DNA from: Gammaproteobacteria bacterium
Lineage (GTDB): Bacteria > Pseudomonadota > Gammaproteobacteria > UBA4575
Assembly: GCA_011523795.1 (NCBI GenBank)
Contig: WTFY01000010.1
Location: 1-64,000 of the forward strand
Direction: 5' to 3'
DNA length: 64,000 nt
This document shows, piece by piece, positions 1 through 64,000 of the stretch. Made by a program: the position numbers and the translations under genes. The notes beneath the pieces are model-generated. The model had not been told where the DNA came from and made no database searches. It saw only the letters and a list, made by a program, of their open reading frames with translations. Each line of letters starts with the position of its first letter. Position 1 is the first letter of the stretch.

Positions 1-77
1 TGGTCGGAGTGAGAGGATTTGAACCTCCGACCCCTGCCTCCCGAAGACAGTGCTCTACCAAGCTGAGCTACACTCCG
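1..77 (-). tRNA. tRNA-Pro (CGG)
   Basis: Read on the minus strand this folds as a complete 77-nt tRNA with an encoded 3' CCA. The acceptor stem is CGGAGTG/CACTCCG. The anticodon stem CTGTC/GGCAG carries the loop TTCGGGA, giving anticodon CGG (proline). The T loop is TTCAAAT. It lies downstream of ispB on the same strand and touches the window edge but is intact. Confidence 0.95.
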
Positions 78-180
78 CTGCCCATGTACATCTGTATCAG
101 CTGCGTAAAAATAACAGGTTCTGTCTCCGACGCAACTCCTAAACTTCCGGCCCGTAAAAAAATCCCGTATCCCACAGCAT

Positions 181-1149
181 TTACGACGTTCGGGCAACCG
201 CAAACTCGGTCAGGCCCTCCAGTGCACGCCTGTACCTGTTTTCCGGCAGCACCTCCAGAGACTCCTTTGCTATCCGGGCATGCTTTCTGGCGGTCTCCAG
301 CGTGTGTGCAATTGCACCGGTGTCACGAATAGCATCCATGACTTCACGCATGTTCCCTCCACCTCCATTTATGATGGCATCTCGAATCAGTCCCGCCGTA
401 ATACGGTCACTGTTTCTCAATGCGTGGATCAGTGGCAAAGTGGGCCGGCCTTCAGTCAGGTCTTCCCCGAGATTCTTGCCTATCTCTTCCGGTGAAGACT
501 GGTAGTCCAGGATATCATCCTTGAGCTGGAATGCTGTGCCAATATGCATTCCGTACTGCTTGCAGGCTTCCTCGACTACCGGGGATTGTCCGGCCAGTAC
601 CGCTCCTAGCTGGCTGGCAGCTTCAAACAGCTTTGCAGTTTTCGACTGGATTACAAGCATGTAGTGTTCTTCCGTGGAATCAGGGTCATGGCTGTTGATG
701 AGCTGCATGACCTCACCCTCAGCAATGGTGTTGGATGCCTGGGCCAGGATTTCCATCACGCGCATCTCGCCCACCTCAACCATCATTTCAAACGAGCGTG
801 AAAACACGAAATCGCCAACCAGGATGCTGGATTCATTCCCCCACACGAGGTTGGCCGTCTCTTGGCCGCGCCGCATGCTGGAGTTATCCACCACGTCATC
901 GTGCAGCAGGGTCGCAGTGTGGATGAATTCCGTAATGGCAGCAACGATCAGGTGCTTCTCACCCTCATACCCGCAGGCACGCGCACAGAGCAGTGCGAGC
1001 AAAGGACGCATGCGCTTGCCGCCGCTGCTGATGATGTAGTTGATTATCTGGTTGATCAGGGTAATGTCGGAATGCAGGTACCGCCGGATCACTCCATTGA
1101 CACCTTCCATGTCATCCGCTACCAATCGTTGCACTTCCTTGAACTCCAT
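181..1149 (-). CDS. ispB: All-trans polyprenyl (octaprenyl) diphosphate synthase
   Basis: This trans-isoprenyl diphosphate synthase should elongate farnesyl diphosphate with isopentenyl diphosphate to the ubiquinone side chain. At 322 aa it has the normal IspB length. The first aspartate-rich motif is DDVVD (residues 84-88, followed by NSSMRRG) and the second is DDILD (211-215), both in the expected places. The GGKRMRP substrate-binding motif is near residue 43. It is divergent from rplU, the usual gammaproteobacterial arrangement. The ATG start gives the canonical N-terminus. Exact chain length cannot be read from sequence. Confidence 0.95.
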   Translation of the reverse strand: MEFKEVQRLVADDMEGVNGVIRRYLHSDITLINQIINYIISSGGKRMRPLLALLCARACGYEGEKHLIVAAITEFIHTATLLHDDVVDNSSMRRGQETANLVWGNESSILVGDFVFSRSFEMMVEVGEMRVMEILAQASNTIAEGEVMQLINSHDPDSTEEHYMLVIQSKTAKLFEAASQLGAVLAGQSPVVEEACKQYGMHIGTAFQLKDDILDYQSSPEEIGKNLGEDLTEGRPTLPLIHALRNSDRITAGLIRDAIINGGGGNMREVMDAIRDTGAIAHTLETARKHARIAKESLEVLPENRYRRALEGLTEFAVARTS

Positions 1150-1224
1150 GACCGTTCAATCTTCTCCGTTTGTTATCCCCGGACTATGATTTTGATGCCA
1201 TAACAGTTTATTTGACTGTTTGAA

Positions 1225-1253
1225 TTGACCATTTCAAGTCTGCCCGCTAGAAT
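1225..1253 (+). promoter_or_regulatory. Predicted sigma-70 promoter of rplU-rpmA
   Basis: TTGACC (1225-1230), a 17-bp spacer and TAGAAT (1248-1253) make a near-consensus housekeeping promoter 37 bp before the rplU start. This is a prediction from sequence only. Confidence 0.7.
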
Positions 1254-1289
1254 TGCGCCTCTTTTCAGCCCACATTCTGGAGTTTCCAA

Positions 1290-1601
1290 GTGTACGCAGT
1301 AATTGCCACAGGCGGCAAACAGTATCTTGTCCACAAGGGAGACCAGATCAAGGTCGAGAAACTGGCACTGGCGCCTGGCAAGAAAATCGAGTTTGACCAG
1401 GTGCTGCTGCTCGCAGACGGTGACGACGTGTCCATTGGCACACCGTATGTCGAAGGTGGTAAAGTGACAGCCGAGATACAGGAAAACGCGAGGGCAGAAA
1501 AAATCGAGATCATCAAGTTCAAGCGCAGGAAACACCATATGAAGCGCATGGGACACAGGCAACACTATACACAGGTCAAAATTACGGACATTTCAAAGTA
1601 G
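1290..1601 (+). CDS. rplU: 50S ribosomal protein L21
   Basis: 103 aa, the standard L21 length, beginning [11 protein letters not shown] after a GTG start. GGAG at 1279-1282 is a suitable ribosome binding site 7 nt before the GTG. The C-terminal [13 protein letters not shown] motif binds 23S rRNA in this family. It is co-transcribed with rpmA 10 bp downstream. No better in-frame ATG exists near the conserved N-terminus, so GTG is preferred. Confidence 0.97.
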
Positions 1602-1611
1602 AGGTCGGGTT

Positions 1612-1872
1612 ATGGCACACAAAAAGGCAGGGGGCAGTTCCCGTAACGGTCGAGATTCGCAGTCCAAGCGTCTCGGTATCAAGTGTTTCGGTGGCCAACA
1701 GGTCAGTGCCGGAAGCATCATAGTACGCCAGCGTGGCACCAGGTTTCATGCCGGTGAAAACATTGGCAGGGGTAAGGATGACACCCTGTTTGCCAAGGCT
1801 CATGGACGCGTTGTATTTGAAACAAGAGGCCCACAAAGCAGGAAGTTCGTACGCGTGGATACAATGATGTAG
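1612..1872 (+). CDS. rpmA: 50S ribosomal protein L27
   Basis: 86 aa with the conserved L27 N-terminus [16 protein letters not shown], which reaches the peptidyl-transferase centre of the 50S subunit, and the [16 protein letters not shown] core. It follows rplU in the universal rplU-rpmA pair and ends just before a strong intrinsic terminator that separates the pair from obgE. Confidence 0.98.
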
Positions 1873-4075
<2,203 letters not shown>

Positions 4076-4098
4076 GTGTTGACTGCAAGCTGCGAGGC

Positions 4099-4359
4099 CT
4101 ACATGACCTTGATTCGAGCATTCAGACGGCTTTTGTGACGGGCAGCCTTGTTGGCATGAATCAGTTTTTTGTTGACTGCCGAATCAATACTGGGCACTGC
4201 CATCTTGTAGGCTGCCTCGGCGGCATCCTTATCCCCCTCATGGATCGACTTGACAACCGCCTTTATGCGGGTCCGCAACCTGGTACGCAGGCTCATGTTG
4301 TGCAGCCGGTGTTTAGCCGCTTGCCGGGCGCGTTTTCTTGCTGAGGAACTATTGGCCAA
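4099..4359 (-). CDS. rpsT: 30S ribosomal protein S20
   Basis: 86 aa, Lys/Arg/Ala-rich helical protein starting [14 protein letters not shown] and containing RTRLRTRIK, typical S20. It is divergent from murJ, the classical gammaproteobacterial order rpsT / murJ-ribF-ileS-lspA. A good sigma-70 promoter lies 45 bp upstream. Confidence 0.97.
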
Positions 4360-4403
4360 TGTCTGTTCGCCTTTTCTTCAAGGATTCTGCATTCGGGCTG
4401 CGA

Positions 4404-4432
4404 ACTATGGTAGTAAGACAGATAAATGTCAA
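4404..4432 (-). promoter_or_regulatory. Predicted sigma-70 promoter of rpsT
   Basis: On the minus strand TTGACA (4432-4427), a 17-bp spacer and CATAGT (4409-4404) form a strong promoter 45 bp before rpsT. Confidence 0.65.
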
Positions 4433-4469
4433 CCCCTCAGGTCGCAACACGCCACACTGAACATGCAAA

Positions 4470-6041
4470 ATGGCTGAACATCGAGCCCTTTTCAAATCCA
4501 CCATCCTGACAGGCGGCGTCACCGCAATCTCAAGGGTGTTCGGCTACATAAGGGATGCTGTAATTTTCATTTTTCTGGGGGCAACCGGCGGCACCGACGC
4601 CTTTTTTGTCGCGTTCCGCATTCCGAATTTCCTGAGACGCCTGTTTGCAGAAGGTGCCTTCTCACAGGCCTTCGTCCCAGTATTGTCGGAATACAAGGAA
4701 CAGCGCACGAAACAGGAACTGCAGGCCCTGATCAATCACGTTTCCGGAATGCTCGGTCTTGTCCTTCTTCTGCTGAGTGTTGCAGGAGTAATCCTGGCAC
4801 CTTTGCTCATCTACATCTTTGCCCCCGGCTTTTCCGGCGATGGTACCCGTTTCGACCTTGCAGCCCAGATGCTGCGTATCACGTTTCCGTACATACTGTT
4901 CATTTCACTGACAGCCCTTTCGGCGAGTATTCTGAACACTTTCAACCGGTTCGCGGTGCCCGCTTTTACCCCGGTGCTGCTGAACCTGTCATTGATTGCC
5001 GTAACCTTGTGGCTGGCACCGGGAATGCAGCAGCCTGTGGTAGCCCTGGCATGGGGAGTGTTCATCGCCGGCATCGCCCAGCTTGCTTTCCAGATACCCT
5101 TCCTGTCCGCCCTGGGCGTACTGCCAAGATTTTCATTGAGCGGTGCCCGGGACGGGGTACAAAAGATCACCCGGCTGATGCTGCCAGCCATCTTTGGATC
5201 ATCCGTGGTGCAGATCAACCTGCTTATCAATACCCTGATCGCCTCGTTCCTGGCAGTGGGCAGCATCAGCTGGCTGTATATTTCAGACCGTTTCGTGGAA
5301 CTTCCACTGGCCATCTTCGGCGTGGCCACGGCAACCATCATTCTGCCAAGGCTGTCCAGGCAATATGTCAACCGTTCCATGAACGAGTTCAGCCAGACAC
5401 TTGACTGGGCGCTGCGGGTTTCCATATTCATTTCCATCCCCGCGACGGTGGGGCTGATCATGCTGGCAAGCCCGATCCTGACCTCACTGATCCAATACCG
5501 GGAGTTCACGGCCACGGATACGCTGATGGCTGCAACGAGCCTGAAGGCCTATGCGCTGGGGTTGCCAGCCTTTATCCTTGTCAAGGTGCTGGCACCGGGA
5601 TTCTATTCACGCCAGGACACCAGAACCCCGGTAAGAATCGGTGTGATCGCGATGTTCTGCAATATCGTGTTGAACCTCGTTCTTGTCTGGGTTTGGCTAC
5701 GGCAGGACCTGGCTGCCCCGCATGCCGCACTGGCCCTGGCTACATCCCTGTCGGCCTACATCAATGCAGCCTTGCTGTTCCACAGGCTCAGAATTGGAAC
5801 TGTTCTCATTCTGCCCGGAGGCTGGCCGAAGTTGATCGCACAGGTCCTGGCAGCCACCGCCATAATGGGGCTCGTACTGATATGGCTGCTGCCTGAGCCT
5901 GCTCAATGGGTCACCTGGGGAGGAACCACGCGCATCTTTGCACTTTTGGGCTTTATGCTGTCAGGGACTGTGCTGTATATTGGCGCGCTAGCGTTGCTGG
6001 GTGTACGCAGGAAGCATTTCGCGCTCCAGCAGCAAGGCTAA
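4470..6041 (+). CDS. murJ: Lipid II flippase MurJ
   Basis: Inner-membrane MOP-superfamily protein that flips the peptidoglycan precursor lipid II. 523 aa with about 14 predicted transmembrane helices. The N-terminus has the MurJ signature SRVFGYIRDAVI, followed by TDAFFVAFRIPNFLRRLFAEG and the AFVPVLSEYK loop. It heads the murJ-ribF-ileS-lspA cluster. Confidence 0.97.
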   Translation: MAEHRALFKSTILTGGVTAISRVFGYIRDAVIFIFLGATGGTDAFFVAFRIPNFLRRLFAEGAFSQAFVPVLSEYKEQRTKQELQALINHVSGMLGLVLLLLSVAGVILAPLLIYIFAPGFSGDGTRFDLAAQMLRITFPYILFISLTALSASILNTFNRFAVPAFTPVLLNLSLIAVTLWLAPGMQQPVVALAWGVFIAGIAQLAFQIPFLSALGVLPRFSLSGARDGVQKITRLMLPAIFGSSVVQINLLINTLIASFLAVGSISWLYISDRFVELPLAIFGVATATIILPRLSRQYVNRSMNEFSQTLDWALRVSIFISIPATVGLIMLASPILTSLIQYREFTATDTLMAATSLKAYALGLPAFILVKVLAPGFYSRQDTRTPVRIGVIAMFCNIVLNLVLVWVWLRQDLAAPHAALALATSLSAYINAALLFHRLRIGTVLILPGGWPKLIAQVLAATAIMGLVLIWLLPEPAQWVTWGGTTRIFALLGFMLSGTVLYIGALALLGVRRKHFALQQQG

Positions 6042-6078
6042 CTATTTTTGTTACGGTCCGGCAGTTGCCGTATATTTC

Positions 6079-7011
6079 ATGCAGTTAATTCGAGGCTTTA
6101 AAAACAGGAGAGACTTGGCGGGCGGATCTGTCGCCACCATCGGTAATTTTGATGGCGTGCACAAGGGACATCAGGCCATTCTGGAAAAATTGCAGGCCAG
6201 AAGCAGTCAGCTAGGACTCCCTTCCATGGTCGTAACTTTCGAACCTTCCGCAAATGAATTGTTCCTGGGCAACCAGGCTCCACCAAGGCTCACCAACCTC
6301 AGGGAAAAGTTCCGCCTGATTGAAAATATGGGTATCAACTTCTTCGTCTGCCTTACCTTTGACCAGACACTTGCAAGCGTCCAGCCCGAGGCTTTCGTCC
6401 AGGACATCCTCATAAGCCGCTTGAACGTCAGGTACCTTACGGCCGGCGATGATTTCAGGTTCGGGAAAAATCGTACAGGTGACTATGAACTGCTGAGAAG
6501 CATGGGTGCAGCGACCGGCCTGGGTGTAGAAAACACGCAAAGCGTTGTGGTCGATGGAGAGCGGGTCCGAAGCTCGTCCATTCGTGACTACCTTGCGGCA
6601 GGCAGGCTGGACCTTGCAGAGTCGCTGCTTGGGCGGGCCTACAGCATGTCCGGACGCGTCATCCGGGGGGACCGGAAAGGCAGAACCCTTGGTTTTCCAA
6701 CAGCGAATATTCCCATCAGGCGCAGATTTTCACCTGTCAATGGTGTGTTCGCCGTCAGAGTGGAGCTGGAAAACGGGAATGAGAAACTGGGCATAGCTAA
6801 CGTCGGTCACCGACCAACCCTGGCCGGCACACGCACCCTGATCGAGGTGCACCTGTTCAATTTCTCACAAGACATCTATTTCGAACACCTGACAGTTTTC
6901 TTCTGCAAGAAAATCCGTGCTGAAAAGAAATTCGGTTCGCTGGACGACTTGAAAAACCAGATTCACTTGGATTCTGAATATGCGAGGGAATACTTCGGAA
7001 TTCCTGCCTGA
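6079..7011 (+). CDS. ribF: Bifunctional riboflavin kinase / FMN adenylyltransferase
   Basis: Makes FMN and FAD from riboflavin. The chosen ATG (6079) gives MQLIRGF followed by the adenylyltransferase motif IGNFDGVHKGHQ. The C-terminal kinase domain shows GRVIRGDRKGRTLGFPTANI. 310 aa, normal length. A longer in-frame form starting inside murJ at 6001 has no homology in its extension. ileS follows 13 bp downstream. Confidence 0.96.
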   Translation: MQLIRGFKNRRDLAGGSVATIGNFDGVHKGHQAILEKLQARSSQLGLPSMVVTFEPSANELFLGNQAPPRLTNLREKFRLIENMGINFFVCLTFDQTLASVQPEAFVQDILISRLNVRYLTAGDDFRFGKNRTGDYELLRSMGAATGLGVENTQSVVVDGERVRSSSIRDYLAAGRLDLAESLLGRAYSMSGRVIRGDRKGRTLGFPTANIPIRRRFSPVNGVFAVRVELENGNEKLGIANVGHRPTLAGTRTLIEVHLFNFSQDIYFEHLTVFFCKKIRAEKKFGSLDDLKNQIHLDSEYAREYFGIPA

Positions 7012-7024
7012 TTGATCTGCACAC

Positions 7025-9859
7025 ATGAGCGATTACAAGGAAACACTGAACCTGCCAAGAACTTCCTTTCCCATGAAAGGCAGCCTCGCCCGGCGGGAAC
7101 CCGAGCGGCTGCAAGACTGGGAACGGAAAAATATCTATCAGCAGATTCGCAATGCCCGCAGCGGTGCGAAGCGGTTCATCCTGCATGACGGCCCACCCTA
7201 TGCAAACGGGGACATCCATATCGGACACGCGGTTAACAAAATCCTGAAAGACATCATTGTCAAAAGCAAGACCCTGTCAGGGTACGACGCACCCTATGTG
7301 CCAGGCTGGGACTGCCATGGCTTGCCCATTGAACACCAGGTACAGAAAAAGATCGGCAAGGCTGGCAACCGGATAAGTCACAGGGAGTTTCGGGAAAGCT
7401 GCCGCAAGTACGCAGCCAGACAAATCGAAAAACAACGCGAAGACTTCAAGCGGCTCGGCATATTTGGCGATTGGGACCGGCCCTATCTAACCATGGATTA
7501 CAGGGTTGAGGCCGATATCGTGCGCGCACTGGGCAGGCTGTATGAAAAAGGTCATATCGTCAGGGGCTACAAGCCTGTCTACTGGAATGTCGTGGATGCC
7601 TCTGCCTTGGCAGAGACCGAAGTCGAGTACCGGGAAAAAACTTCACCCGCGATTGATGTCCGCTTCGCAGTGGCGGATGAAAATTCCCTGTCCGAACGTC
7701 TCGGTACACTGGACGGCCAGGGGCCTGTCTCAGTAGCCATCTGGACCACAACCCCCTGGACACTGCCAGCCAACCAGGCGGTATGTCTCAATTCCAATAT
7801 TGATTACGTGCTTGTCGAATTGACCATCGATGGCGTTCGTGAGCGCGTGCTGGTGGCCGAGGCGTTGCAGCAAGCCTGCCTGGAACGGTACCGCGCAGAG
7901 AACTGCAGGGTTGTCGGGCGTTGCAAGGGCCACCGGCTCGAACACCTGGCGCTGCAGCATCCATTCTACGACAGGACCGTACCTGTTATCCTCGGCGAGC
8001 ATGTCACCACAGAAACCGGAACGGGAGCCGTCCATACCGCACCGGACCACGGTGTCGAAGATTTCGAGGTGGGAAAGAAATACGGCATGGGCACCCTGAA
8101 CCTGGTGAATGATCATGGCATATTCGTGGACCGCGCAGAGTACTTTGCGGGTGAGCACGTGCACAAGGTGGACGGCAAGGTCATCGACATCCTGGCCAGT
8201 AAACGCAAGCTGCTTTGTCAAACCGAGTTGAGACACAGCCTTGCACACTGCTGGCGCACCAAGGTCCCGCTGATCTACCGGGCAACCCCGCAATGGTTTA
8301 TCAGCATGGATTCCGAAGGCCTGCTAAAGACCGTCATGGCACAGGTCAGCAAGGTCGCCTGGATTCCCGAATGGGGTCAGGCACGAATCACCGGGATGCT
8401 GACAAGCAGCCCGGACTGGTGTATTTCAAGGCAACGGACCTGGGGCGTGCCGATCACATTCTTTGTCCACAAAGACACTGAAGAACCCCATCCGGACACC
8501 GTTGCACTGATTGAAAAGGTCGCGTCTGAAATTGAACGGAAAGGCATAGATGCGTGGCATGAACTGGATGCGGCTGAACTGCTCGGAAATTCTTCAGGAC
8601 AATACAGGAAAGTAAGCGATACCCTGGATGTCTGGTTCGATTCCGGTGTGACGCATTTTGCAGTTGCACGAGAAAGGCTGGGAGTCGACCTGAAAAGCGG
8701 CAATCAGGCCGACATGTACCTTGAGGGTTCGGACCAGCATCGAGGCTGGTTTCTGTCCTCCCTGAAAACTTCAGTCGCCATGCACGGTATTGCACCGTAC
8801 AAACAGGTCCTTACACACGGTTTCACGGTGGACGCCGAAGGAAAAAAGATGTCCAAGTCGCTGGGTAACGTTGTTACACCGCAAAAGATCTGCAATGCAC
8901 TGGGTGCTGACATCCTGCGACTGTGGGTAGCCGCTACCGACTACGGTGCGGAACTGAACGTCTCGGATGAGATCCTGAGCCGCACATCGGACGCATACCG
9001 GCGAATCCGCAACACCGTCCGCTACCTGCTGGGGAACCTCCATGGTTTCAATCCAGACTGCGACCAGGTGTCCGCCAGAGACATGCTGGCCCTTGATCGA
9101 TGGATTGTATACAAGACCCGAACCCTGCAGGACCAGATCGTTCAGTTCTACCAGCAATACCAGTTCCACAGGATCTACAACCTGATCCATAACTTTTGTG
9201 TACTGGAACTTGGTGGAGACTACCTGGATATCGTCAAGGACCGGCAATACACCATGCAGGCTGGCAGCCATGCACGCAAATCAGCACAAACCGCCATGTT
9301 CCATATCGGAGAAGCGATGATCCGGTGGGTTGCACCGGTGCTTAGCTTTACTGCCGAGGAAGCCTGGCAGGAACTGCCAGGGCAACGCAGTGATACGGTT
9401 TTTGTGCAGCAATGGTACGACCTGGAAGAATTCGCAACCCCCGGCATGGTGACAGACAAGGACTGGAAAGGCATACTCGAGACTCGCAGACACATAGGCA
9501 AGGAACTGGAGACGCTACGCAATGAGAAGAAAATCGGTTCATCACTGGATGCCGAGGTGAGCATCTGGAATGCCCCGCACTGCCTGTCAGAAATCAATAA
9601 CGACGAACTGCGTTTCATATTCATCACATCCAGCGCCAGGCTGGTTGAAGACGGTGAGGCCCCGGCAACCGCAGCCAAAATCTGCAATGCGGATGGCCAC
9701 ACCTATTCCATCGAAGTGAAGAAATCACCTCACAGAAAGTGTATCCGCTGCTGGCACTACCGTGAGGATGTGGGAAATGATGTCCACCACCCTGAAATCT
9801 GCAGCCGCTGCGTGAGCAATCTGCCAGACGGGACGGGTGAGACACGCCTGTATGCTTAA
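7025..9859 (+). CDS. ileS: Isoleucyl-tRNA synthetase
   Basis: Class I aminoacyl-tRNA synthetase, 944 aa. HIGH signature: [25 protein letters not shown] loop: [10 protein letters not shown]. The editing CP1 domain contains [13 protein letters not shown]. The C-terminal zinc finger has the cysteine pairs CIRCW and CSRC. Full-length bacterial type. Its last 8 bp overlap the lspA start, so the two are translationally coupled. Confidence 0.98.
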
Positions 9860-10361
9860 ATGGCTCTGGCTAAGCGCGTGCGTGTTCCTGGCCGACCAGC
9901 TTGGCAAGCAGGCTGCAGTGCGGTGGCTGGACCCGTACGAACCGTACCCGTTCCTACCCTATTTCAACTTCTCGCTGGCCTTTAATGAAGGAGCTGCATT
10001 CAGCCTCCTCAGCGAAGCAGGGGGCTGGCAGCGCTGGTTTTTCTCCGCGCTCGCGATTGCGCTCAGCATCGTTATCCTGTTCTGGCTGAAAAACCTTGAA
10101 CCGCGGGAAAAGCTCCTGGCCACCAGCCTGTCATTTGTGCTGGGCGGTGCCGTCGGCAACGTGACGGATCGAATCCTGTATGGAAAAGTAACCGACTTCA
10201 TCGACTGGTATTACTATTCCAGTGATGCCTGCCTGCCCTTTTTCTTCCGGCTGCACGATGCAAGCTGCCATTGGCCCACTTTCAACCTGGCCGACTCGGC
10301 CATCTTTCTGGGTGCTGTGCTGATGATCCTGCATGCACTGTTTTCGAAGCGTCGACGCTGA
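9852..10361 (+). CDS. lspA: Lipoprotein signal peptidase (signal peptidase II)
   Basis: Inner-membrane aspartyl protease that removes the signal peptide of prolipoproteins. 169 aa from the ATG at 9852 (MLKWLWLS), with four predicted membrane helices. The catalytic aspartates lie in GNVTDRI and FNLADSAI. An ATG-less extension to 9837 is possible but adds nothing conserved. It lies immediately after ileS, as in most gammaproteobacteria. Confidence 0.95.
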
Positions 10362-10373
10362 CAGCCCACAGGA

Positions 10374-10928
10374 TCAGGCTGCACGCTCGAGTGCGGACTC
10401 TACCTCGTCCCGCTTCTGGACGCCTGCCAGTACAGCAATGACCTCCAAGGCAAAATCCATTGCTGTCCCAGGTCCCCGGGACGTCAGGATATTCCCGTCC
10501 AGTTGCACGGCGGTATTCGTGATTTCAGTCGTCTCCAGGCCCAGTGAATCCAGTACACCCGGGTAGCCAGTGGCCTTCTTGTGCTCTAGCAGTCCTGCTG
10601 TCGCAAGCACCTTGGGTGCTGCGCAGATTGCGCCAACCGGACGACCACTGCCGGCGGTACGCTGCAGGATTCTGTGTACGCGTTCATCACGGTCCAGATG
10701 ATCCGCACCCGGCAAGCCCCCCGGCAATACCACCATATCAAATTCCTGCTCCACAACCGCATCCAGAGAGGTGTCAGCGATGATCCGGGTACCGCGCGAG
10801 GCGGTCACAGGCTCCCCGTCCAGGCTGGCCGTAATGACCTCGATGTCTGCACGCCGCAGCAAATCGATGATCGTCACCGCTTCCAGTTCTTCAAAGCCTT
10901 CTGCGAGAGGAACGAGTACTGTTACCAT
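10374..10928 (-). CDS. yajL: DJ-1/PfpI family protein (YajL-like)
   Basis: 184 aa with the ThiJ/DJ-1 fold. The nucleophile elbow GAICAAPKVL holds the reactive cysteine, and LPGGLPGADHL and the N-terminal LAEGFEELE (with the partner glutamate) are typical of YajL/DJ-1. Known members act as stress-protective chaperones or deglycases; the precise activity here is inferred. It converges on lspA with only 12 bp between the stops. Confidence 0.88.
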   Translation of the reverse strand: MVTVLVPLAEGFEELEAVTIIDLLRRADIEVITASLDGEPVTASRGTRIIADTSLDAVVEQEFDMVVLPGGLPGADHLDRDERVHRILQRTAGSGRPVGAICAAPKVLATAGLLEHKKATGYPGVLDSLGLETTEITNTAVQLDGNILTSRGPGTAMDFALEVIAVLAGVQKRDEVESALERAA

Positions 10929-11000
10929 GATTCTGCCCTTTTAGGTGGTTCTTGCTGAAGGTAATTGTATAGACACTCTGCCGCCATTTGAATGCGCAGA

Positions 11001-12320
11001 TCAGCCGGCAGCCCTTCTCGTGTATACCATTCCCTTCAGCAGTTTCAGCGCTTCGTCGAGGGCATGGTCGGTCGTATCTCCGTCACGAGGTTTGGGCAGG
11101 ATGATCACGGACGCCGGGGTTCTTGGTTCCTCCGAGCCACTCTCCGGATTATCAAGGCGGTTTTGCAGGGCTGCTTCCCCAGTTGCCGCCGGGTCGTCCG
11201 TTTCTTCCGGGTCACCGGCCTCCTTGAGCAGGATGTCCGGAACAATGCCCTCATTCTGTATGGAACGGCCCAATGGAGTGTAGTAGCGTGCAGTGGTCAG
11301 CTTCAGCGCGGTATTGTCCCTCAGTGGCAGAATGGTCTGAACGGAACCTTTCCCGAAAGAAGTCGCGCCCAGTACCGTGCCACGCTTGTGGTCCTGAATG
11401 GCCCCTGCAACGATTTCCGAGGCCGAGGCGGAGCCCCGGTTAATCAACACCACTAATGGCGCCCCCTTCAGCGAATCGTTGGTGCTCGCGGAATATCTCA
11501 TTTCCGAATCCTCGATGCGCCCTTTGATGTACACGATCAGGGCACCGTCATCCAGGAAAACGTCCGAAACTCCGACAGCGCCTGTAAGCAGCCCTCCCGG
11601 GTTGTTGCGCAGGTCCAGCACCAGGCCTTGCAGGGGTTCATTGTTTTCCCGCTTCAGACTTTCGATCGCATCCAGCAGGCCTCGTGTGGTCTTGGACTGG
11701 AAGTTGGAAATTCGCACGTAGCCAAATCCCGGTTCAAGGATGCGGCTGCGAACACTGCGCACTCGAATCAGGCCTCGTGTGATCGTCAGTTTCAGGGGGA
11801 CATCTGAACCCTCGCGTATGATCGTCAGGGTGATCTCAGAACCTTCCTCTCCTCGCATCAGGCTGACGGCTTCTTCCAGGGTCAGGCCCTTTATCTGCGT
11901 GTCATCCAGCTTGATGATCAGGTCACCGGCCTGCACACCGGCACGCTGTGCAGGGGTATCATCAATCGGAGCAATCACTTTCACGAACCCATCCTCCATC
12001 CCGACCTCGATTCCGAGTCCTCCAAATTCCCCCGAAGTACCGATCTGAAGCTCGTGGAACTGCTCCCTGTCCAGAAAAGAGGAATGTGAGTCCAGCCCGG
12101 ACAGCATGCCACGGATGGCGTTTTTCAACAGGTCGCTGTCCTCCACTTCGCTCACATAATCCCTTTTGATTCGGGCATAGACATCTGTAAACGTGCGCAG
12201 GTCGTCAAGCGGCAGTGCCACCTTTTCCGTGTCTGCCCACGTGGGCGGTGACAGGATCAGGCACAGACCCAAAATCATACCTGTCATCTGCACGGAAACT
12301 GTAAGGTGCTTGAGATTCAT
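11001..12320 (-). CDS. C-terminal processing peptidase (S41 family, CtpA-like)
   Basis: Periplasmic serine protease of the CtpA group. An N-terminal signal sequence (LGLCLILSPPTWA) is followed by the S41 N-terminal region, a PDZ domain (GLGIEVGMEDGFVKVIAP) and the S41 catalytic core. The core has the serine in RGSASASEIVAGA and the lysine in SFGKGSVQT. 439 aa, usual length. It follows envC on the same strand. Such proteases trim peptidoglycan hydrolases or their regulators, which fits the neighbour. Confidence 0.93.
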   Translation of the reverse strand: MNLKHLTVSVQMTGMILGLCLILSPPTWADTEKVALPLDDLRTFTDVYARIKRDYVSEVEDSDLLKNAIRGMLSGLDSHSSFLDREQFHELQIGTSGEFGGLGIEVGMEDGFVKVIAPIDDTPAQRAGVQAGDLIIKLDDTQIKGLTLEEAVSLMRGEEGSEITLTIIREGSDVPLKLTITRGLIRVRSVRSRILEPGFGYVRISNFQSKTTRGLLDAIESLKRENNEPLQGLVLDLRNNPGGLLTGAVGVSDVFLDDGALIVYIKGRIEDSEMRYSASTNDSLKGAPLVVLINRGSASASEIVAGAIQDHKRGTVLGATSFGKGSVQTILPLRDNTALKLTTARYYTPLGRSIQNEGIVPDILLKEAGDPEETDDPAATGEAALQNRLDNPESGSEEPRTPASVIILPKPRDGDTTDHALDEALKLLKGMVYTRRAAG

Positions 12321-12444
12321 TGAAATTCTCCGGAATTCAACGCCATTATCCGATGCACGGGGTCAAGGAACAAATCATCCGTTCCAGTAAGCTGGACCAT
12401 TCTACACCTGTACATACATTGCTTGAAGCACAGCCAGCTCGCGT

Positions 12445-13629
12445 TCATCCGGACTTTTTCTGCTGCGCGGGCTTTTTGCACCAGATTCCGGGATTGACCG
12501 GCTTGCCATGCTTTCGTATCTCGAAATACACGCCTGTACTCAGATTTCCACCGCTGTTCCCCACCGAGGCAATTCGCTCACCCTCTCCCACCCACTCACC
12601 AGGCTGCTTGTAAAGGCCCTGATTATGCCCGTACAGGCTCATGTAGCCGTTACCATGGTCAACGATTATCAACAGGCCCAGTCCCCGCATCCATTCTGCA
12701 AAGACGACCCGGCCGTGAAATATGCTGTACACGTCATTGCCGGTTCGGTTCGGAATGAACACGCCCTGCCAATACAGTTTGCGGTGCGAGAAATTTCGCA
12801 ACTGGCCAAACCGGTTGCTCGGTTTGCCGGCCACCGGCCACGCCAGCCTGCCCTTTACTTCCAGAAAATCCTGACCCTGGTCGATATACGGAATATTGAC
12901 CAAGGCAGCCTGCAGCTCGTCAAGCAGCGCCTCGAGTTGCTTCTTGTCTGCTTCAAGATTTGCAAGGCGGGACTGTTCATCTGAGACGCTGGCTCTCAGA
13001 TGCTCCAGCACCTTTTTTCGTTTTTCCTGTTCCTCTGCAATCTGCCGTTTCTGACTCGACAGGGTCACCCGGGCCTGTCTTCCACGTTCCTGTTCCTCGG
13101 CCACCTCGGCCTGAACCTCCCTCACTGCCTCCAGCACCTTCCTGGACTGCTCCATTTCGTGAAGACGTGCACGATGCAGGTAATCGTAATACACCAGGGT
13201 GCGACCCAGTTTCGTGTGCTCCTGCTGATTGAGCAGCAGTTTCAGTCTTTCCTGGCCACCATACAGGTATTCGGACCGGATCTGCGCGTACAGGATGTTT
13301 TGATGCCTGGCCAACCGTTTCAGCAGACCCTGCTTTCTCGATCCCAGAATACGCATGCGTTCCCGGTTTTGGGCCAGGGATGACTCGGTTGCATCGAGCT
13401 TGCGGTCAAGCTGGCCGATGCGTCTTTCAAATTTTCGCAAATCCCTTTCCAAACGACCCGCTTCACCACGGTTTTTCTCGATCCGGTCCTGACTTTTACG
13501 AATCTGCTCATGGACTGCCGCGAGCTTTCTCTCCGCTGCCTGCTGTGACGGGGCTGCAGAGATTCCTGCAGTCGCTGCAACACTGCCAAGCAGGACCATC
13601 CAGACACAGGTTATCCGGCAACCACCCAT
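12445..13629 (-). CDS. envC: Murein hydrolase activator EnvC-like (coiled coil + degenerate M23)
   Basis: 394 aa: signal peptide ending near ISAAPS, a long coiled coil (about residues 25-250, rich in Q/E/R heptads) and a C-terminal LytM/M23 domain. The usual first zinc ligands (H-x-G-x-D) are replaced by YWQGVFI. This indicates a non-catalytic activator of cell-division amidases, as known for EnvC. It is adjacent to the CtpA-like protease, the typical envC-ctpA pair. Confidence 0.9.
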   Translation of the reverse strand: MGGCRITCVWMVLLGSVAATAGISAAPSQQAAERKLAAVHEQIRKSQDRIEKNRGEAGRLERDLRKFERRIGQLDRKLDATESSLAQNRERMRILGSRKQGLLKRLARHQNILYAQIRSEYLYGGQERLKLLLNQQEHTKLGRTLVYYDYLHRARLHEMEQSRKVLEAVREVQAEVAEEQERGRQARVTLSSQKRQIAEEQEKRKKVLEHLRASVSDEQSRLANLEADKKQLEALLDELQAALVNIPYIDQGQDFLEVKGRLAWPVAGKPSNRFGQLRNFSHRKLYWQGVFIPNRTGNDVYSIFHGRVVFAEWMRGLGLLIIVDHGNGYMSLYGHNQGLYKQPGEWVGEGERIASVGNSGGNLSTGVYFEIRKHGKPVNPGIWCKKPAQQKKSG

Positions 13630-13752
13630 CAGAACGCAAAGCTGAAAGTCATGTATTTCATGAATATATTAGACATTTATAATATTAGCTTATACTATAT
13701 ACCTATAAGAAGTACGGGAGCATGGGAGCAGGATCGTTTCCGGCAAGTTATC

Positions 13753-14073
13753 ATGAACGTAAGTGCAGAAGAACTCGTTTACCAGGAAAAAGATATCGAA
13801 CAGGCAGCGAGATCTCTCAAGGCCATGTCTCACCCATTGCGGTTGAAAATCCTCTGCGTCTTGGGTCAACGCGAAATCAGTGTGCAGGATATCGTTTGCA
13901 ATGTGGGCACGTCCCAGAGCAATATCTCGCAGCATTTGGCCATTTTAAGGGATAAGGGTATATTGGACTGCAGAAAAGATGCAAACAGGGTCTTTTACCG
14001 GGTAGGAGACGAACGCACGCTGAAACTGATTGAAATGATGCAACAGGTATTCTGTTCAGCCAAGCATTCCTAA
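13753..14073 (+). CDS. ArsR-family repressor, predicted persulfide sensor (SqrR/BigR/YgaV type)
   Basis: 106 aa winged-helix protein from the ATG at 13753; a longer frame to 13651 lacks conserved sequence. The HTH is TSQSNISQHLAILRDKG. Cys35 (in ILCVLG) and Cys101 (in VFCSAKHS) are 66 residues apart. That matches the spacing of the redox pair C41/C107 known in SqrR, which forms a tetrasulfide bridge. Two further cysteines are at 49 and 73. No metal-binding ArsR motif is visible. The AT-rich DNA just upstream (13660-13720) may hold its operator. The next gene is a rhodanese, as in E. coli ygaV-ygaP. Confidence 0.8.
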   Translation: MNVSAEELVYQEKDIEQAARSLKAMSHPLRLKILCVLGQREISVQDIVCNVGTSQSNISQHLAILRDKGILDCRKDANRVFYRVGDERTLKLIEMMQQVFCSAKHS

Positions 14074-14163
14074 GACCGTATTCCTGTACAGGGTCGCCTG
14101 TGCAACCGGTGCATGGGATGGCCTCAGGCGATGCACCAACCAGTTACTTACTCCACATACAGA

Positions 14164-14589
14164 ATGGAAGAATTTACAGATTTTGCGATCAGAAATTATC
14201 ACCTCTTTATCGCCCTGATCGTAGTACTTGGCCTGATCCTCTGGACTGAAGCCAGAAGAATCACCCGGGGCTATAAAGAAATCACCCCTGCTGAAGCGGT
14301 TACGCTCATCAACCAGGAAGATGCGCTGGTGCTGGACGTGCGCGAGGCCAATGAACATGGCCAGGGCAGTATCATCAATTCAAAACACGTGGCACTGAGT
14401 GCGCTCCAGCAAAAGGCTGACAACCTGAGCCAAAACAAGGACCGGCCGATCCTGGTCTTCTGCAAAACGGGCAACCGCTCATCTCGGGCATGCAAGATCC
14501 TGACAGGCAGGCACTATACCCGGGTATTCGGACTGAAAGGCGGCATCACGGCCTGGACCAATGACCAGCTTCCGGTTGTAAAGCAATGA
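14164..14589 (+). CDS. Membrane-anchored rhodanese-like sulfurtransferase (YibN-like)
   Basis: 141 aa from the ATG at 14164. One N-terminal transmembrane helix (ALIVVLGLILW) is followed by a single rhodanese domain. The active-site cysteine is in LVFCKTGNRSSRA. It overlaps grxC by 4 bp (ATGA). The order rhodanese-grxC-secB-gpsA matches yibN-grxC-secB-gpsA of E. coli. The persulfide-sensing ArsR gene upstream suggests a role in sulfane-sulfur handling (inference). Confidence 0.9.
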   Translation: MEEFTDFAIRNYHLFIALIVVLGLILWTEARRITRGYKEITPAEAVTLINQEDALVLDVREANEHGQGSIINSKHVALSALQQKADNLSQNKDRPILVFCKTGNRSSRACKILTGRHYTRVFGLKGGITAWTNDQLPVVKQ

Positions 14590-14849
14590 ATGCCAGCCAC
14601 AAAGTCGTGGTATATACCGGAAACCGCTGTGCCTACTGCAATGCAGCAAAGCGCCTGCTGGACAGCAAGGGCGCGGTGTACACGGAAATCAACGTGGATG
14701 AGAATCCTGCATCCCGGGAAGAAATGATGGCCCGCAGCCAACGCCAGACTGTGCCGCAGATCTTCATCGGTGACAGGCATGTGGGCGGCTTTGACGATCT
14801 CTCCGAGATGAACCAGTCAGGCACACTGGATGAACTGCTTTCACCGTGA
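14586..14849 (+). CDS. grxC: Glutaredoxin 3
   Basis: 87 aa thioredoxin-fold protein with the dithiol active site CAYC (in NRCAYCNAAK), a variant of the usual CPYC. The cis-proline segment TVPQIFIGDRHVGG and the GSH-binding GGFDDL follow. It uses glutathione to reduce disulfides in the cytoplasm. It overlaps the rhodanese stop and precedes secB. Confidence 0.94.
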   Translation: MNASHKVVVYTGNRCAYCNAAKRLLDSKGAVYTEINVDENPASREEMMARSQRQTVPQIFIGDRHVGGFDDLSEMNQSGTLDELLSP

Positions 14850-14881
14850 AACAGCCTGTTGGCCAAGGCCTGGAGGGAAGC

Positions 14882-15358
14882 ATGCCTGAGGTCATACCCC
14901 CTGAGTCGGTTCAGAAATTCGAGATTCAGAAAATCTACGTGAAGGACATTTCCTTTGAGACCCCAGGTTCTCCGGAAGTGTTCACCAAGAACTGGAACCC
15001 GAAAACCGACATTCACATCCATTCGGAAAACATGAAACTTGACGAACATGTATTCGAGGTCTGCATGACCGTACAGGTCACCGTCACCCAGGAGAAGACT
15101 ACAGCCTACCTCGTTGAGATCAAGCAGGCAGGTGTCTTTCTGCTCAAGAATTTCAACCAGGAAGAGCGAAGCCGGCTCCTCGGCAGTCACTGCCCCAGCA
15201 TTCTGTTCCCCTTTGCACGTGAAGTCGTATCAGACCTGGTCCTGAAAGGCGGATTTCCGCAACTGCTGCTGAACCCTGTAAACTTCGAATCCCTGTACCA
15301 ACAGCATGTAAGAGCCCTGGAAGAGCAGACCACCAAGCCCGGTCAAACCAGGCACTGA
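14882..15358 (+). CDS. secB: Protein-export chaperone SecB
   Basis: Cytosolic tetrameric chaperone that keeps preproteins unfolded for SecA. 158 aa from the ATG at 14882, which has GGAGG 8-9 nt upstream. A GTG at 14846 overlapping grxC would add 12 residues and is less likely. Conserved motifs: KIYVKDISFETP, CPSILFPFAREVVSDL and FPQLLLNPVNF. Confidence 0.96.
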   Translation: MPEVIPPESVQKFEIQKIYVKDISFETPGSPEVFTKNWNPKTDIHIHSENMKLDEHVFEVCMTVQVTVTQEKTTAYLVEIKQAGVFLLKNFNQEERSRLLGSHCPSILFPFAREVVSDLVLKGGFPQLLLNPVNFESLYQQHVRALEEQTTKPGQTRH

Positions 15359-15366
15359 TTTATATC

Positions 15367-16362
15367 ATGACTACTGCTGCGGTGTTGGGTGCAGGATCCT
15401 GGGGTACTGCACTTGCCCTCCAACTGACCCGGAACAGCCACCGGGCACGGGTATGGGATTGTGACACCGGACTTGTTGAAACCCTGCAGACCAGCCGCTG
15501 CAACCTGCGCTACCTCCCCGATCACCCGCTCCCGGATACCTTTTCTGCCCATCATGAGCTCAGTGAAGCGGTTGAAGGCGCAGAATTTGTGCTGATAGCC
15601 GTTCCAAGCTATGCCATGCGGACCGCATGCGGACAGCTTGCACGGGAGCATTTCCCTGCAAAAGTGGCCTGGGCCACCAAGGGATTCGAGAAACAAGACA
15701 ACCTGATGATGCATGAAGTCGTGGCCCAGATGCTGGGAGACGGGGTCCGCGCTGCGGTCCTCTCAGGGCCATCCTTTGCCAGGGAAGTGGCCAACAGGCT
15801 GCCTACCGCAGTCACCCTTGCATCTTCTGACCAGGAATACGCGAAAGAACTGGCAGGATATTTTCACAACAGCCATTTCCGGGTCTACACCAGCAACGAT
15901 GTTATCGGTGTCGAACTGGGTGGTACAATCAAGAATGTGCTGGCTATAGCCGCCGGTATTACGGATGGTCTCGGGTTCGGTGCCAATGCGAGGGCAGCAC
16001 TGATCACCCGCGGACTGGCAGAAATGATGCGTCTGGGAGAAAGCCTGGAGGCACACCGCACCACCCTGATGGGCCTGGCCGGTGTAGGCGACCTGATCCT
16101 GACCTGTACCGACGACCAGTCCCGCAACCGGCGCCTCGGGCTTGCCTTGGCACAAGGCAAGTCCGCGCAGCAATTCATGGATGAACTGGGGCAGGCAGTA
16201 GAAGGATTTCATGCCGCGCAGGTCCTGCACCGGGTTGCAAGAAGACACGGGGTGGACATGCCGATCTGTACGCAGGTGTGGCAAGTGCTGAATGGAGATA
16301 TCGAACTCGAAAACGCCGTATCGGAGCTGCTGAGCCGGGACATGAAAGTCGAGGTGACATGA
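15367..16362 (+). CDS. gpsA: Glycerol-3-phosphate dehydrogenase [NAD(P)+]
   Basis: Reduces dihydroxyacetone phosphate to sn-glycerol 3-phosphate for phospholipid synthesis. 331 aa. The Rossmann motif is VLGAGSWGTALA; the catalytic lysine region is GGTIKNVLAIAAGI, followed by LAGVGDLILTCT. It lies 8 bp after secB, a conserved neighbourhood. Confidence 0.97.
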   Translation: MTTAAVLGAGSWGTALALQLTRNSHRARVWDCDTGLVETLQTSRCNLRYLPDHPLPDTFSAHHELSEAVEGAEFVLIAVPSYAMRTACGQLAREHFPAKVAWATKGFEKQDNLMMHEVVAQMLGDGVRAAVLSGPSFAREVANRLPTAVTLASSDQEYAKELAGYFHNSHFRVYTSNDVIGVELGGTIKNVLAIAAGITDGLGFGANARAALITRGLAEMMRLGESLEAHRTTLMGLAGVGDLILTCTDDQSRNRRLGLALAQGKSAQQFMDELGQAVEGFHAAQVLHRVARRHGVDMPICTQVWQVLNGDIELENAVSELLSRDMKVEVT

Positions 16363-16422
16363 ATGCGGCATGCCACTGAGGTTCACAGCTCGACTCCACT
16401 GAGGTAACCACAGGCTGCGAAC

Positions 16423-17379
16423 ATGAGCGACGAACAAAGACTCAAGGTTGATTTTTGCGGTCTGGAATTTGGTTCGCCGCTGGTCCTCCTGTCCGGTTGC
16501 GCGGGGTTCGGGGAAGAATATACCCGCATCCAGGGCTTTTCCAATCGTGACGTAGGCGCCGTTTGTCTGAAGGGCACAACGCTTGAGCCGCGTCTTGGAA
16601 ACCAGCCACACCGCCTTGCCGAAACGCCGGATGGCATGCTGAACGCGATTGGCCTGCAGAACCCGGGCGTGGATACCATCGTGAAAGAGGTACTCCCAAA
16701 ACTGGATTTTTCGCAAACCCGGTTTGTCGCCAACGTCTCAGGTTCATCGGTCGAGGAGTACCAGGAAGTTACACGCAGATTCGATGATTCACCGATCGAT
16801 GCCATAGAAATCAATATCTCATGCCCAAACGTGAAGGAAGGTGGCGTGGCCTTTGGCAACGACCCGGGAATGTCCGCACGCGTGGTGGAAGCCTGCCGCA
16901 AGGTCACCGGAAAACCACTCATCACCAAACTGTCGCCGAACCAGACGGATATTCGCCACAATGCAAGACGCTGTATCGAGGCGGGCAGTGATGCCTTCGC
17001 CGTCATCAATACCGTCATGGGCATGGCCATCAATGCTGAAACCCGCCAGCCGGTATTGCACAATAACCAGGGCGGCTTGTCCGGCCCCGCAATCAAACCG
17101 ATCGCCTTGCTGAAAGTGCACGAGGTACACCAGGTGTGCAAGCCTCACAAGATACCCATCATCGGTCAGGGGGGCATTGTCAACACCGTCGACGCGATCG
17201 AATTCCTGATCGCAGGGGCCAGTGCGGTAGGCCTGGGTACGGGCCTGTTTTATGACCCGCTTTGCTGCAGGAAAATCAACCAGGGCATCATTGATTATCT
17301 GGACAAGCATGATTACAAGCAGGTCAGTGAGGTAACCGGAAGCCTGGTGCCGCACTCGGACACCACGGCCTATACGTAG
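16423..17379 (+). CDS. pyrD: Dihydroorotate dehydrogenase, class 1 (PyrDB-like)
   Basis: 318 aa FMN beta/alpha barrel. The catalytic base is the cysteine in INISCPNV, a class 1 feature; the membrane-bound class 2 enzymes use serine. The phosphate-binding GQGGI and GASAVGLGTGLFYDP are present. Class 1B enzymes normally pair with PyrK (FAD/2Fe-2S), but no pyrK is visible nearby. The electron acceptor is therefore uncertain. It is 60 bp after gpsA with an AGGTAACC-type leader. Confidence 0.85.
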   Translation: MSDEQRLKVDFCGLEFGSPLVLLSGCAGFGEEYTRIQGFSNRDVGAVCLKGTTLEPRLGNQPHRLAETPDGMLNAIGLQNPGVDTIVKEVLPKLDFSQTRFVANVSGSSVEEYQEVTRRFDDSPIDAIEINISCPNVKEGGVAFGNDPGMSARVVEACRKVTGKPLITKLSPNQTDIRHNARRCIEAGSDAFAVINTVMGMAINAETRQPVLHNNQGGLSGPAIKPIALLKVHEVHQVCKPHKIPIIGQGGIVNTVDAIEFLIAGASAVGLGTGLFYDPLCCRKINQGIIDYLDKHDYKQVSEVTGSLVPHSDTTAYT

Positions 17380-17518
17380 CATCCCAACAGCTCATGACAT
17401 CAAGCTGTGCATCCAGGATCTCGCAGGGCACCCCTGTAACGACGCGGAATCTGCAGGGGCCTTGAGGAAACCTGCAATGACCGCCAGGTACGGCGTTCGT
17501 AACCGTGCCCGGGAGGGC

Positions 17519-18400
17519 ATGGATACGCATGGCCTCAACATGCAGCGCATATTCTGGGTGCTCTTGCTGATCGGGAGCTTCATGGTCGTCGAAGTGACTG
17601 TCGGGCTGATTTCCGGATCCCTGGCACTGCTGGCCGATGCCGCACATATGCTCGTCGATACGGTGTCCCTGCTGATTGCCTTGCTGGCATTCAAACTCAG
17701 CCGACGCCCTGCAGACAAGGCACGAACCTACGGTTACGACCGTTTCCCGGTACTCGCTGCTTATACCAACGGAATCAGCCTGATTTTTATCATCGGCTGG
17801 ATTTTCGCCGAGGCAGCCAGACGTTTCTTCCAGCCGACAGAGGTGCTTGCAGGTCCCATGCTGGCAGCGGCGGTTCTGGGCCTTGTCGTCAATATCACTG
17901 CATTTTCCCTGCTTCACGGGGCCGACAGGGAAAACCTCAACATACGAGGCGCCCTGATTCACGTGCTGGGAGATATGCTGGGCTCAGTCGCAGCCATCAC
18001 TGCGGCGCTGGTCATCATGATGACCGGTTGGATGCCGATCGATGCGCTGCTCTCCATCCTGGTTGGGCTGCTGGTGCTGCGTAGCGCTTCGTGTCTGGTA
18101 AAGGATGCATCCCATGTGCTGCTCGAAGGCGTTCCCAAGCAACTCGATGTGCACGAGATTGGCCCGGACCTGGTATCAAGCATCCCGGGCATAGAAAATG
18201 TGCATCACGTACATGCCTGGTCATTGTCACAGGACCGGTCCTTGCTGACACTGCACGCCCGGATCATGCAAGATGCCCACCCGGATACCGTTGTGGCTGC
18301 AATCCAGGCGCGCTTGTCAGAACGATTTAATATCCATCATGTAACCGTGCAAATCGAACTGGAAGACTGTTCTGACAAGCCTGCAACCCCGGACTACTGA
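17519..18400 (+). CDS. Cation diffusion facilitator (zinc exporter, ZitB/CzcD-like)
   Basis: Inner-membrane CDF proton/metal antiporter with six predicted helices. The metal site is formed by ADAAHMLVDT in helix 2 and HVLGDMLGS in helix 5. The H-x-x-x-D/H-x-x-x-D pattern indicates zinc-type selectivity. A C-terminal cytoplasmic domain follows. The start is uncertain (17519 or 17540): a GGGAGGG element sits directly before 17519, unusually close. It is followed 205 bp downstream by a ZnuA-like uptake protein, so efflux and uptake functions are neighbours. Confidence 0.9.
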   Translation: MDTHGLNMQRIFWVLLLIGSFMVVEVTVGLISGSLALLADAAHMLVDTVSLLIALLAFKLSRRPADKARTYGYDRFPVLAAYTNGISLIFIIGWIFAEAARRFFQPTEVLAGPMLAAAVLGLVVNITAFSLLHGADRENLNIRGALIHVLGDMLGSVAAITAALVIMMTGWMPIDALLSILVGLLVLRSASCLVKDASHVLLEGVPKQLDVHEIGPDLVSSIPGIENVHHVHAWSLSQDRSLLTLHARIMQDAHPDTVVAAIQARLSERFNIHHVTVQIELEDCSDKPATPDY

Positions 18401-18605
18401 CTGGCTGTCCTGTTCCGGTCCCACGGGCAATATCGGTCAAGGTGAACGATGTGATGTTTCAATGCTATACCAGACTGCCAAGCCTGTGGCAGGATGGATG
18501 CTTGCCCATGTTAAGGGTATCCTTACTGCCATCTGACATGACACGATTGTGAGCGTGCGAACAAGGAGCCTGTACCGCATCAACTGGTCTCGGGCTTGAT
18601 CCTGA

Positions 18606-19724
18606 ATGCAAGCACTTAGATTTACCGACTGCACACCAAGCATCCGGCACCGCCTGTACCGAATACAGGTGCTGGTGATGTTATTGGTGAGCATGACAGC
18701 CGGCACGGCTGATGCAGAAGTTTCTCACCGGGTGGTCACCTCGATCAAACCCGTGCATTCCCTGGTCAGTGCAGTGATGGCTGGCGTGGACGAGCCTTAC
18801 CTGCTGATGCGGGGTACCGCATCTCCGCACGCTTTCAGTCTGCGCCCATCCGACGCGATGAAGCTCAGGAATGCCCGGGTCGTATTCCTGGTTGGCAAGT
18901 CCATGGAGGTTTCTCTCATCAATGCAGTCCAAGCACTCTCGAACGACGCCCGCGTCATCATGCTTTTCGAAGCGCCGGGCCTGGTCCGAAAACGGCTCCG
19001 CGAAGGAGGGACATTCGAGACATACAGTCATAAAACTGCACGAGGCAACAAGGATACGCAAGCAGGAGGACGCATGGCACCTCACCCAGGTGATGACCCT
19101 GAGCAGGATGAGGACCGCGCACCTCATCCTGATAACGAGCACACCGACTCTCATGTCTCCTCATATGGTAAGGATGGACACGATTCAGGGCGTCATGCCA
19201 ACGACTATGATATGCATATCTGGCTGGATCCGGTAAATGCCGCTGTGATGACTCGCCTGATCGCGGCGACCCTGTCCGAGTCAGACCCCGCCAACGCCGA
19301 GATCTTTGCCAGAAATTCCAGGGCGCTTCAACACCGGCTAGAAGCGCTTACCTCAAAAATCACCGAACAGATGAAACCGGCCCAAAACAAGCCTTTTATC
19401 GTGCTGCATGACGCCTATCGATATTTCGAGGATCGTTTCGGTCTGAGTGCGGCAGGCTCAATCGTCGTCGGCTCGGAACAATCACCAAGCGTCCGTAGAA
19501 TCCAGGGTTTACGTAACAAGATTCGCGAACTCGGCGCGATCTGTGTATTTGCTGAACCCCAGTTTGACTCCCGTCTCGTGGATATCATTACTGAAGGCAC
19601 TCAGGCCCGGTTCGGCAGGCTGGACCCCCTGGGCGCCGCCCTGGATGAAGGACCTGATGCGTACTTCATGCTCCTGAACAACATGGCAGAATCGTTCAGG
19701 GAATGCTTGGATCCTGCAGGCTAA
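18606..19724 (+). CDS. znuA: Zinc ABC transporter substrate-binding protein with long His/Asp-rich loop (ZnuA-like)
   Basis: 372 aa periplasmic cluster A-I binding protein. A hydrophobic segment ending SMTAGTADA near residue 37 looks like a signal peptide. Metal ligands lie in SPHAFSLRPSD, HIWLDPVN and VLHDAYRYFE. Between the second and third sites (about residues 140-200) is an extended His/Asp-rich insert, typical of zinc chaperoning ZnuA proteins. No transporter ATPase or permease is adjacent. Its TAA stop overlaps the convergent ntrC stop. A second ZnuA lies at 61653-62573. Confidence 0.87.
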   Translation: MQALRFTDCTPSIRHRLYRIQVLVMLLVSMTAGTADAEVSHRVVTSIKPVHSLVSAVMAGVDEPYLLMRGTASPHAFSLRPSDAMKLRNARVVFLVGKSMEVSLINAVQALSNDARVIMLFEAPGLVRKRLREGGTFETYSHKTARGNKDTQAGGRMAPHPGDDPEQDEDRAPHPDNEHTDSHVSSYGKDGHDSGRHANDYDMHIWLDPVNAAVMTRLIAATLSESDPANAEIFARNSRALQHRLEALTSKITEQMKPAQNKPFIVLHDAYRYFEDRFGLSAAGSIVVGSEQSPSVRRIQGLRNKIRELGAICVFAEPQFDSRLVDIITEGTQARFGRLDPLGAALDEGPDAYFMLLNNMAESFRECLDPAG

Positions 19725-21133
19725 TTCGCAATTTCGAACAGACCCAGTTCCTGAATCTTACGGGTCAGGGTATTTCTGCCCCACCCCAGCAGCTTGGCCG
19801 CCTGCTGCCGCTTGCCCCCGGTTTTTTTCATGGCGGCCTCGATCATGACGCTCTCGAACTCCGGCAACGCCCGGTCCCAGATCGCATCACCTCCTTTTGC
19901 AAGCTCCCCGTCCGCCCACTCGCGCAGCAAGCTGCGCCAGTCGTCCGAATCTCCCATGTCATCCTCAAGCATCCCTATGGGCAGATCCTGCATGTGAATC
20001 TCATTGCCAGCCGCCATCACGGTCAGCCAGCGGCAGACATTCTCCAGTTGCCGTACATTCCCCGGCCAACTCAGTGTGCCCAGGTATTTCACGACCTCCT
20101 CAACCAGCCGTTTTGGTTCAGTCTCCAGTTCCCTGGCAGAACTGTGCATGAAATGCTGCAGCAATAGCGGGATGTCCTCACTGCGTTCGTTCAGTGCGGG
20201 GATCCGGATGCGAATCACATTCAGGCGGTGAAACAGGTCTTCCCGGAATTCACCCTTGCGAACGCGCGCTTCCAGGTTCTGGTGGGTTGCAGCGATGACT
20301 CGTACATCCGCCTTGATCGGATCATACCCGCCGATCCGGTAGAAATGTCCGTCGGACAGGATTCGTAACAGGCGCGTCTGCAAATCAGAAGGCATGTCAC
20401 CGATTTCATCCAGAAACAGGGTACCGGTATGCGCCTGCTCAAACCGGCCCTTGCGCTGGGCCAATGCCCCGGTAAAGACCCCTTTTTCATGGCCGAACAA
20501 TTCAGCTTCAAGCAGGTCACGCGGGATGGCTGCCATGTTCAGTGCTATAAACGGCCCAGCGGCCCGCGGGCTGTGTTCATGCAGGGCCTGTGCGACCAGC
20601 TCTTTCCCGGTCCCGGATGCCCCGTTGATCAGCACTGTCATGCTGGAATGAGACAAGCGTCCGATGGCACGAAAAACCTCCTGCATCGCTGGCGACTTGC
20701 CAATGATCCGAAGCGGCGGGTCCCCAGCAGGACCGTTCCCGGCAGAAGGCGATGCGCTGTCCTCCCCTGCGTCCTGGCAGGCGCGGCGAACCAGTTCGAC
20801 GGCCTCGTCCATGTCAAAAGGCTTGGGCAGGTACTCGAATGCCCCTTTCTCGTAGGCCCCGACGGCACTTTGCAGGTCCGAATAGGCCGTCATGACAATC
20901 ACCGGCAGTTTCGGGTGTTGCATCTGAACCTGCTCCAGAAACTCAAAACCGTCCAGGCCGGGCATGCGCACGTCCGTAAGGATCGCAGCCGGTACGTGCT
21001 GCTGCATCTCACGCATTGCGCGCGCTGCAGACTCAAATACCTTCACGGGTATGCCGGCTTTTCCCAGTGCGCGCTCCAGCACCCAGCGCATGGACCGGTC
21101 ATCATCAATTATCCAAACATGCCTATCTTTCAT
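19721..21133 (-). CDS. ntrC: Nitrogen regulation response regulator NtrC (NR(I))
   Basis: 470 aa sigma-54 activator: receiver (phosphoacceptor in LTDVRMPGLDG), AAA+ domain (Walker A GASGTGKE) and C-terminal Fis-type HTH (RQQAAKLLGWGRNTLTRK). The sigma-54 contact loop reads GVFTGA rather than the near-invariant GAFTGA. It is 25 bp downstream of ntrB. Likely targets include the two palindromes upstream of glnA. Confidence 0.95.
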   Translation of the reverse strand: MKDRHVWIIDDDRSMRWVLERALGKAGIPVKVFESAARAMREMQQHVPAAILTDVRMPGLDGFEFLEQVQMQHPKLPVIVMTAYSDLQSAVGAYEKGAFEYLPKPFDMDEAVELVRRACQDAGEDSASPSAGNGPAGDPPLRIIGKSPAMQEVFRAIGRLSHSSMTVLINGASGTGKELVAQALHEHSPRAAGPFIALNMAAIPRDLLEAELFGHEKGVFTGALAQRKGRFEQAHTGTLFLDEIGDMPSDLQTRLLRILSDGHFYRIGGYDPIKADVRVIAATHQNLEARVRKGEFREDLFHRLNVIRIRIPALNERSEDIPLLLQHFMHSSARELETEPKRLVEEVVKYLGTLSWPGNVRQLENVCRWLTVMAAGNEIHMQDLPIGMLEDDMGDSDDWRSLLREWADGELAKGGDAIWDRALPEFESVMIEAAMKKTGGKRQQAAKLLGWGRNTLTRKIQELGLFEIAN

Positions 21134-21158
21134 CGGTTTACTCCCTGCTCTCGGTCTT

Positions 21159-22211
21159 TCAGTGCGTCACGCCATTCAGCGGCAACAGGACTCGGAATTC
21201 CGTCTGGCCAGGGGCCGAGTCAAACTCGATCAGCCCCCCGTGAAGGTGTACCAGGCTCTGTGCGATTGGCAGGCCCAGCCCGGTCCCCTCCGCACTCCCA
21301 GATACCATCGGGAAAAAAATCTGCGGTTTCAATTCTTCCGCGATGCCGCAGCCGTTATCCACTACGCTGACCAGGATTACCAAGCGGTGACAGGTATCCC
21401 CGATCATGCACTGCCTCAGCACCCTGGTCTTGAGGCACACATCACCCTGGTCGCCCACTGCTCGCACAGCATTCCCCACCAAGTTCAGCATCGCCTGGAC
21501 CAGCAGGTCGCGGTCGGCACGCAACGTCGGAATACTCGGATCGTAATCCGTGCTGAAAGTCACGCTTTCCGGCACCTCGGCGACGGCCAGATGGCGTACA
21601 TGCTCCAGGACATTATGGATGTTCAGTTCCCGCTTCTGCGGGCTGACCCCGGTCCCGAACATGCCATCCACCAGCTTGCCCAGACGGTCTGCCTCACCGA
21701 TGATCACATCGGTGTAGCAGCGCAGCTCTTCCCCGGCCAGCTCCCCCGCAAGCAACTGTGCCGCACCTCGCAACCCACCCAGCGGATTCCTGATTTCATG
21801 TGCCAGCCCGCGCAGCATATTCCGGGTTGCCAGGTTTTCAGTCAGCAGATGTTCCTCGTGCGAGATCCGAATCAAGTGATCCACCCGGGTAATCTCGAGC
21901 AGGCACTCCGTTTCCCCACCGGCCGGGATCGGTGTGATAACACAGTTGATCGTGATCTCGCCTGCACCCAGGCGCTTTACACCGATTTCCCGTTCGGCCA
22001 CGGGATTCCCCGTATCGATGGAACGTCGGATGTGCGAGATAAATTCATCCCCTGCATCGAGAATGAAATTCGTCAACGGCCGCCCGAGTGCACATCGGAC
22101 CCCGGTACCCAGGAATTCCTCGCCAGCCGGGTTGAGGTAGCGTATATGCAACGCCTCGTCCACCATCAACACGGCCAGATTCAAGTGTTCTATGATCTCT
22201 TCGGATTTCAT
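21159..22211 (-). CDS. ntrB: Nitrogen regulation sensor kinase NtrB (NR(II))
   Basis: 350 aa cytoplasmic histidine kinase: N-terminal PAS (LNLAVLMVDEALHIRYLNPA), HisKA with the phosphoaccepting His in LAHEIRNPLGG, then an HATPase domain (DNGCGI, GTGLGLPIAQ). The start MKSEEI at 22211 is chosen because the 10-residue extension to 22241 is not conserved. It controls NtrC phosphorylation in response to PII and lies downstream of glnA. Confidence 0.94.
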   Translation of the reverse strand: MKSEEIIEHLNLAVLMVDEALHIRYLNPAGEEFLGTGVRCALGRPLTNFILDAGDEFISHIRRSIDTGNPVAEREIGVKRLGAGEITINCVITPIPAGGETECLLEITRVDHLIRISHEEHLLTENLATRNMLRGLAHEIRNPLGGLRGAAQLLAGELAGEELRCYTDVIIGEADRLGKLVDGMFGTGVSPQKRELNIHNVLEHVRHLAVAEVPESVTFSTDYDPSIPTLRADRDLLVQAMLNLVGNAVRAVGDQGDVCLKTRVLRQCMIGDTCHRLVILVSVVDNGCGIAEELKPQIFFPMVSGSAEGTGLGLPIAQSLVHLHGGLIEFDSAPGQTEFRVLLPLNGVTH

Positions 22212-22355
22212 GACAAGTACATGGACCGGATTTCGTTCCACACAGGTTCAGTCGCTGCAAGCATGCCGCGGGGGTCATACGACCGATGACCTAGCAGCAA
22301 CCGCTGGCATGGACTCCAGAACCCCGTGACTGCTGCAAGGATTCCTGGCAGGTCA

Positions 22356-22386
22356 CCGGAACATCCCGTGAATACGGGTGTTCCGG
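22356..22386. repeat. Strong inverted repeat between glnA and ntrB (attenuating hairpin?)
   Basis: CCGGAACATCCCGT and ACGGGTGTTCCGG pair around a 4-nt loop with one bulge. There is no T-run on either side, so it is not a classic terminator. Its position just after glnA suggests mRNA 3' processing or partial termination before ntrBC. Confidence 0.55.
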
Positions 22387-22403
22387 GCCATAAGCTGGTC
22401 GGG

Positions 22404-23813
22404 CTAACAGCTGTAGTACATCTCAAATTCGATGGGATGCGTTGCCATGCGCAACGCCGTCACTTCTTCCATCTTCAGCCCGATGTAACCATCGATCAGG
22501 TCATCCGAGAATGCACCTCCGGCCTTGAGAAACTCACGGTCGTTATCCAGGGCTTCAAGCGCCTGATCCAGGGACGCGCAGATTGTCGGGATGTTCTTTT
22601 CCTCTTCCGGAGGAAGATCATACAGATCCTTGTCGATAGGTGCTCCCGGATCGATCTGGTTCTGGATACCGTCCAGGCCTGCAAGCAGCATGGCCGCATA
22701 GGTCAGGTACGGGTTGCCGGAAGCATCAGGGAAACGCACTTCAATGCGTCTCGCCTTGGCATTGGCTTCGTGCGGAACCCGGATCGATGCCGAACGGTTG
22801 CGTGCGGAGTACGCCAGCATGACGGGGGCTTCAAAACCCGGCACCAAGCGCTTGTAGCTGTTCGTGGTGGCATTCGAGAACGCATTGATGGCGCGTGCAT
22901 GCCGGATGATCCCACCGATGTAATAAAACGCCGTCTGCGACAGGCCGCCGTACATGTCCCCTGTAAACAGGTTATCGCCTTCCTTGAACAGGGACTGGTG
23001 TACGTGCATGCCGTTGCCATTGTCGCCTACTATGGGCTTTGGCATGAAAGTCGCCGTCTTCCCGTAATTGTGAGCGACGTTGTGCACAACGTATTTCAGG
23101 ATCTGGTTCCAGTCAGCACGCACGGTAAGCGTATTGAATCGCGTGCCGATTTCGCATTGTCCTGCTGTACCCACCTCATGATGGTGAACCTCAACATCAA
23201 CGCCCATCTGCTCGAGCGTCAGGCACATTGCGGAACGCACGTCCTGCAAGGAATCAACCGGGGGCACAGGGAAATAACCGCCTTTCACACCCGGCCGGTG
23301 GCCGATGTTGCCTTCCTCGTAATCCTTGCTTGAATTCCACGCCGACTCCTCCGAGTCAATCGCATAGGCGGCCCCAGACATCTCATTGGACCAGCGAATG
23401 TCATCGAATACGAAAAACTCGGGTTCCGGACCAAAGTACGCGGTGTCGGCAATGCCAGTGGAACGCAGATAGGCTTCCGCACGCTTGGCGGCCGATCTTG
23501 GATCGCGTACATACCCTTCCATGGTAGACGGCTCGAGAATGTCACACCGCAGGTCCAGTGTCGTGTCTGTGTAAAACGGGTCGACAACCGCCGTTTCCAC
23601 ATCCGGCATCAGCACCATGTCGGATTCGTTGATGCCTTTCCAGCCCGCTATCGACGAGCCGTCAAACATCTTGCCTTTTTCAAAGAATTCCTCGCTCACA
23701 ACCGAGGCCGGCAAAGAAACATGCTGCTCCTTGCCCCGGGTATCGGTAAACCTCAGATCGACGAATTTGACACCGTGATCCTGAATCATCTTGATTACAT
23801 CGCTTGCGGACAT
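22404..23813 (-). CDS. glnA: Glutamine synthetase type I
   Basis: 469 aa dodecameric GSI. Catalytic motifs: [12 protein letters not shown], the Mg-ligand region [10 protein letters not shown], and the adenylylation tyrosine segment ([10 protein letters not shown]). It heads glnA-ntrB-ntrC on the minus strand. A sigma-54 promoter and NtrC palindromes lie upstream, indicating induction under nitrogen limitation. Confidence 0.98.
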
Positions 23814-23892
23814 GGGTTACTCCTTAGCTTATGGACTTGAAATGTTGTTCTATTGATCTTGATTCGTACAGACAGACCATCCAGATTGATAC

Positions 23893-23909
23893 AAGCACAA
23901 GTTGTGCCA
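23893..23909 (-). promoter_or_regulatory. Sigma-54 promoter of glnA
   Basis: The minus strand reads TGGCACAACTTGTGCTT, with the invariant GG and GC exactly 10 nt apart (-24/-12 type). Transcription would start near 23883, about 70 nt before the glnA ATG. Confidence 0.8.
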
Positions 23910-23990
23910 AAGAATGGCATCCTGCACTCCGGCGGTGCCGGCGCGCCATTGTACGTCGTTTTACCTTCCGGGTCAGCGAAACATGCAACG

Positions 23991-24034
23991 TGATTATGCA
24001 CTATATTAGTGCATAATCACACCAATTTGGTGCA
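23991..24034. promoter_or_regulatory. Two adjacent NtrC-binding palindromes upstream of glnA
   Basis: Site 1 is a perfect palindrome with arms TGATTATGCACTA / TAGTGCATAATCA around TAT (23991-24019). Site 2 (24018-24034) centres on CACCAATTTGGTG and abuts it. Both resemble the known NtrC consensus TGCACYA-N5-TRGTGCA. They lie about 100 bp upstream of the sigma-54 promoter, as an enhancer should. Confidence 0.8.
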
Positions 24035-24174
24035 GAATGTGGCGAGGCACGTCATGCCCTTCATCGCAAGGGCTGTGCATGCAGCCGGGTTCCTGTTCCG
24101 GCTTTTCCCTTGCATGGCTCGGAATTACTGTGCCGAGCAAGTATACTCGTGCTGCGCCGCACTGTACGCAAACC

Positions 24175-25083
24175 ATGCCAGTACCCCGTACCACAACGCT
24201 TCAAGAGCTGATCTCCGGTCTGGAACAGTACTGGAGCCATCTCGGGTGCGTGCTCGAGCAGCCTTACGACATGGAAATGGGAGCAGGCTCCTTTCACCCC
24301 GGTACCTTCCTGCGTGCAATCGGGCCCGAACCCTGGCGGGGTGCCTATATCCAGCCCTGCAGGCGCCCGACCGACGGGCGGTACGGAAACAATCCGAACC
24401 GGCTGCAGCGGTACTTCCAGTTCCAGGTCGTCCTGAAACCGGCACCGGATACAATCCAGGAGCTGTACCTGCAGTCGCTCACCGAACTGGGTATCGACTC
24501 CCGGGTCCACGATATCCGGTTCGTTGAGGATGACTGGGAATCCCCCACGCTGGGAGCCTGGGGACTGGGCTGGGAAGTCTGGCTGGACGGCATGGAAGTG
24601 ACACAGTTCACCTACTTCCAGCAGGTCGGCGGGCTGGACTGCAAGCCGGTCACCGGAGAGATTACCTACGGCGTGGAACGGATCGCCATGTACCTGCAAA
24701 ACGTTTCCAGCGTGTATGACCTGGTCTGGACACGGGACCGTGACCGCACGGTCCGATACGGTGACCTGTACCGTCAGAATGAAGCCGAGCAGTCTGCATT
24801 CAATTTCGAGCATGCCGATACGGGTATCCTGTTCGACGGGTTCGAGGCCAGTGAGCAGGAGTGCAGAAAACTGGTTGATCTGGACCTCCCGGTAGCCGCC
24901 TATGACCATGTCCTCAAGTGTTCGCATGCCTTCAACCTTCTGGACGCGCGGCAAGTGATCTCTGTCACCGAGCGCCAGCAGTACATCCTGCGCATCCGCG
25001 GCCTGGCACAGGCCGTGGCCAATGCGTATTACGCCAGCCGAGAAAAGATGGGTTTCCCGCTCCTGGAACACGGTGCGCCATGA
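24175..25083 (+). CDS. glyQ: Glycyl-tRNA synthetase alpha subunit
   Basis: Catalytic subunit of the bacterial alpha2beta2 enzyme. 302 aa from the ATG at 24175 ([12 protein letters not shown]). A longer frame to 24037 runs into the NtrC enhancer and is rejected. Signatures: [21 protein letters not shown] and [19 protein letters not shown]. Its stop overlaps the glyS ATG. Confidence 0.97.
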
Positions 25084-27152
25084 GCGAAAAAAAGGACCTG
25101 CTGGTCGAGATTGGCACCGAAGACCTGCCGGCCAGGGACCTGGCTGGCCAGGCGAACGAGTTGGGCCAATTGCTCAGCGACCAGCTCGCAGCAGCGGACC
25201 TGTCGTTCAACAAACGGCAGGAGTTCTGCACTCCGCGGCGCCTGACAGTCCTGCTGGAGGGACTGGATACCCGTCAGCCGGACCGCCGGGTCGAGCGCAA
25301 GGGGCCGGCAAAATCCATCTCGTTCGATGACAAGGGCCGCCCGACTGCTGCGGCAATCGGTTTTGCACGGTCCTGTGCGACGGATGTGGACCGCCTGCAT
25401 ATAGAGGAGGATGACGAACCCAGGCTCGTGTTTCGTGGGCAACGCCCGGGCGAGCTGACAAGGTCACTGCTGCCTGGCTTGCTGGAAAACGTACTCGGCA
25501 AGCTTTCGATACGAAAACGCATGCGCTGGAACGACACGGGGGGTGAATTCATTCGCCCGGTACGCTGGCTGCTGGTCCTGTTCGGCGCGGAAACGGTGCC
25601 CTTTCAGGCATTCGGGCTGACTGGCGACAGGATCACCTACGGCCACAGGTTTCACTGTCCGCAGGCCATTTCGCTGGAAACGCCCGCAGAATATCTCGGG
25701 GTACTGGAATCCCGGGGATTCGTGCTTGCTGATTTTGCATCACGCCAGGCCAGGATTCTCGAACAGGTGGAGGCCCTGGCCGCCAACGCCGGGGCCGTAC
25801 CGGTACTCACCCGGGAGCTGCTCGATGAAATCACCGGCCTGGTTGAGTGGCCACGGGGACTGCTGGGTGAATTCGACACCCGGTTTCTCGAAGTCCCCAA
25901 GGAAGTGCTGATCAGCACCATGCAGGACAAACAGAAATTCATACCGCTGATGAACGAAGCGGGTGAACTGCTCCCGCAATTTATCCTGATCAGCAACCTT
26001 GACAGCCGAGCACCGGAACGGGTCCGACAAGGCAACGAGAAGGTGATCGTGCCGCGCTTCGAAGATGCCCGTTTCTTCTGGCAGCGGGACCTGGGCCTCA
26101 GCCTGGAATCAAGGATCAAGAAACTCAAGGACATGGTCTACGAAAAACAGCTGGGAAGCATGTATGACAAGACCCGGCGTGTCGGCCGGCTGGCGGCAAC
26201 ACTTGCCGGGGAAGTCGGCCTTGAGCCGGAACCGTGCAGGCGAGCCGCAGAGCTGGGCAAATGCGACCTGCTGACAGAGATAGTCGGGGAGTTTCCGGAA
26301 CTCCAGGGCATCGCCGGCCGATACCTGGCCCTGCACGACGGTGAAGGAGACGAAGTGGCGACCGCCATCGAGGAACAGTACCTGCCGCGCCAAGCCGGTG
26401 ATGTGCTGCCATCAAGCCCCTGCGGGAGCATTCTCGCCATCGCCGACAGGCTGGATACCCTGGCAGGAATCTTTGCCATCGGGAAAAAACCGACAGGCCT
26501 GAAAGATCCCTATGGCCTGCGCCGCGCGGCACTGGCCGTGTTGCGGATCCTGATCGAAACCGGACTGGACACGGACCTGCATGCCAGCCTGGAGCAAGCC
26601 GTGAACCTGCTCCCGCAAGACCTGGGTCGGCAGGACGTTGCCGATGAAGTGTTCAGTTACATGAACAAACGCCTGCATGCCTACTTTGCAGGACAGGATT
26701 TCGCAGCGGATGTGATCGAATCCGTACTGGCTAACCGGCCCACCCGTCCGCACGATATTGCGGCGCGCATCAATGCCCTGAGCAGCTTTCGAAAACGGGA
26801 GGAAGCGGACAGCCTTGCCGCAGCGAACAAGCGCATCCGTAACATCCTGAAAAAGACCGGCTATACGGACACTGCCGAGGTCAGAAAAGAACTATTCCGG
26901 GAAAAGGAAGAAGGGTCCCTGCATGCGGCCATCGAGGCACTGGCCGGCGAAGTCGAAGAACTGTTTCACCAGCATGACTATGAACAGGCATTGCGTCGGC
27001 TGGCAAGCCTGCGCCAGCCAATTGATTCATTTTTTGACCATGTCATGGTCATGGATGATAATGAAACCATCAGAGCCAACCGGCTTGCAATGCTTGCAAG
27101 AATCGATGCGCTGTTCATGCACGTGGCCGATTTCTCAAGATTGCAGTCCTGA
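25080..27152 (+). CDS. glyS: Glycyl-tRNA synthetase beta subunit
   Basis: 690 aa from the ATG at 25080, which overlaps the glyQ stop (ATGA). The N-terminus [17 protein letters not shown] is canonical, followed by the HD-like region and a C-terminal anticodon-binding DALR-type domain ([19 protein letters not shown]). Longer in-frame starts inside glyQ are spurious. Confidence 0.97.
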
Positions 27153-27165
27153 CGACTGAAATACA

Positions 27166-27714
27166 ATGGCCAAAACACTGAAAATCGTTGTCATGGATCG
27201 TGACGGCGTCATCAACGAGGAATCGGATGAATTCATAAAATCCCCCGATGAATGGATACCGATCGAAGGCAGCCTGGAAGCCATTGCACGGCTTAACCAG
27301 GCGAAGGTCAAGGTGTTCATTGCCTCAAACCAGTCAGGCATCGGACGCAAGTTTCTTGATTACGAAACCCTGAACGAGATTCACCGGAAGATGCTGGTCG
27401 AGCTTGCCCAGTTCGGGGGGCATGTCAGCGGAATCTTTATCTGTCCGAACCTGAAGGGCCATTGCCGGAAACCGAACCCCGGCATGCTTGCGGACATCGA
27501 GCGGCGTTCAGGCTTGACTCTCAAGAAATCCCCCCTGATCGGCGACTCACTCCGCGATATCGAGGCAGCCATGGCCTTTGGCCTGGAGCCAATTCTGGTC
27601 CGCACCGGCAACGGCTCGGTCACTTCTCACAGCAAGCTGCTGCCGAAGAAGATGCTGGTCTTCGAGAACCTGTCCGCAGCGGTTGATTTCCTGCTTGAAC
27701 GCAGCGCTGCCTGA
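27166..27714 (+). CDS. gmhB: D-glycero-beta-D-manno-heptose 1,7-bisphosphate 7-phosphatase
   Basis: HAD-family phosphatase of LPS heptose synthesis. 182 aa. Nucleophile motif MDRDGVINEESDEFIKSPDEW; motif II SNQSGIGRK; motif III CRKPNPGM and GDSLRDIEAA. The zinc loop, usually C-x-H-x(11-13)-C-x-C, is contracted to CPNLKGHC, so one ligand is missing or zinc binding is altered. It lies 13 bp after glyS, a common arrangement. Confidence 0.92.
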   Translation: MAKTLKIVVMDRDGVINEESDEFIKSPDEWIPIEGSLEAIARLNQAKVKVFIASNQSGIGRKFLDYETLNEIHRKMLVELAQFGGHVSGIFICPNLKGHCRKPNPGMLADIERRSGLTLKKSPLIGDSLRDIEAAMAFGLEPILVRTGNGSVTSHSKLLPKKMLVFENLSAAVDFLLERSAA

Positions 27715-27818
27715 ACGGCCCTGCCACGGCCCGAACCCTCTCAAGCCACACCCCCGCAGGCCGGGCACCCGGCATGGCTGGCCGCCGGAGTACAGGTTGG
27801 CCGAAACACCCGCCGAAC

Positions 27819-28853
27819 TCACGGGCTGGGATTGGGCTGGCCGCCGTGAATCTCCTCGATTTTCTTGAGCACCTCCTCGGAAAGTTCCAAGTCAATGCTG
27901 TCGATATCCTCACCAAGCTGTTCCAGGCTGGTCGCGCCAATGATGTTCGCGGCAATGAACGGGCGGGAATTGACAAATGCCAAGGCCATGCCTGCCGGGG
28001 TGTAGCCGGATTGCCTGGCAAGCTCCGCATATGCCCGAGTCGCCTTCACCGCCTGATCGTTGCTGTAGCGGTCGAAGTAACTGAATCGTGACAGACGCGC
28101 GCCGGGTGGTGCATTTCCATCCAGGTACTTGCCCGTGAGCACGCCAAATCCCAGTGGCGAATAAGCGAGCAGCCCGATGTTTTCCCGATGCGAGATCTCA
28201 GCCAGCCCGATTTCATACGTGCGGTTCAGCAGGTTGTACGGGTTCTGTATGCTGACCACTCCCGGCCAGTCACGGACCTGTCCGACCAACCGGTATTGCA
28301 TGAGTCCCCAGGGGGTTTCATTACTGACACCGATATGCCGGATCTTGCCCTGTTGCACGGCATCCACCAGACAGCCGTACGTGTCCTCTATCGGAATGGC
28401 CGTGTCCTGCGCAAGGTGCTGATATCCCAGCTTGCCGAACAAATTGGTGTTCCGGGCCGGCCAGTGCACCTGGTAAAGGTCGATGCAGTCCGTCCGCAGG
28501 CGCCTCAGGCTTGCATCCAGTGCAGCGAGTATATGGTCCGGTGTGAGCTTCGGACCACCGCGCAGGTACGGCATCCTGCCCGGGCCGGTCACCTTGGATG
28601 CCAGAACGATCTCGTCACGCCGTCCGTGTTTTGACAGCCAGGTGCCAATGTACTGCTCCGTGCGGCCCTGCGTCTCCTCGCGTGGAGGAACCGGATACAT
28701 CTCGGCAGCATCGATGAAATTCACGCCACGGGAAAACGCATAATCCAGCTGGGCATGTGCTTCCCTTTCGGTATTCTGCTCCCCGAATGTCATGGTACCG
28801 AGGCAGATCCTGCTGACCTGGAGACCGGAATTGCCCAGTAGACCGTACTGCAT
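27819..28853 (-). CDS. NADP(H)-dependent aldo/keto reductase (Tas-like)
   Basis: 344 aa TIM-barrel AKR. The catalytic aspartate and tyrosine lie in NFIDAAEMYPVP, the lysine in VLASKVTG and the histidine in LYQVHWPARN. NADP-binding residues are near the C-terminus (NIIGATSLEQL). This matches the Tas/YghZ group. The substrate is unknown. It lies 5 bp after the FIST gene on the same strand. Confidence 0.9.
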   Translation of the reverse strand: MQYGLLGNSGLQVSRICLGTMTFGEQNTEREAHAQLDYAFSRGVNFIDAAEMYPVPPREETQGRTEQYIGTWLSKHGRRDEIVLASKVTGPGRMPYLRGGPKLTPDHILAALDASLRRLRTDCIDLYQVHWPARNTNLFGKLGYQHLAQDTAIPIEDTYGCLVDAVQQGKIRHIGVSNETPWGLMQYRLVGQVRDWPGVVSIQNPYNLLNRTYEIGLAEISHRENIGLLAYSPLGFGVLTGKYLDGNAPPGARLSRFSYFDRYSNDQAVKATRAYAELARQSGYTPAGMALAFVNSRPFIAANIIGATSLEQLGEDIDSIDLELSEEVLKKIEEIHGGQPNPSP

Positions 28854-28858
28854 CAGGT

Positions 28859-29974
28859 TCAGGTGAAAAGTGTGAGGACTCCGGTGTACCCGTATAGCCG
28901 GTTATGGAAGATTTCACCGTTTGCAAAAAAGCCAACCAGCGGAAAATCCCCAAGCGTATCGCGTATCATCCTGAGTTCCTCGGAATTCTCGCCGAACTGG
29001 TATCGTCCCCTGCCCAGGCATGTGTAGTACACCCCTCCGCGCGGCGGGCCTTGCAGCCGGGACTGCATGGTATCCAGCATGCGCTGCATGTCTACTCTTG
29101 CGCTGTTGCCATCCCGCCGGCAGGCCATGAAACGGCTGCCCTCGTACAGGTAGTCGCCCACCGCAATCACCTTTTCCTTTTCATCAATGCCGATGATGTT
29201 CCTGACCAGGTAATCGCCCGTGTCCGAATGCTCGATCGGAAGCCCGGCAAAGATGTATCCTGCTATTTTTTGCAGATCCTTGGCCAGCACTTCCCCGATG
29301 TCCTCACGAAATACGTCCAGGGCAGGACGATCGTCCAGCTCGATCAGGATATTGCGCTCGCATTTCGTGATCACGTGCTGAACGTCCAGCGGCGTACAGC
29401 CCTGCGTATGCCCCACGATCGTGGAGACCAGCGGAGAGAAGAATATGCCGGACAAGCTGCCACTGATCACTTCTCTCGCGACCTGGTGATTCTGGAAATT
29501 GGAGGAAGTCAGCCCTCCTACGAGATACGCCGCCGGGACAGACTCACTGATCCTTTCGATCAGTCGCGGAATTGCGGGATTGCTGGGGTCCCCGTGAATG
29601 ATTCCAACATGCGGCAGGTCATCCTTGCAATAGCATGAGATCTGTTCCAGCAGCTGTTCTTCATCCTGACCGGAGGCACCAATAATGGCAAAATCCTCAT
29701 CATTGATATCCGCAAGCATCACCGTCAGGGCGGCCTGGTCATAGTATTCGCAGCCCGTGCTGCATAATCCGATCCCGACTGTCCCGACCCAATCCTGAAC
29801 ACCGGTATCCTGCCTGAAGCGGCCCACGATGCTCTCCAGATCATCGCACAGGCTGTCACTGGCATATATGAAGCCCAGCCGGTACTTGCCCCGCACATCA
29901 CCGAGCTGGTGCAGGCAATCGTTTACCAGTACACGAGAGGCCTGGCCTGATGCGGTGGCAAGACGGAAAGACAC
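28859..29974 (-). CDS. FIST domain protein (FIST-N + FIST-C)
   Basis: 371 aa with the two-part FIST sensory fold. The N-terminal half has YRLGFIYASDSLCDDLESI and GTVGIGLCSTG; the C-terminal half ends FFANGEIFHNRLYGYTGVLTLF, the hallmark FIST-C ending. Family members are predicted small-ligand (possibly amino acid) sensors. It has no kinase or cyclase partner domain here. It forms a pair with the downstream aldo/keto reductase. No signal peptide. Confidence 0.85.
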   Translation of the reverse strand: MSFRLATASGQASRVLVNDCLHQLGDVRGKYRLGFIYASDSLCDDLESIVGRFRQDTGVQDWVGTVGIGLCSTGCEYYDQAALTVMLADINDEDFAIIGASGQDEEQLLEQISCYCKDDLPHVGIIHGDPSNPAIPRLIERISESVPAAYLVGGLTSSNFQNHQVAREVISGSLSGIFFSPLVSTIVGHTQGCTPLDVQHVITKCERNILIELDDRPALDVFREDIGEVLAKDLQKIAGYIFAGLPIEHSDTGDYLVRNIIGIDEKEKVIAVGDYLYEGSRFMACRRDGNSARVDMQRMLDTMQSRLQGPPRGGVYYTCLGRGRYQFGENSEELRMIRDTLGDFPLVGFFANGEIFHNRLYGYTGVLTLFT

Positions 29975-30319
29975 GGTTACTTATCCGGCTGGATATGGCA
30001 AATCCTGAATGGACGAGGGTCTCCATATCCGCATCTTCCTGACAGTGTGTACGATTGAATCACCCGGGTCCTCCTCCGCTGTCCTTTGAAACACGCACGA
30101 TTCCTCACACCCAAGAATATCGCGATCAGCAGGATCATGCGAGCCTTTCGCTCCACCTGGCAGCCTGCAGTCATGGCTGCGCAGGTCCTGCAGAACTTCA
30201 TGTGGTCCAGACTCCGGCTCGACAACAGGCAGTGAAAAGGGTAGATTCCAAGCCCGTACGTGAAACGTGCAATCTGGACATCTTTTCTTGACCGAAAACG
30301 GTTTTCTGTGATCCTTCTT
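29975..30319. other. Intergenic region without a supported gene
   Basis: Divergent gap between the FIST gene and the broken metallophosphatase. Several frames are open on the minus strand but none shows a domain, a ribosome binding site or plausible protein composition. Promoters for both flanking genes should lie here, but I see no convincing sigma-70 site. Confidence 0.5.
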
Positions 30320-32328
30320 ATGCGCGTGAACACTCATGAACCGGCACGGTGCCGGCCAGACAGGCCGGTACCGCAAGTCTGCGTGCTTACCCGTTACCTG
30401 ATTCTCGCCGCCGCTGTTGTCATGCCGGAACCGTTCGCTGCGGCAAAGGACGTGGACTATGTCGGTACGGTCGAAGTCGTGAGGGGAACCCTCCCGGCAA
30501 AGGCTGCCCGCGGTACCGTGTTCCTGGATGCAAACCGCAATGCCCGGCTGGATGAAGGTGAATCCGGTGTGGCGGATGTGGCCGTCTCAAACGGGCGGGA
30601 AGTGGTCAGCACCCGCCCGGACGGCTCCTACGAACTGCCGGCCTACCGTGACATGAATCTCTTCATTACCAAGCCGGCGGGCTACACGACACCGGTCAGC
30701 GAGGAGATGGTCCCTCAATTCCACTACATTCACAAGATCGAAGGCTCCCCCCTCTGCGCTTTGGAGGCATCGAAGCGACCGGGCCGTTACCCGAAGCCAT
30801 CAACTTTCCACTTGTCCCGGATCCTGTCGGCGACACCTTTTCCTGTCTCGTATTCGGCGATGCACAGACCTACACGCATACGGAACTGGGTTATGTGCGC
30901 GACACTGCCGGCAAGATGCTGGTCACGCGCGACAATTCCTCGACGGAATGCCTTATCTTTACAGGAGACGTGATGGGTGACGACCTTTCGCTCTACCCGC
31001 GTTTCAAGCGCATCGTCGCGGCCGGTCGGGTGCCCCTGTACTTTGCCGGAGGCAACCATGACCTGGACCTGGATGCAGAAAGTGACCGGCATTCGTTCGA
31101 CACTTTCCGCCGAGAATGGGGTCCGGAATATTATTCCTTTGATCTGGGCAGGGTGCATTTCGTTGTGCTCGACAATGTCCGCTACCCGTGCAACGGGGTC
31201 GACCCACATCCGTTCTGCTCCGCTGACCGGAATCCGGCCTACAACGGCGTAATTTCAAAACGCCAGCTGGAGTGGCTGGAAAACGACCTCGCAATGGTGC
31301 CGATGGACAAGCTCATCGTCCTGGTTGCACACATTCCGTTCGCAAGTTTCACGGACAACCTGTCGGCAAAAAACCAGACCGACAACCTGCACGCGCTGTA
31401 CCGGATTGTCGACGGACGCCCGGTACTGGGTCTCTCGGGACATACCCACACTGTCGAGCAGATCCTGCCCGGCGAGAATTTCAAGGGCTGGCAGGAACAC
31501 ACCGGTACCGGGCCGGCAAAGTTTCACCAAATCATAACCGGGGCCCTGTCCGGCAGCTGGTGGACCGGTGACCTGGATGACCAGGGCATTCCGCACGCGG
31601 TCCAGCGCATGGGTGCGCCCCGCGGCTACTACCGGGTTGATTTCGAGGGTACATCCTACACGGACACCTACAGAACTTTTCACGCGGGAGAAAACCGTCA
31701 ATTCCATGCCGGATTCAGTACACCGAGATTTCGCGACTGGGCGCAAAAGCTGCTGGACCATGCCCTCGAGTTCAGCGGTCAATGGGATCGTGAACCCGCT
31801 GTGACAATCAACGATCTCGGTGACATGCACCTGCTCACTCTCGAGGATCTTGCCGGCACGAGCTGGGTGGCGATCAATGTTTGGAACGGTTCCAGAGACA
31901 GCAGGGTGAGCGTGCATGTCGGCGACCGGGAAATAAAGGCCGTACGGACTCAGCCGGGAAGGGGTGAAGACAAGTACAAGGGAGTCAACTATACGGACCC
32001 GGTGGTCCTTGCCAGGCAATCCACCATCGGGCGACTGGCCTATCGTTCCGTCACCGGGGGTGACCGTACAGCAGGCTTCACGACCTGGCAGGGGGTCCCC
32101 TGGAAAGGCCAGCATCCCGGACCCCTGCAACGCTGGATGCTCACGGAGTATTCCTCGCACCTGTGGCGTGCGGACCTGCCGTCCGAGCTGCCAACGGGCA
32201 TGCACACGATAACCGTGTCCGTCACGGACCGTTACGGGCGCACATACGAAGACAGCCAGATAATTGAAGTGGTAGAGAAATTGCCCGAACCCGGCTGGCA
32301 GAAGGACCTATGGCATCACAATCCTTGA
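30320..32328 (+). pseudogene. Secreted calcineurin-like metallophosphoesterase, interrupted by a frameshift
   Basis: The N-terminal part (frame of 30320) has a signal-like segment (LILAAAVVMPEPFAAA) and a MetallophosN-type beta domain ending HKIEGSP. The C-terminal part (another frame, open to 32328) continues as PLRFGGIEATGPLPEA. It then gives the phosphatase core: FGDAQ, GDVMGDDLSLY, GGNHDLD, HIPF and SGHTHTVEQ metal-ligand motifs, and a MetallophosC-like tail. The frames join at a run of six C (30747-30752), consistent with one missing base. It is a true pseudogene, a homopolymer sequencing error or, less likely, a programmed -1 shift. The start is uncertain (30260-30390). Confidence 0.8.
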
Positions 32329-32611
32329 ATTTCCAGGCGCCAGGGCCTGCCAGCCCTTCGCTTTGATATGCAGATTGCCGTATAATGAAACGGCCGGCTA
32401 CCAGGTGCAAGATGAACTTCACGATCCGTTGTTATGGGTGATCTCGAGATTGCCTGATGGCTTGGCTGTTGTTGCACATACATCTGAATCCATCGTGTGG
32501 AAGTAATCAGCTGCTGCAAAGGCGGGCCAGGCACACTCACATATCCTGCAGGCTACTGAACGACCGGCATCCGTACTGGACAATATTGATCAGTGTGACC
32601 AGGAGAGCCCG

Positions 32612-34414
32612 TTGATCACAGCACAGCAATACACCCGCGAATTTGTCCGCCGGTTTATCCCCTACCTGAACTGGGTAGGGGAACTGAAAAATCCTGCGAT
32701 CGTCTGGAAGGATTGCGTGGCAGGACTCACGGTTGCACTGGTGCTGATTCCCCAGTCAATGGCCTATGCGCAGCTTGCCGGGCTGCCCGCCTACTACGGG
32801 CTGTACGCATCATTCCTGCCGGTAATCGTTGCATCCGTGTTCGGCTCCTCGCGCCAGCTGCAGACCGGTCCGGTTGCCGTGGTCTCGCTGATGACGGCGG
32901 CCGCCCTGGAACCGCTGGCCGTGAGCAATCCCGAAGGGTACCTGGTGTATGCAGCCGTGATCGCGATCATGGTGGGCATATTCCAGATGACGCTCGGCCT
33001 GCTGCGCCTCGGAGTGCTGGTCGAGTTTCTGTCCCACCCCGTGGTCATCGGTTTCACCAATGCCGCCGCCATCATCATTGGCGCGTCACAGCTGTCCAAG
33101 CTGTTCGGAGTCACGGCCGAAACCGGCCATCATTTTTACGTGACCATCTGGAACGTGCTGGTCGAAGCCTCGCAGCATACCCACCTGCCAACCCTTGCCA
33201 TGGGTATCCTTGCACTGGCAATCATTTTCGGGTTGAGGCGCTATGCGCCGAAACTCCCCGGGGTGCTGATTTCCGTGGTCGTGACCAGCCTCATCTCCCT
33301 GCTGATCGGATACGAGGACCTGGGTGGCAAGGTCGTGGGACATGTGCCGGCGGGGCTGCCTGCCCTCAACCTGCCCAGTTTCGACATGACGGTTGCTGCA
33401 GGGCTTATCGGCAAAGCCATCGTTATCGCAGTGGTGGGCTACATGGAAGCAATTTCCATCGCGAAAGCGATTGCCGTGCAAACCCGCCAGCGCATTGATG
33501 CCAACCAGGGCCTTGTCGGGCAGGGTCTTGGAAACATCGTTTCGGGCCTGTCCGGCGCATACCCGGTAGCCGGATCCTTTTCCCGTTCCGCGGTCAACAT
33601 GACCGCAGGAGCCAAGACAGGTTTTGCCGCGGTGGTCACCGGAATCCTCGTCGCGGTTTCACTGATCCTGCTGCATTTCGCCCAGTACCTGTATCACCTG
33701 CCCCAGGCCACCCTGGCCGCGGTGATCATTTCCGCGGTAATCAACCTGATCCGGATCAAGCAGATCAAGTATGCCCTGCGCGTGCATCCCCATGACGGGA
33801 TCATCGCCATCCTGACCTTCGCGCTGACCCTGATCCTGGCCCCTCACCTCGAACAGAGCATCTTCGTGGGCGTGCTGCTTTCACTTGGCCTTTTCATGTA
33901 CAGGACCATGCATCCCCACATTTCTGTACTGTCACGCCATCCGGACGGATCGCTGCGCAACGCCCAAGTGAACATCCTCAAAACCTGCCCGAAAATATCC
34001 GTGCTGCGGTTTGAGGGCCCGCTGTTTTTTGCCAGTGCCATGTATTTTGAAGAAAAGGTTCTCGAACGCATATCGGCAAAACCGGATCTCGAGTACATCA
34101 TCATCGATGCCGAGGCGATCACGGAAATCGACGCAACCGGTGAGGATATGCTGCACCAGCTCTCAAGGCGCCTCGTAGCCCTGGGCATCCGGTTTGTGTT
34201 TGCGCGCACCAAACGCCAGGTCATGGATGTTTTCGTGCGTACCGGCTTTGCCGGTCCTGAATGGCTGGATCATTTCTACCGCTCCGACGAGCGCGCGATC
34301 GAGTTTGCGTGGAAAAACATCAAGGACTGCAGCGAAGGGGTTTGCCCTCTTTCGGCCAAGCATGAGTGCCCGGCAAAGCGGCTCACTCCGGACAAGACAC
34401 CAAAGGACGACTAG
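32612..34414 (+). CDS. SulP family anion (sulfate/bicarbonate) transporter with STAS domain
   Basis: 600 aa inner-membrane protein. The SulP core (residues 30-440) contains IPQSMAYAQLAGLPAYYGLYASFLP (shown here in part: IPQSMAYAQLAGLPA), with about 12-14 helices. A C-terminal cytoplasmic STAS domain (about 460-570, DAEAITEIDATGEDML) follows. The TTG start at 32612 is supported by AGGAG about 6 nt upstream. The anion cannot be told from sequence. Its stop overlaps that of trmB on the opposite strand. Confidence 0.92.
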   Translation: MITAQQYTREFVRRFIPYLNWVGELKNPAIVWKDCVAGLTVALVLIPQSMAYAQLAGLPAYYGLYASFLPVIVASVFGSSRQLQTGPVAVVSLMTAAALEPLAVSNPEGYLVYAAVIAIMVGIFQMTLGLLRLGVLVEFLSHPVVIGFTNAAAIIIGASQLSKLFGVTAETGHHFYVTIWNVLVEASQHTHLPTLAMGILALAIIFGLRRYAPKLPGVLISVVVTSLISLLIGYEDLGGKVVGHVPAGLPALNLPSFDMTVAAGLIGKAIVIAVVGYMEAISIAKAIAVQTRQRIDANQGLVGQGLGNIVSGLSGAYPVAGSFSRSAVNMTAGAKTGFAAVVTGILVAVSLILLHFAQYLYHLPQATLAAVIISAVINLIRIKQIKYALRVHPHDGIIAILTFALTLILAPHLEQSIFVGVLLSLGLFMYRTMHPHISVLSRHPDGSLRNAQVNILKTCPKISVLRFEGPLFFASAMYFEEKVLERISAKPDLEYIIIDAEAITEIDATGEDMLHQLSRRLVALGIRFVFARTKRQVMDVFVRTGFAGPEWLDHFYRSDERAIEFAWKNIKDCSEGVCPLSAKHECPAKRLTPDKTPKDD

Positions 34415-35136
34415 CGGGTCTTGCGGTATACCTGGGCAAACACCCGGTGACCCAGCCGGATGCCCCGACGCTCGAATTTCGTGTGTGGCCGATTGCGGAT
34501 CAGGGACGAAACACCTGCCTTCCTGAACGCTGCACTCCGGCCCAGCACGTCCTGAATAACCTCCGCATACGGCTGCCAGTCGGTAGCAATACTCAGCTCC
34601 CCCCGGCTTACAAGCCGTCCTGCGACCAGTTGTACGAACTCCGCCTGGATCAGGCGCCTCTTGTGATGTCTCTTTTTTGGCCACGGATCCGGAAACCAGA
34701 TTAGCACCGCAGCAAGGCTTTCCGGGGCAAGATATTCCCGCAGCACGCGCACCACATCCATGTTCATCACGCGCACGTTCCCAAGTTCGCTTTCATCGAT
34801 CCTCCTCAGCAGCGACCCGATACCGGGCCGGTAGACCTCGACACCCAGAAAATTCAGGTGCGGATACCTGCATCCGAGCAGGGCCAGGGCCTCGCCGTCC
34901 CCAAACCCGATGTCCAGCACGACCGGCCGTAAATTGCCAAAGAGTGCGCCCAGGTCAAGCGGGCCCTGTCCGGGCTCGATGCCGTAGTGTGGCCAGTGGT
35001 GCTCGAAGGCCGCCTGCTGGCCTTTCGTGAAGCGCCCCTCACGAATGACATAGCTGCGAACGCTGGGGCGTGACTTCAGCAACGAAAGCCCGTGCCTAGA
35101 CAATCGCGTCGTGGAGGGGGGAAGAGGCGGATGCAT
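34411..35136 (-). CDS. trmB: tRNA (guanine-N7-)-methyltransferase
   Basis: Class I SAM methyltransferase that makes m7G46 in tRNA. 241 aa from the ATG at 35136; a longer frame to 35193 lies within thiG and is unlikely. Motifs: [13 protein letters not shown] (SAM), [10 protein letters not shown], and [16 protein letters not shown] (catalytic). It overlaps the 3' end of thiG by 41 bp. Confidence 0.94.
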
Positions 35137-35908
35137 GACGCCGCCTTGGCATGCGCCCTGCAAGGAAGGCCATACGGCCTGCCAGCACGGCATGCTGCAT
35201 GGATGCAGCCATGAGCACAGGATCGCGTGCCTCAGCGATGGCGGTGTTCATGAGCACGCCATCACATCCCAGTTCCATCGCGATGGCGGCATCCGAAGCG
35301 GTACCGACCCCGGCGTCCACCAGGATCGGCACGCCGGCATTCTCGACAATTTCCAAAACGTTGCCAGGGTTGCGGATCCCCTGACCCGAGCCGATGGGTG
35401 CCGCGAGCGGCATGACCGCGATGCATCCCAGTTCCTCCAGCTTGCGGGCGACTACCGGATCGTCATTGGTGTACACCATCACCTGGAAACCATCCCGAAC
35501 CAGGGTGGTGGCGGCATCAAGGGTTTCGACGACATTCGGATAGAGGGTTTTCTCATCTCCCAGCACCTCCAGCTTGACCAGGGAATGTCCATCAAGCAGT
35601 TCCCGGGCAAGGCGACAGGTACGAACCGCCTCTGCGGCGCTGTAGCATCCGGCGGTATTGGGCAGAATCGTGAATTCATCCGGAGGAATCACGTCCAGCA
35701 GGTTGGGCGCATTTTTTTCTTGTCCGATGTTGGTCCTTCGAATCGCAACGGTCACGATTTCAGCGCCGCTTGCAACAATGGCCGCACGGGTTTCCTGCAA
35801 ATCCCTGTACTTCCCGGTACCGACCAGCAAGCGCGAGCGGTATGACCGGCCTGCCACCACAAGCCTGTCGGCATCATCGTCCGAAACGGGTTCCTGTACA
35901 GGGTTCAT
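35096..35908 (-). CDS. thiG: Thiazole synthase
   Basis: Builds the thiazole phosphate of thiamine from DXP, dehydroglycine and ThiS-thiocarboxylate. 270 aa (beta/alpha)8 barrel: [27 protein letters not shown] (Schiff-base lysine region), [13 protein letters not shown]. It belongs to a split thi locus with thiS (same strand, interrupted by an exonuclease gene) and divergent thiO. No TPP riboswitch is visible upstream. Confidence 0.96.
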
Positions 35909-36015
35909 GCCTGGGTATCCGGTAGATTGGTATTCATGGCTTGCTGTCTATCATACCACCGTCCGCGCGAACCGAGTCACGGGCCGGCGAAAGGCCAGGC
36001 TGCAAGCCGAGGGTG

Positions 36016-36540
36016 TCATGAAGACTGTACCTGGGCCCTGAGAACGGCCAGCGTGATCCAGCAGTCCCCGAGTGCACGGTGATCCTGTACCTCGGCCACG
36101 CCCCGGCGTTGCGCCACATCCAGAAGCCGGTGACTGGTGTAGTGCGGGCACAGGCTGCGGTGGTCGGACACCAAGTCCCGCCACCGGATACGCGGCAGCA
36201 CCAAACCATACTTGGTTGCCGACTGCTCCAGCAGCCGCTGGTCGAAAGGTGCATTCCATGCACAGACAGCCGAGGCGCTGTGCAATACCTGCATGAGCCG
36301 GTCATGCACCCGGTCATAACCGGGCTTGTCAGCCAGCATTTCATTGGTGATGCCGTGAATCCGTACCGCCGCTGCTTCAACTTCGACGGTAGGCCGGATC
36401 AGCTCGCTGAAACGGACTTCCCCCCTCGTGTTGATCACGGCCACCTCCACTACTTCGTGGTGCGGCTTCAGGCCAGTGGTCTCGGTGTCCAGGATCAGGA
36501 CATCCTCACGGTCCAGCAGTGTCGACCAGGCAGTCATCAA
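36016..36540 (-). CDS. DnaQ-like 3'-5' exonuclease (DEDDh)
   Basis: 174 aa stand-alone exonuclease domain. ExoI motif ILDTETTGL, ExoII AWNAPFDQRLL, ExoIII HRALGDCWITL. These provide the D-E-D-D-H metal and base residues. It resembles DNA polymerase III epsilon or RNase T-type domains but lacks the epsilon C-terminal region. The role (DNA repair or RNA trimming) is not resolvable. It lies between thiS and thiG. Confidence 0.88.
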   Translation of the reverse strand: MMTAWSTLLDREDVLILDTETTGLKPHHEVVEVAVINTRGEVRFSELIRPTVEVEAAAVRIHGITNEMLADKPGYDRVHDRLMQVLHSASAVCAWNAPFDQRLLEQSATKYGLVLPRIRWRDLVSDHRSLCPHYTSHRLLDVAQRRGVAEVQDHRALGDCWITLAVLRAQVQSS

Positions 36541-36660
36541 TGGTGTCTCATCTCCCAGGTTCTACAGGTTGCCAGCAAACCGTCTTCAAGCAAACAAAGT
36601 TTCATGTCTGCCAGCACTTTGCCGAATCCCCGTTAATTCCAAACGTTACCGGTGGTACCG

Positions 36661-36861
36661 CTATCCGCCGCCAATGGCATGGATGATTTCGACACGATCC
36701 CCGGCGCGCAATTCGTGGGTGGCAAAGGCGCTGCGCGCCACGACTTGTCGGTTCACTTCCAGGGCAACCCGCCGGCCCTCAAGGCCAAGCTTTCCAATCA
36801 AGCCGGCTGCTGTCAGCCCTTCGGAAACTTCTTCCTGGTTGCCATTCAAAATGATCTGCAT
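36661..36861 (-). CDS. thiS: Sulfur carrier protein ThiS
   Basis: 66 aa ubiquitin-fold protein with the C-terminal di-glycine tail (EIIHAIGGG) that is thiocarboxylated to donate sulfur to thiazole synthase. The start at 36861 gives MQIILNGNQ; the long frame extending into thiO on the other strand is spurious. It is divergent from thiO, 67 bp apart. Confidence 0.93.
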   Translation of the reverse strand: MQIILNGNQEEVSEGLTAAGLIGKLGLEGRRVALEVNRQVVARSAFATHELRAGDRVEIIHAIGGG

Positions 36862-36928
36862 GCAGTCTTCTCTCGCACAGCCTGTCTCTATAACCGCTAT
36901 AATCCGCAAACCTTCCGTTGAGTTCAAG

Positions 36929-38041
36929 ATGTTCATGGCACATGATGTAATCGTGGTCGGCGGCGGACTGATCGGGATGATCACTGCGCGCACCCTGCGG
37001 CTTGCAGGGCTGGATGTAGTCCTGCTTGAGAAAAACCGGCTGGGCAAACAGGCCAGTTGGGCTGCAGGGGGGATCCTGGCCAAGCTGCATCCCTGGCAGC
37101 AGAGTGAAGGCATGCGAAAACTGATTCATGCCGGACAGGCCGCCTTTCCGGGCTTCGTTGCTGAACTGCAGGATGAGACCGGTGTCGATTCCCAGCTGCT
37201 GCAAAGCGGCATGCTGATCACCAACCTTGAACAACAGGAGGCTGCACTGGCCTGGGGCCGAAAACACAGGATGCAGATCGAACTGGTTCACCGCAGTGCC
37301 CTGGCAAAGCTGGAACCCGGGCTGGCAAAAACCATTGATGCAGCCCTGCACGTCCCATCCACCATGCAAGTACAGCCCAGGCTGCTCATCGAGGCCACAC
37401 GAAAGTCCCTGGAACTGCATGGCGTGCAGGTCCTTGAAAGAGTCATGGTGACCGGGCTGCATGCCAAAGCCTCAAGGCTCACCGGCGTGGAGACGAACCA
37501 TGGCAGCATGCATGCCGGACAAGTCATGCTGTGCAATGGTGCCTGGGCCGGGCAGCTCTTGCAGACGCTGAGCCGGGGCCACACGGATATCGAACCGGTT
37601 CGAGGGCAGATACTGCTCTTCAAGCCCTCCCGCCCCCTGTTGTCACGCATTCTCGTCAGTGCGGATCATTACCTGATCCCGCGCAATGACCTGTACATCC
37701 TGTGCGGCAGCACGATGGAGCATGTGGGATTCGACGATACGGTGACAGCGGACGCAAGAAATTCCATTCATGCGCAGGCCAGCAAGCTTTGTCCCCAGCT
37801 GGAGAATGAAGTGCCGGTGAAACACTGGGCCGGACTGCGCCCGGGGACAGCGCGAGACGTGCCGTACATCTGTGTCCACCCGGAATTTGAAAACCTGTAC
37901 ATCAATGCCGGGCATTTCCGGTACGGAATCGTCATGAGCATACCCTCTGCAGAAATTGCCTGTGACCTGGTGATGGACAGACCCTCTGCTTTCCAGACGG
38001 GGCTGTACGACTGGCTTCACGCGGGCACTGGCCCCCGATGA
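36929..38041 (+). CDS. thiO: Glycine oxidase ThiO
   Basis: FAD-dependent amine oxidase that makes the dehydroglycine needed by thiazole synthase. 370 aa from 36929 (a second ATG at 36935 is equally possible). DAO-fold GxGxxG motif VVGGGLIGMITA, QASWAAGGILAKLHPW near the active site, and a C-terminal GHFRYGIVMSIPSA FAD motif. The presence of ThiO instead of ThiH implies an aerobic route to thiazole. Confidence 0.94.
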   Translation: MFMAHDVIVVGGGLIGMITARTLRLAGLDVVLLEKNRLGKQASWAAGGILAKLHPWQQSEGMRKLIHAGQAAFPGFVAELQDETGVDSQLLQSGMLITNLEQQEAALAWGRKHRMQIELVHRSALAKLEPGLAKTIDAALHVPSTMQVQPRLLIEATRKSLELHGVQVLERVMVTGLHAKASRLTGVETNHGSMHAGQVMLCNGAWAGQLLQTLSRGHTDIEPVRGQILLFKPSRPLLSRILVSADHYLIPRNDLYILCGSTMEHVGFDDTVTADARNSIHAQASKLCPQLENEVPVKHWAGLRPGTARDVPYICVHPEFENLYINAGHFRYGIVMSIPSAEIACDLVMDRPSAFQTGLYDWLHAGTGPR

Positions 38042-38130
38042 ATCGGGTGCAGTGTACAGCAGGACTGCCTGAATCCCTATGCACAGGAGATTCTGATACC
38101 CTCATCCGCTGGGTCTGTACCGATCAAATC

Positions 38131-38159
38131 TGTACAACTCTCCTGTAACACGCTATAAC
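38131..38159 (+). promoter_or_regulatory. Predicted promoter of tRNA-Thr
   Basis: TGTACA (weak -35), 17-bp spacer and TATAAC (38154-38159) end 10 bp before the mature tRNA 5' end. Confidence 0.5.
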
Positions 38160-38169
38160 CTGAATCCGT

Positions 38170-38245
<76 letters not shown>

Positions 38246-38603
38246 GTTAAATCAATAAGCCAAATAATATAAAACCAAGAAACGACCGCACAAGGGAGTG
38301 GCCGTTTCACGGGAAAGAACAATTTACAAGTCATATCCAAGACTGTGAGCACAAATCCTCTGAATTGCTGAGAAGGCAGCATAATCAAGATCTGTTTGTA
38401 GTGGCGTGTAATCGCTTCAAGCACTGACGTCCTTCCCATTACCTGATGTGCCAGTTTGAAGCCAGTCACACGAAATGTAGTCATTTCTGAGTGTGACACT
38501 GCTGGTCTGGTTCAGCTACACATATTTGGTTTCACTCGTCAAAAATGACTATAGTACAGAACTCAAGAGCTACATTTCCCCATACCTCTACATCATTACA
38601 AAC
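38246..38603. other. Intergenic region after tRNA-Thr
   Basis: No supported gene. The minus-strand open frame across the tRNA is the familiar spurious translation of a tRNA. A weak inverted repeat (AAACGACC ... GGCCGTTT, 38280-38310) could be a tRNA terminator but lacks a T-run. No integrase or direct repeat of the tRNA end is visible. Confidence 0.5.
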
Positions 38604-39110
38604 ATGAAGCCTTTTCAAGTTAGGATTCCAAGCTGTTCAGCATCAATACTGTTTGCAGGATTGTTAATCTTAACGTTCGGAGTTCAAGCTGATGACCCTA
38701 TGAGCCTGACTCACAGGAATCTATTTGCTTTATGCACTCCAATGAATTTCATCGTTGAACCAATTGATGAACGTCAATCTCAGAAAATAGGACTGACCAG
38801 TAAAACCATCGAAGATGAAATCGAAGATCGCCTGCGTGCAGCTGACCTTTACAATGCTAGTGCAAGCCAGTACCTAAGTGTTCACTTGAACTTGTCTGAT
38901 ACCGGTGAATTCTTTGGCCCTAGCCTGAGTTTGAATCGGTATGTCAACAATATGGGGTTTGGGATAGGTGGATTTGTTACTGTATGGAACACCAATACTG
39001 TAGGAATGCATGGTGGGAACAGCAAGCATATTACAGGCTCCGTCATACTACAGGTTGAGAATTTCATTACAGATTACTTGCGTGTGAATGAAACGGAGTG
39101 TGGTCAGTAA
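38604..39110 (+). CDS. Secreted protein of unknown function
   Basis: 168 aa from the ATG at 38604, which gives a clear Sec signal peptide (SASILFAGLLILTFGVQA, cleavage before DDP). The upstream extension to 38493 has no signal and is not supported. The mature part is mixed alpha/beta with a glycine-rich stretch (NNMGFGIGGFVTVWNT) and three cysteines. I do not recognise a family. It is more AT-rich than its neighbours, suggesting recent acquisition (inference by eye). Confidence 0.65.
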   Translation: MKPFQVRIPSCSASILFAGLLILTFGVQADDPMSLTHRNLFALCTPMNFIVEPIDERQSQKIGLTSKTIEDEIEDRLRAADLYNASASQYLSVHLNLSDTGEFFGPSLSLNRYVNNMGFGIGGFVTVWNTNTVGMHGGNSKHITGSVILQVENFITDYLRVNETECGQ

Positions 39111-39349
39111 TAGCCAGGAAATTTACTTGGCTGAATGAGCTGGTGATTGCCTCGCTCTGAAATGGTTCCCAACTACCATGGCATCCCCCATGATTTCCTC
39201 CACTCTTTTACTAAGCCGGCATGGCGCTCTTCTGGAATGAAAAATGGAACCTGCTGCCAGCATCAACTGGGGCAGTACAAAAATAAAATGCCCTTCCTGA
39301 TTGTATAATTCCTGCTCCTGAGACAAGCGGCAGCTGTTTTGGGAGTTAT

Positions 39350-39829
39350 TCAGGGTGAATTCGACTGTTCAGCTTTTGTGCGCATCACCTGAAGTTCACG
39401 CACACGTTCCGACCAGGTCGATTTGATAAACGCAAGGATGTCCCAGATCTCCTGATCGCTGAGCACTTGGCCGAATCCTGGCATGCCGCTTTTGATATTC
39501 TCGAGTCCCCGTGCAGCGAATGTAGCCTTGCCGCCATACTTCGTGTAAGTAAACAGCAATCCGTCCCCATGATGCCAGGTATGACCCGTCTCATCATGAG
39601 GAGGTGCCGGGAACAATCCTCCAGCACCCTCTTTACGCCAGTCTTTTTGACCTTCCAGGCGAACTCCGTGACAGGAAGCACAATTTTTGGCATAGAGAAT
39701 TTTGCCAGTTCCTATATCTACGACTTGTGGTTGCACCGGCACACTTGGACGAGCAGCCAGAAGGCCATTTACCACAAGTGCAAAACCAGCTAAAACTACA
39801 ACATTAGCAATCAGGATAACCGGTTTCAT
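39350..39829 (-). CDS. Membrane-anchored or secreted c-type cytochrome
   Basis: 159 aa class I monoheme cytochrome. An N-terminal hydrophobic helix (VILIANVVVLAGFALVVNGL) is followed by the heme motif CASCH (in YAKNCASCHGVRLEGQ) and a distal methionine in GMPGFGQVLSD. Its ATG overlaps the multicopper oxidase stop (ATGA), so the two are translated together. It probably carries electrons to or from the oxidase or the respiratory chain. Confidence 0.88.
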   Translation of the reverse strand: MKPVILIANVVVLAGFALVVNGLLAARPSVPVQPQVVDIGTGKILYAKNCASCHGVRLEGQKDWRKEGAGGLFPAPPHDETGHTWHHGDGLLFTYTKYGGKATFAARGLENIKSGMPGFGQVLSDQEIWDILAFIKSTWSERVRELQVMRTKAEQSNSP

Positions 39830-41217
39830 GACCGAACCCTGATCCACGTCTTCATGCCTGAATCCTGATGTGACAACGTGTGGCAGTGAAACAACCAGTT
39901 GCCTGGATTGTCAGCAACAAAGGCGATTTCACGAGTCTCTCCACGAAAGATCAGAAGTGTATCGCGCATGGGCCCTGTCCTTTCATTCCCATCAATCTCA
40001 CAGAAATGCTGACCGTGAAGGTGCATGCCGTGTGGGAATACAGTGTCATTCTCAATGACAAGCCGTACTGTTTCACCGCGCGCTACATCAACCAAAGGTT
40101 TTTCAGTCTGTCCTACTGTGCCATTGAAAGCCCAAAACTGGTTGGCCTGGGCAAGCCGACGAAACGATATGCGTTCACCATCCAGAATGGCATGGCGCAT
40201 CCTGCCCATCGCACCTCCCTCCATGACAAGCCGTACTTTCACAGATTCAGAAAGACGGCTGGGTACTTGCTGAGAGTTTGATGGAAGGGCCCGGGGTGCA
40301 GGCCGTAGAGTGGAACTGGCAACACCCTTAACCGGGATACTGATCTGTGCGTGGGCCTGCTTGTTTTCGAAACGTGCAAGGTAGGCCGTATCACCCGGTT
40401 CTGCAGTGACATCAACTATCAGGTCAGCCCGCTGGGCCGGTGCCAGGAAAAACATGTCGACAACTGGCTCAGGCGTTTCAAGCGGCATCCCGTCGAGTGC
40501 CATCGTCCAGCCTTGAAGGCCGACTAGCGCAAGCGGAAAAATACGTGCATTCGCCGCGTTGATTAGTCGAAGCCTGAATCGTTCATGCTGACGAGCAGGC
40601 AAAATGAAATCCGACTGACCATTGGTGGTGATGAAGTTACCATTACGCCCTGCATGCGAACGGTCATGCCTGGACATGAAGTCGGGGGATAACTGACCGT
40701 TTTCCTGCAACAGCCAGTCATCAAGAATCAGAGTCTCTTCGCGATCAATTTCCGGGGCCGTCGGTTCCTCTACAATGAGTGCACCGTACAGGCCGCGCGC
40801 TACCTGTTCGGTCGAGCGTGCATGGGAATGGTACCAATAGGTTCCTGCATCAGGCACCTCGAAGTCATATTCGAAGCTGCTACCAGGGGATACAGCTTCC
40901 TGTGTAAGTCCAGGTACACCATCCATTCGGTTATCAATGTGAATCCCGTGCCAGTGTACCGAGGTGGGTTCCGCCAAACTGTTAACCAACCTGCGGTGTA
41001 TACGAGAACCTTGTGCAACCCTGATTTCAGGACCTGGAACTTTGCCACCGTACCCCCAGACTTCTGTTGCTGGATATGAATCAGGCAGTAACTGAACCCT
41101 TCCAAACATTGGTTCGAGAACTTCGGGACTTCCGCTTGCATCACCGAACCGTGGGTGAACAACCATCGGCATGACGGCAAGTGATGCCATCCCCTTCAAC
41201 AAGTTTCGTCTCGTCAT
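39826..41217 (-). CDS. Multicopper oxidase with Tat signal (CopA/CueO-like)
   Basis: 463 aa from MTRRNLLKG at 41217; start codons at 41223 and 41229 are alternatives. The twin-arginine signal TRRNLLKGMASLAVMP indicates export of the folded, copper-loaded enzyme. Copper ligands: HWHGIHIDN, WYHSHARS, HPHGMHLHGQHF and HCHTLSHQDSGM, the complete T1/T2/T3 set. It is coupled to a cytochrome c and near a Met-rich EF-hand protein. Substrate could be Cu(I), Mn(II), Fe(II) or a phenol; copper detoxification is the simplest reading. Confidence 0.92.
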   Translation of the reverse strand: MTRRNLLKGMASLAVMPMVVHPRFGDASGSPEVLEPMFGRVQLLPDSYPATEVWGYGGKVPGPEIRVAQGSRIHRRLVNSLAEPTSVHWHGIHIDNRMDGVPGLTQEAVSPGSSFEYDFEVPDAGTYWYHSHARSTEQVARGLYGALIVEEPTAPEIDREETLILDDWLLQENGQLSPDFMSRHDRSHAGRNGNFITTNGQSDFILPARQHERFRLRLINAANARIFPLALVGLQGWTMALDGMPLETPEPVVDMFFLAPAQRADLIVDVTAEPGDTAYLARFENKQAHAQISIPVKGVASSTLRPAPRALPSNSQQVPSRLSESVKVRLVMEGGAMGRMRHAILDGERISFRRLAQANQFWAFNGTVGQTEKPLVDVARGETVRLVIENDTVFPHGMHLHGQHFCEIDGNERTGPMRDTLLIFRGETREIAFVADNPGNWLFHCHTLSHQDSGMKTWIRVRS

Positions 41218-41229
41218 GAACATCGTCAT

Positions 41230-41559
41230 ATATGCATCATATCGAGCAGGTTTACTCCACACCAAACGTTGTATGGCTGACTGGCCTGCACCCGATAAAA
41301 CTGTATGGCAAGTCTGAAAAAAACTGGGTATGCACAATGAAGTTAAGGTTTTTGCTTATTTCTATGGATCTCCCAATTCAATCTTGTGTCCTGGGCAAGT
41401 CGTCAAATTCAGAAAAGACATCCTTTATGAGATCCTGCGTACCTTAGAGTGCCAGACAAGCGTGAAAGTTCTACAAATTTTCCCTGCCCTCTATGCATGA
41501 AGCCTCTTGGAGGCTTGCCGAATGTGGAGAGAGTTGTGTACCTGTTTTCATAACAAGCT
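41230..41559. other. Intergenic region upstream of the oxidase
   Basis: No gene supported. Contains a perfect 7-bp hairpin AAGCCTC-ttg-GAGGCTT (41500-41516) downstream of the EF-hand gene. Neither side carries a T-run, so terminator function is only possible. Confidence 0.4.
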
Positions 41560-42132
41560 TCAGTTGTTCTTTGGTTCAATCAAATCTCCACCCATCATGC
41601 CACCTGCGCCAGACATCATTGGACACATCTCCAGCCGCTTGGTCAGTTCACCCATCTCGTCGGAGGTGATCTGTCCATCCCCGTCAGCATCAAGATGCTC
41701 GAACCGCTCCATCATCATCTCGTGGGTCATCGTGTTATGCAGGGCTTCAAATTCTTCAATGGACAGCATGCCGTTGCTATCTGTATCAAATTCCTCAAAC
41801 CGTGTCTGTAGTGTGCTTCGAAGTTTCTCTGCTGACGGCATTCCCATCATGTTGTTACCCATCATCATGAGCATCATGTCCATATCCATCATATCCATAC
41901 CTGGCATGCCGTTCATCATACCCATTTGTCCCATACCCGGGGCCCCGCTCATCATCCCGCCACGCATGCGCATAATTTTCTGCATCTTGTCTAGTCGGCC
42001 TTTTTCCATGGGTACTACAGTTGAAGCGTCCGGGGAATCAGCCTCTTGACCATGGTCGGGATCGGATAGCGCTATCCCTGAGAGCAGCATTGACAGCGCA
42101 ATTGCAATTGGAAGATTTGAAAATTTGAACAT
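41560..42132 (-). CDS. Periplasmic Met-rich EF-hand protein
   Basis: 190 aa. Signal peptide (IAIALSMLLSGIALS), then a methionine/glycine-rich region (about residues 48-100, with runs such as MMNGMPGMDMMDMDMM) of the kind used to bind Cu(I). Two EF-hand loops follow, DTDSNGMLSIEE and DADGDGQITSDE, and a second Met-rich tail (CPMMSGAGGMMGG). A good ribosome binding site (AAGGAG) precedes the ATG. With the oxidase and cytochrome it suggests a periplasmic copper-handling unit (inference). Confidence 0.8.
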   Translation of the reverse strand: MFKFSNLPIAIALSMLLSGIALSDPDHGQEADSPDASTVVPMEKGRLDKMQKIMRMRGGMMSGAPGMGQMGMMNGMPGMDMMDMDMMLMMMGNNMMGMPSAEKLRSTLQTRFEEFDTDSNGMLSIEEFEALHNTMTHEMMMERFEHLDADGDGQITSDEMGELTKRLEMCPMMSGAGGMMGGDLIEPKNN

Positions 42133-42456
42133 TACATTCTCCTTGTTGATTTCGATGTTACTCAGGTTAAATTGCTGATTCGAAGCCTAAGGCTGAACAT
42201 CCGGGAAATTGTATCTATCTGTAGATGATAGCTTAAGTACTGTTGCAAAAATTTTTCTGAAACAAGAGTGAAGCTAGCATGCGATTGAAAGCCATCCAAA
42301 TTTAGTGCCAGTGCCAATGTGAATCAGCTAATGATGGTCTTTCCCCCGAAACCGATCCGGGCAAGGCGCGAAAAATCCCGTTATGATGTCTGACCGGCAA
42401 GTATCCTTTACGGGATGCCCTCAGGTCATGTTAACCTAGTATTAGCGAGTTGCCTC
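42133..42456. other. Divergent intergenic region (EF-hand gene / TonB receptor)
   Basis: AT-rich, no gene supported. It must hold the promoters of both flanking genes. A GTACTGTTGCAAAAA string (42237-42251) recalls IS6-type ends but has no partner, so I do not call an insertion sequence. Confidence 0.4.
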
Positions 42457-45399
42457 ATGCCGACAATTGACCGGAAGACACCCCTCATCACGTTCGCATT
42501 TCTTGCTGCCCTGGCAGGCAGCATGCCGGCAACGATACTTGCAGAAGGACTTGATGAAGCAGCTGATGCTGTCGTCGAACTTGAGGAGATCGTGGTCACC
42601 GGCTCACACATCCAGCGCAAGAACCTGGTCAGTGCAAGTCCCGTCACCTCGGTGGATGCGGATGAACTGCTGTACCAGGGTACGGTCCGGGTGGAGGACA
42701 TGGTGCGCACCCTGCCACAGGTCTATTCCGCCCAGAACACCAGCCAGTCCAACGGCGCCACCGGAACCGCCACCCTCGATCTGCGCAACCTGGGTACGGA
42801 ACGCACCCTGGTGCTGATCAACGGTCGCCGCATGCCGGCCGGTTCGCCTCTGCAGGGCGGCATCGGTGCCGACATCAACCAGGTTCCGAGCGCCCTCGTG
42901 CAAAGCATCGAGGTACTGACCGGTGGCGCTTCGGTGACCTACGGCTCCGATGCGGTGGCCGGGGTCGTCAACTTTCTCATGAAGAAGGATTTCGAGGGGG
43001 TTCAGTTCGACTACCAGTTCAGCCAGTCCTCGCATCACAACGATTCCGGCAAATGGCAACGAATCGTCGAGAATGCCGGCTATCCTGCCGCCGATGGCAC
43101 CGAGACGGACGGCGACACATCCAGCGTGTCGCTGATCGCCGGCACCAACTTCGACAACGGGCGGGGCAACGCGACGGTCTATGCCACCTGGCGAGATATC
43201 GAGGCGGTGTGGCAGCGCGACCGCGACTACAGCTCCTGTGCACTGAGTGACGATGCGAACAACTGCCTGGGTTCATCGACCATCCCGCAGGGACGATTCA
43301 CGAATTTCGGACACGCGGACTACCCTGCTCCCGTCGATTTCATCGTGCAGGGTCATGAATTCGTTCCCCGCCGGGGCGAAACCTACAACTTCGGTCCCCT
43401 GAACTACTTTCAGCGCCCGGACGAGCAGTACACCTTCGGTGTCTTTGCCCACTACGACATCACCGAGGAGGCGCAGGCCTACACGGAACTGATGTACATG
43501 GATAATCGCACGGTGGCGCAGATTGCCCCGTCGGGCGCATTCTTCGTGACCGAAACCCTCAGTTGCGGCAATCCGCTGATGTCCGAACAGCAGTTCCAGG
43601 CCATCTGCGGCTCGATCGGCAAGACCCGGGATGATGTGCTCGACCCGTTCTGGATTGGCCGTCGCAACGTGGAAGGCGGCAACCGCCAGCACGACCTGCA
43701 CCACACCTCGTTTCGCGGGGTTCTCGGCGTGCAGGGTGAACTCGGGACCAACTGGAGCTACGACGCCTCCCTGCTGTATGCCGAGGTCCGCATGGATAAC
43801 ACCTATCTGAATGACCTCGGCACAACCAAGATCAATCGCGCCCTGGACGCAGTGCACGACCCGGCTACCGGCGAGATCGTCTGCCGTTCCGTGCTGGACG
43901 GTACGGACCCGGATTGCGTGCCCTGGAACATCTTCGAGGAGGGCGGGGTCACCCGGGAGGCGCTCGACTACATCGTCCTGCCGCTGACTGCCCGCGGCGG
44001 CACGGACCAGCTGATCGCCAGCGGTTTCCTGTTCGGCGACCTGGATGAGTACGGAATACGGCTGCCGGCGGCAGACACCGGCATCGCCATCGCGCTCGGT
44101 GCCGAGTTCCGCGACGAGAACCTTGATTTCAAGCCCGATGAAGCCTACCGCTCGGGCGAGGGCGCGGGCCAGGGTGGGGCAGCCCGTCCGGTTTCAGGGG
44201 GCAGCAGCGTCGCCGAACTGTTCCTGGAAGCCAATGTCCCGCTGGTCGAGGCACGGCCGTTCGCCGAGGAGTTGTCGCTGGATATCGGGCTGCGTTACTC
44301 GGACTATGAATACGGTGGAAGCGTGGAAACCTACGGGCTTCGAAGCGGGTGGGCCATCAACCAGGATGTCAAGTTGCGCGGCAGTTTCCAGCGGGCCATT
44401 CGCGCACCGAACGTGCGTGAACTGTTTCAGCCCGAGGGCTTCAACCTGTTTGACATGAGCAGCGATCCCTGTTCCGGGGAGGTCGAAGGCGGTCTCGACG
44501 GGGTCACAAGTGCGGGGCGCACCTTCGATGAGTGCGCGCGCAGCGGGGTGACCGAACAACAATGGGGCAGCGTCCCCGACTCGCCGGCCAACCAGTACAA
44601 CTTCCTGCAGGGCGGCAACACCGACCTGAAGCCGGAATCCTCCGATACCTGGACCATCGGTATCGTCTTCTCGCCGCAGGCCATCGACGGGCTGACCGTC
44701 TCGCTCGACTACTACAGCATCGAGGTCGAGAAAGGCATCAGCAGCCTGACGCCGGAGTTCGTTCTCAACGAGTGCCTGGACGGCGACCTCGTGCTGTGCG
44801 AACGGATCAGCCGGGGCGTGACGGGAGACCTGTGGGTCGGCTCGGACGTGGAGAGCAGCGGCCATATCGTCTCCAGGCAGGAGAACCTGGCGATCGAGAA
44901 GGTGGTGGGTTATGACCTGGTTGCCGACTATTCCCTGGACCTCGGCACCTGGGGCTACCTCGACATCCGCAACGTGCTCTCGCTGATCGACAAGTGGGAG
45001 CAGCAGGAGGTTGCCGGGGCACCGGTCGAGGACTGCGCCGGCAAGTGGGGATTCGTGTGCGGATCGCCAACCCCCGATGTGCGTAACCGGATGCGGGTAA
45101 TCTGGACCACGCCCTGGAATCTCACCGCGACCCTGATGTGGCGCCATCTCGGGGAGGTGGATGACCGCAACAAGGACGGCGTGGATCTCGAGGACATCGA
45201 CTACTTCGACCTGTCGGCCCTGTGGGAGGTGAACGACAGCATCCAGCTGCGCGCCGGCATCAACAACCTGTTCGACCGGGAACCCCCGATCGCCGGCAAC
45301 GGCGCAGGACCCGCAAGCGGCGGCAACGGCAACACCTATCCCGGCCTGTACGACGCCCTGGGCCGGTACGGGTTCCTCGCCGTCAGCCTGTCCTTCTAG
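42457..45399 (+). CDS. TonB-dependent outer-membrane receptor
   Basis: 980 aa from the ATG at 42457. Signal peptide ending ATILAEG; TonB box-like ELEEIVVTGSHIQRKN; plug domain to about residue 190 (RNLGTERTLVLINGRRMP; GGASVTYGSDAVAGVVNFLMKK). A long 22-strand barrel follows, ending in phenylalanine (GFLAVSLSF), the outer-membrane assembly signal. The barrel has several cysteine pairs in the loops. The ligand is unknown. It is noticeably GC-richer than the copper genes before it. No TonB/ExbBD nearby. Confidence 0.92.
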   Translation: MPTIDRKTPLITFAFLAALAGSMPATILAEGLDEAADAVVELEEIVVTGSHIQRKNLVSASPVTSVDADELLYQGTVRVEDMVRTLPQVYSAQNTSQSNGATGTATLDLRNLGTERTLVLINGRRMPAGSPLQGGIGADINQVPSALVQSIEVLTGGASVTYGSDAVAGVVNFLMKKDFEGVQFDYQFSQSSHHNDSGKWQRIVENAGYPAADGTETDGDTSSVSLIAGTNFDNGRGNATVYATWRDIEAVWQRDRDYSSCALSDDANNCLGSSTIPQGRFTNFGHADYPAPVDFIVQGHEFVPRRGETYNFGPLNYFQRPDEQYTFGVFAHYDITEEAQAYTELMYMDNRTVAQIAPSGAFFVTETLSCGNPLMSEQQFQAICGSIGKTRDDVLDPFWIGRRNVEGGNRQHDLHHTSFRGVLGVQGELGTNWSYDASLLYAEVRMDNTYLNDLGTTKINRALDAVHDPATGEIVCRSVLDGTDPDCVPWNIFEEGGVTREALDYIVLPLTARGGTDQLIASGFLFGDLDEYGIRLPAADTGIAIALGAEFRDENLDFKPDEAYRSGEGAGQGGAARPVSGGSSVAELFLEANVPLVEARPFAEELSLDIGLRYSDYEYGGSVETYGLRSGWAINQDVKLRGSFQRAIRAPNVRELFQPEGFNLFDMSSDPCSGEVEGGLDGVTSAGRTFDECARSGVTEQQWGSVPDSPANQYNFLQGGNTDLKPESSDTWTIGIVFSPQAIDGLTVSLDYYSIEVEKGISSLTPEFVLNECLDGDLVLCERISRGVTGDLWVGSDVESSGHIVSRQENLAIEKVVGYDLVADYSLDLGTWGYLDIRNVLSLIDKWEQQEVAGAPVEDCAGKWGFVCGSPTPDVRNRMRVIWTTPWNLTATLMWRHLGEVDDRNKDGVDLEDIDYFDLSALWEVNDSIQLRAGINNLFDREPPIAGNGAGPASGGNGNTYPGLYDALGRYGFLAVSLSF

Positions 45400-45522
45400 A
45401 CGCCCCGGCTCGGGACGATTGATCCTAGTGGAATCCGGGCAGGAATCAAGAAAAAAGCTGCACCCGCCCCGCTTCCGTTTCCCGACCCAGGTGCGGACTG
45501 GTTACGCGCGAACAGACAAGTG

Positions 45523-45558
45523 TATAACGTATTGCGTTATATAACGCAATACGTTATA
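45523..45558. promoter_or_regulatory. 36-bp perfect palindrome: higBA operator overlapping its promoter
   Basis: Arms TATAACGTATTGCGTTAT and ATAACGCAATACGTTATA are exact reverse complements with no spacer. A promoter is embedded: TTGCGT (45532-45537), 17-bp spacer, TATAGT (45555-45560). The predicted +1 falls on the higB GTG, so the mRNA may be leaderless. The size and place fit autorepression by HigA. Confidence 0.85.
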
Positions 45559-45566
45559 GTCCATAC

Positions 45567-45848
45567 GTGATCAGGACGTTCGCCTGCCGGGAGACTGAGA
45601 AAATCTGGAACGGACATTCTTCCAAAAAGTTTCCAATGAATATCCAAAACACTGCCAGACGCAAGCTGAGGATATTGAACAACGCCCAAAACATGCAGGA
45701 TCTTCGCATACCCCCGTCTAACCGCCTGAAAGTTTTGCGTGGAACAAGAGCAGGCCAGCACAGCATGCGGATCAATGATCAATACCGCGTTTGTTTTGTC
45801 TGGCGACGAAGAGAAGCCTGTCAGGTTGAAATCGTCGACTACCACTAA
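45567..45848 (+). CDS. higB: HigB-family toxin (RelE-like mRNA interferase)
   Basis: 93 aa from the GTG at 45567, 8 bp after the operator palindrome. The HigB/RelE fold is recognisable from RKLRILNNAQNMQDLRIPP, NRLKVLRGTRAGQHSMRIN and the ending DQYRVCFVWRRREACQVEIVDYH (end: VEIVDYH). It cleaves mRNA on translating ribosomes in characterised members. Toxin precedes antitoxin, the reversed order typical of hig loci. Confidence 0.93.
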   Translation: MIRTFACRETEKIWNGHSSKKFPMNIQNTARRKLRILNNAQNMQDLRIPPSNRLKVLRGTRAGQHSMRINDQYRVCFVWRRREACQVEIVDYH

Positions 45849-45860
45849 GGAGAACTGACC

Positions 45861-46151
45861 ATGGCCAGGCTCAAGAACATTCATCCCGGCGAGGTGCTGC
45901 TCAGAGACTTCCTCGAGCCGCTGGGCATCAGCCAAAACAGGCTTGCGAACCGCATCTCCGTACCGCCTCGCCGGATCAACGAAATTGTTCTCGGTAAACG
46001 CGCCATCACGGCAGACACAGCCCTGCGACTGTCGCGTTACTTTGGCAATAGCGACAAGTTCTGGATGGGACTGCAGGATGATTACGACCTGGAAGACTCA
46101 AGGAACAAGATTGCCGGTACGCTTGAAAAGATTTCAAGCCATGCCGCATAG
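45861..46151 (+). CDS. higA: HigA-family antitoxin (XRE HTH)
   Basis: 96 aa with the HigA signature IHPGEVLLRDFLEPLGISQ and the HTH SQNRLANRISVPPRRINEIV. A strong ribosome binding site (AAGGAG) precedes the ATG, 12 bp after higB. It should neutralise HigB and repress from the 36-bp palindrome. Confidence 0.95.
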   Translation: MARLKNIHPGEVLLRDFLEPLGISQNRLANRISVPPRRINEIVLGKRAITADTALRLSRYFGNSDKFWMGLQDDYDLEDSRNKIAGTLEKISSHAA

Positions 46152-46380
46152 AAGAAATCTCCCTGCGCCCCTGGCCCGCTCAAGGATCAGGGGCGTGAAG
46201 CCCAGAAAGGGCATAACCGAAGTAAGCATGACCGGGCAAAGCGCAGCGTGGCCCCTTCGGAAGCCTTTCACGTGAACGTGGCCTAGGCGCTGTCGCCGAC
46301 GGCAGTGCGGTGTACCCGGCCGATATCGCGCACCTTGTCCTGTGCGCGATCCACCAGGGTGAGCGCCACCATGGTGTGCT
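46137..46380 (-). pseudogene. Relic of an RND (AcrB/HAE1-type) efflux pump
   Basis: The minus strand gives MVALTLVDRAQDKVRDIG in one frame, ended by a stop. Another frame continues as CPVMLTSVMPFLGFTPLILE. In intact HAE1 pumps these correspond to the adjoining segments -LVLVDR-N- and -RFRAIFLTSLTTFAGLTPLILE-. The order and spacing are right but the frame is broken and the rest of the pump is missing. The relic ends exactly at the higA 3' end. Confidence 0.55.
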
Positions 46381-46434
46381 CGGACAGGCAGGACAAGTTC
46401 TCCGGCCAATCGCAAGAGACCCTAAAATGCCAGT

Positions 46435-47169
46435 TCAGTATCCCAGAACGCTATAGTTGCCATCCACGATCAGATGAATGGAGACGTACAGTCCCAGCAA
46501 CGCGCACAGCACCCAAATGGAATTCATCGCGATAATGTAGGTGTACAACTCACGCCGGCTGATCAGAGTCTGTCTTTTGGCTACGAAGAAGCTGACCCAG
46601 TAAACCGAGGTGACGTAGGTCCATTGCCAGAACAGCATAACCCCGAGAATGCCTACAAAGAGAGCGGGCAGGAGATCGGCTGTGTACGCTGCGTAAAGGA
46701 TGAGTGTCGGAACCAGTGTTACAAAACCGTTGGCAATGTCCGCATTGTAGCCGAAGGTTCGGCGGTCCGAATAGGAGCTGTCATACTGAGAGTAGGTGGC
46801 CCAGACATCGGCCCAGAGCGTCGATGACAAAACCCGTGTCAAAGGAACTTTTGTGACAAGGAACTCGGTAATCGGTGAGCGTCCGGATTCACGCCTTCGC
46901 TCATGCCAAAACCCGGTGCGTGTCTCAATATAGTCCAGTCGAAAGTACAGGCATATCTCCCAATAACAGATCAGCAGGTTGACCGAGAAAAACAGGCTCA
47001 AAAGGAAATGGATGGCGTTCAGGTCCCCGTGAATGAAGTAACGCGTACCGATGCCCAGTAGTGCGAGGATCGTTATGGCAAGTAACGCGAACAGTCCCAC
47101 CGGTATCGTCAGGCCAGCCTGTTCTGCATCTTGCTCGGGCAGTGCTCGATCGGCGCGGTATTCGGGCAT
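46435..47169 (-). CDS. Membrane protein of the EXPERA/EBP type, candidate sterol delta8-delta7 isomerase
   Basis: 244 aa with five or six predicted membrane helices. It has the spacing W123-x2-Y126-x3-D130-S-x-Y133 that human EBP shows in WKEYAKGDSRY. An acidic residue (D144) follows 14 residues after D130, where EBP has its catalytic glutamate. YIIAMNSIW (211-219) parallels FVFMNALW of EBP. The EBP histidine-glutamate pair of helix 2 is only partly matched (E71 present, histidine absent). It is divergent from the sterol methyltransferase gene, which supports a sterol role. The assignment rests on by-eye comparison. Confidence 0.55.
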   Translation of the reverse strand: MPEYRADRALPEQDAEQAGLTIPVGLFALLAITILALLGIGTRYFIHGDLNAIHFLLSLFFSVNLLICYWEICLYFRLDYIETRTGFWHERRRESGRSPITEFLVTKVPLTRVLSSTLWADVWATYSQYDSSYSDRRTFGYNADIANGFVTLVPTLILYAAYTADLLPALFVGILGVMLFWQWTYVTSVYWVSFFVAKRQTLISRRELYTYIIAMNSIWVLCALLGLYVSIHLIVDGNYSVLGY

Positions 47170-47227
47170 GCTTCCTGATCTTCACGGGTAGTTCAATGTC
47201 ACGGTGCGCCTATTGTACTGCCTGTTT

Positions 47228-47347
47228 CTGCTGAAAACCTCATCTGCTTGCAGCGGAGCTTGAAGTATTTCAGCAGGTACTCGAGCTTCACCTCTCCACA
47301 TTCCAGCAGTCATGCCCGGTTGGTGCATCTCGATACCTCATTATCGA
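47228..47347. promoter_or_regulatory. Two inverted repeats in the divergent EBP-like / methyltransferase promoter region
   Basis: IR1: CTGCTGAAA (47228-47236) and TTTCAGCAG (47268-47276), perfect 9-bp arms. IR2: TCGATA-cctcat-TATCGA (47330-47347), perfect 6-bp arms. IR2 sits about 50 bp before the methyltransferase start and looks like a dimeric repressor site. No regulator gene is adjacent. Confidence 0.35.
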
Positions 47348-47398
47348 AACACCTAACCGGATGAGAGTCATGTCCGTGAGACACACCCCGCTCCAAGG

Positions 47399-48547
47399 TT
47401 GATTTTGTCACACCAGACATGTACCTTGAATGCGCTGGGCGAGACCCATCGAGCCAACATTTCTTGCAATACTCTACCCCTGGATATCGTGTCGACCCGT
47501 CAAAACAAACGCTCGGCGAGCAAGCCTACTAGACAATCAAAATCTCATTCTCTCGGGGATCTCGCACCGGATGAAGTGAAATCCGTGGTCGATCAATACA
47601 CCGGGTTCCACAATGCCAACCTGGAACACAGAAAAGAGAGCTACCAATTGCTCGTCAATCACTACTATGACCTGGTGACTGATTTCTACGAGTTCGGCTG
47701 GGGACGATCCTTTCATTTTGCCCCACGACAGCGGGGCGAGAGTTTCAAGGCGTCGCTGCTCCGACACGAGCATTTTCTTGCTGACCAGCTGTCCCTGAAA
47801 CCGGGGATGCAAATACTTGATGTGGGGTGCGGGATTGGTGGACCAATGGGCAACCTTGCCCGCTATTCCGGTGCCAGTTTTGTCGGCATCAATAACAACG
47901 CCTACCAGATCGAGCGCGCGAAAGAGCACACCCGCGATGTCCAGTCGTTATGCCGCTTCATCCGCGGCGATTACATGCAGATTCCAGAAAGTGACAACTG
48001 CTACGATGGCGCCTTCGCCATCGAGGCCACACCCCATGCGCCGAACAAAACCGCGGCATTCAAGGAGGTTTACCGCGTCTTGCGCCCAGGAGCCTGTTTT
48101 GCCGGCTACGAGTGGTGCCTCACCGAGAACTTCGATCCACAAAACCCGGAGCACCTGCGGATCAAGAAAGACATTGAGAGAGGGGATGGGCTGCCGGACA
48201 TCGCTAACACAGCGGAAGTCTGTATTGCCTTTCGCGAAGCCGGATTCGAAGTCCTGGAAGCCCGCGACCTTGCCCCTGAATCGCATCCGGATACACCCTG
48301 GTATCGTGCCTTGGAGGGTCGCGACATCAGTCTTACAAGCATTCCACGCACACCCGTCGGGCGTGCCTTGACGAACCTGGTGCTGAGGGTGGGTGAAAAG
48401 CTGCGGGTCTTCCCTGAGGCAACGGCCATGGTAAGCACACTGCTAAACCGGGCGGCGGATGCGCTGGCAGAAGGTGGCAAGTCGGGTATTTTTACTCCAA
48501 TGTATTTTTTCCTGGTCCGCAAACCCGGCACTCGTGAGACGGAATGA
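47399..48547 (+). CDS. Sterol C-24 methyltransferase (Erg6/SMT-like)
   Basis: 382 aa from TTG 47399; a GTG at 47489 would remove a non-conserved 30-residue leader, so the start is open. Signature regions of eukaryotic SMTs are all present: YEFGWG-x-SFHF (97-106), LDVGCGIGGP (SAM, 140-149), IEATPHAP (208-215; usually IEATCHAP), YEWCLTE (237-243) and GDGLP (262-266). The C-terminus GGKSGIFTPMYFFLVRKP matches Erg6. It should transfer methyl from SAM to a delta24 sterol side chain. It converges on the sterol operon, 128 bp apart. This is far closer to Erg6 than to bacterial ubiquinone or tocopherol methyltransferases. Confidence 0.92.
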   Translation: MILSHQTCTLNALGETHRANISCNTLPLDIVSTRQNKRSASKPTRQSKSHSLGDLAPDEVKSVVDQYTGFHNANLEHRKESYQLLVNHYYDLVTDFYEFGWGRSFHFAPRQRGESFKASLLRHEHFLADQLSLKPGMQILDVGCGIGGPMGNLARYSGASFVGINNNAYQIERAKEHTRDVQSLCRFIRGDYMQIPESDNCYDGAFAIEATPHAPNKTAAFKEVYRVLRPGACFAGYEWCLTENFDPQNPEHLRIKKDIERGDGLPDIANTAEVCIAFREAGFEVLEARDLAPESHPDTPWYRALEGRDISLTSIPRTPVGRALTNLVLRVGEKLRVFPEATAMVSTLLNRAADALAEGGKSGIFTPMYFFLVRKPGTRETE

Positions 48548-48675
48548 AGCCTGTTTTGACCACGGATTCCCCCGCAGGACTGCCATTCCCGTACCGATTT
48601 GCCTCTCGCTTGCTACCCTGGAGAGTACAAAGGTCCTGAGCGGCTTTCACGCCAGGTTCAGGAGAGCGTCATGCT

Positions 48676-51600
48676 TCAGCCAGCCGTGGCGGCGGTGGCA
48701 GGTGTGACGGAGGTCGTCAATTCCAACCGGGTCTGGCGTCGCTGCTCGTAGAGACCAAGTGCGTGCAGGGGAAAATACTGCCTATACAGGACGTAATCCA
48801 GCAAGGCCGTGCGAAAAAAGACCCCGGCCATGTCTTGCTTGGGCCACGTTCCATTTGCATTCTGGGTGCTGAGCAAATACTGGATACCTCGCGAAATCGC
48901 GTTCCAGCCTGGATCGCCCGCTTCGAGGAGTGCAAGCAATGCCCAGGCAGTTTGGATGACCTGGCTTTCCTCGTGCTCGACATACCGGCCGGTCAAGCAG
49001 CCGCTATGGTGCTCACCCCATCCTCCGTCTCGGTGCTGCCGATCCAGTAACCACCGGCAAGCCAAGCGCAGTGCCGGGTCACTCGGCGGGGCCCCAGCGG
49101 CAAGCAGCCCCCTGATTCCGAACAAGGTCCCATAAATGAACTGAACGCCCCATACGCCACGCCACGACCCATCGATTCCCTGGGTCCGGCGAAGCCAGGT
49201 ACCCGCCTGAGAGATAGCACTTCTCACAGTCTGGTCCATGAGTTGGGGGAAGTGCTCCTTGCAAGCGGCAAGCGCCACAAGACAAGAAGCGGTGCACTCG
49301 ACATAGGAATGCTCGGTCATCGAGTCGCCAAACATTTCTGCCGGATTCAGCCACTCGAGACCAAAAATGGAGCGTTGTGCCTCGTAGCTGCCAAAACCTC
49401 CGTCACGGTTCTGGCCCCTCAGCATAAAGCGTATCGCATCTGCGAGCACTGTTGTGTCCGCGGAATTGCGCTCGGCAGCGATAATCCCGGCCACTGCTTC
49501 GGCAGTGCAGTCAGTCACCGGCCAGCCATGCCATCCTCCTGCAAAACACCAGCCACCTTTGGGATCATTCCGATACGCCTCGCGAAATCCGTCGAAGCTG
49601 GCTCCAATCTGTTGCCGGTACAGAAAGCCGGCCCCTGCTCCAAGCGCGTTGCGGACCCTGCCATCCTCGGGCACTGTCGCCAGAGACTGCAAAGAGAAAC
49701 CGGTATCCCACGAGGCACTTTTGGCTCCGGTGACTCGCGCCCCATGCTCCTCATCTTCCCAGATCCAGCCGTCGAGTCGTGCAAGCGCTTGCTGGATGTC
49801 GGGGTCATTTGAATCGTGCAGCCATACGGCCAGGATGTTGAGGAGACCGCTGACCGGGGAAATGCTCGTATGGCTGGTGGTTTGCAACTCCCACTTGATC
49901 TGCCGGACGATTGCATGCATACACCGTGCTCGAAGCCGCTTCCCGTGCCATCGTTCAAACAATCCCGCAAGCACATATCCGGTTCGAAGCCATGCGCTTG
50001 GACGCTTGTAAAGATCAGCGTCTCGCAAGAGATTGCGGCCCGAGGGAAAATCTACATTGGCAAACCCCTGGGGAAACAGTTCCTCCCGTAACGAGGCGAT
50101 TGTGGACGAGACCGGCACCTGGTACCGATGCGGGTATACCGCCGCCATCGCCATGTAAATAAGCCGGGTATGGCAGTACCAGTTCGAGGGATGCAGCGCG
50201 ATCCGGCGCGGCAGGCCCCACAACTCCGGCAGAATGGCATGGACTCCGCGCCAGTCGTAGAGATTGAGCAGCGCCAGCCAGAACTTCCCCCAACTTGGGA
50301 TGCTGACAACTCCCTCTGCCTGCAGGAATTGACGCGCCGGCTTGATTAACGGGTCATCTTGCCCGATCCCGAGCAGCCTTGCTGCCACGTACACCAGGGT
50401 GGTAACAAACAGGTGGGGGGGCGAGTGCTCGTGCAAACCCCACGAGCCTCCTTCGAGACGGGTCTGTTCGAAGGAGCGCAGCACACGCCGGCGACGGCCG
50501 GGCTCGAGAGGTTGTTCAATAATATGGTGCAGCAGGACGTATTGAGCCGTGAGCATGGGGCACCAGACCATCTCGCCTTCCCAGGCTCCGTCCTCACCCT
50601 GAAGGTCCAACAAGTGTGCAACCGCACGCTTCATTGCCGGTCTGGCATCGATTGAAACTACTTCCCTCGGGCGAACAGGCTGGGAAGCACTGGCTTTCGT
50701 TGGCATGGAGAATTGAAACACGCCAGCCAAGGTGCCCCAGATCTGATCGTCAATTTCTCCTCCCCTGTTTCGCACCTTGTACAGCAGCCGAATGCTTCGC
50801 AGGAGCCACACCAAACGAACAGCCAGCGCATGAAGGGTATCCCGGGCTCTTCGCCAGGCAAGCCGGTCACAGGATCTTGGAATTTGCCCGAGAATTGCAC
50901 GGGCTACCGTCCCGAAAAAGGCAAAACCCATGCTGAGGACCGATCCGTCTTCACAGGCCAGCAAACGCACGGTCCGGTCTCGGTATGCAGGATATGCCCG
51001 GGCGTTACGGTAGATCGTGTGCCGGAGTGCCACGGCCTCGGCCCGGTGATCCGCAAAAACCTCGTAAAGCCCCATTGCCAGAAATGCCGGAGCCCGGGTT
51101 GCCCGGTAGCGTTTGGCAGCAAAGCTGCGAAAGTCCTCGTTCTCGGCCAGTGCAAGCGCATCCCCGAAACCGAAGGTCATTCCCATTGCCGTCATCGGAT
51201 GATAGTGCCCGGCTGCATCGCCAATCAGCACGCGGTGTGTGCTCCCGTATGTTACGCGCGGCCTCAGCTTATTGGCTGCGACGTGAAATTGCCCATCCCG
51301 CAATGCTTGGACAAACGCTGACCTGAGCGACTCCGGCAACAAGTTGGTGTACGAGTCCAGCAAGAAACCAATCCGGTCCCGGGGGGTTGTACGATCCAGC
51401 GGAACATCGACGATCAAGCGGATACAGTCCTCTTCGAGATGGTATATGAGAACCGGGCCCGGCCCCCCGAGCAGCACATGCCCGTACTCCTTCAGCGCCA
51501 GGCTCACTCCTTTTACGATGACACCCACCGTCTGCGAACAGATTCTCGGGTTCGTCGACAAACCCAGTGACTGCCGAACAATCGAGGCCTGGCCATCAGC

Positions 51601-52068
51601 GCCCACAATGCGTGTGGTGTTCACGGATTTGATGGCGCCGTCATGGGTAAAAGTGACCCGCCCGTCTTCGACAGCCCGTGCCCGTGCGTGAAGAACAAAA
51701 TCGATATCCGATTCATTCCTGACTGCTTCACGCAGACTCTTTACGAGCAAGTCATGCTCACATGTCAGCCCGCGAGATCCTTCCGGATAAGGAAATATAA
51801 TTGGATCCGAACCGTCTTCCGGGAACAATACAAACCCTTTGCCCGTGGGGTCGCGGAGTTGCATATCGAGTCCGACTCCGACCTCGCGCAATACCCGAAC
51901 AGCGGGCGGATGCAGCCATTCACCTGCCAGGCGCAGTGAAGCTTTTGGATTTGCTTCAAGCAACAATACCCGGGCACCTTTTTTCGCATGTGCGAGCGCG
52001 CACACACAACCCACCGGACCCGCGCCAACGATGACTACGTCGTAGCGCTGGGCCGTAGCGGTACTCAT
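48676..52068 (-). CDS. Fusion protein: squalene monooxygenase + oxidosqualene cyclase
   Basis: 1130 aa in one uninterrupted frame. Residues 1-440 are an FAD monooxygenase of the squalene epoxidase type: VVIVGAGPVG (11-20), RLAGEWLHPPAVRVLREVG (46-64, the SQMO R-x-x-GE-x-L-x-P motif) and GDAAGHYHPMTAMGMTFG (283-300). Residues 470-1115 are an oxidosqualene cyclase: catalytic DCTAE (853-857), QW repeats (about 487, 881, 958, 1006, 1064), FGSYE and YVECTA (921-926). Squalene-hopene cyclases carry DxDD instead. One polypeptide should convert squalene to 2,3-oxidosqualene and cyclise it. The start overlaps the CYP51 stop (ATGA). The domains meet in a 30-residue linker (about 440-470). Confidence 0.93.
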   Translation of the reverse strand: MSTATAQRYDVVIVGAGPVGCVCALAHAKKGARVLLLEANPKASLRLAGEWLHPPAVRVLREVGVGLDMQLRDPTGKGFVLFPEDGSDPIIFPYPEGSRGLTCEHDLLVKSLREAVRNESDIDFVLHARARAVEDGRVTFTHDGAIKSVNTTRIVGADGQASIVRQSLGLSTNPRICSQTVGVIVKGVSLALKEYGHVLLGGPGPVLIYHLEEDCIRLIVDVPLDRTTPRDRIGFLLDSYTNLLPESLRSAFVQALRDGQFHVAANKLRPRVTYGSTHRVLIGDAAGHYHPMTAMGMTFGFGDALALAENEDFRSFAAKRYRATRAPAFLAMGLYEVFADHRAEAVALRHTIYRNARAYPAYRDRTVRLLACEDGSVLSMGFAFFGTVARAILGQIPRSCDRLAWRRARDTLHALAVRLVWLLRSIRLLYKVRNRGGEIDDQIWGTLAGVFQFSMPTKASASQPVRPREVVSIDARPAMKRAVAHLLDLQGEDGAWEGEMVWCPMLTAQYVLLHHIIEQPLEPGRRRRVLRSFEQTRLEGGSWGLHEHSPPHLFVTTLVYVAARLLGIGQDDPLIKPARQFLQAEGVVSIPSWGKFWLALLNLYDWRGVHAILPELWGLPRRIALHPSNWYCHTRLIYMAMAAVYPHRYQVPVSSTIASLREELFPQGFANVDFPSGRNLLRDADLYKRPSAWLRTGYVLAGLFERWHGKRLRARCMHAIVRQIKWELQTTSHTSISPVSGLLNILAVWLHDSNDPDIQQALARLDGWIWEDEEHGARVTGAKSASWDTGFSLQSLATVPEDGRVRNALGAGAGFLYRQQIGASFDGFREAYRNDPKGGWCFAGGWHGWPVTDCTAEAVAGIIAAERNSADTTVLADAIRFMLRGQNRDGGFGSYEAQRSIFGLEWLNPAEMFGDSMTEHSYVECTASCLVALAACKEHFPQLMDQTVRSAISQAGTWLRRTQGIDGSWRGVWGVQFIYGTLFGIRGLLAAGAPPSDPALRLACRWLLDRQHRDGGWGEHHSGCLTGRYVEHEESQVIQTAWALLALLEAGDPGWNAISRGIQYLLSTQNANGTWPKQDMAGVFFRTALLDYVLYRQYFPLHALGLYEQRRQTRLELTTSVTPATAATAG

Positions 52069-53474
52069 CGGAAGATACCCGCTCGTGAGCGACGCTGGTA
52101 GCGAAGCCTGCAGGGTTCCTCGGGACCGGTCACCCAGCTGCCGTAATTCGGGGCCGGAAACGCGGTGTCGAACTGGAAATCGAAGCGATCAAGCAGCACG
52201 GTCCAGATCGCTTTCAACTGCTGGTAGGCAAAATGCTTCCCCATGCACCGGTGTTTGCCGCCACCGAAACCGATCAACGTGTAGTGATGTTGCTTGTCCT
52301 CGCTTGCGGGAGGCGCAAACCGTTCCGGAAAGAAGCGCTCCGGATCGGCAAACAGGTGCGGTAACCGGTGGGATACAGCCGGTGACACCATGGCCAGCGT
52401 GCCCGCCGGCACGATGTAGTCCCCGTAATGCAAGGGTTTGAGTACCTTGCGGATCAGCAGGATCAGCGGCGGGTGCAGCCGCTCACATTCCCGCACGGCA
52501 TGCTCCAGCAATACCTGCTGCTTGAGACTTGAGTGGCTCATGTCTGCATTCTCTTGGTAGACGTCTTGCATCTCGGACCGGATCCGCGCCAGGTAGGAGG
52601 GTGCCCTGATGAGCTCCAGGGCTGTCCAGGTTGCGAGCACTGCACTCGTGTGCTGGCCTGCGAACAACACCGTCAGCAGGATGCCGGTAATCTCATCGTG
52701 ACTTAACGCGCGGCCATCCTTGTAACGGGCGTGCATGAGGGTCTGCATGAAATCGTCGGGCCGGACTCCGGAACGGCGGCGTTCCGTCATGACCCGACTG
52801 AAGAGTTCGGCCACTTTTTGCCGGGCCTGGTCGCGGGTGCGATGCGCTGCAGTAGGCAGCCTGGGAAGAAAAAATCCCAGGGTGTTGATGCCATTCTGCA
52901 GATCGTGGTAGGCCTCGGCAAAACCGGTGTCCACCTGGTCGCGGACTTCCTCCCCGATCAGGCAGCGACTGGCGATCTTGACCGTGAGTTCATTCATCGC
53001 GTGCGGCAGGTCGATTACCCCCGCCTCGCCGAGGCCATCGGTAAACCGGGATGTCTCCTCGAACATGATGCGGGCAAACCTGCGCATCGCAGATTCTCGA
53101 AGCGCCGGATACAGAAACCCCAACTGCTCGGCCATGAGCTCGGGGGAGATATCGTATGCCACGCCACGCCCGAAGATGGGTACCGTAAACTGATAGACAT
53201 CCTTGGCATTCAGCTGATCCTCGGGTGCCCTGAAATAGAAGTCGTGCGCCTCAGGCCCTGTGAAAAGTACAAAATTCCTGGGGCCGATACGGAACCGGAA
53301 AAGTTCGCCCTGCTCGTGCCAGCCGCGGCTTAACATCGAAACCGGATTCTTCAGAAATTCCGGCAGATGACCGATCAATGGCCAACCGCCCGCAAGTTTG
53401 GGTACGGATTTCGGTGTCTTCGGCGAGGGCTTTGCCGAAGGCAGGGTTGTCACACTGTGAGACTGCTGTGCCAC
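52065..53474 (-). CDS. Sterol 14-alpha-demethylase, cytochrome P450 CYP51
   Basis: 469 aa P450. CYP51-specific features: YQFTVPIFGRGVAYD (94-108, the B'-helix signature Y-x-F-x-x-P-x-FG-x-x-V-x-YD) and FAGQHTSAVLATWT (271-284, I helix). General P450 motifs: ECER (329-332), heme loop FGGGKHRCMG with ligand Cys410. The proline-rich N-terminus (LPSAKPSPKTPKSVPK) replaces a membrane anchor, and no ferredoxin domain is fused. It removes the 14-methyl of lanosterol-type sterols. Its ATGA overlap with the cyclase fusion couples their translation. A redox partner is not in the window. Confidence 0.93.
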   Translation of the reverse strand: MAQQSHSVTTLPSAKPSPKTPKSVPKLAGGWPLIGHLPEFLKNPVSMLSRGWHEQGELFRFRIGPRNFVLFTGPEAHDFYFRAPEDQLNAKDVYQFTVPIFGRGVAYDISPELMAEQLGFLYPALRESAMRRFARIMFEETSRFTDGLGEAGVIDLPHAMNELTVKIASRCLIGEEVRDQVDTGFAEAYHDLQNGINTLGFFLPRLPTAAHRTRDQARQKVAELFSRVMTERRRSGVRPDDFMQTLMHARYKDGRALSHDEITGILLTVLFAGQHTSAVLATWTALELIRAPSYLARIRSEMQDVYQENADMSHSSLKQQVLLEHAVRECERLHPPLILLIRKVLKPLHYGDYIVPAGTLAMVSPAVSHRLPHLFADPERFFPERFAPPASEDKQHHYTLIGFGGGKHRCMGKHFAYQQLKAIWTVLLDRFDFQFDTAFPAPNYGSWVTGPEEPCRLRYQRRSRAGIFR

Positions 53475-53482
53475 ACCCGCAC

Positions 53483-54589
53483 CTAGTAGACAAACGGCAG
53501 CATCGAGTATCGCACCCGCTGCGTATAGCGTCCCCAGAGCTCGCCATACTTGGTGCTGCAGCGTTGTTCGTCACGCCTCGAGCGGTGCCATAACAGGCCA
53601 GCAAGCCATGCGGGCAACAAATACGGCACCCAGGATGCAAGCCCTGTGGTAAGGGCGAACGCAAGGTAGATGCAGATCTCGCCGGTATAGTTGAGATGCC
53701 GTCCGATCCCCCAGAATCCGGACACCAGCAGACGCCCGTCCAGGGACCGGGCGGGTCGTCCCCAGATCGTGATGCCCGGGTCACGCTTGAAACGGTGCTT
53801 TTGCTCGTTGGCGCCACGAAAAAGCCAAAACCCGAAAGCAAACAACAGGACAATCATTACGGCGGTAGCGGGGGGCAGGGGTACCGAAGCGTGGACAAGC
53901 CACCACCCTGCGAAACAATAGAAAAAGGGCACCAGCACATAGTCTCCCCAAACCAGCATCCAGCCGAAGCGCTCACTGACCATGTCCCAGGTGTAGACCA
54001 TCCCGTGCTCGAACTGGAAGTAGTTGAGCACGTACAGGAAGGTGAAAACCTGATAGAGCACCATCGCCACGGTCAGGCTGCCGTAGGTTTCAAACTGCAC
54101 TACGGCAAACGACGCATTGAACAGGGCCAGGGCGATGAGCGAAGGACGATAGCTGAAAAGCTTCAAATCCACCCCGAGCCAGACCGGATTGTATTCCAGG
54201 CCAAAAAAGAAGCCGCGTACTATTCCCTGTGATGTACCCCGGGTCCGGGCGGCCCGGTAACACAGCCAGCCTGAAAGAACGAATGCAAATACATTCGAGA
54301 CCACGAACAAGGCGGCGAAGTGAGTGTACAGCATGGAAAGGCTAAACCAGCCGAAGGCTTGGGAGACGCCTGCCACAATAGCGGTCACCAGAAACAGGGC
54401 GAGTCCATTGAGCTTGTAGGTGTGTGAATTGCCCTCGAGGTCCGAGCCTGCAAGTTGACGTCCGGGCAGGAGCACAGACCCCGCAAACAGCGCGCTGAAA
54501 AATACCAGCATCATTACGGCTGCCTCGACCAGGGTGCTGGCCGACAGCATGGACAGCAAGAAATACGGCTCAGGCGCCTGCACTGCCAT
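53483..54589 (-). CDS. Sterol C-14 reductase (ERG24/ERG4-like family)
   Basis: 368 aa with about 8-9 predicted membrane helices. The two family signatures are plain: LLVSGFWGIGRHLNYTGE (287-304; eukaryotic LLVSGWWGxxRHxNYxGD) and HRSRRDEQRCSTKYGELW (335-352) followed by YTQRVRYSMLPFVY at the C-terminus. It reduces with NADPH the delta14 bond left by CYP51. The family also includes C-24(28) and C-7 reductases, so the position is inferred from its place directly upstream of CYP51. It overlaps sdmA by 20 bp. Confidence 0.88.
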   Translation of the reverse strand: MAVQAPEPYFLLSMLSASTLVEAAVMMLVFFSALFAGSVLLPGRQLAGSDLEGNSHTYKLNGLALFLVTAIVAGVSQAFGWFSLSMLYTHFAALFVVSNVFAFVLSGWLCYRAARTRGTSQGIVRGFFFGLEYNPVWLGVDLKLFSYRPSLIALALFNASFAVVQFETYGSLTVAMVLYQVFTFLYVLNYFQFEHGMVYTWDMVSERFGWMLVWGDYVLVPFFYCFAGWWLVHASVPLPPATAVMIVLLFAFGFWLFRGANEQKHRFKRDPGITIWGRPARSLDGRLLVSGFWGIGRHLNYTGEICIYLAFALTTGLASWVPYLLPAWLAGLLWHRSRRDEQRCSTKYGELWGRYTQRVRYSMLPFVY

Positions 54590-55667
54590 TCCCCGTCTCG
54601 CGTGCCAGATACTCCCGCCACTTGCGTACCGTCACGTTCTGGAAGGCTTTCACCACCGGATTGAACTCGATGGGAGGGGCATCCCAGTACATCTCGTAAC
54701 CCTTCTGCTCTGCTTCGACGGCTACCCGGTCCTGGTCGAGCAAGGGTCCGATCAGCAGACGGTTCGAGATCTTCAAAACCATGGTCATTGCGAAACGGGG
54801 GATATGTACCGGCAGCAAAGGAATCTTGAGCGATTTGAAGTAGAACAGGAAGAATACCCGGGTTGTGCGCTCGTCAATCGGCAATACGAACAGCCAGTGC
54901 TTGATGGCGTCATCGGTGTTGGACCACTGGTAGGGATATTGAAAGCAAAGCTCCATGTGATTGGTGTTTAACCGGTTGTGGTCGACAAACATCCCGGAGA
55001 TCGGTCCACGCCCGACCTGCGTGTCATAAGCGAGGTGCACGTTGTCCCCTACGGTCTCGCAACGGGTGAGCGTGGCATCTTCGAAAGGACGGTACCGGCG
55101 GTGGAGATGGGCATGGGTGAAGTCGCTCACGTTGTCGATCACCATCGAGTGGTGAGCCGACCAGGTGAAGCTGAGCGGAACACAGGCCCACCGTGCGGAT
55201 CCTTCGAGTTCGGGGATATCCGGGATCTGGCGCTCCTGCGCACGCTCCGGGTTGCCGGGAAACAACCATACCAGCCCGTAACGAACCTTCACGGGATAGC
55301 TTCTGATGGATGGTTTCGGGAGGTTCCCTCCATTACGTGCAGGCGGAAGATCGGCACGGCGCCCCTCTTCATCATACTGCCAGCCATGATAGGCGCATAC
55401 GAGCCGACAGCCCTGTACCTCCCCCAGGGAAAGTTTAATCTGGCGATGCGCGCAGCGATTCTCAAGCGCGTGAAACGAGCCGTCTGCCCCTCGAAACAGG
55501 GCGATGGAATGTTTCCAGAAAATGATCTCGACGACCGTCCCCGGCTTGACCCGGTGCACTTCTTCAACCGCGTACCAGTAATCCGGGTCCAGGCCTGTAG
55601 CACGCACTTGCTGGCGCAGGTTGCCGGCTTCCTCAAAGCCGGGAGGTGCTGCCTGCAACGGTATCAC
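54570..55667 (-). CDS. sdmA: Rieske oxygenase of sterol C-4 demethylation (SdmA-like)
   Basis: 365 aa. Rieske 2Fe-2S ligands: C-A-H in RCAHRQIKLS and C-x2-H in CAYHGW. The mononuclear iron site is DNVSDFTHAHLH. SdmA of Methylococcus capsulatus is a Rieske oxygenase that oxidises C-4 methyl groups, replacing eukaryotic ERG25. The neighbour encodes the partner SdmB, with a 4-bp ATGA overlap, and the whole operon is sterol-related. Ferredoxin/reductase partners are not in the window. Confidence 0.88.
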   Translation of the reverse strand: MIPLQAAPPGFEEAGNLRQQVRATGLDPDYWYAVEEVHRVKPGTVVEIIFWKHSIALFRGADGSFHALENRCAHRQIKLSLGEVQGCRLVCAYHGWQYDEEGRRADLPPARNGGNLPKPSIRSYPVKVRYGLVWLFPGNPERAQERQIPDIPELEGSARWACVPLSFTWSAHHSMVIDNVSDFTHAHLHRRYRPFEDATLTRCETVGDNVHLAYDTQVGRGPISGMFVDHNRLNTNHMELCFQYPYQWSNTDDAIKHWLFVLPIDERTTRVFFLFYFKSLKIPLLPVHIPRFAMTMVLKISNRLLIGPLLDQDRVAVEAEQKGYEMYWDAPPIEFNPVVKAFQNVTVRKWREYLARETGNGSAGA

Positions 55668-56812
55668 ATCGAACCTCCCCCGGGACTGACCGGTATGCCC
55701 TGGTTTGCCAAGCTGCTTTCCGCTTGTCTCACGGCGCTCTCACTGGGACGTTTTGCAAGCGGATTCGTAATCACGTTGCGCTGGTAGTAGTGAAAGGCGT
55801 AGGCCTCGTGCACTGCAGCGCGGATACTGGTAGGCTGGAAGCCCAATTCACTTCTCGCCTTGCCGGTGTCTGCGTGACGGCATTTTTTCAACAGGCGGAT
55901 GGCACCTGGCGTGAACCGCTGCGGAAAATCCGGATGAAAGCGGCTCAGGTAAAAACTCGCCACTTCCGAGAAAGCGAGCATCATGTGGGAGGGAATCCGC
56001 CGGGCCGGTCGCGGAACCCCTGAAACCTCTTCGAACAGGTCCAGGATCTCGGAGATGGTTTTGTATTCGCTGCTGAAGATGTACTTTTCGCCCGAACGCC
56101 CCCGGTGCATGCACAACAGGTGCCCCTCGACAATGTCACGCGCCGCAACAAACTCGAAACCGCCATCCACGTAGGCGCGAAGCTTACCGCCGGTGTAGTC
56201 GCACAAGGTCCTCCCCAACCGGGAGGGAAAATAATCGGCCCCTCCAATCACTGCACAGCACGTAGCAACAATGACGTCCTGGCCCTGCGCCACGGCACGC
56301 CAGCACTCGTGTTCAACGAGTGCCTTGCTGCGCTCATAAGGCATCGTGCGTTCCATGGGATAGAACTGCATCGTCTCGTCACTGGGAGCAGACGGGTTGT
56401 CCAGGTTGTAACCGACCGCACTGAACGAGCCCGTCACCACCACGCGTCCGGCCTGTGCCTCGCGCGCCGCCTGCAGCACGTTGCGGGTGCCGAGTACGTT
56501 GCACTCGTATACCTTCCGGCGATAGGCCCGATTGCCTTCGATGGTCGAGATCATGGCCGCAACGTGATAGACGCCTTGACAGCCGGCGACCGCCCGCCGC
56601 ATGGCATTCAAATCCCGGATGTCGCCGAACACGCGTTCAACCTCAAGACCTTCCAGTGCCCTGTTGTTGTCCTCGTTTCTCAGCAACACCCGTATCCGGG
56701 TGCCGTCCTTAAGCAGCCTACGCACGAGATTGGCGCCCACATGACCGGCCGAGCCGGTAACGAAAACGGGCGGTGTCGAGGCGTCGGCAGATGTGCTCAA
56801 ATCTGAGGTCAT
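55664..56812 (-). CDS. sdmB: NAD(P)-dependent sterol dehydrogenase/decarboxylase of C-4 demethylation (SdmB-like)
   Basis: 382 aa extended SDR of the 3-beta-HSD group: Rossmann motif VTGSAGHVGANLV, catalytic YERSK (Y-x3-K). SdmB works with SdmA in bacterial C-4 demethylation by oxidising the 3-hydroxyl and releasing the C-4 carboxyl. First gene of the five-gene operon. A modest ribosome binding site (AGGAT) lies 6-7 nt before the ATG. Other 3-beta-HSD-like activities are possible, but context favours SdmB. Confidence 0.86.
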   Translation of the reverse strand: MTSDLSTSADASTPPVFVTGSAGHVGANLVRRLLKDGTRIRVLLRNEDNNRALEGLEVERVFGDIRDLNAMRRAVAGCQGVYHVAAMISTIEGNRAYRRKVYECNVLGTRNVLQAAREAQAGRVVVTGSFSAVGYNLDNPSAPSDETMQFYPMERTMPYERSKALVEHECWRAVAQGQDVIVATCCAVIGGADYFPSRLGRTLCDYTGGKLRAYVDGGFEFVAARDIVEGHLLCMHRGRSGEKYIFSSEYKTISEILDLFEEVSGVPRPARRIPSHMMLAFSEVASFYLSRFHPDFPQRFTPGAIRLLKKCRHADTGKARSELGFQPTSIRAAVHEAYAFHYYQRNVITNPLAKRPSESAVRQAESSLANQGIPVSPGGGSM

Positions 56813-57167
56813 CTAGAATCCTGTCGAATCACACGGCGAAATACGACCACATGCAGCCTCAAGGATGTAGAAGTGGATTTTGGAATGGGCTGGAAACATG
56901 GTTCTCGCGAACAGGCCCGAAACGTGGCGTTACCGAGTCACTGAAAGGCTTGAATACTGCAACCCCCTATTGCCGATCCTGATCCATTTTCTTGCTTCTT
57001 CCCAGTCCAAATCCTACCAAAACTAGCATGATGTTTACATGATCTTTACTGCCCGTTAAATGTTTTTTTCGTGATTATTCAGTCATTAACTGATAGCATT
57101 GACACTGGCGTAGTTCAGTGCGTCCTGGATTCTTCACTGTGGAGAAGATCGTTACGAGGATAGAGCA
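56813..57167. other. Divergent control region of the sterol operon and the hybrid kinase
   Basis: No gene supported. AT-rich towards the kinase and containing a tandem 11-bp repeat (listed separately). I see no consensus sigma-70 site for sdmB. Confidence 0.5.
57028..57049 (+). promoter_or_regulatory. Tandem 11-bp direct repeat, OmpR/PhoB-type operator candidate
   Basis: ATGATGTTTAC (57028-57038) is followed directly by ATGATCTTTAC (57039-57049), 10 of 11 bases identical. Head-to-tail 11-bp half-sites are the known geometry of OmpR/PhoB winged-helix regulators. It lies 119 bp before the hybrid kinase and about 215 bp before sdmB. Confidence 0.5.
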
Positions 57168-59528
57168 TTGACATATTCTCACGAAACACAGCCAGAGACG
57201 GATGCACCGCACGAGCGCATCTCCCAGTTGAGTGCGGCAATCCTTCGCATCAGTGCGAGCCTCGATCTTGAGACCGTATTGCACGAGATCGTGGAGAGTG
57301 CCCGGGTACTCACCGATGCCCGCTATGGCGCAATCACCACGATCGATCGCTTCGGGCAGCCACAGGACCTCGTCTTTTCCGGCCTCACTCCTGAAGAGCA
57401 CCAGAAACTGGTGGACTGGCATGAAGGTCCTCAACTCTTTGAACACTTCCGTGACAAACCTGGTGTCCTGACACACGAGGATATAAGCAGCTACGTCCGT
57501 TCACTGGGCTATTCGACAGAGTTGCTGCCTTCGACAGCCTTCACGGAAACCCCGATGCATCACCTGGGTGTACAGGTCGGCAGCTTCTTTCTTGGCGGAA
57601 AAGCGAACGGCGGGCTGTTCACCAGCGAAGACGAGGAAATCCTGATGCTGCTTGCCTCGCAGGCGGCGACGGCCATTGCCAACGCGCGGACGTACCGGGA
57701 CGAGCAGAAGGCACGGGCCAACCTTGAAGCCCTGGTCGAGACCTCGCCGGTGGGTGTTGTGGTCTTCGATGCGAAGACCGGGCATCCGGTGTCCCTCAAC
57801 CGGGAAGCGAAACGCATTGTCGAGAGCCTGCGCACACCGGGTAGCACTTCCGAACAGCTGCTGGAAGTGATTACCTGCCGGTTCGCCGACGGCCGCGAGT
57901 TTCCCCACGACAATTTCCCGTTAACCAAGATGCTGAGCACTGCCACGACCGTGCGTGCAGAGGAGGTCGAGCTTTCGATCCCTGACGGTCGAAGCGTCAA
58001 CACCCTGATCAACGTCACGCCGATCCCTTCAGCAGACAGCGAAGTGGAGTCGGTGGTTGTCACCATGCAGGACCTGGCGCCATTCGAGGAACTGGAGCAG
58101 TTGCGGGCAGAATTTCTGAGCATGGTCAGTCATGAACTGCACATGCCGCTGACCTCCATCAAGGGTTCAACCGCGAGCGTGTTGGATACCCAGCCCGTCC
58201 CGGACACGGCCCAACTGCTCCAGTTCTTCCGCATCATTGATGACCAGGCCAATCACATGCGGGGGGTAATCAGCGATCTGCTGGATGTGGGGCGTATCGA
58301 TTCAGGCACGCTGTCGGTCCTGCCCGTACCCTCTGAGGTGGCCGGTCTTGTGGACCAGGCCAGGAACACTTTCCTGAGCGGGGGCGGCCGGCACGCCGTC
58401 CTGATCGACCTGCCGCAGGACCTGCCGCAAGTGATGGCTGACCGGCAACGCATCATCCAGGTCCTGAATAACCTGCTCTCCAATGCTTCCAAGTACTCCC
58501 CCGAATCGGCGCCTATCGGCATTTCTGCAATTCACGAGGACATGCACGTAGCCGTCTGCGTCGCTGACGAAGGCCGGGGCGTGCCCGCCGAGCAGTTGCC
58601 GCGCCTTTTCCGCAAGTACACGGATATCGGTCATGACGGGCGAAACAGGGGACTTCGGGGGTCCGGCCTGGGACTCGCCATCTGCAAGGGGCTGGTCGAG
58701 GCCCATGGGGGCCGAATCCATGCCACGAGCGGCGGGGTGGGCCAAGGCATGCAGATCACGTTCACCCTCCCGGTGTTCGAGGAAGCAGCAGGCCGTCCCA
58801 GAACGGATATCACCCGAAGCCCGTCACGTTCCAGCCAGGATCGACCTGCACCGGTGCCCATCCTCGTGGTGGACGATGACCCGCAGATGCTGCTCTACCT
58901 TCGGGACGCCCTGGCAACGGAAGGTTATTCCCCCGTCGTGACCAGCAATCACCGGGAATTGTCCCGGATATTCCAGACGGAGAAACCCCATCTGGTCCTG
59001 CTGGACCTGGTCCTGCCAGAGACGGACGGGATCGAATTGATGAAAACCGTCCCTGAACTGTCAGAGGTTCCGGTCATCTTCATTTCCAGCTACGGAAGGG
59101 ACGAAACGATTGCCAGGGCGCTGGAAAGTGGAGCAGCGGACTACATTGTCAAGCCGTTTTCACCAACGGAACTGATTGCTCGAATCAAGGCTGCCCTTCG
59201 CAGCCGAAATGAACCGGAACCTTTCCTGCTGGGGGATCTTGCCATCTACTACGACCAGCACAAGGTGACCCTGGCCGGACACCCTGTACAGTTGACCGTC
59301 ACGGAATACGAAGTGCTATGCATGCTTTCCGTCAACGCGGGAAAAGTCACCTCGTTCGATTCGCTGCTGCACAAGGTATGGCACAAAAAGCCCTCCAGTG
59401 ACCCGAGGCTGGTGCGCACCATCGTCAAAAACCTCCGCCGCAAGCTCGGAGATGACTCGAACAAACCCGCTTACATTTTCAGTGAACGCGGGATCGGCTA
59501 TCGCATGGAGGACACGGACCCCTCTTAG
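57168..59528 (+). CDS. One-protein two-component system: GAF-PAS-histidine kinase-receiver-winged helix
   Basis: 786 aa soluble protein. GAF domain (about 20-178), PAS-like (185-305), HisKA with His322 (FLSMVSHELHMPLTS), HATPase (NNLLSNASKYS, DEGRG, GSGLGLAICKGL, to about 535). A linker leads to a receiver (565-680; phosphoacceptor Asp613 in LLDLVLPETDG) and an OmpR-type winged helix (690-786; VTEYEVLCMLSVNAGKV, RTIVKNLRRKLGD). TTG start with GAGGA about 7 nt upstream. Sensor, relay and DNA binding are thus in one chain. Absence of membrane helices implies a cytoplasmic signal, perhaps a ligand of GAF. It is divergent from the sterol operon. Confidence 0.92.
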   Translation: MTYSHETQPETDAPHERISQLSAAILRISASLDLETVLHEIVESARVLTDARYGAITTIDRFGQPQDLVFSGLTPEEHQKLVDWHEGPQLFEHFRDKPGVLTHEDISSYVRSLGYSTELLPSTAFTETPMHHLGVQVGSFFLGGKANGGLFTSEDEEILMLLASQAATAIANARTYRDEQKARANLEALVETSPVGVVVFDAKTGHPVSLNREAKRIVESLRTPGSTSEQLLEVITCRFADGREFPHDNFPLTKMLSTATTVRAEEVELSIPDGRSVNTLINVTPIPSADSEVESVVVTMQDLAPFEELEQLRAEFLSMVSHELHMPLTSIKGSTASVLDTQPVPDTAQLLQFFRIIDDQANHMRGVISDLLDVGRIDSGTLSVLPVPSEVAGLVDQARNTFLSGGGRHAVLIDLPQDLPQVMADRQRIIQVLNNLLSNASKYSPESAPIGISAIHEDMHVAVCVADEGRGVPAEQLPRLFRKYTDIGHDGRNRGLRGSGLGLAICKGLVEAHGGRIHATSGGVGQGMQITFTLPVFEEAAGRPRTDITRSPSRSSQDRPAPVPILVVDDDPQMLLYLRDALATEGYSPVVTSNHRELSRIFQTEKPHLVLLDLVLPETDGIELMKTVPELSEVPVIFISSYGRDETIARALESGAADYIVKPFSPTELIARIKAALRSRNEPEPFLLGDLAIYYDQHKVTLAGHPVQLTVTEYEVLCMLSVNAGKVTSFDSLLHKVWHKKPSSDPRLVRTIVKNLRRKLGDDSNKPAYIFSERGIGYRMEDTDPS

Positions 59529-59929
59529 GTACCCGCTTCTTCGCACCAGACGGAATCCGTTGCAGGACCGTGGGACAGGAAGACAGCAGAGCATGCCAGC
59601 CGGGGCCACTTCCCGGCATTCAGACGGCCCAGATTTTCACCCCCTTTCAGAGACTGCCGGGCAGTCACCTGGAAGACCGCCAGGCGCATCGGGAGGATGA
59701 ATCTGCGTGCACAAGGATGCAAACGGAAGATCAGCCGCCGTAATCGTATCCTGCAGCACGGTTTCGCTGCATGGACCCCCTCCCACCCCTGAAAATCACG
59801 TAAAAAACACGACAATGACAAAATTCATCACACTAAAAACATAGGCTTGTTGCTAATGTATGGGCTAGCCTCTGCATAAAAGGCTTGGTATATGGGGAGG
59901 GAGTTCTACCAAGTTCAGAGGGTTCAATA
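59529..59929. other. Intergenic region after the hybrid kinase
   Basis: No supported gene or RNA. Low-complexity A-rich stretch at 59800-59850. The promoter for the small open frames that follow may lie at 59845-59880. Confidence 0.4.
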
Positions 59930-60064
59930 ATGCAATGGTCGTACCGTGAAAAATACGGCGAGAAGATTGTCAAGGTAAAGGCTCACTTCGGATGCACGGG
60001 GTTTGAGGGCGTTTTCATTCACAACTTCGGCATCCATGCTTCACTCCTTGCACCCGGTTTATGA
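59930..60064 (+). CDS. Possible small protein (44 aa)
   Basis: ATG at 59930 with AGAGGG 7 nt upstream. It encodes a 44-residue peptide with a basic, charged N-terminal half (SYREKYGEKIVKVKAH) and a hydrophobic, glycine-containing C-terminal half (GVFIHNFGIHASLLAPGL). No family recognised. Twelve bases separate it from the next, strongly initiated ORF. It might be a translated leader or a small secreted/processed peptide, or chance. Confidence 0.35.
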   Translation: MQWSYREKYGEKIVKVKAHFGCTGFEGVFIHNFGIHASLLAPGL

Positions 60065-60076
60065 CAGGAGGAGATC

Positions 60077-60434
60077 ATGATTGAACAAGAGAAAAAGACT
60101 GCAGGCAGGATAACACCAGACATGCAGCGCACCTAATGACAAGGCCAAGGGAATTGTAGGCGGAACCAGCGAACTTAAGGAGTTTCCCGATTATGGCCCG
60201 AATCATGGCCTTGATCCTGGAATACCAGAACCCCAATCAGCGTTCTCCAATGCCACGAGGCAGGGATTTCAATTTCCTGCATTCGACGTTGCCCCGGGCC
60301 CTTTCGACTCGGTGGAACAGGCTGCAAACCTGGCTGATCCCGGGAACCTACACTGGCTGTCTGCCGTGCCCTGGCACGAATTGCCGAAGATTGATCCACA
60401 TTTCATGACTGTTGCTCAAGGCCGACCAGCATGA
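60077..60434 (+). pseudogene. Frameshifted small gene of unknown function (about 118 aa if repaired)
   Basis: An ATG at 60077 with a near-perfect ribosome binding site (AGGAGGAG) opens only 19 codons (MIEQEKKTAGRITPDMQRT). The +1 frame is then open for about 100 codons to TGA 60432-60434. It reads as natural protein: KAKGIVGGTSELKEFPDYG, then FPAFDVAPGPFDSVEQAA and HWLSAVPWHELPKIDPHFM. That second frame has no start codon, so it is easily missed. A single indel around 60115-60140 would join them. No family recognised. Confidence 0.45.
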
Positions 60435-60552
60435 TGCAGGAAAATCAGTTCAGGGAAGGTGCATGCAAGGTACTGTTCGGTAACCCACGGGTCCTAACCG
60501 GGTATCGACCGCCCACCGAAGTAGAAGCCAGCCAGAAATCGAAATTTGTGAA

Positions 60553-60741
60553 ATGCAGTTGACAAAACGATACTTTAAATCCGCAGAAGAGCAGCTATGG
60601 CATTTCCGTGCCGAGTGTCACCTGGTGCCCGCATCGGATGCATGGGAGTTTCATACTGCGGAACCTCCGGAACATGAAATATGTCCAGTGTGTCAAAGCC
60701 TCGACCCGGACTGCTGCCATAACCCCGTAGAGGATAAGTGA
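60553..60741 (+). CDS. Small cysteine-containing protein (62 aa)
   Basis: 62 aa, acidic, with W-H-F-R-x2-C near residue 20 and a C-terminal CPVCQSLDPDCC cluster that could bind a metal. No ribosome binding site of note; no family recognised. Its composition (aromatic and Cys/His positions) looks protein-like, but length makes it uncertain. Confidence 0.45.
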   Translation: MQLTKRYFKSAEEQLWHFRAECHLVPASDAWEFHTAEPPEHEICPVCQSLDPDCCHNPVEDK

Positions 60742-60904
60742 AGGACCATTTCGCGTACACGACATACAGGTATTCGTGACCCGAGCTGGGCTCCGTCACC
60801 GCAGGACACAAATGAAAGTACGGGCAGACTGGAGAGATTTCGATCATTTGAATAACCATCTCCCCCGTTGAATGGCAGCTCCGGGGCTTCGCTGTCGGCA
60901 AAAT

Positions 60905-61615
60905 TCAACTCGACCGCATCCTGATTCGGAAAAACAGGCGCATTACCGCGGCCGACACCGCAAAACACAGCGCAAGAAAGGGGCCAGCGGGCAGATCGGC
61001 GGCGGCGGAGATCAGGATGGCCGCGATCACGGCCACTCCACCACTTGCATAGGCACGCCACAGGACGTATCCCTTGCCCCTGCGCGCGGCAAGTGCCGGA
61101 AGAATCAGGCTTGCAAACACCACGTAGACACCAACCAGCTGCACCGAGGAGGTAATGACCACGGCGAACAGGATGAAGAAACTTGTACCGCCGCGAAGGC
61201 GGGGTGCGATAAACCAGGTGATAACGAACAGGCCGTAGACCGGCAGAAAGGTTGCGATATCTCCCCAGGAAATGAACAGAATCTGACCGGAGAGCACCTC
61301 ATTCAGCGCCGCTCCTCCATGGGGGTCGTTGGCAAGGACCAGCACGCCTGCTGAAGCAGCGACGATAAAGCTGCTTCCTATGACGGCTTCCTGCTCGTCC
61401 GGTGACTTGCGCTCGATCCAGCGGAAGAACAGTGCGACCACGATCCCGGCCCCGAAGATCACTCCCTGGTGCACGATCGAATCCGGTTCCTCCAGCCAAA
61501 GGCCAAGCAGGATAATGGCAAGCCCCACAACCTGCGCCGTGGCGAGGTCGATAAACACGATGCCCCGCTTCAGGACCTCGATCCCGAGCGGTGCGTGTGC
61601 TGCCATGACGATCAT
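60905..61615 (-). CDS. znuB: Zinc ABC transporter permease (ZnuB-like)
   Basis: Inner-membrane permease of the ABC-3 family, about 7-8 helices. From the first ATG (61615) it is 236 aa and lacks the usual N-terminus. Upstream, the same frame encodes DPSLLDILAPGLVAGM, typical for ZnuB. It has no ATG/GTG/TTG, but AGGAGG sits 6 nt before an ATC codon at 61663-61661. The true protein probably starts there (252 aa) and overlaps znuA. No ATPase gene (znuC) is visible in the window. Confidence 0.88.
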   Translation of the reverse strand: MIVMAAHAPLGIEVLKRGIVFIDLATAQVVGLAIILLGLWLEEPDSIVHQGVIFGAGIVVALFFRWIERKSPDEQEAVIGSSFIVAASAGVLVLANDPHGGAALNEVLSGQILFISWGDIATFLPVYGLFVITWFIAPRLRGGTSFFILFAVVITSSVQLVGVYVVFASLILPALAARRGKGYVLWRAYASGGVAVIAAILISAAADLPAGPFLALCFAVSAAVMRLFFRIRMRSS

Positions 61616-61652
61616 CCCGGCGACCAGGCCGGGCGCAAGGATGTCCAGCAGA

Positions 61653-62573
61653 CTAGGGTCGATCCTGTACCTCCTCTAGTAATGTCAGCGTGACATCGAA
61701 CAGGGAGAAGAGGTCTTGTGCTTCTGGATGGCCACCAACTGTAAAGGGAAGCTCCACCACCGGGATTGCGGTTTTCCCGAAAAGCCAGTCCGAGGCATCT
61801 ACAGGCTCGAAAGGTGCACGGATGATGACCTTCGTGCCGCTGTTCCGTGCCAGCTCGAAAACCTCCGCTAGATGCGATGCAGTCGGTGGAATACCTGAAA
61901 CCCGCTCCAGTGCCGTGACCCGCTTCAGCCCCGACCAGTGCAGCAGGTAGGGCCATGCCTTGTGATGAACAATCACCTTCATGCCACGCAGCCGTTCCGT
62001 CCGTTTTTGCCACCCGGCCATGGCATCGGCCCAGCGGGACTGGAAGGAGGCAAGCCGCTCCCGGTAAGCGTCGGACCGCGAAGGGTCAATGCGCGCCAGG
62101 CGATTGGCCAGTACATCTGCCAGGGTGGCGATGTTCCGAGGGTCGAGATGGACATGCGGATTCCCGCTCGGGTGAATATCTCCCAGGCTGCGGTCGATGA
62201 CTTCAGGGCGTTCCATCACCTCGACATGGTCGGCCGCCATGATATGACCTGGTTGACCCGGCTGTACGATGCGCCGGGCACCCCTCTGCATAAGTACCGG
62301 CAACCAGCCGACCTCGAGTTCTGCACCGGAACAGAACACGATGTCTGCAAGACGCACCTTTGCAATCAGGCTTGGACGCGCACGTATGTGATGTGCGTCC
62401 TGGCGTCCATGGGTGGCCGAGTGAACGATTACATCGTCACCACCGATTTCCTCGGCGAGTGCGGCCCATTCCGGCTCACAGGCCAGTATCCTGACAGGCT
62501 CCTGTGCCACTGCCGACAGGGGGAAGAGTGCCCCAAGGGTCACCACCAACAGCGTTGTGTACCAGGCTTTCAT
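61653..62573 (-). CDS. znuA: Zinc ABC transporter substrate-binding protein (ZnuA-like)
   Basis: 306 aa periplasmic cluster A-I protein. Signal peptide ends LFPLSAVAQ. Probable metal ligands: His in DAHHIRARPS, NPHVHLDPRN, VIVHHKAWPY and the acidic residue in the C-terminal lobe. Unlike the znuA at 18606 it has no long His-rich loop. It lies 3 bp after the outer-membrane protein gene and overlaps the extended znuB, forming an operon. Confidence 0.9.
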   Translation of the reverse strand: MKAWYTTLLVVTLGALFPLSAVAQEPVRILACEPEWAALAEEIGGDDVIVHSATHGRQDAHHIRARPSLIAKVRLADIVFCSGAELEVGWLPVLMQRGARRIVQPGQPGHIMAADHVEVMERPEVIDRSLGDIHPSGNPHVHLDPRNIATLADVLANRLARIDPSRSDAYRERLASFQSRWADAMAGWQKRTERLRGMKVIVHHKAWPYLLHWSGLKRVTALERVSGIPPTASHLAEVFELARNSGTKVIIRAPFEPVDASDWLFGKTAIPVVELPFTVGGHPEAQDLFSLFDVTLTLLEEVQDRP

Positions 62574-62576
62574 GGC

Positions 62577-63998
62577 TTAAAAGCTGTGGGCGCCGTGGGC
62601 ACCAATGCTCATGATATATTGCAGCATGATCTGGTCATCGTCTTCCCCGTTAAAGGACTCCCGATTGTACTGGAGCCGTATTCGCCCGAACTCGCTGTTG
62701 GTCCAGTCGACCATGGTACTCAGCGTATAGGGGTCGTCATCCAGGTCCGCATCATCGGGCGATGAAAGACGTGCATAGCGGGCACCGATCCGCCATTGAG
62801 GCAGGAACTTGTACACCGCCTGTGCGTACCAGCCTTCGCTGTCACCGCTGAGTGACTCGGTGATATCATCCAGGTGTACCTCGCAGGTCGAAGGATCACT
62901 CGGATCCGTGCACTCTTCATGTTCCTCCTGCAGCATGTAGTCGCCCGATTCATCGCGCCAGAAATACTCGCCCTGAAGGATCAGTTCACGATCCCGCGCA
63001 TTGCCCGTTGGCGCCCAGGTATAGCGGAAATCGATGCCGTAAAGGCGTGAATCCCCTGTAAATGCTCCATCGGATAGAAATTCGGCGAAATCCCCGTGCG
63101 CATGCTCCTCTTCTTCATGCTCGTGTTCCTCGTGTCCGTGTTCGTCTTCTTCATGCTCGTGTTCGTCTTCCTCGTGCGCATGCTCCTCTTCTTCATGCTC
63201 GTGTTCCTCCTCGCCGTGTCCATGACCGTCATCCCCATGGGCATGGGCTGCACCACTGCGGTTGCGGGCTTCTCCATCAAGAATGTAGCCTCCTATCCGC
63301 CATGCCGAGTTGTGGCCGATATCGCCACCCAGCCTTGCAAAGGCGGACCAGGCCTCGCGGCCGGACCGGGAACCCCTGAAAGGCGTGTCGTCGCCCCGGA
63401 AGATCCCACCGCCGATCTCTCCATACAGTTCACCGGGAAGCACGAGGGAAACCTCCAGGCCATCGTCATTGTATGCACCGTCCAGGTACGCCCGGTAAGG
63501 TAGGGGGCGGTCAGTGAAATCGTCTGAGTGCGCGTGCAACTCGTTCAGGTAACCGAATGTCCAGAGTGCCCGACCGGCCTTGACTCGAAGACCGTCCGGC
63601 AAGCCTGCACCGGGCAAGGTCTGGATATAGGCCTCCTCCAGTTCGAGTTCGACCGGTTCACCCGCATGGACACCAAGACCAAGCGTGAGGTTGCCGAAGA
63701 ACTTGTCGTCAATATTGCTGGAAAGTGTGATCTCGCTGTGGCCGAGAGTGAGGCCTTCATCCGGACGCTCGCCTTCGTGGCCAAGCTGAAAACCCGGAAT
63801 GCCGGACTGTTCTTCAGAATACTCCGAGACCATGGCATCCAGAACGACCCCGATGGCCGGATTGAAGCTGTTGTCACGAGCCGGCATGGAGGTGCGTACA
63901 CCTGGAGGGTCCGTGCGGTCAGTGGAGCGTGACTCGGCTTCCAGCGAGGCAAGCTGAGCTTCGAGCATTGCAATGCGCCTTTCGTAATCCTGTTTCAA
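62577..63998 (-). CDS. Outer-membrane protein with His/Glu-rich loop, zinc locus (partial, runs off window)
   Basis: At least 473 aa. The open frame starts two bases from the window end with a coiled-coil segment (YERRIAMLEAQLASLEAES), so the signal peptide is probably outside. The rest is a beta-barrel-like protein ending in phenylalanine (GAHGAHSF). Around residues 255-305 is a strikingly repetitive acidic His/Glu/Asp tract (units such as EHEHEEEEHAH), a probable zinc-binding loop. It lies directly upstream of znuA and may import or capture zinc across the outer membrane (inference). Confidence 0.8.
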   Translation of the reverse strand: MKQDYERRIAMLEAQLASLEAESRSTDRTDPPGVRTSMPARDNSFNPAIGVVLDAMVSEYSEEQSGIPGFQLGHEGERPDEGLTLGHSEITLSSNIDDKFFGNLTLGLGVHAGEPVELELEEAYIQTLPGAGLPDGLRVKAGRALWTFGYLNELHAHSDDFTDRPLPYRAYLDGAYNDDGLEVSLVLPGELYGEIGGGIFRGDDTPFRGSRSGREAWSAFARLGGDIGHNSAWRIGGYILDGEARNRSGAAHAHGDDGHGHGEEEHEHEEEEHAHEEDEHEHEEDEHGHEEHEHEEEEHAHGDFAEFLSDGAFTGDSRLYGIDFRYTWAPTGNARDRELILQGEYFWRDESGDYMLQEEHEECTDPSDPSTCEVHLDDITESLSGDSEGWYAQAVYKFLPQWRIGARYARLSSPDDADLDDDPYTLSTMVDWTNSEFGRIRLQYNRESFNGEDDDQIMLQYIMSIGAHGAHSF

Positions 63999-64000
63999 AA

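Follow-up and report, generated by a model that had tools for sequence, protein, structure and literature searches.

A predicted Erg6-type sterol C-24 methyltransferase beside a sterol operon in a gammaproteobacterial genome

Sterol genes of the window

The stretch of DNA analyzed here (the window) covers 64,000 nucleotides of a gammaproteobacterial contig (WTFY01000010.1 of assembly GCA_011523795.1, positions 1 to 64,000). On its minus strand, genes for SdmB-like and SdmA-like proteins, a C-14 reductase, CYP51, and an epoxidase-cyclase fusion overlap or nearly abut one another, forming an operon convergent with the plus-strand gene of a predicted sterol C-24 methyltransferase (SMT; Table 1). 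As a route to sterols the cluster is nearly complete, with counterparts to all genes of the six-gene msb cluster that Mohanty et al. described in 2020 from a Melophlus gammaproteobacterial symbiont (MT026193; PMC7074536): SdmB-like msbA, SdmA-like msbB, sterol reductase msbC, CYP51 msbD, fused epoxidase/cyclase (SMO-OSC) msbE, and SMT msbF. The same gene set recurs in 53 related loci. The msb cluster belongs to another organism and is reported to have no sterol-related genes at either end (PMC7074536), whereas the locus studied here carries an EBP-like gene next to the SMT gene.

Table 1. Sterol-related genes and neighboring features of the window
Feature	Position	Strand	Basis or remark
TonB-dependent receptor-like protein, 994 aa	42415-45399	+	Assigned by eye; weak homologue in locus L048
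HigB-like toxin and HTH antitoxin pair	45567-46151	+	
EXPERA/EBP-like membrane protein, 244 aa, candidate sterol double-bond isomerase	46435-47169	-	Divergent from SMT gene
Predicted sterol C-24 methyltransferase (SMT/Erg6 type)	47489-48547	+	Pfam Sterol_MT_C and Methyltransf_11, relatives' starts, tree, alignment
Squalene epoxidase (N-terminal, SE/FAD) and oxidosqualene cyclase (C-terminal) fusion, 1130 aa	48676-52068	-	Pfam SE, FAD_binding_3, SQHop_cyclase_N, SQHop_cyclase_C
CYP51, sterol 14-alpha-demethylase	52065-53474	-	Best solved structures all CYP51 (7jj1, E = 1.9e-107)
ERG24-type sterol C-14 reductase	53483-54589	-	Pfam ERG4_ERG24; bacterial Delta14-sterol reductase 4quv, E = 2.1e-67
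SdmA-like Rieske oxygenase (C-4 demethylation)	54570-55667	-	NCBIfam 4beta-methylsterol monooxygenase SdmA
SdmB-like NAD(P)-dependent reductase (C-4 demethylation)	55664-56812	-	NCBIfam SdmB
Hybrid histidine kinase (GAF, PAS, HisKA, receiver, OmpR-type DNA-binding)	57168-59528	+	Divergent from sterol operon

The epoxidase-cyclase fusion is also found in 56 of 79 related loci. Its cyclase half has human lanosterol synthase as the closest solved structure (1w6k, E = 2.5e-129) and keeps the catalytic DCTAE motif. Val occupies the position of human Val453, which we take to fit lanosterol over cycloartenol; Ala and His occupy those of human Thr381 and Cys449, which presumably allow parkeol or a mixture. 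The cyclase product may be lanosterol, with parkeol or a mixture as alternatives. The SdmA-like and SdmB-like proteins score 390 bits (E = 8.6e-117) and 303 bits (E = 2.8e-90) against their NCBIfam models, below the cut-off of 600 in both cases. On another contig of the genome lies a gene of the squalene/phytoene synthase family (PF00494, 180 bits; G000:C22:124334-125209). Among the related loci, an alphaproteobacterial one (L031, 11107-14565) has the cyclase part of its fusion spread over two adjacent frames, reflecting a frameshift or an assembly error.

Other genes accompany the cluster. The hybrid histidine kinase may regulate it; kinase homologues with 51-53% identity lie near the clusters of Chloroflexota loci L072, L075, and L079. 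The toxin-antitoxin pair and the TonB-dependent receptor-like gene likewise stand beside the sterol genes. The contig also carries, some 145 kb from the cluster, a second ERG4/ERG24-family reductase gene overlapped by that of a short-chain dehydrogenase (L100, 8820-10684; G000:C18, about 199 kb); the two products are candidates for sterol 3-keto reduction and for ring or side-chain reduction.

The methyltransferase and its relatives

The preliminary description had placed the gene at 47399-48547, starting from TTG. This frame is real, and encodes 382 aa from TTG 47399 or 352 aa from GTG 47489; it is the start codon that probably has to be moved, to the GTG. In locus L012, the nearest relative, GTG is the sole in-frame start for the SMT, loci L021 and L029 have no start codon upstream of the equivalent position, and conservation among relatives begins there, approximately 59 residues ahead of the YDLVTD motif. 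A search of the surrounding sequence turned up no promoter-like site. Domain analysis placed a SAM-binding Methyltransf_11 domain (65.6 bits against a cut-off of 21.2) N-terminal to Sterol_MT_C (PF08498; 73.8 bits against 21.7), and these Pfam scores rule out a chance motif match.

The motif regions YEFGWG, IEAT-HAP, YEW-T, and GDG-P had been reported from the sequence beforehand, and all are indeed present, reading YEFGWG, IEATPHAP, YEWCLT, and GDGLP. In alignment with yeast Erg6 and Arabidopsis SMT1/2, the blocks YEFGWG..FHFAP, LDVGCG, IEAT.HAP, YEW..T, GDG.P, and the C-terminal IFTPMYFF correspond, and the protein carries the SMT signature (YE[FYW]GWG, LDVGCG, IEAT-HAP, YEW..T, G[DN].P) as judged against the yeast and Arabidopsis SMTs together with 98 bacterial rows. 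Its identity is 52% to Arabidopsis SMT1, 43% to yeast Erg6, and 38% to SMT2; of these references, Erg6 and SMT1 were verified as Sterol_MT_C proteins. The yeast and plant enzymes have the family, the motifs, and the C-terminal domain in common with the window SMT, which differs from them in having Pro for Cys in IEATCHAP and in sitting beside a bacterial operon. A PDB search returned no close SMT structure and no solved eukaryotic SMT.

This Pro had also been pointed out in the preliminary description; the residue is correct, and its position is 212 in TTG numbering instead of 210-211. As a peculiarity of the window SMT, however, it was ruled out by the 99 SMT rows, in which Pro is usual for the bacterial clade. 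The commonest form is IESMPHAP (49/99, counted with D or N following), and IEATPHAP accounts for 14/99; the three rows from myxobacteria have Cys at this site, as do most SMTs present as second copies. On the alignment, therefore, the Pro is a feature of the clade. We know of no published test of the exact Cys-to-Pro change in IEAT-C-HAP.

Phylogenetic analysis by a quick tree, which included three eukaryotic references only and whose reach does not extend to deeper branching, placed the window SMT in a starred clade of 80 bacterial rows (SH-aLRT 98) that contains neither the eukaryotic references nor the other methyltransferases of the same genome. The protein groups with sterol methyltransferases, the point addressed by the phylogenetic check proposed in the preliminary description. 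Second or third SMT copies stand beside the first in loci L016, L018, L022, L023, L025, L026, L047, L068, and L071, with three SMTs in a row in L047; these extra copies are mostly 43-49% identical to the window SMT and approximately 61% identical in L068 and L071.

An EBP-like protein encoded next to the SMT gene

The protein encoded divergently from the SMT gene matches no Pfam family, including EBP (PF05241), although 10 of 26 aligned relatives match Pfam EBP weakly (best E = 0.082). Its AlphaFold model (pLDDT 76) nonetheless finds human EBP, the sterol Delta8-Delta7 isomerase (6oht, 8w0r), as its best fold match, the two structures leading with Z scores of 9.5 and 8.9 over a next row of 5.9; EBP is also the best Foldseek row, but at E = 0.28. 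Other sequence similarity is barely detectable: the protein's profile had no significant match in the PDB, nor did hhalign against a single EBP sequence give one (probability 0.8%).

What the two proteins have in common is a residue spacing, W-x2-Y-x3-D-x2-Y-x10-[DE] followed by N-x2-W, which matches Trp101, Tyr104, Asp108, Tyr111, Asn193, and Trp196 at the intervals seen in human EBP, whose sequence was checked against PDB 6oht. In EBP, Trp101, Tyr104, Tyr111, Glu122, Asn193, and Trp196 are important for binding ligands or for activity (PMC6549186). The pattern occurs in 32 of 9225 ORFs, all of the EBP-like family, although these are mutual homologues, so that its rarity does not amount to independence. 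Glu71, Asn216, and Trp219 are invariant in the family and, as in human EBP, an invariant Glu lies in the first conserved membrane helix. The EBP catalytic set (His76, Glu80, Glu122, Asn193, Trp196) is nevertheless incomplete: Asp144 replaces Glu122, and Ile67 takes the position of the proton donor His76, in a His76/Glu80 register that was set by eye.

The gene follows the SMT in its distribution, being present in four of five SMT-bearing relatives versus none of 50 SMT-lacking ones, and of 28 additional genomes with an SMT in which it had not been seen beside that gene, 16 have it. Fold, residue spacing, and co-occurrence together suggest that the protein is of EXPERA type and acts in the sterol pathway, where it would most likely isomerize a double bond, an assignment to which we give roughly even chances. 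The Asp in place of Glu122 and the Ile at the His76 position argue against a plain isomerase.

The available portions of the texts of Mohanty 2020, Kelly 2022, and Brown 2023 on such clusters do not describe an EBP-type neighbor; in that of Kelly 2022 (PMC9531527), no EBP-type gene is named and the word "isomerase" is absent. Sterol isomerases in bacteria are in themselves no novelty, since C-8 isomerase homologues have been mentioned for Calothrix (PMC10202945) and Methylotuvimicrobium (PMC13277303).

Host, distribution, and proposed function

The source genome is a draft of 2.07 Mb in 22 contigs, 97% complete, and the window belongs to a 435-kb contig that is bacterial: Obg, MurJ, an IleRS-type class I tRNA synthetase, and GlyS are all encoded inside the window. 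A draft in 22 contigs could in principle contain mis-binned sequence, and a host or algal SMT could have entered it as contamination. This explanation has virtually no probability left, and eukaryotic contamination can be ruled out, given the length of the contig, its bacterial housekeeping genes, and an overlapping operon of bacterial type with SdmA/SdmB; moreover, congeneric genomes have the same cluster, and the SMT falls in a bacterial clade of the tree.

Among the relatives searched, Sterol_MT_C is present in all five members of the genus but is missing from the 14 further genomes of the family and the 36 of the class. Sampling 398 genomes across the phylum yielded it in none of the other 397. 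The relatives G002, G003, and G004 carry loci L012, L024, and L025 (contig coordinates). A single scan recovered 79 loci with close SMTs from ten phyla: Pseudomonadota, Nitrospirota, Chloroflexota, Gemmatimonadota, Rhodothermota, Binatota, Acidobacteriota, Verrucomicrobiota, Actinomycetota, and Myxococcota. Starred branches of the quick tree imply at least four label changes for Pseudomonadota and at least three for Nitrospirota, counts to which second SMT copies contribute and in which mis-binned contigs may be involved. Kelly et al. reported horizontal transfer of such clusters (PMC9531527), and this topology agrees with it. Judging by titles and partly by our reading of sample names, many of the other related loci were recovered from metagenomes of sponges or corals, the nearest cluster relatives being sponge- and coral-associated, and the host, a marine gammaproteobacterium, is likely sponge-associated.

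Similar clusters have been published. Kelly et al. in 2022 reported ERG6-carrying clusters from 115 of 537 Ircinia MAGs in ten phyla, with strong purifying selection on core cluster genes and signs of horizontal transfer (PMC9531527). As here, an ERG24-CYP51-ERG7 core is flanked by ERG6; in contrast to the window cluster, ERG2 is named in some of those clusters and SdmA/SdmB are left unannotated. Brown et al. in 2023 expressed 24 metagenomic bacterial SMTs, of which 20 alkylated sterols in vitro (8/10 symbiont and 12/14 environmental) and three made 24-isopropyl sterols (PMC10070321). Those enzymes resemble the window SMT in being Erg6-type proteins of uncultured bacteria, many of them sponge symbionts, in clusters with sdmA/sdmB, and the methods of that study also mention fused SMO/OSC homologues (PMC10070321). 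They differ from the window SMT in having been assayed.

In the pathway that we infer, one fused protein would epoxidize and cyclize squalene, and the cyclase product would then undergo C-14 demethylation (CYP51), C-14 reduction (ERG24 type), and C-4 demethylation (SdmA/SdmB). The window SMT would act on the Delta24 double bond of the sterol and alkylate it at C-24; its activity, its Delta24 sterol substrate, the number of methyl groups added, and the order of these steps are inferred. Domains, alignment, tree, operon context, co-occurrence, bacterial origin, and the active homologues of Brown et al. (PMC10070321) converge on this identification, and the reading put forward in the preliminary description, that of a bacterial gene for an Erg6-like sterol C-24 methyltransferase, is supported by domains, tree placement, and the surrounding sterol operon. 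Membership of the SMT family is established, as are the content and conservation of the cluster, and the protein is very probably an Erg6-family SAM-dependent sterol C-24 methyltransferase that carries out the side-chain step of the adjoining operon's pathway. Points that speak against this reading are the inactive tested homologues, the Pro for Cys, the sub-cut-off SdmA/SdmB scores, the uncertain cyclase product, and the role proposed for msbF.

That last point raises a different target for the enzyme. The Melophlus cluster has been connected with sarasinosides, a group that includes methoxylated members, and msbF was suggested to serve their O-methylation rather than C-24 alkylation (PMC7074536), so that the window protein could tailor a sponge saponin such as sarasinoside, by O-methylation or otherwise. 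We consider this very unlikely: the full SMT signature and the Sterol_MT_C domain are in place, sponge-symbiont homologues C-methylate desmosterol in vitro (PMC10070321), and the cluster extends across many phyla and hosts, beyond saponin-bearing sponges. The enzyme might instead be decayed or inactive and kept by drift, as four of the 24 tested homologues were inactive on desmosterol or 24-methylenecholesterol, the sole two substrates offered (PMC10070321). An intact open frame with every motif block kept, orthologues persisting in ten phyla, and the strong purifying selection on core cluster genes reported by Kelly et al. (PMC9531527) make such decay very unlikely.

Collectively, the SMT and its cluster are a further example of a kind published between 2020 and 2023. 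The novelty implied by the preliminary description is not supported, as a 2023 study had already demonstrated functional bacterial SMTs, among them cluster-encoded ones of sponge symbionts (PMC10070321); its caveat about C-24 alkylated sterols as biomarkers is right, but was already that study's own conclusion. These sterols are used to mark eukaryotes in old rocks, and each bacterium with a full route weakens this use (PMC10070321). To this, the locus adds a defined gammaproteobacterial genus, with an SMT in five of five sampled genomes, whereas the family's other sampled genomes lack one. Its fresh lead is the EBP-like neighbor, a candidate for the missing ring double-bond isomerase step. 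Tentatively, and with the odds somewhat against it, this protein may represent a bacterial EXPERA branch, a ring isomerase with an altered catalytic set that is cluster-borne across sponge-symbiont phyla and would enable Delta7-type C-24 alkylated sterols in single bacteria.
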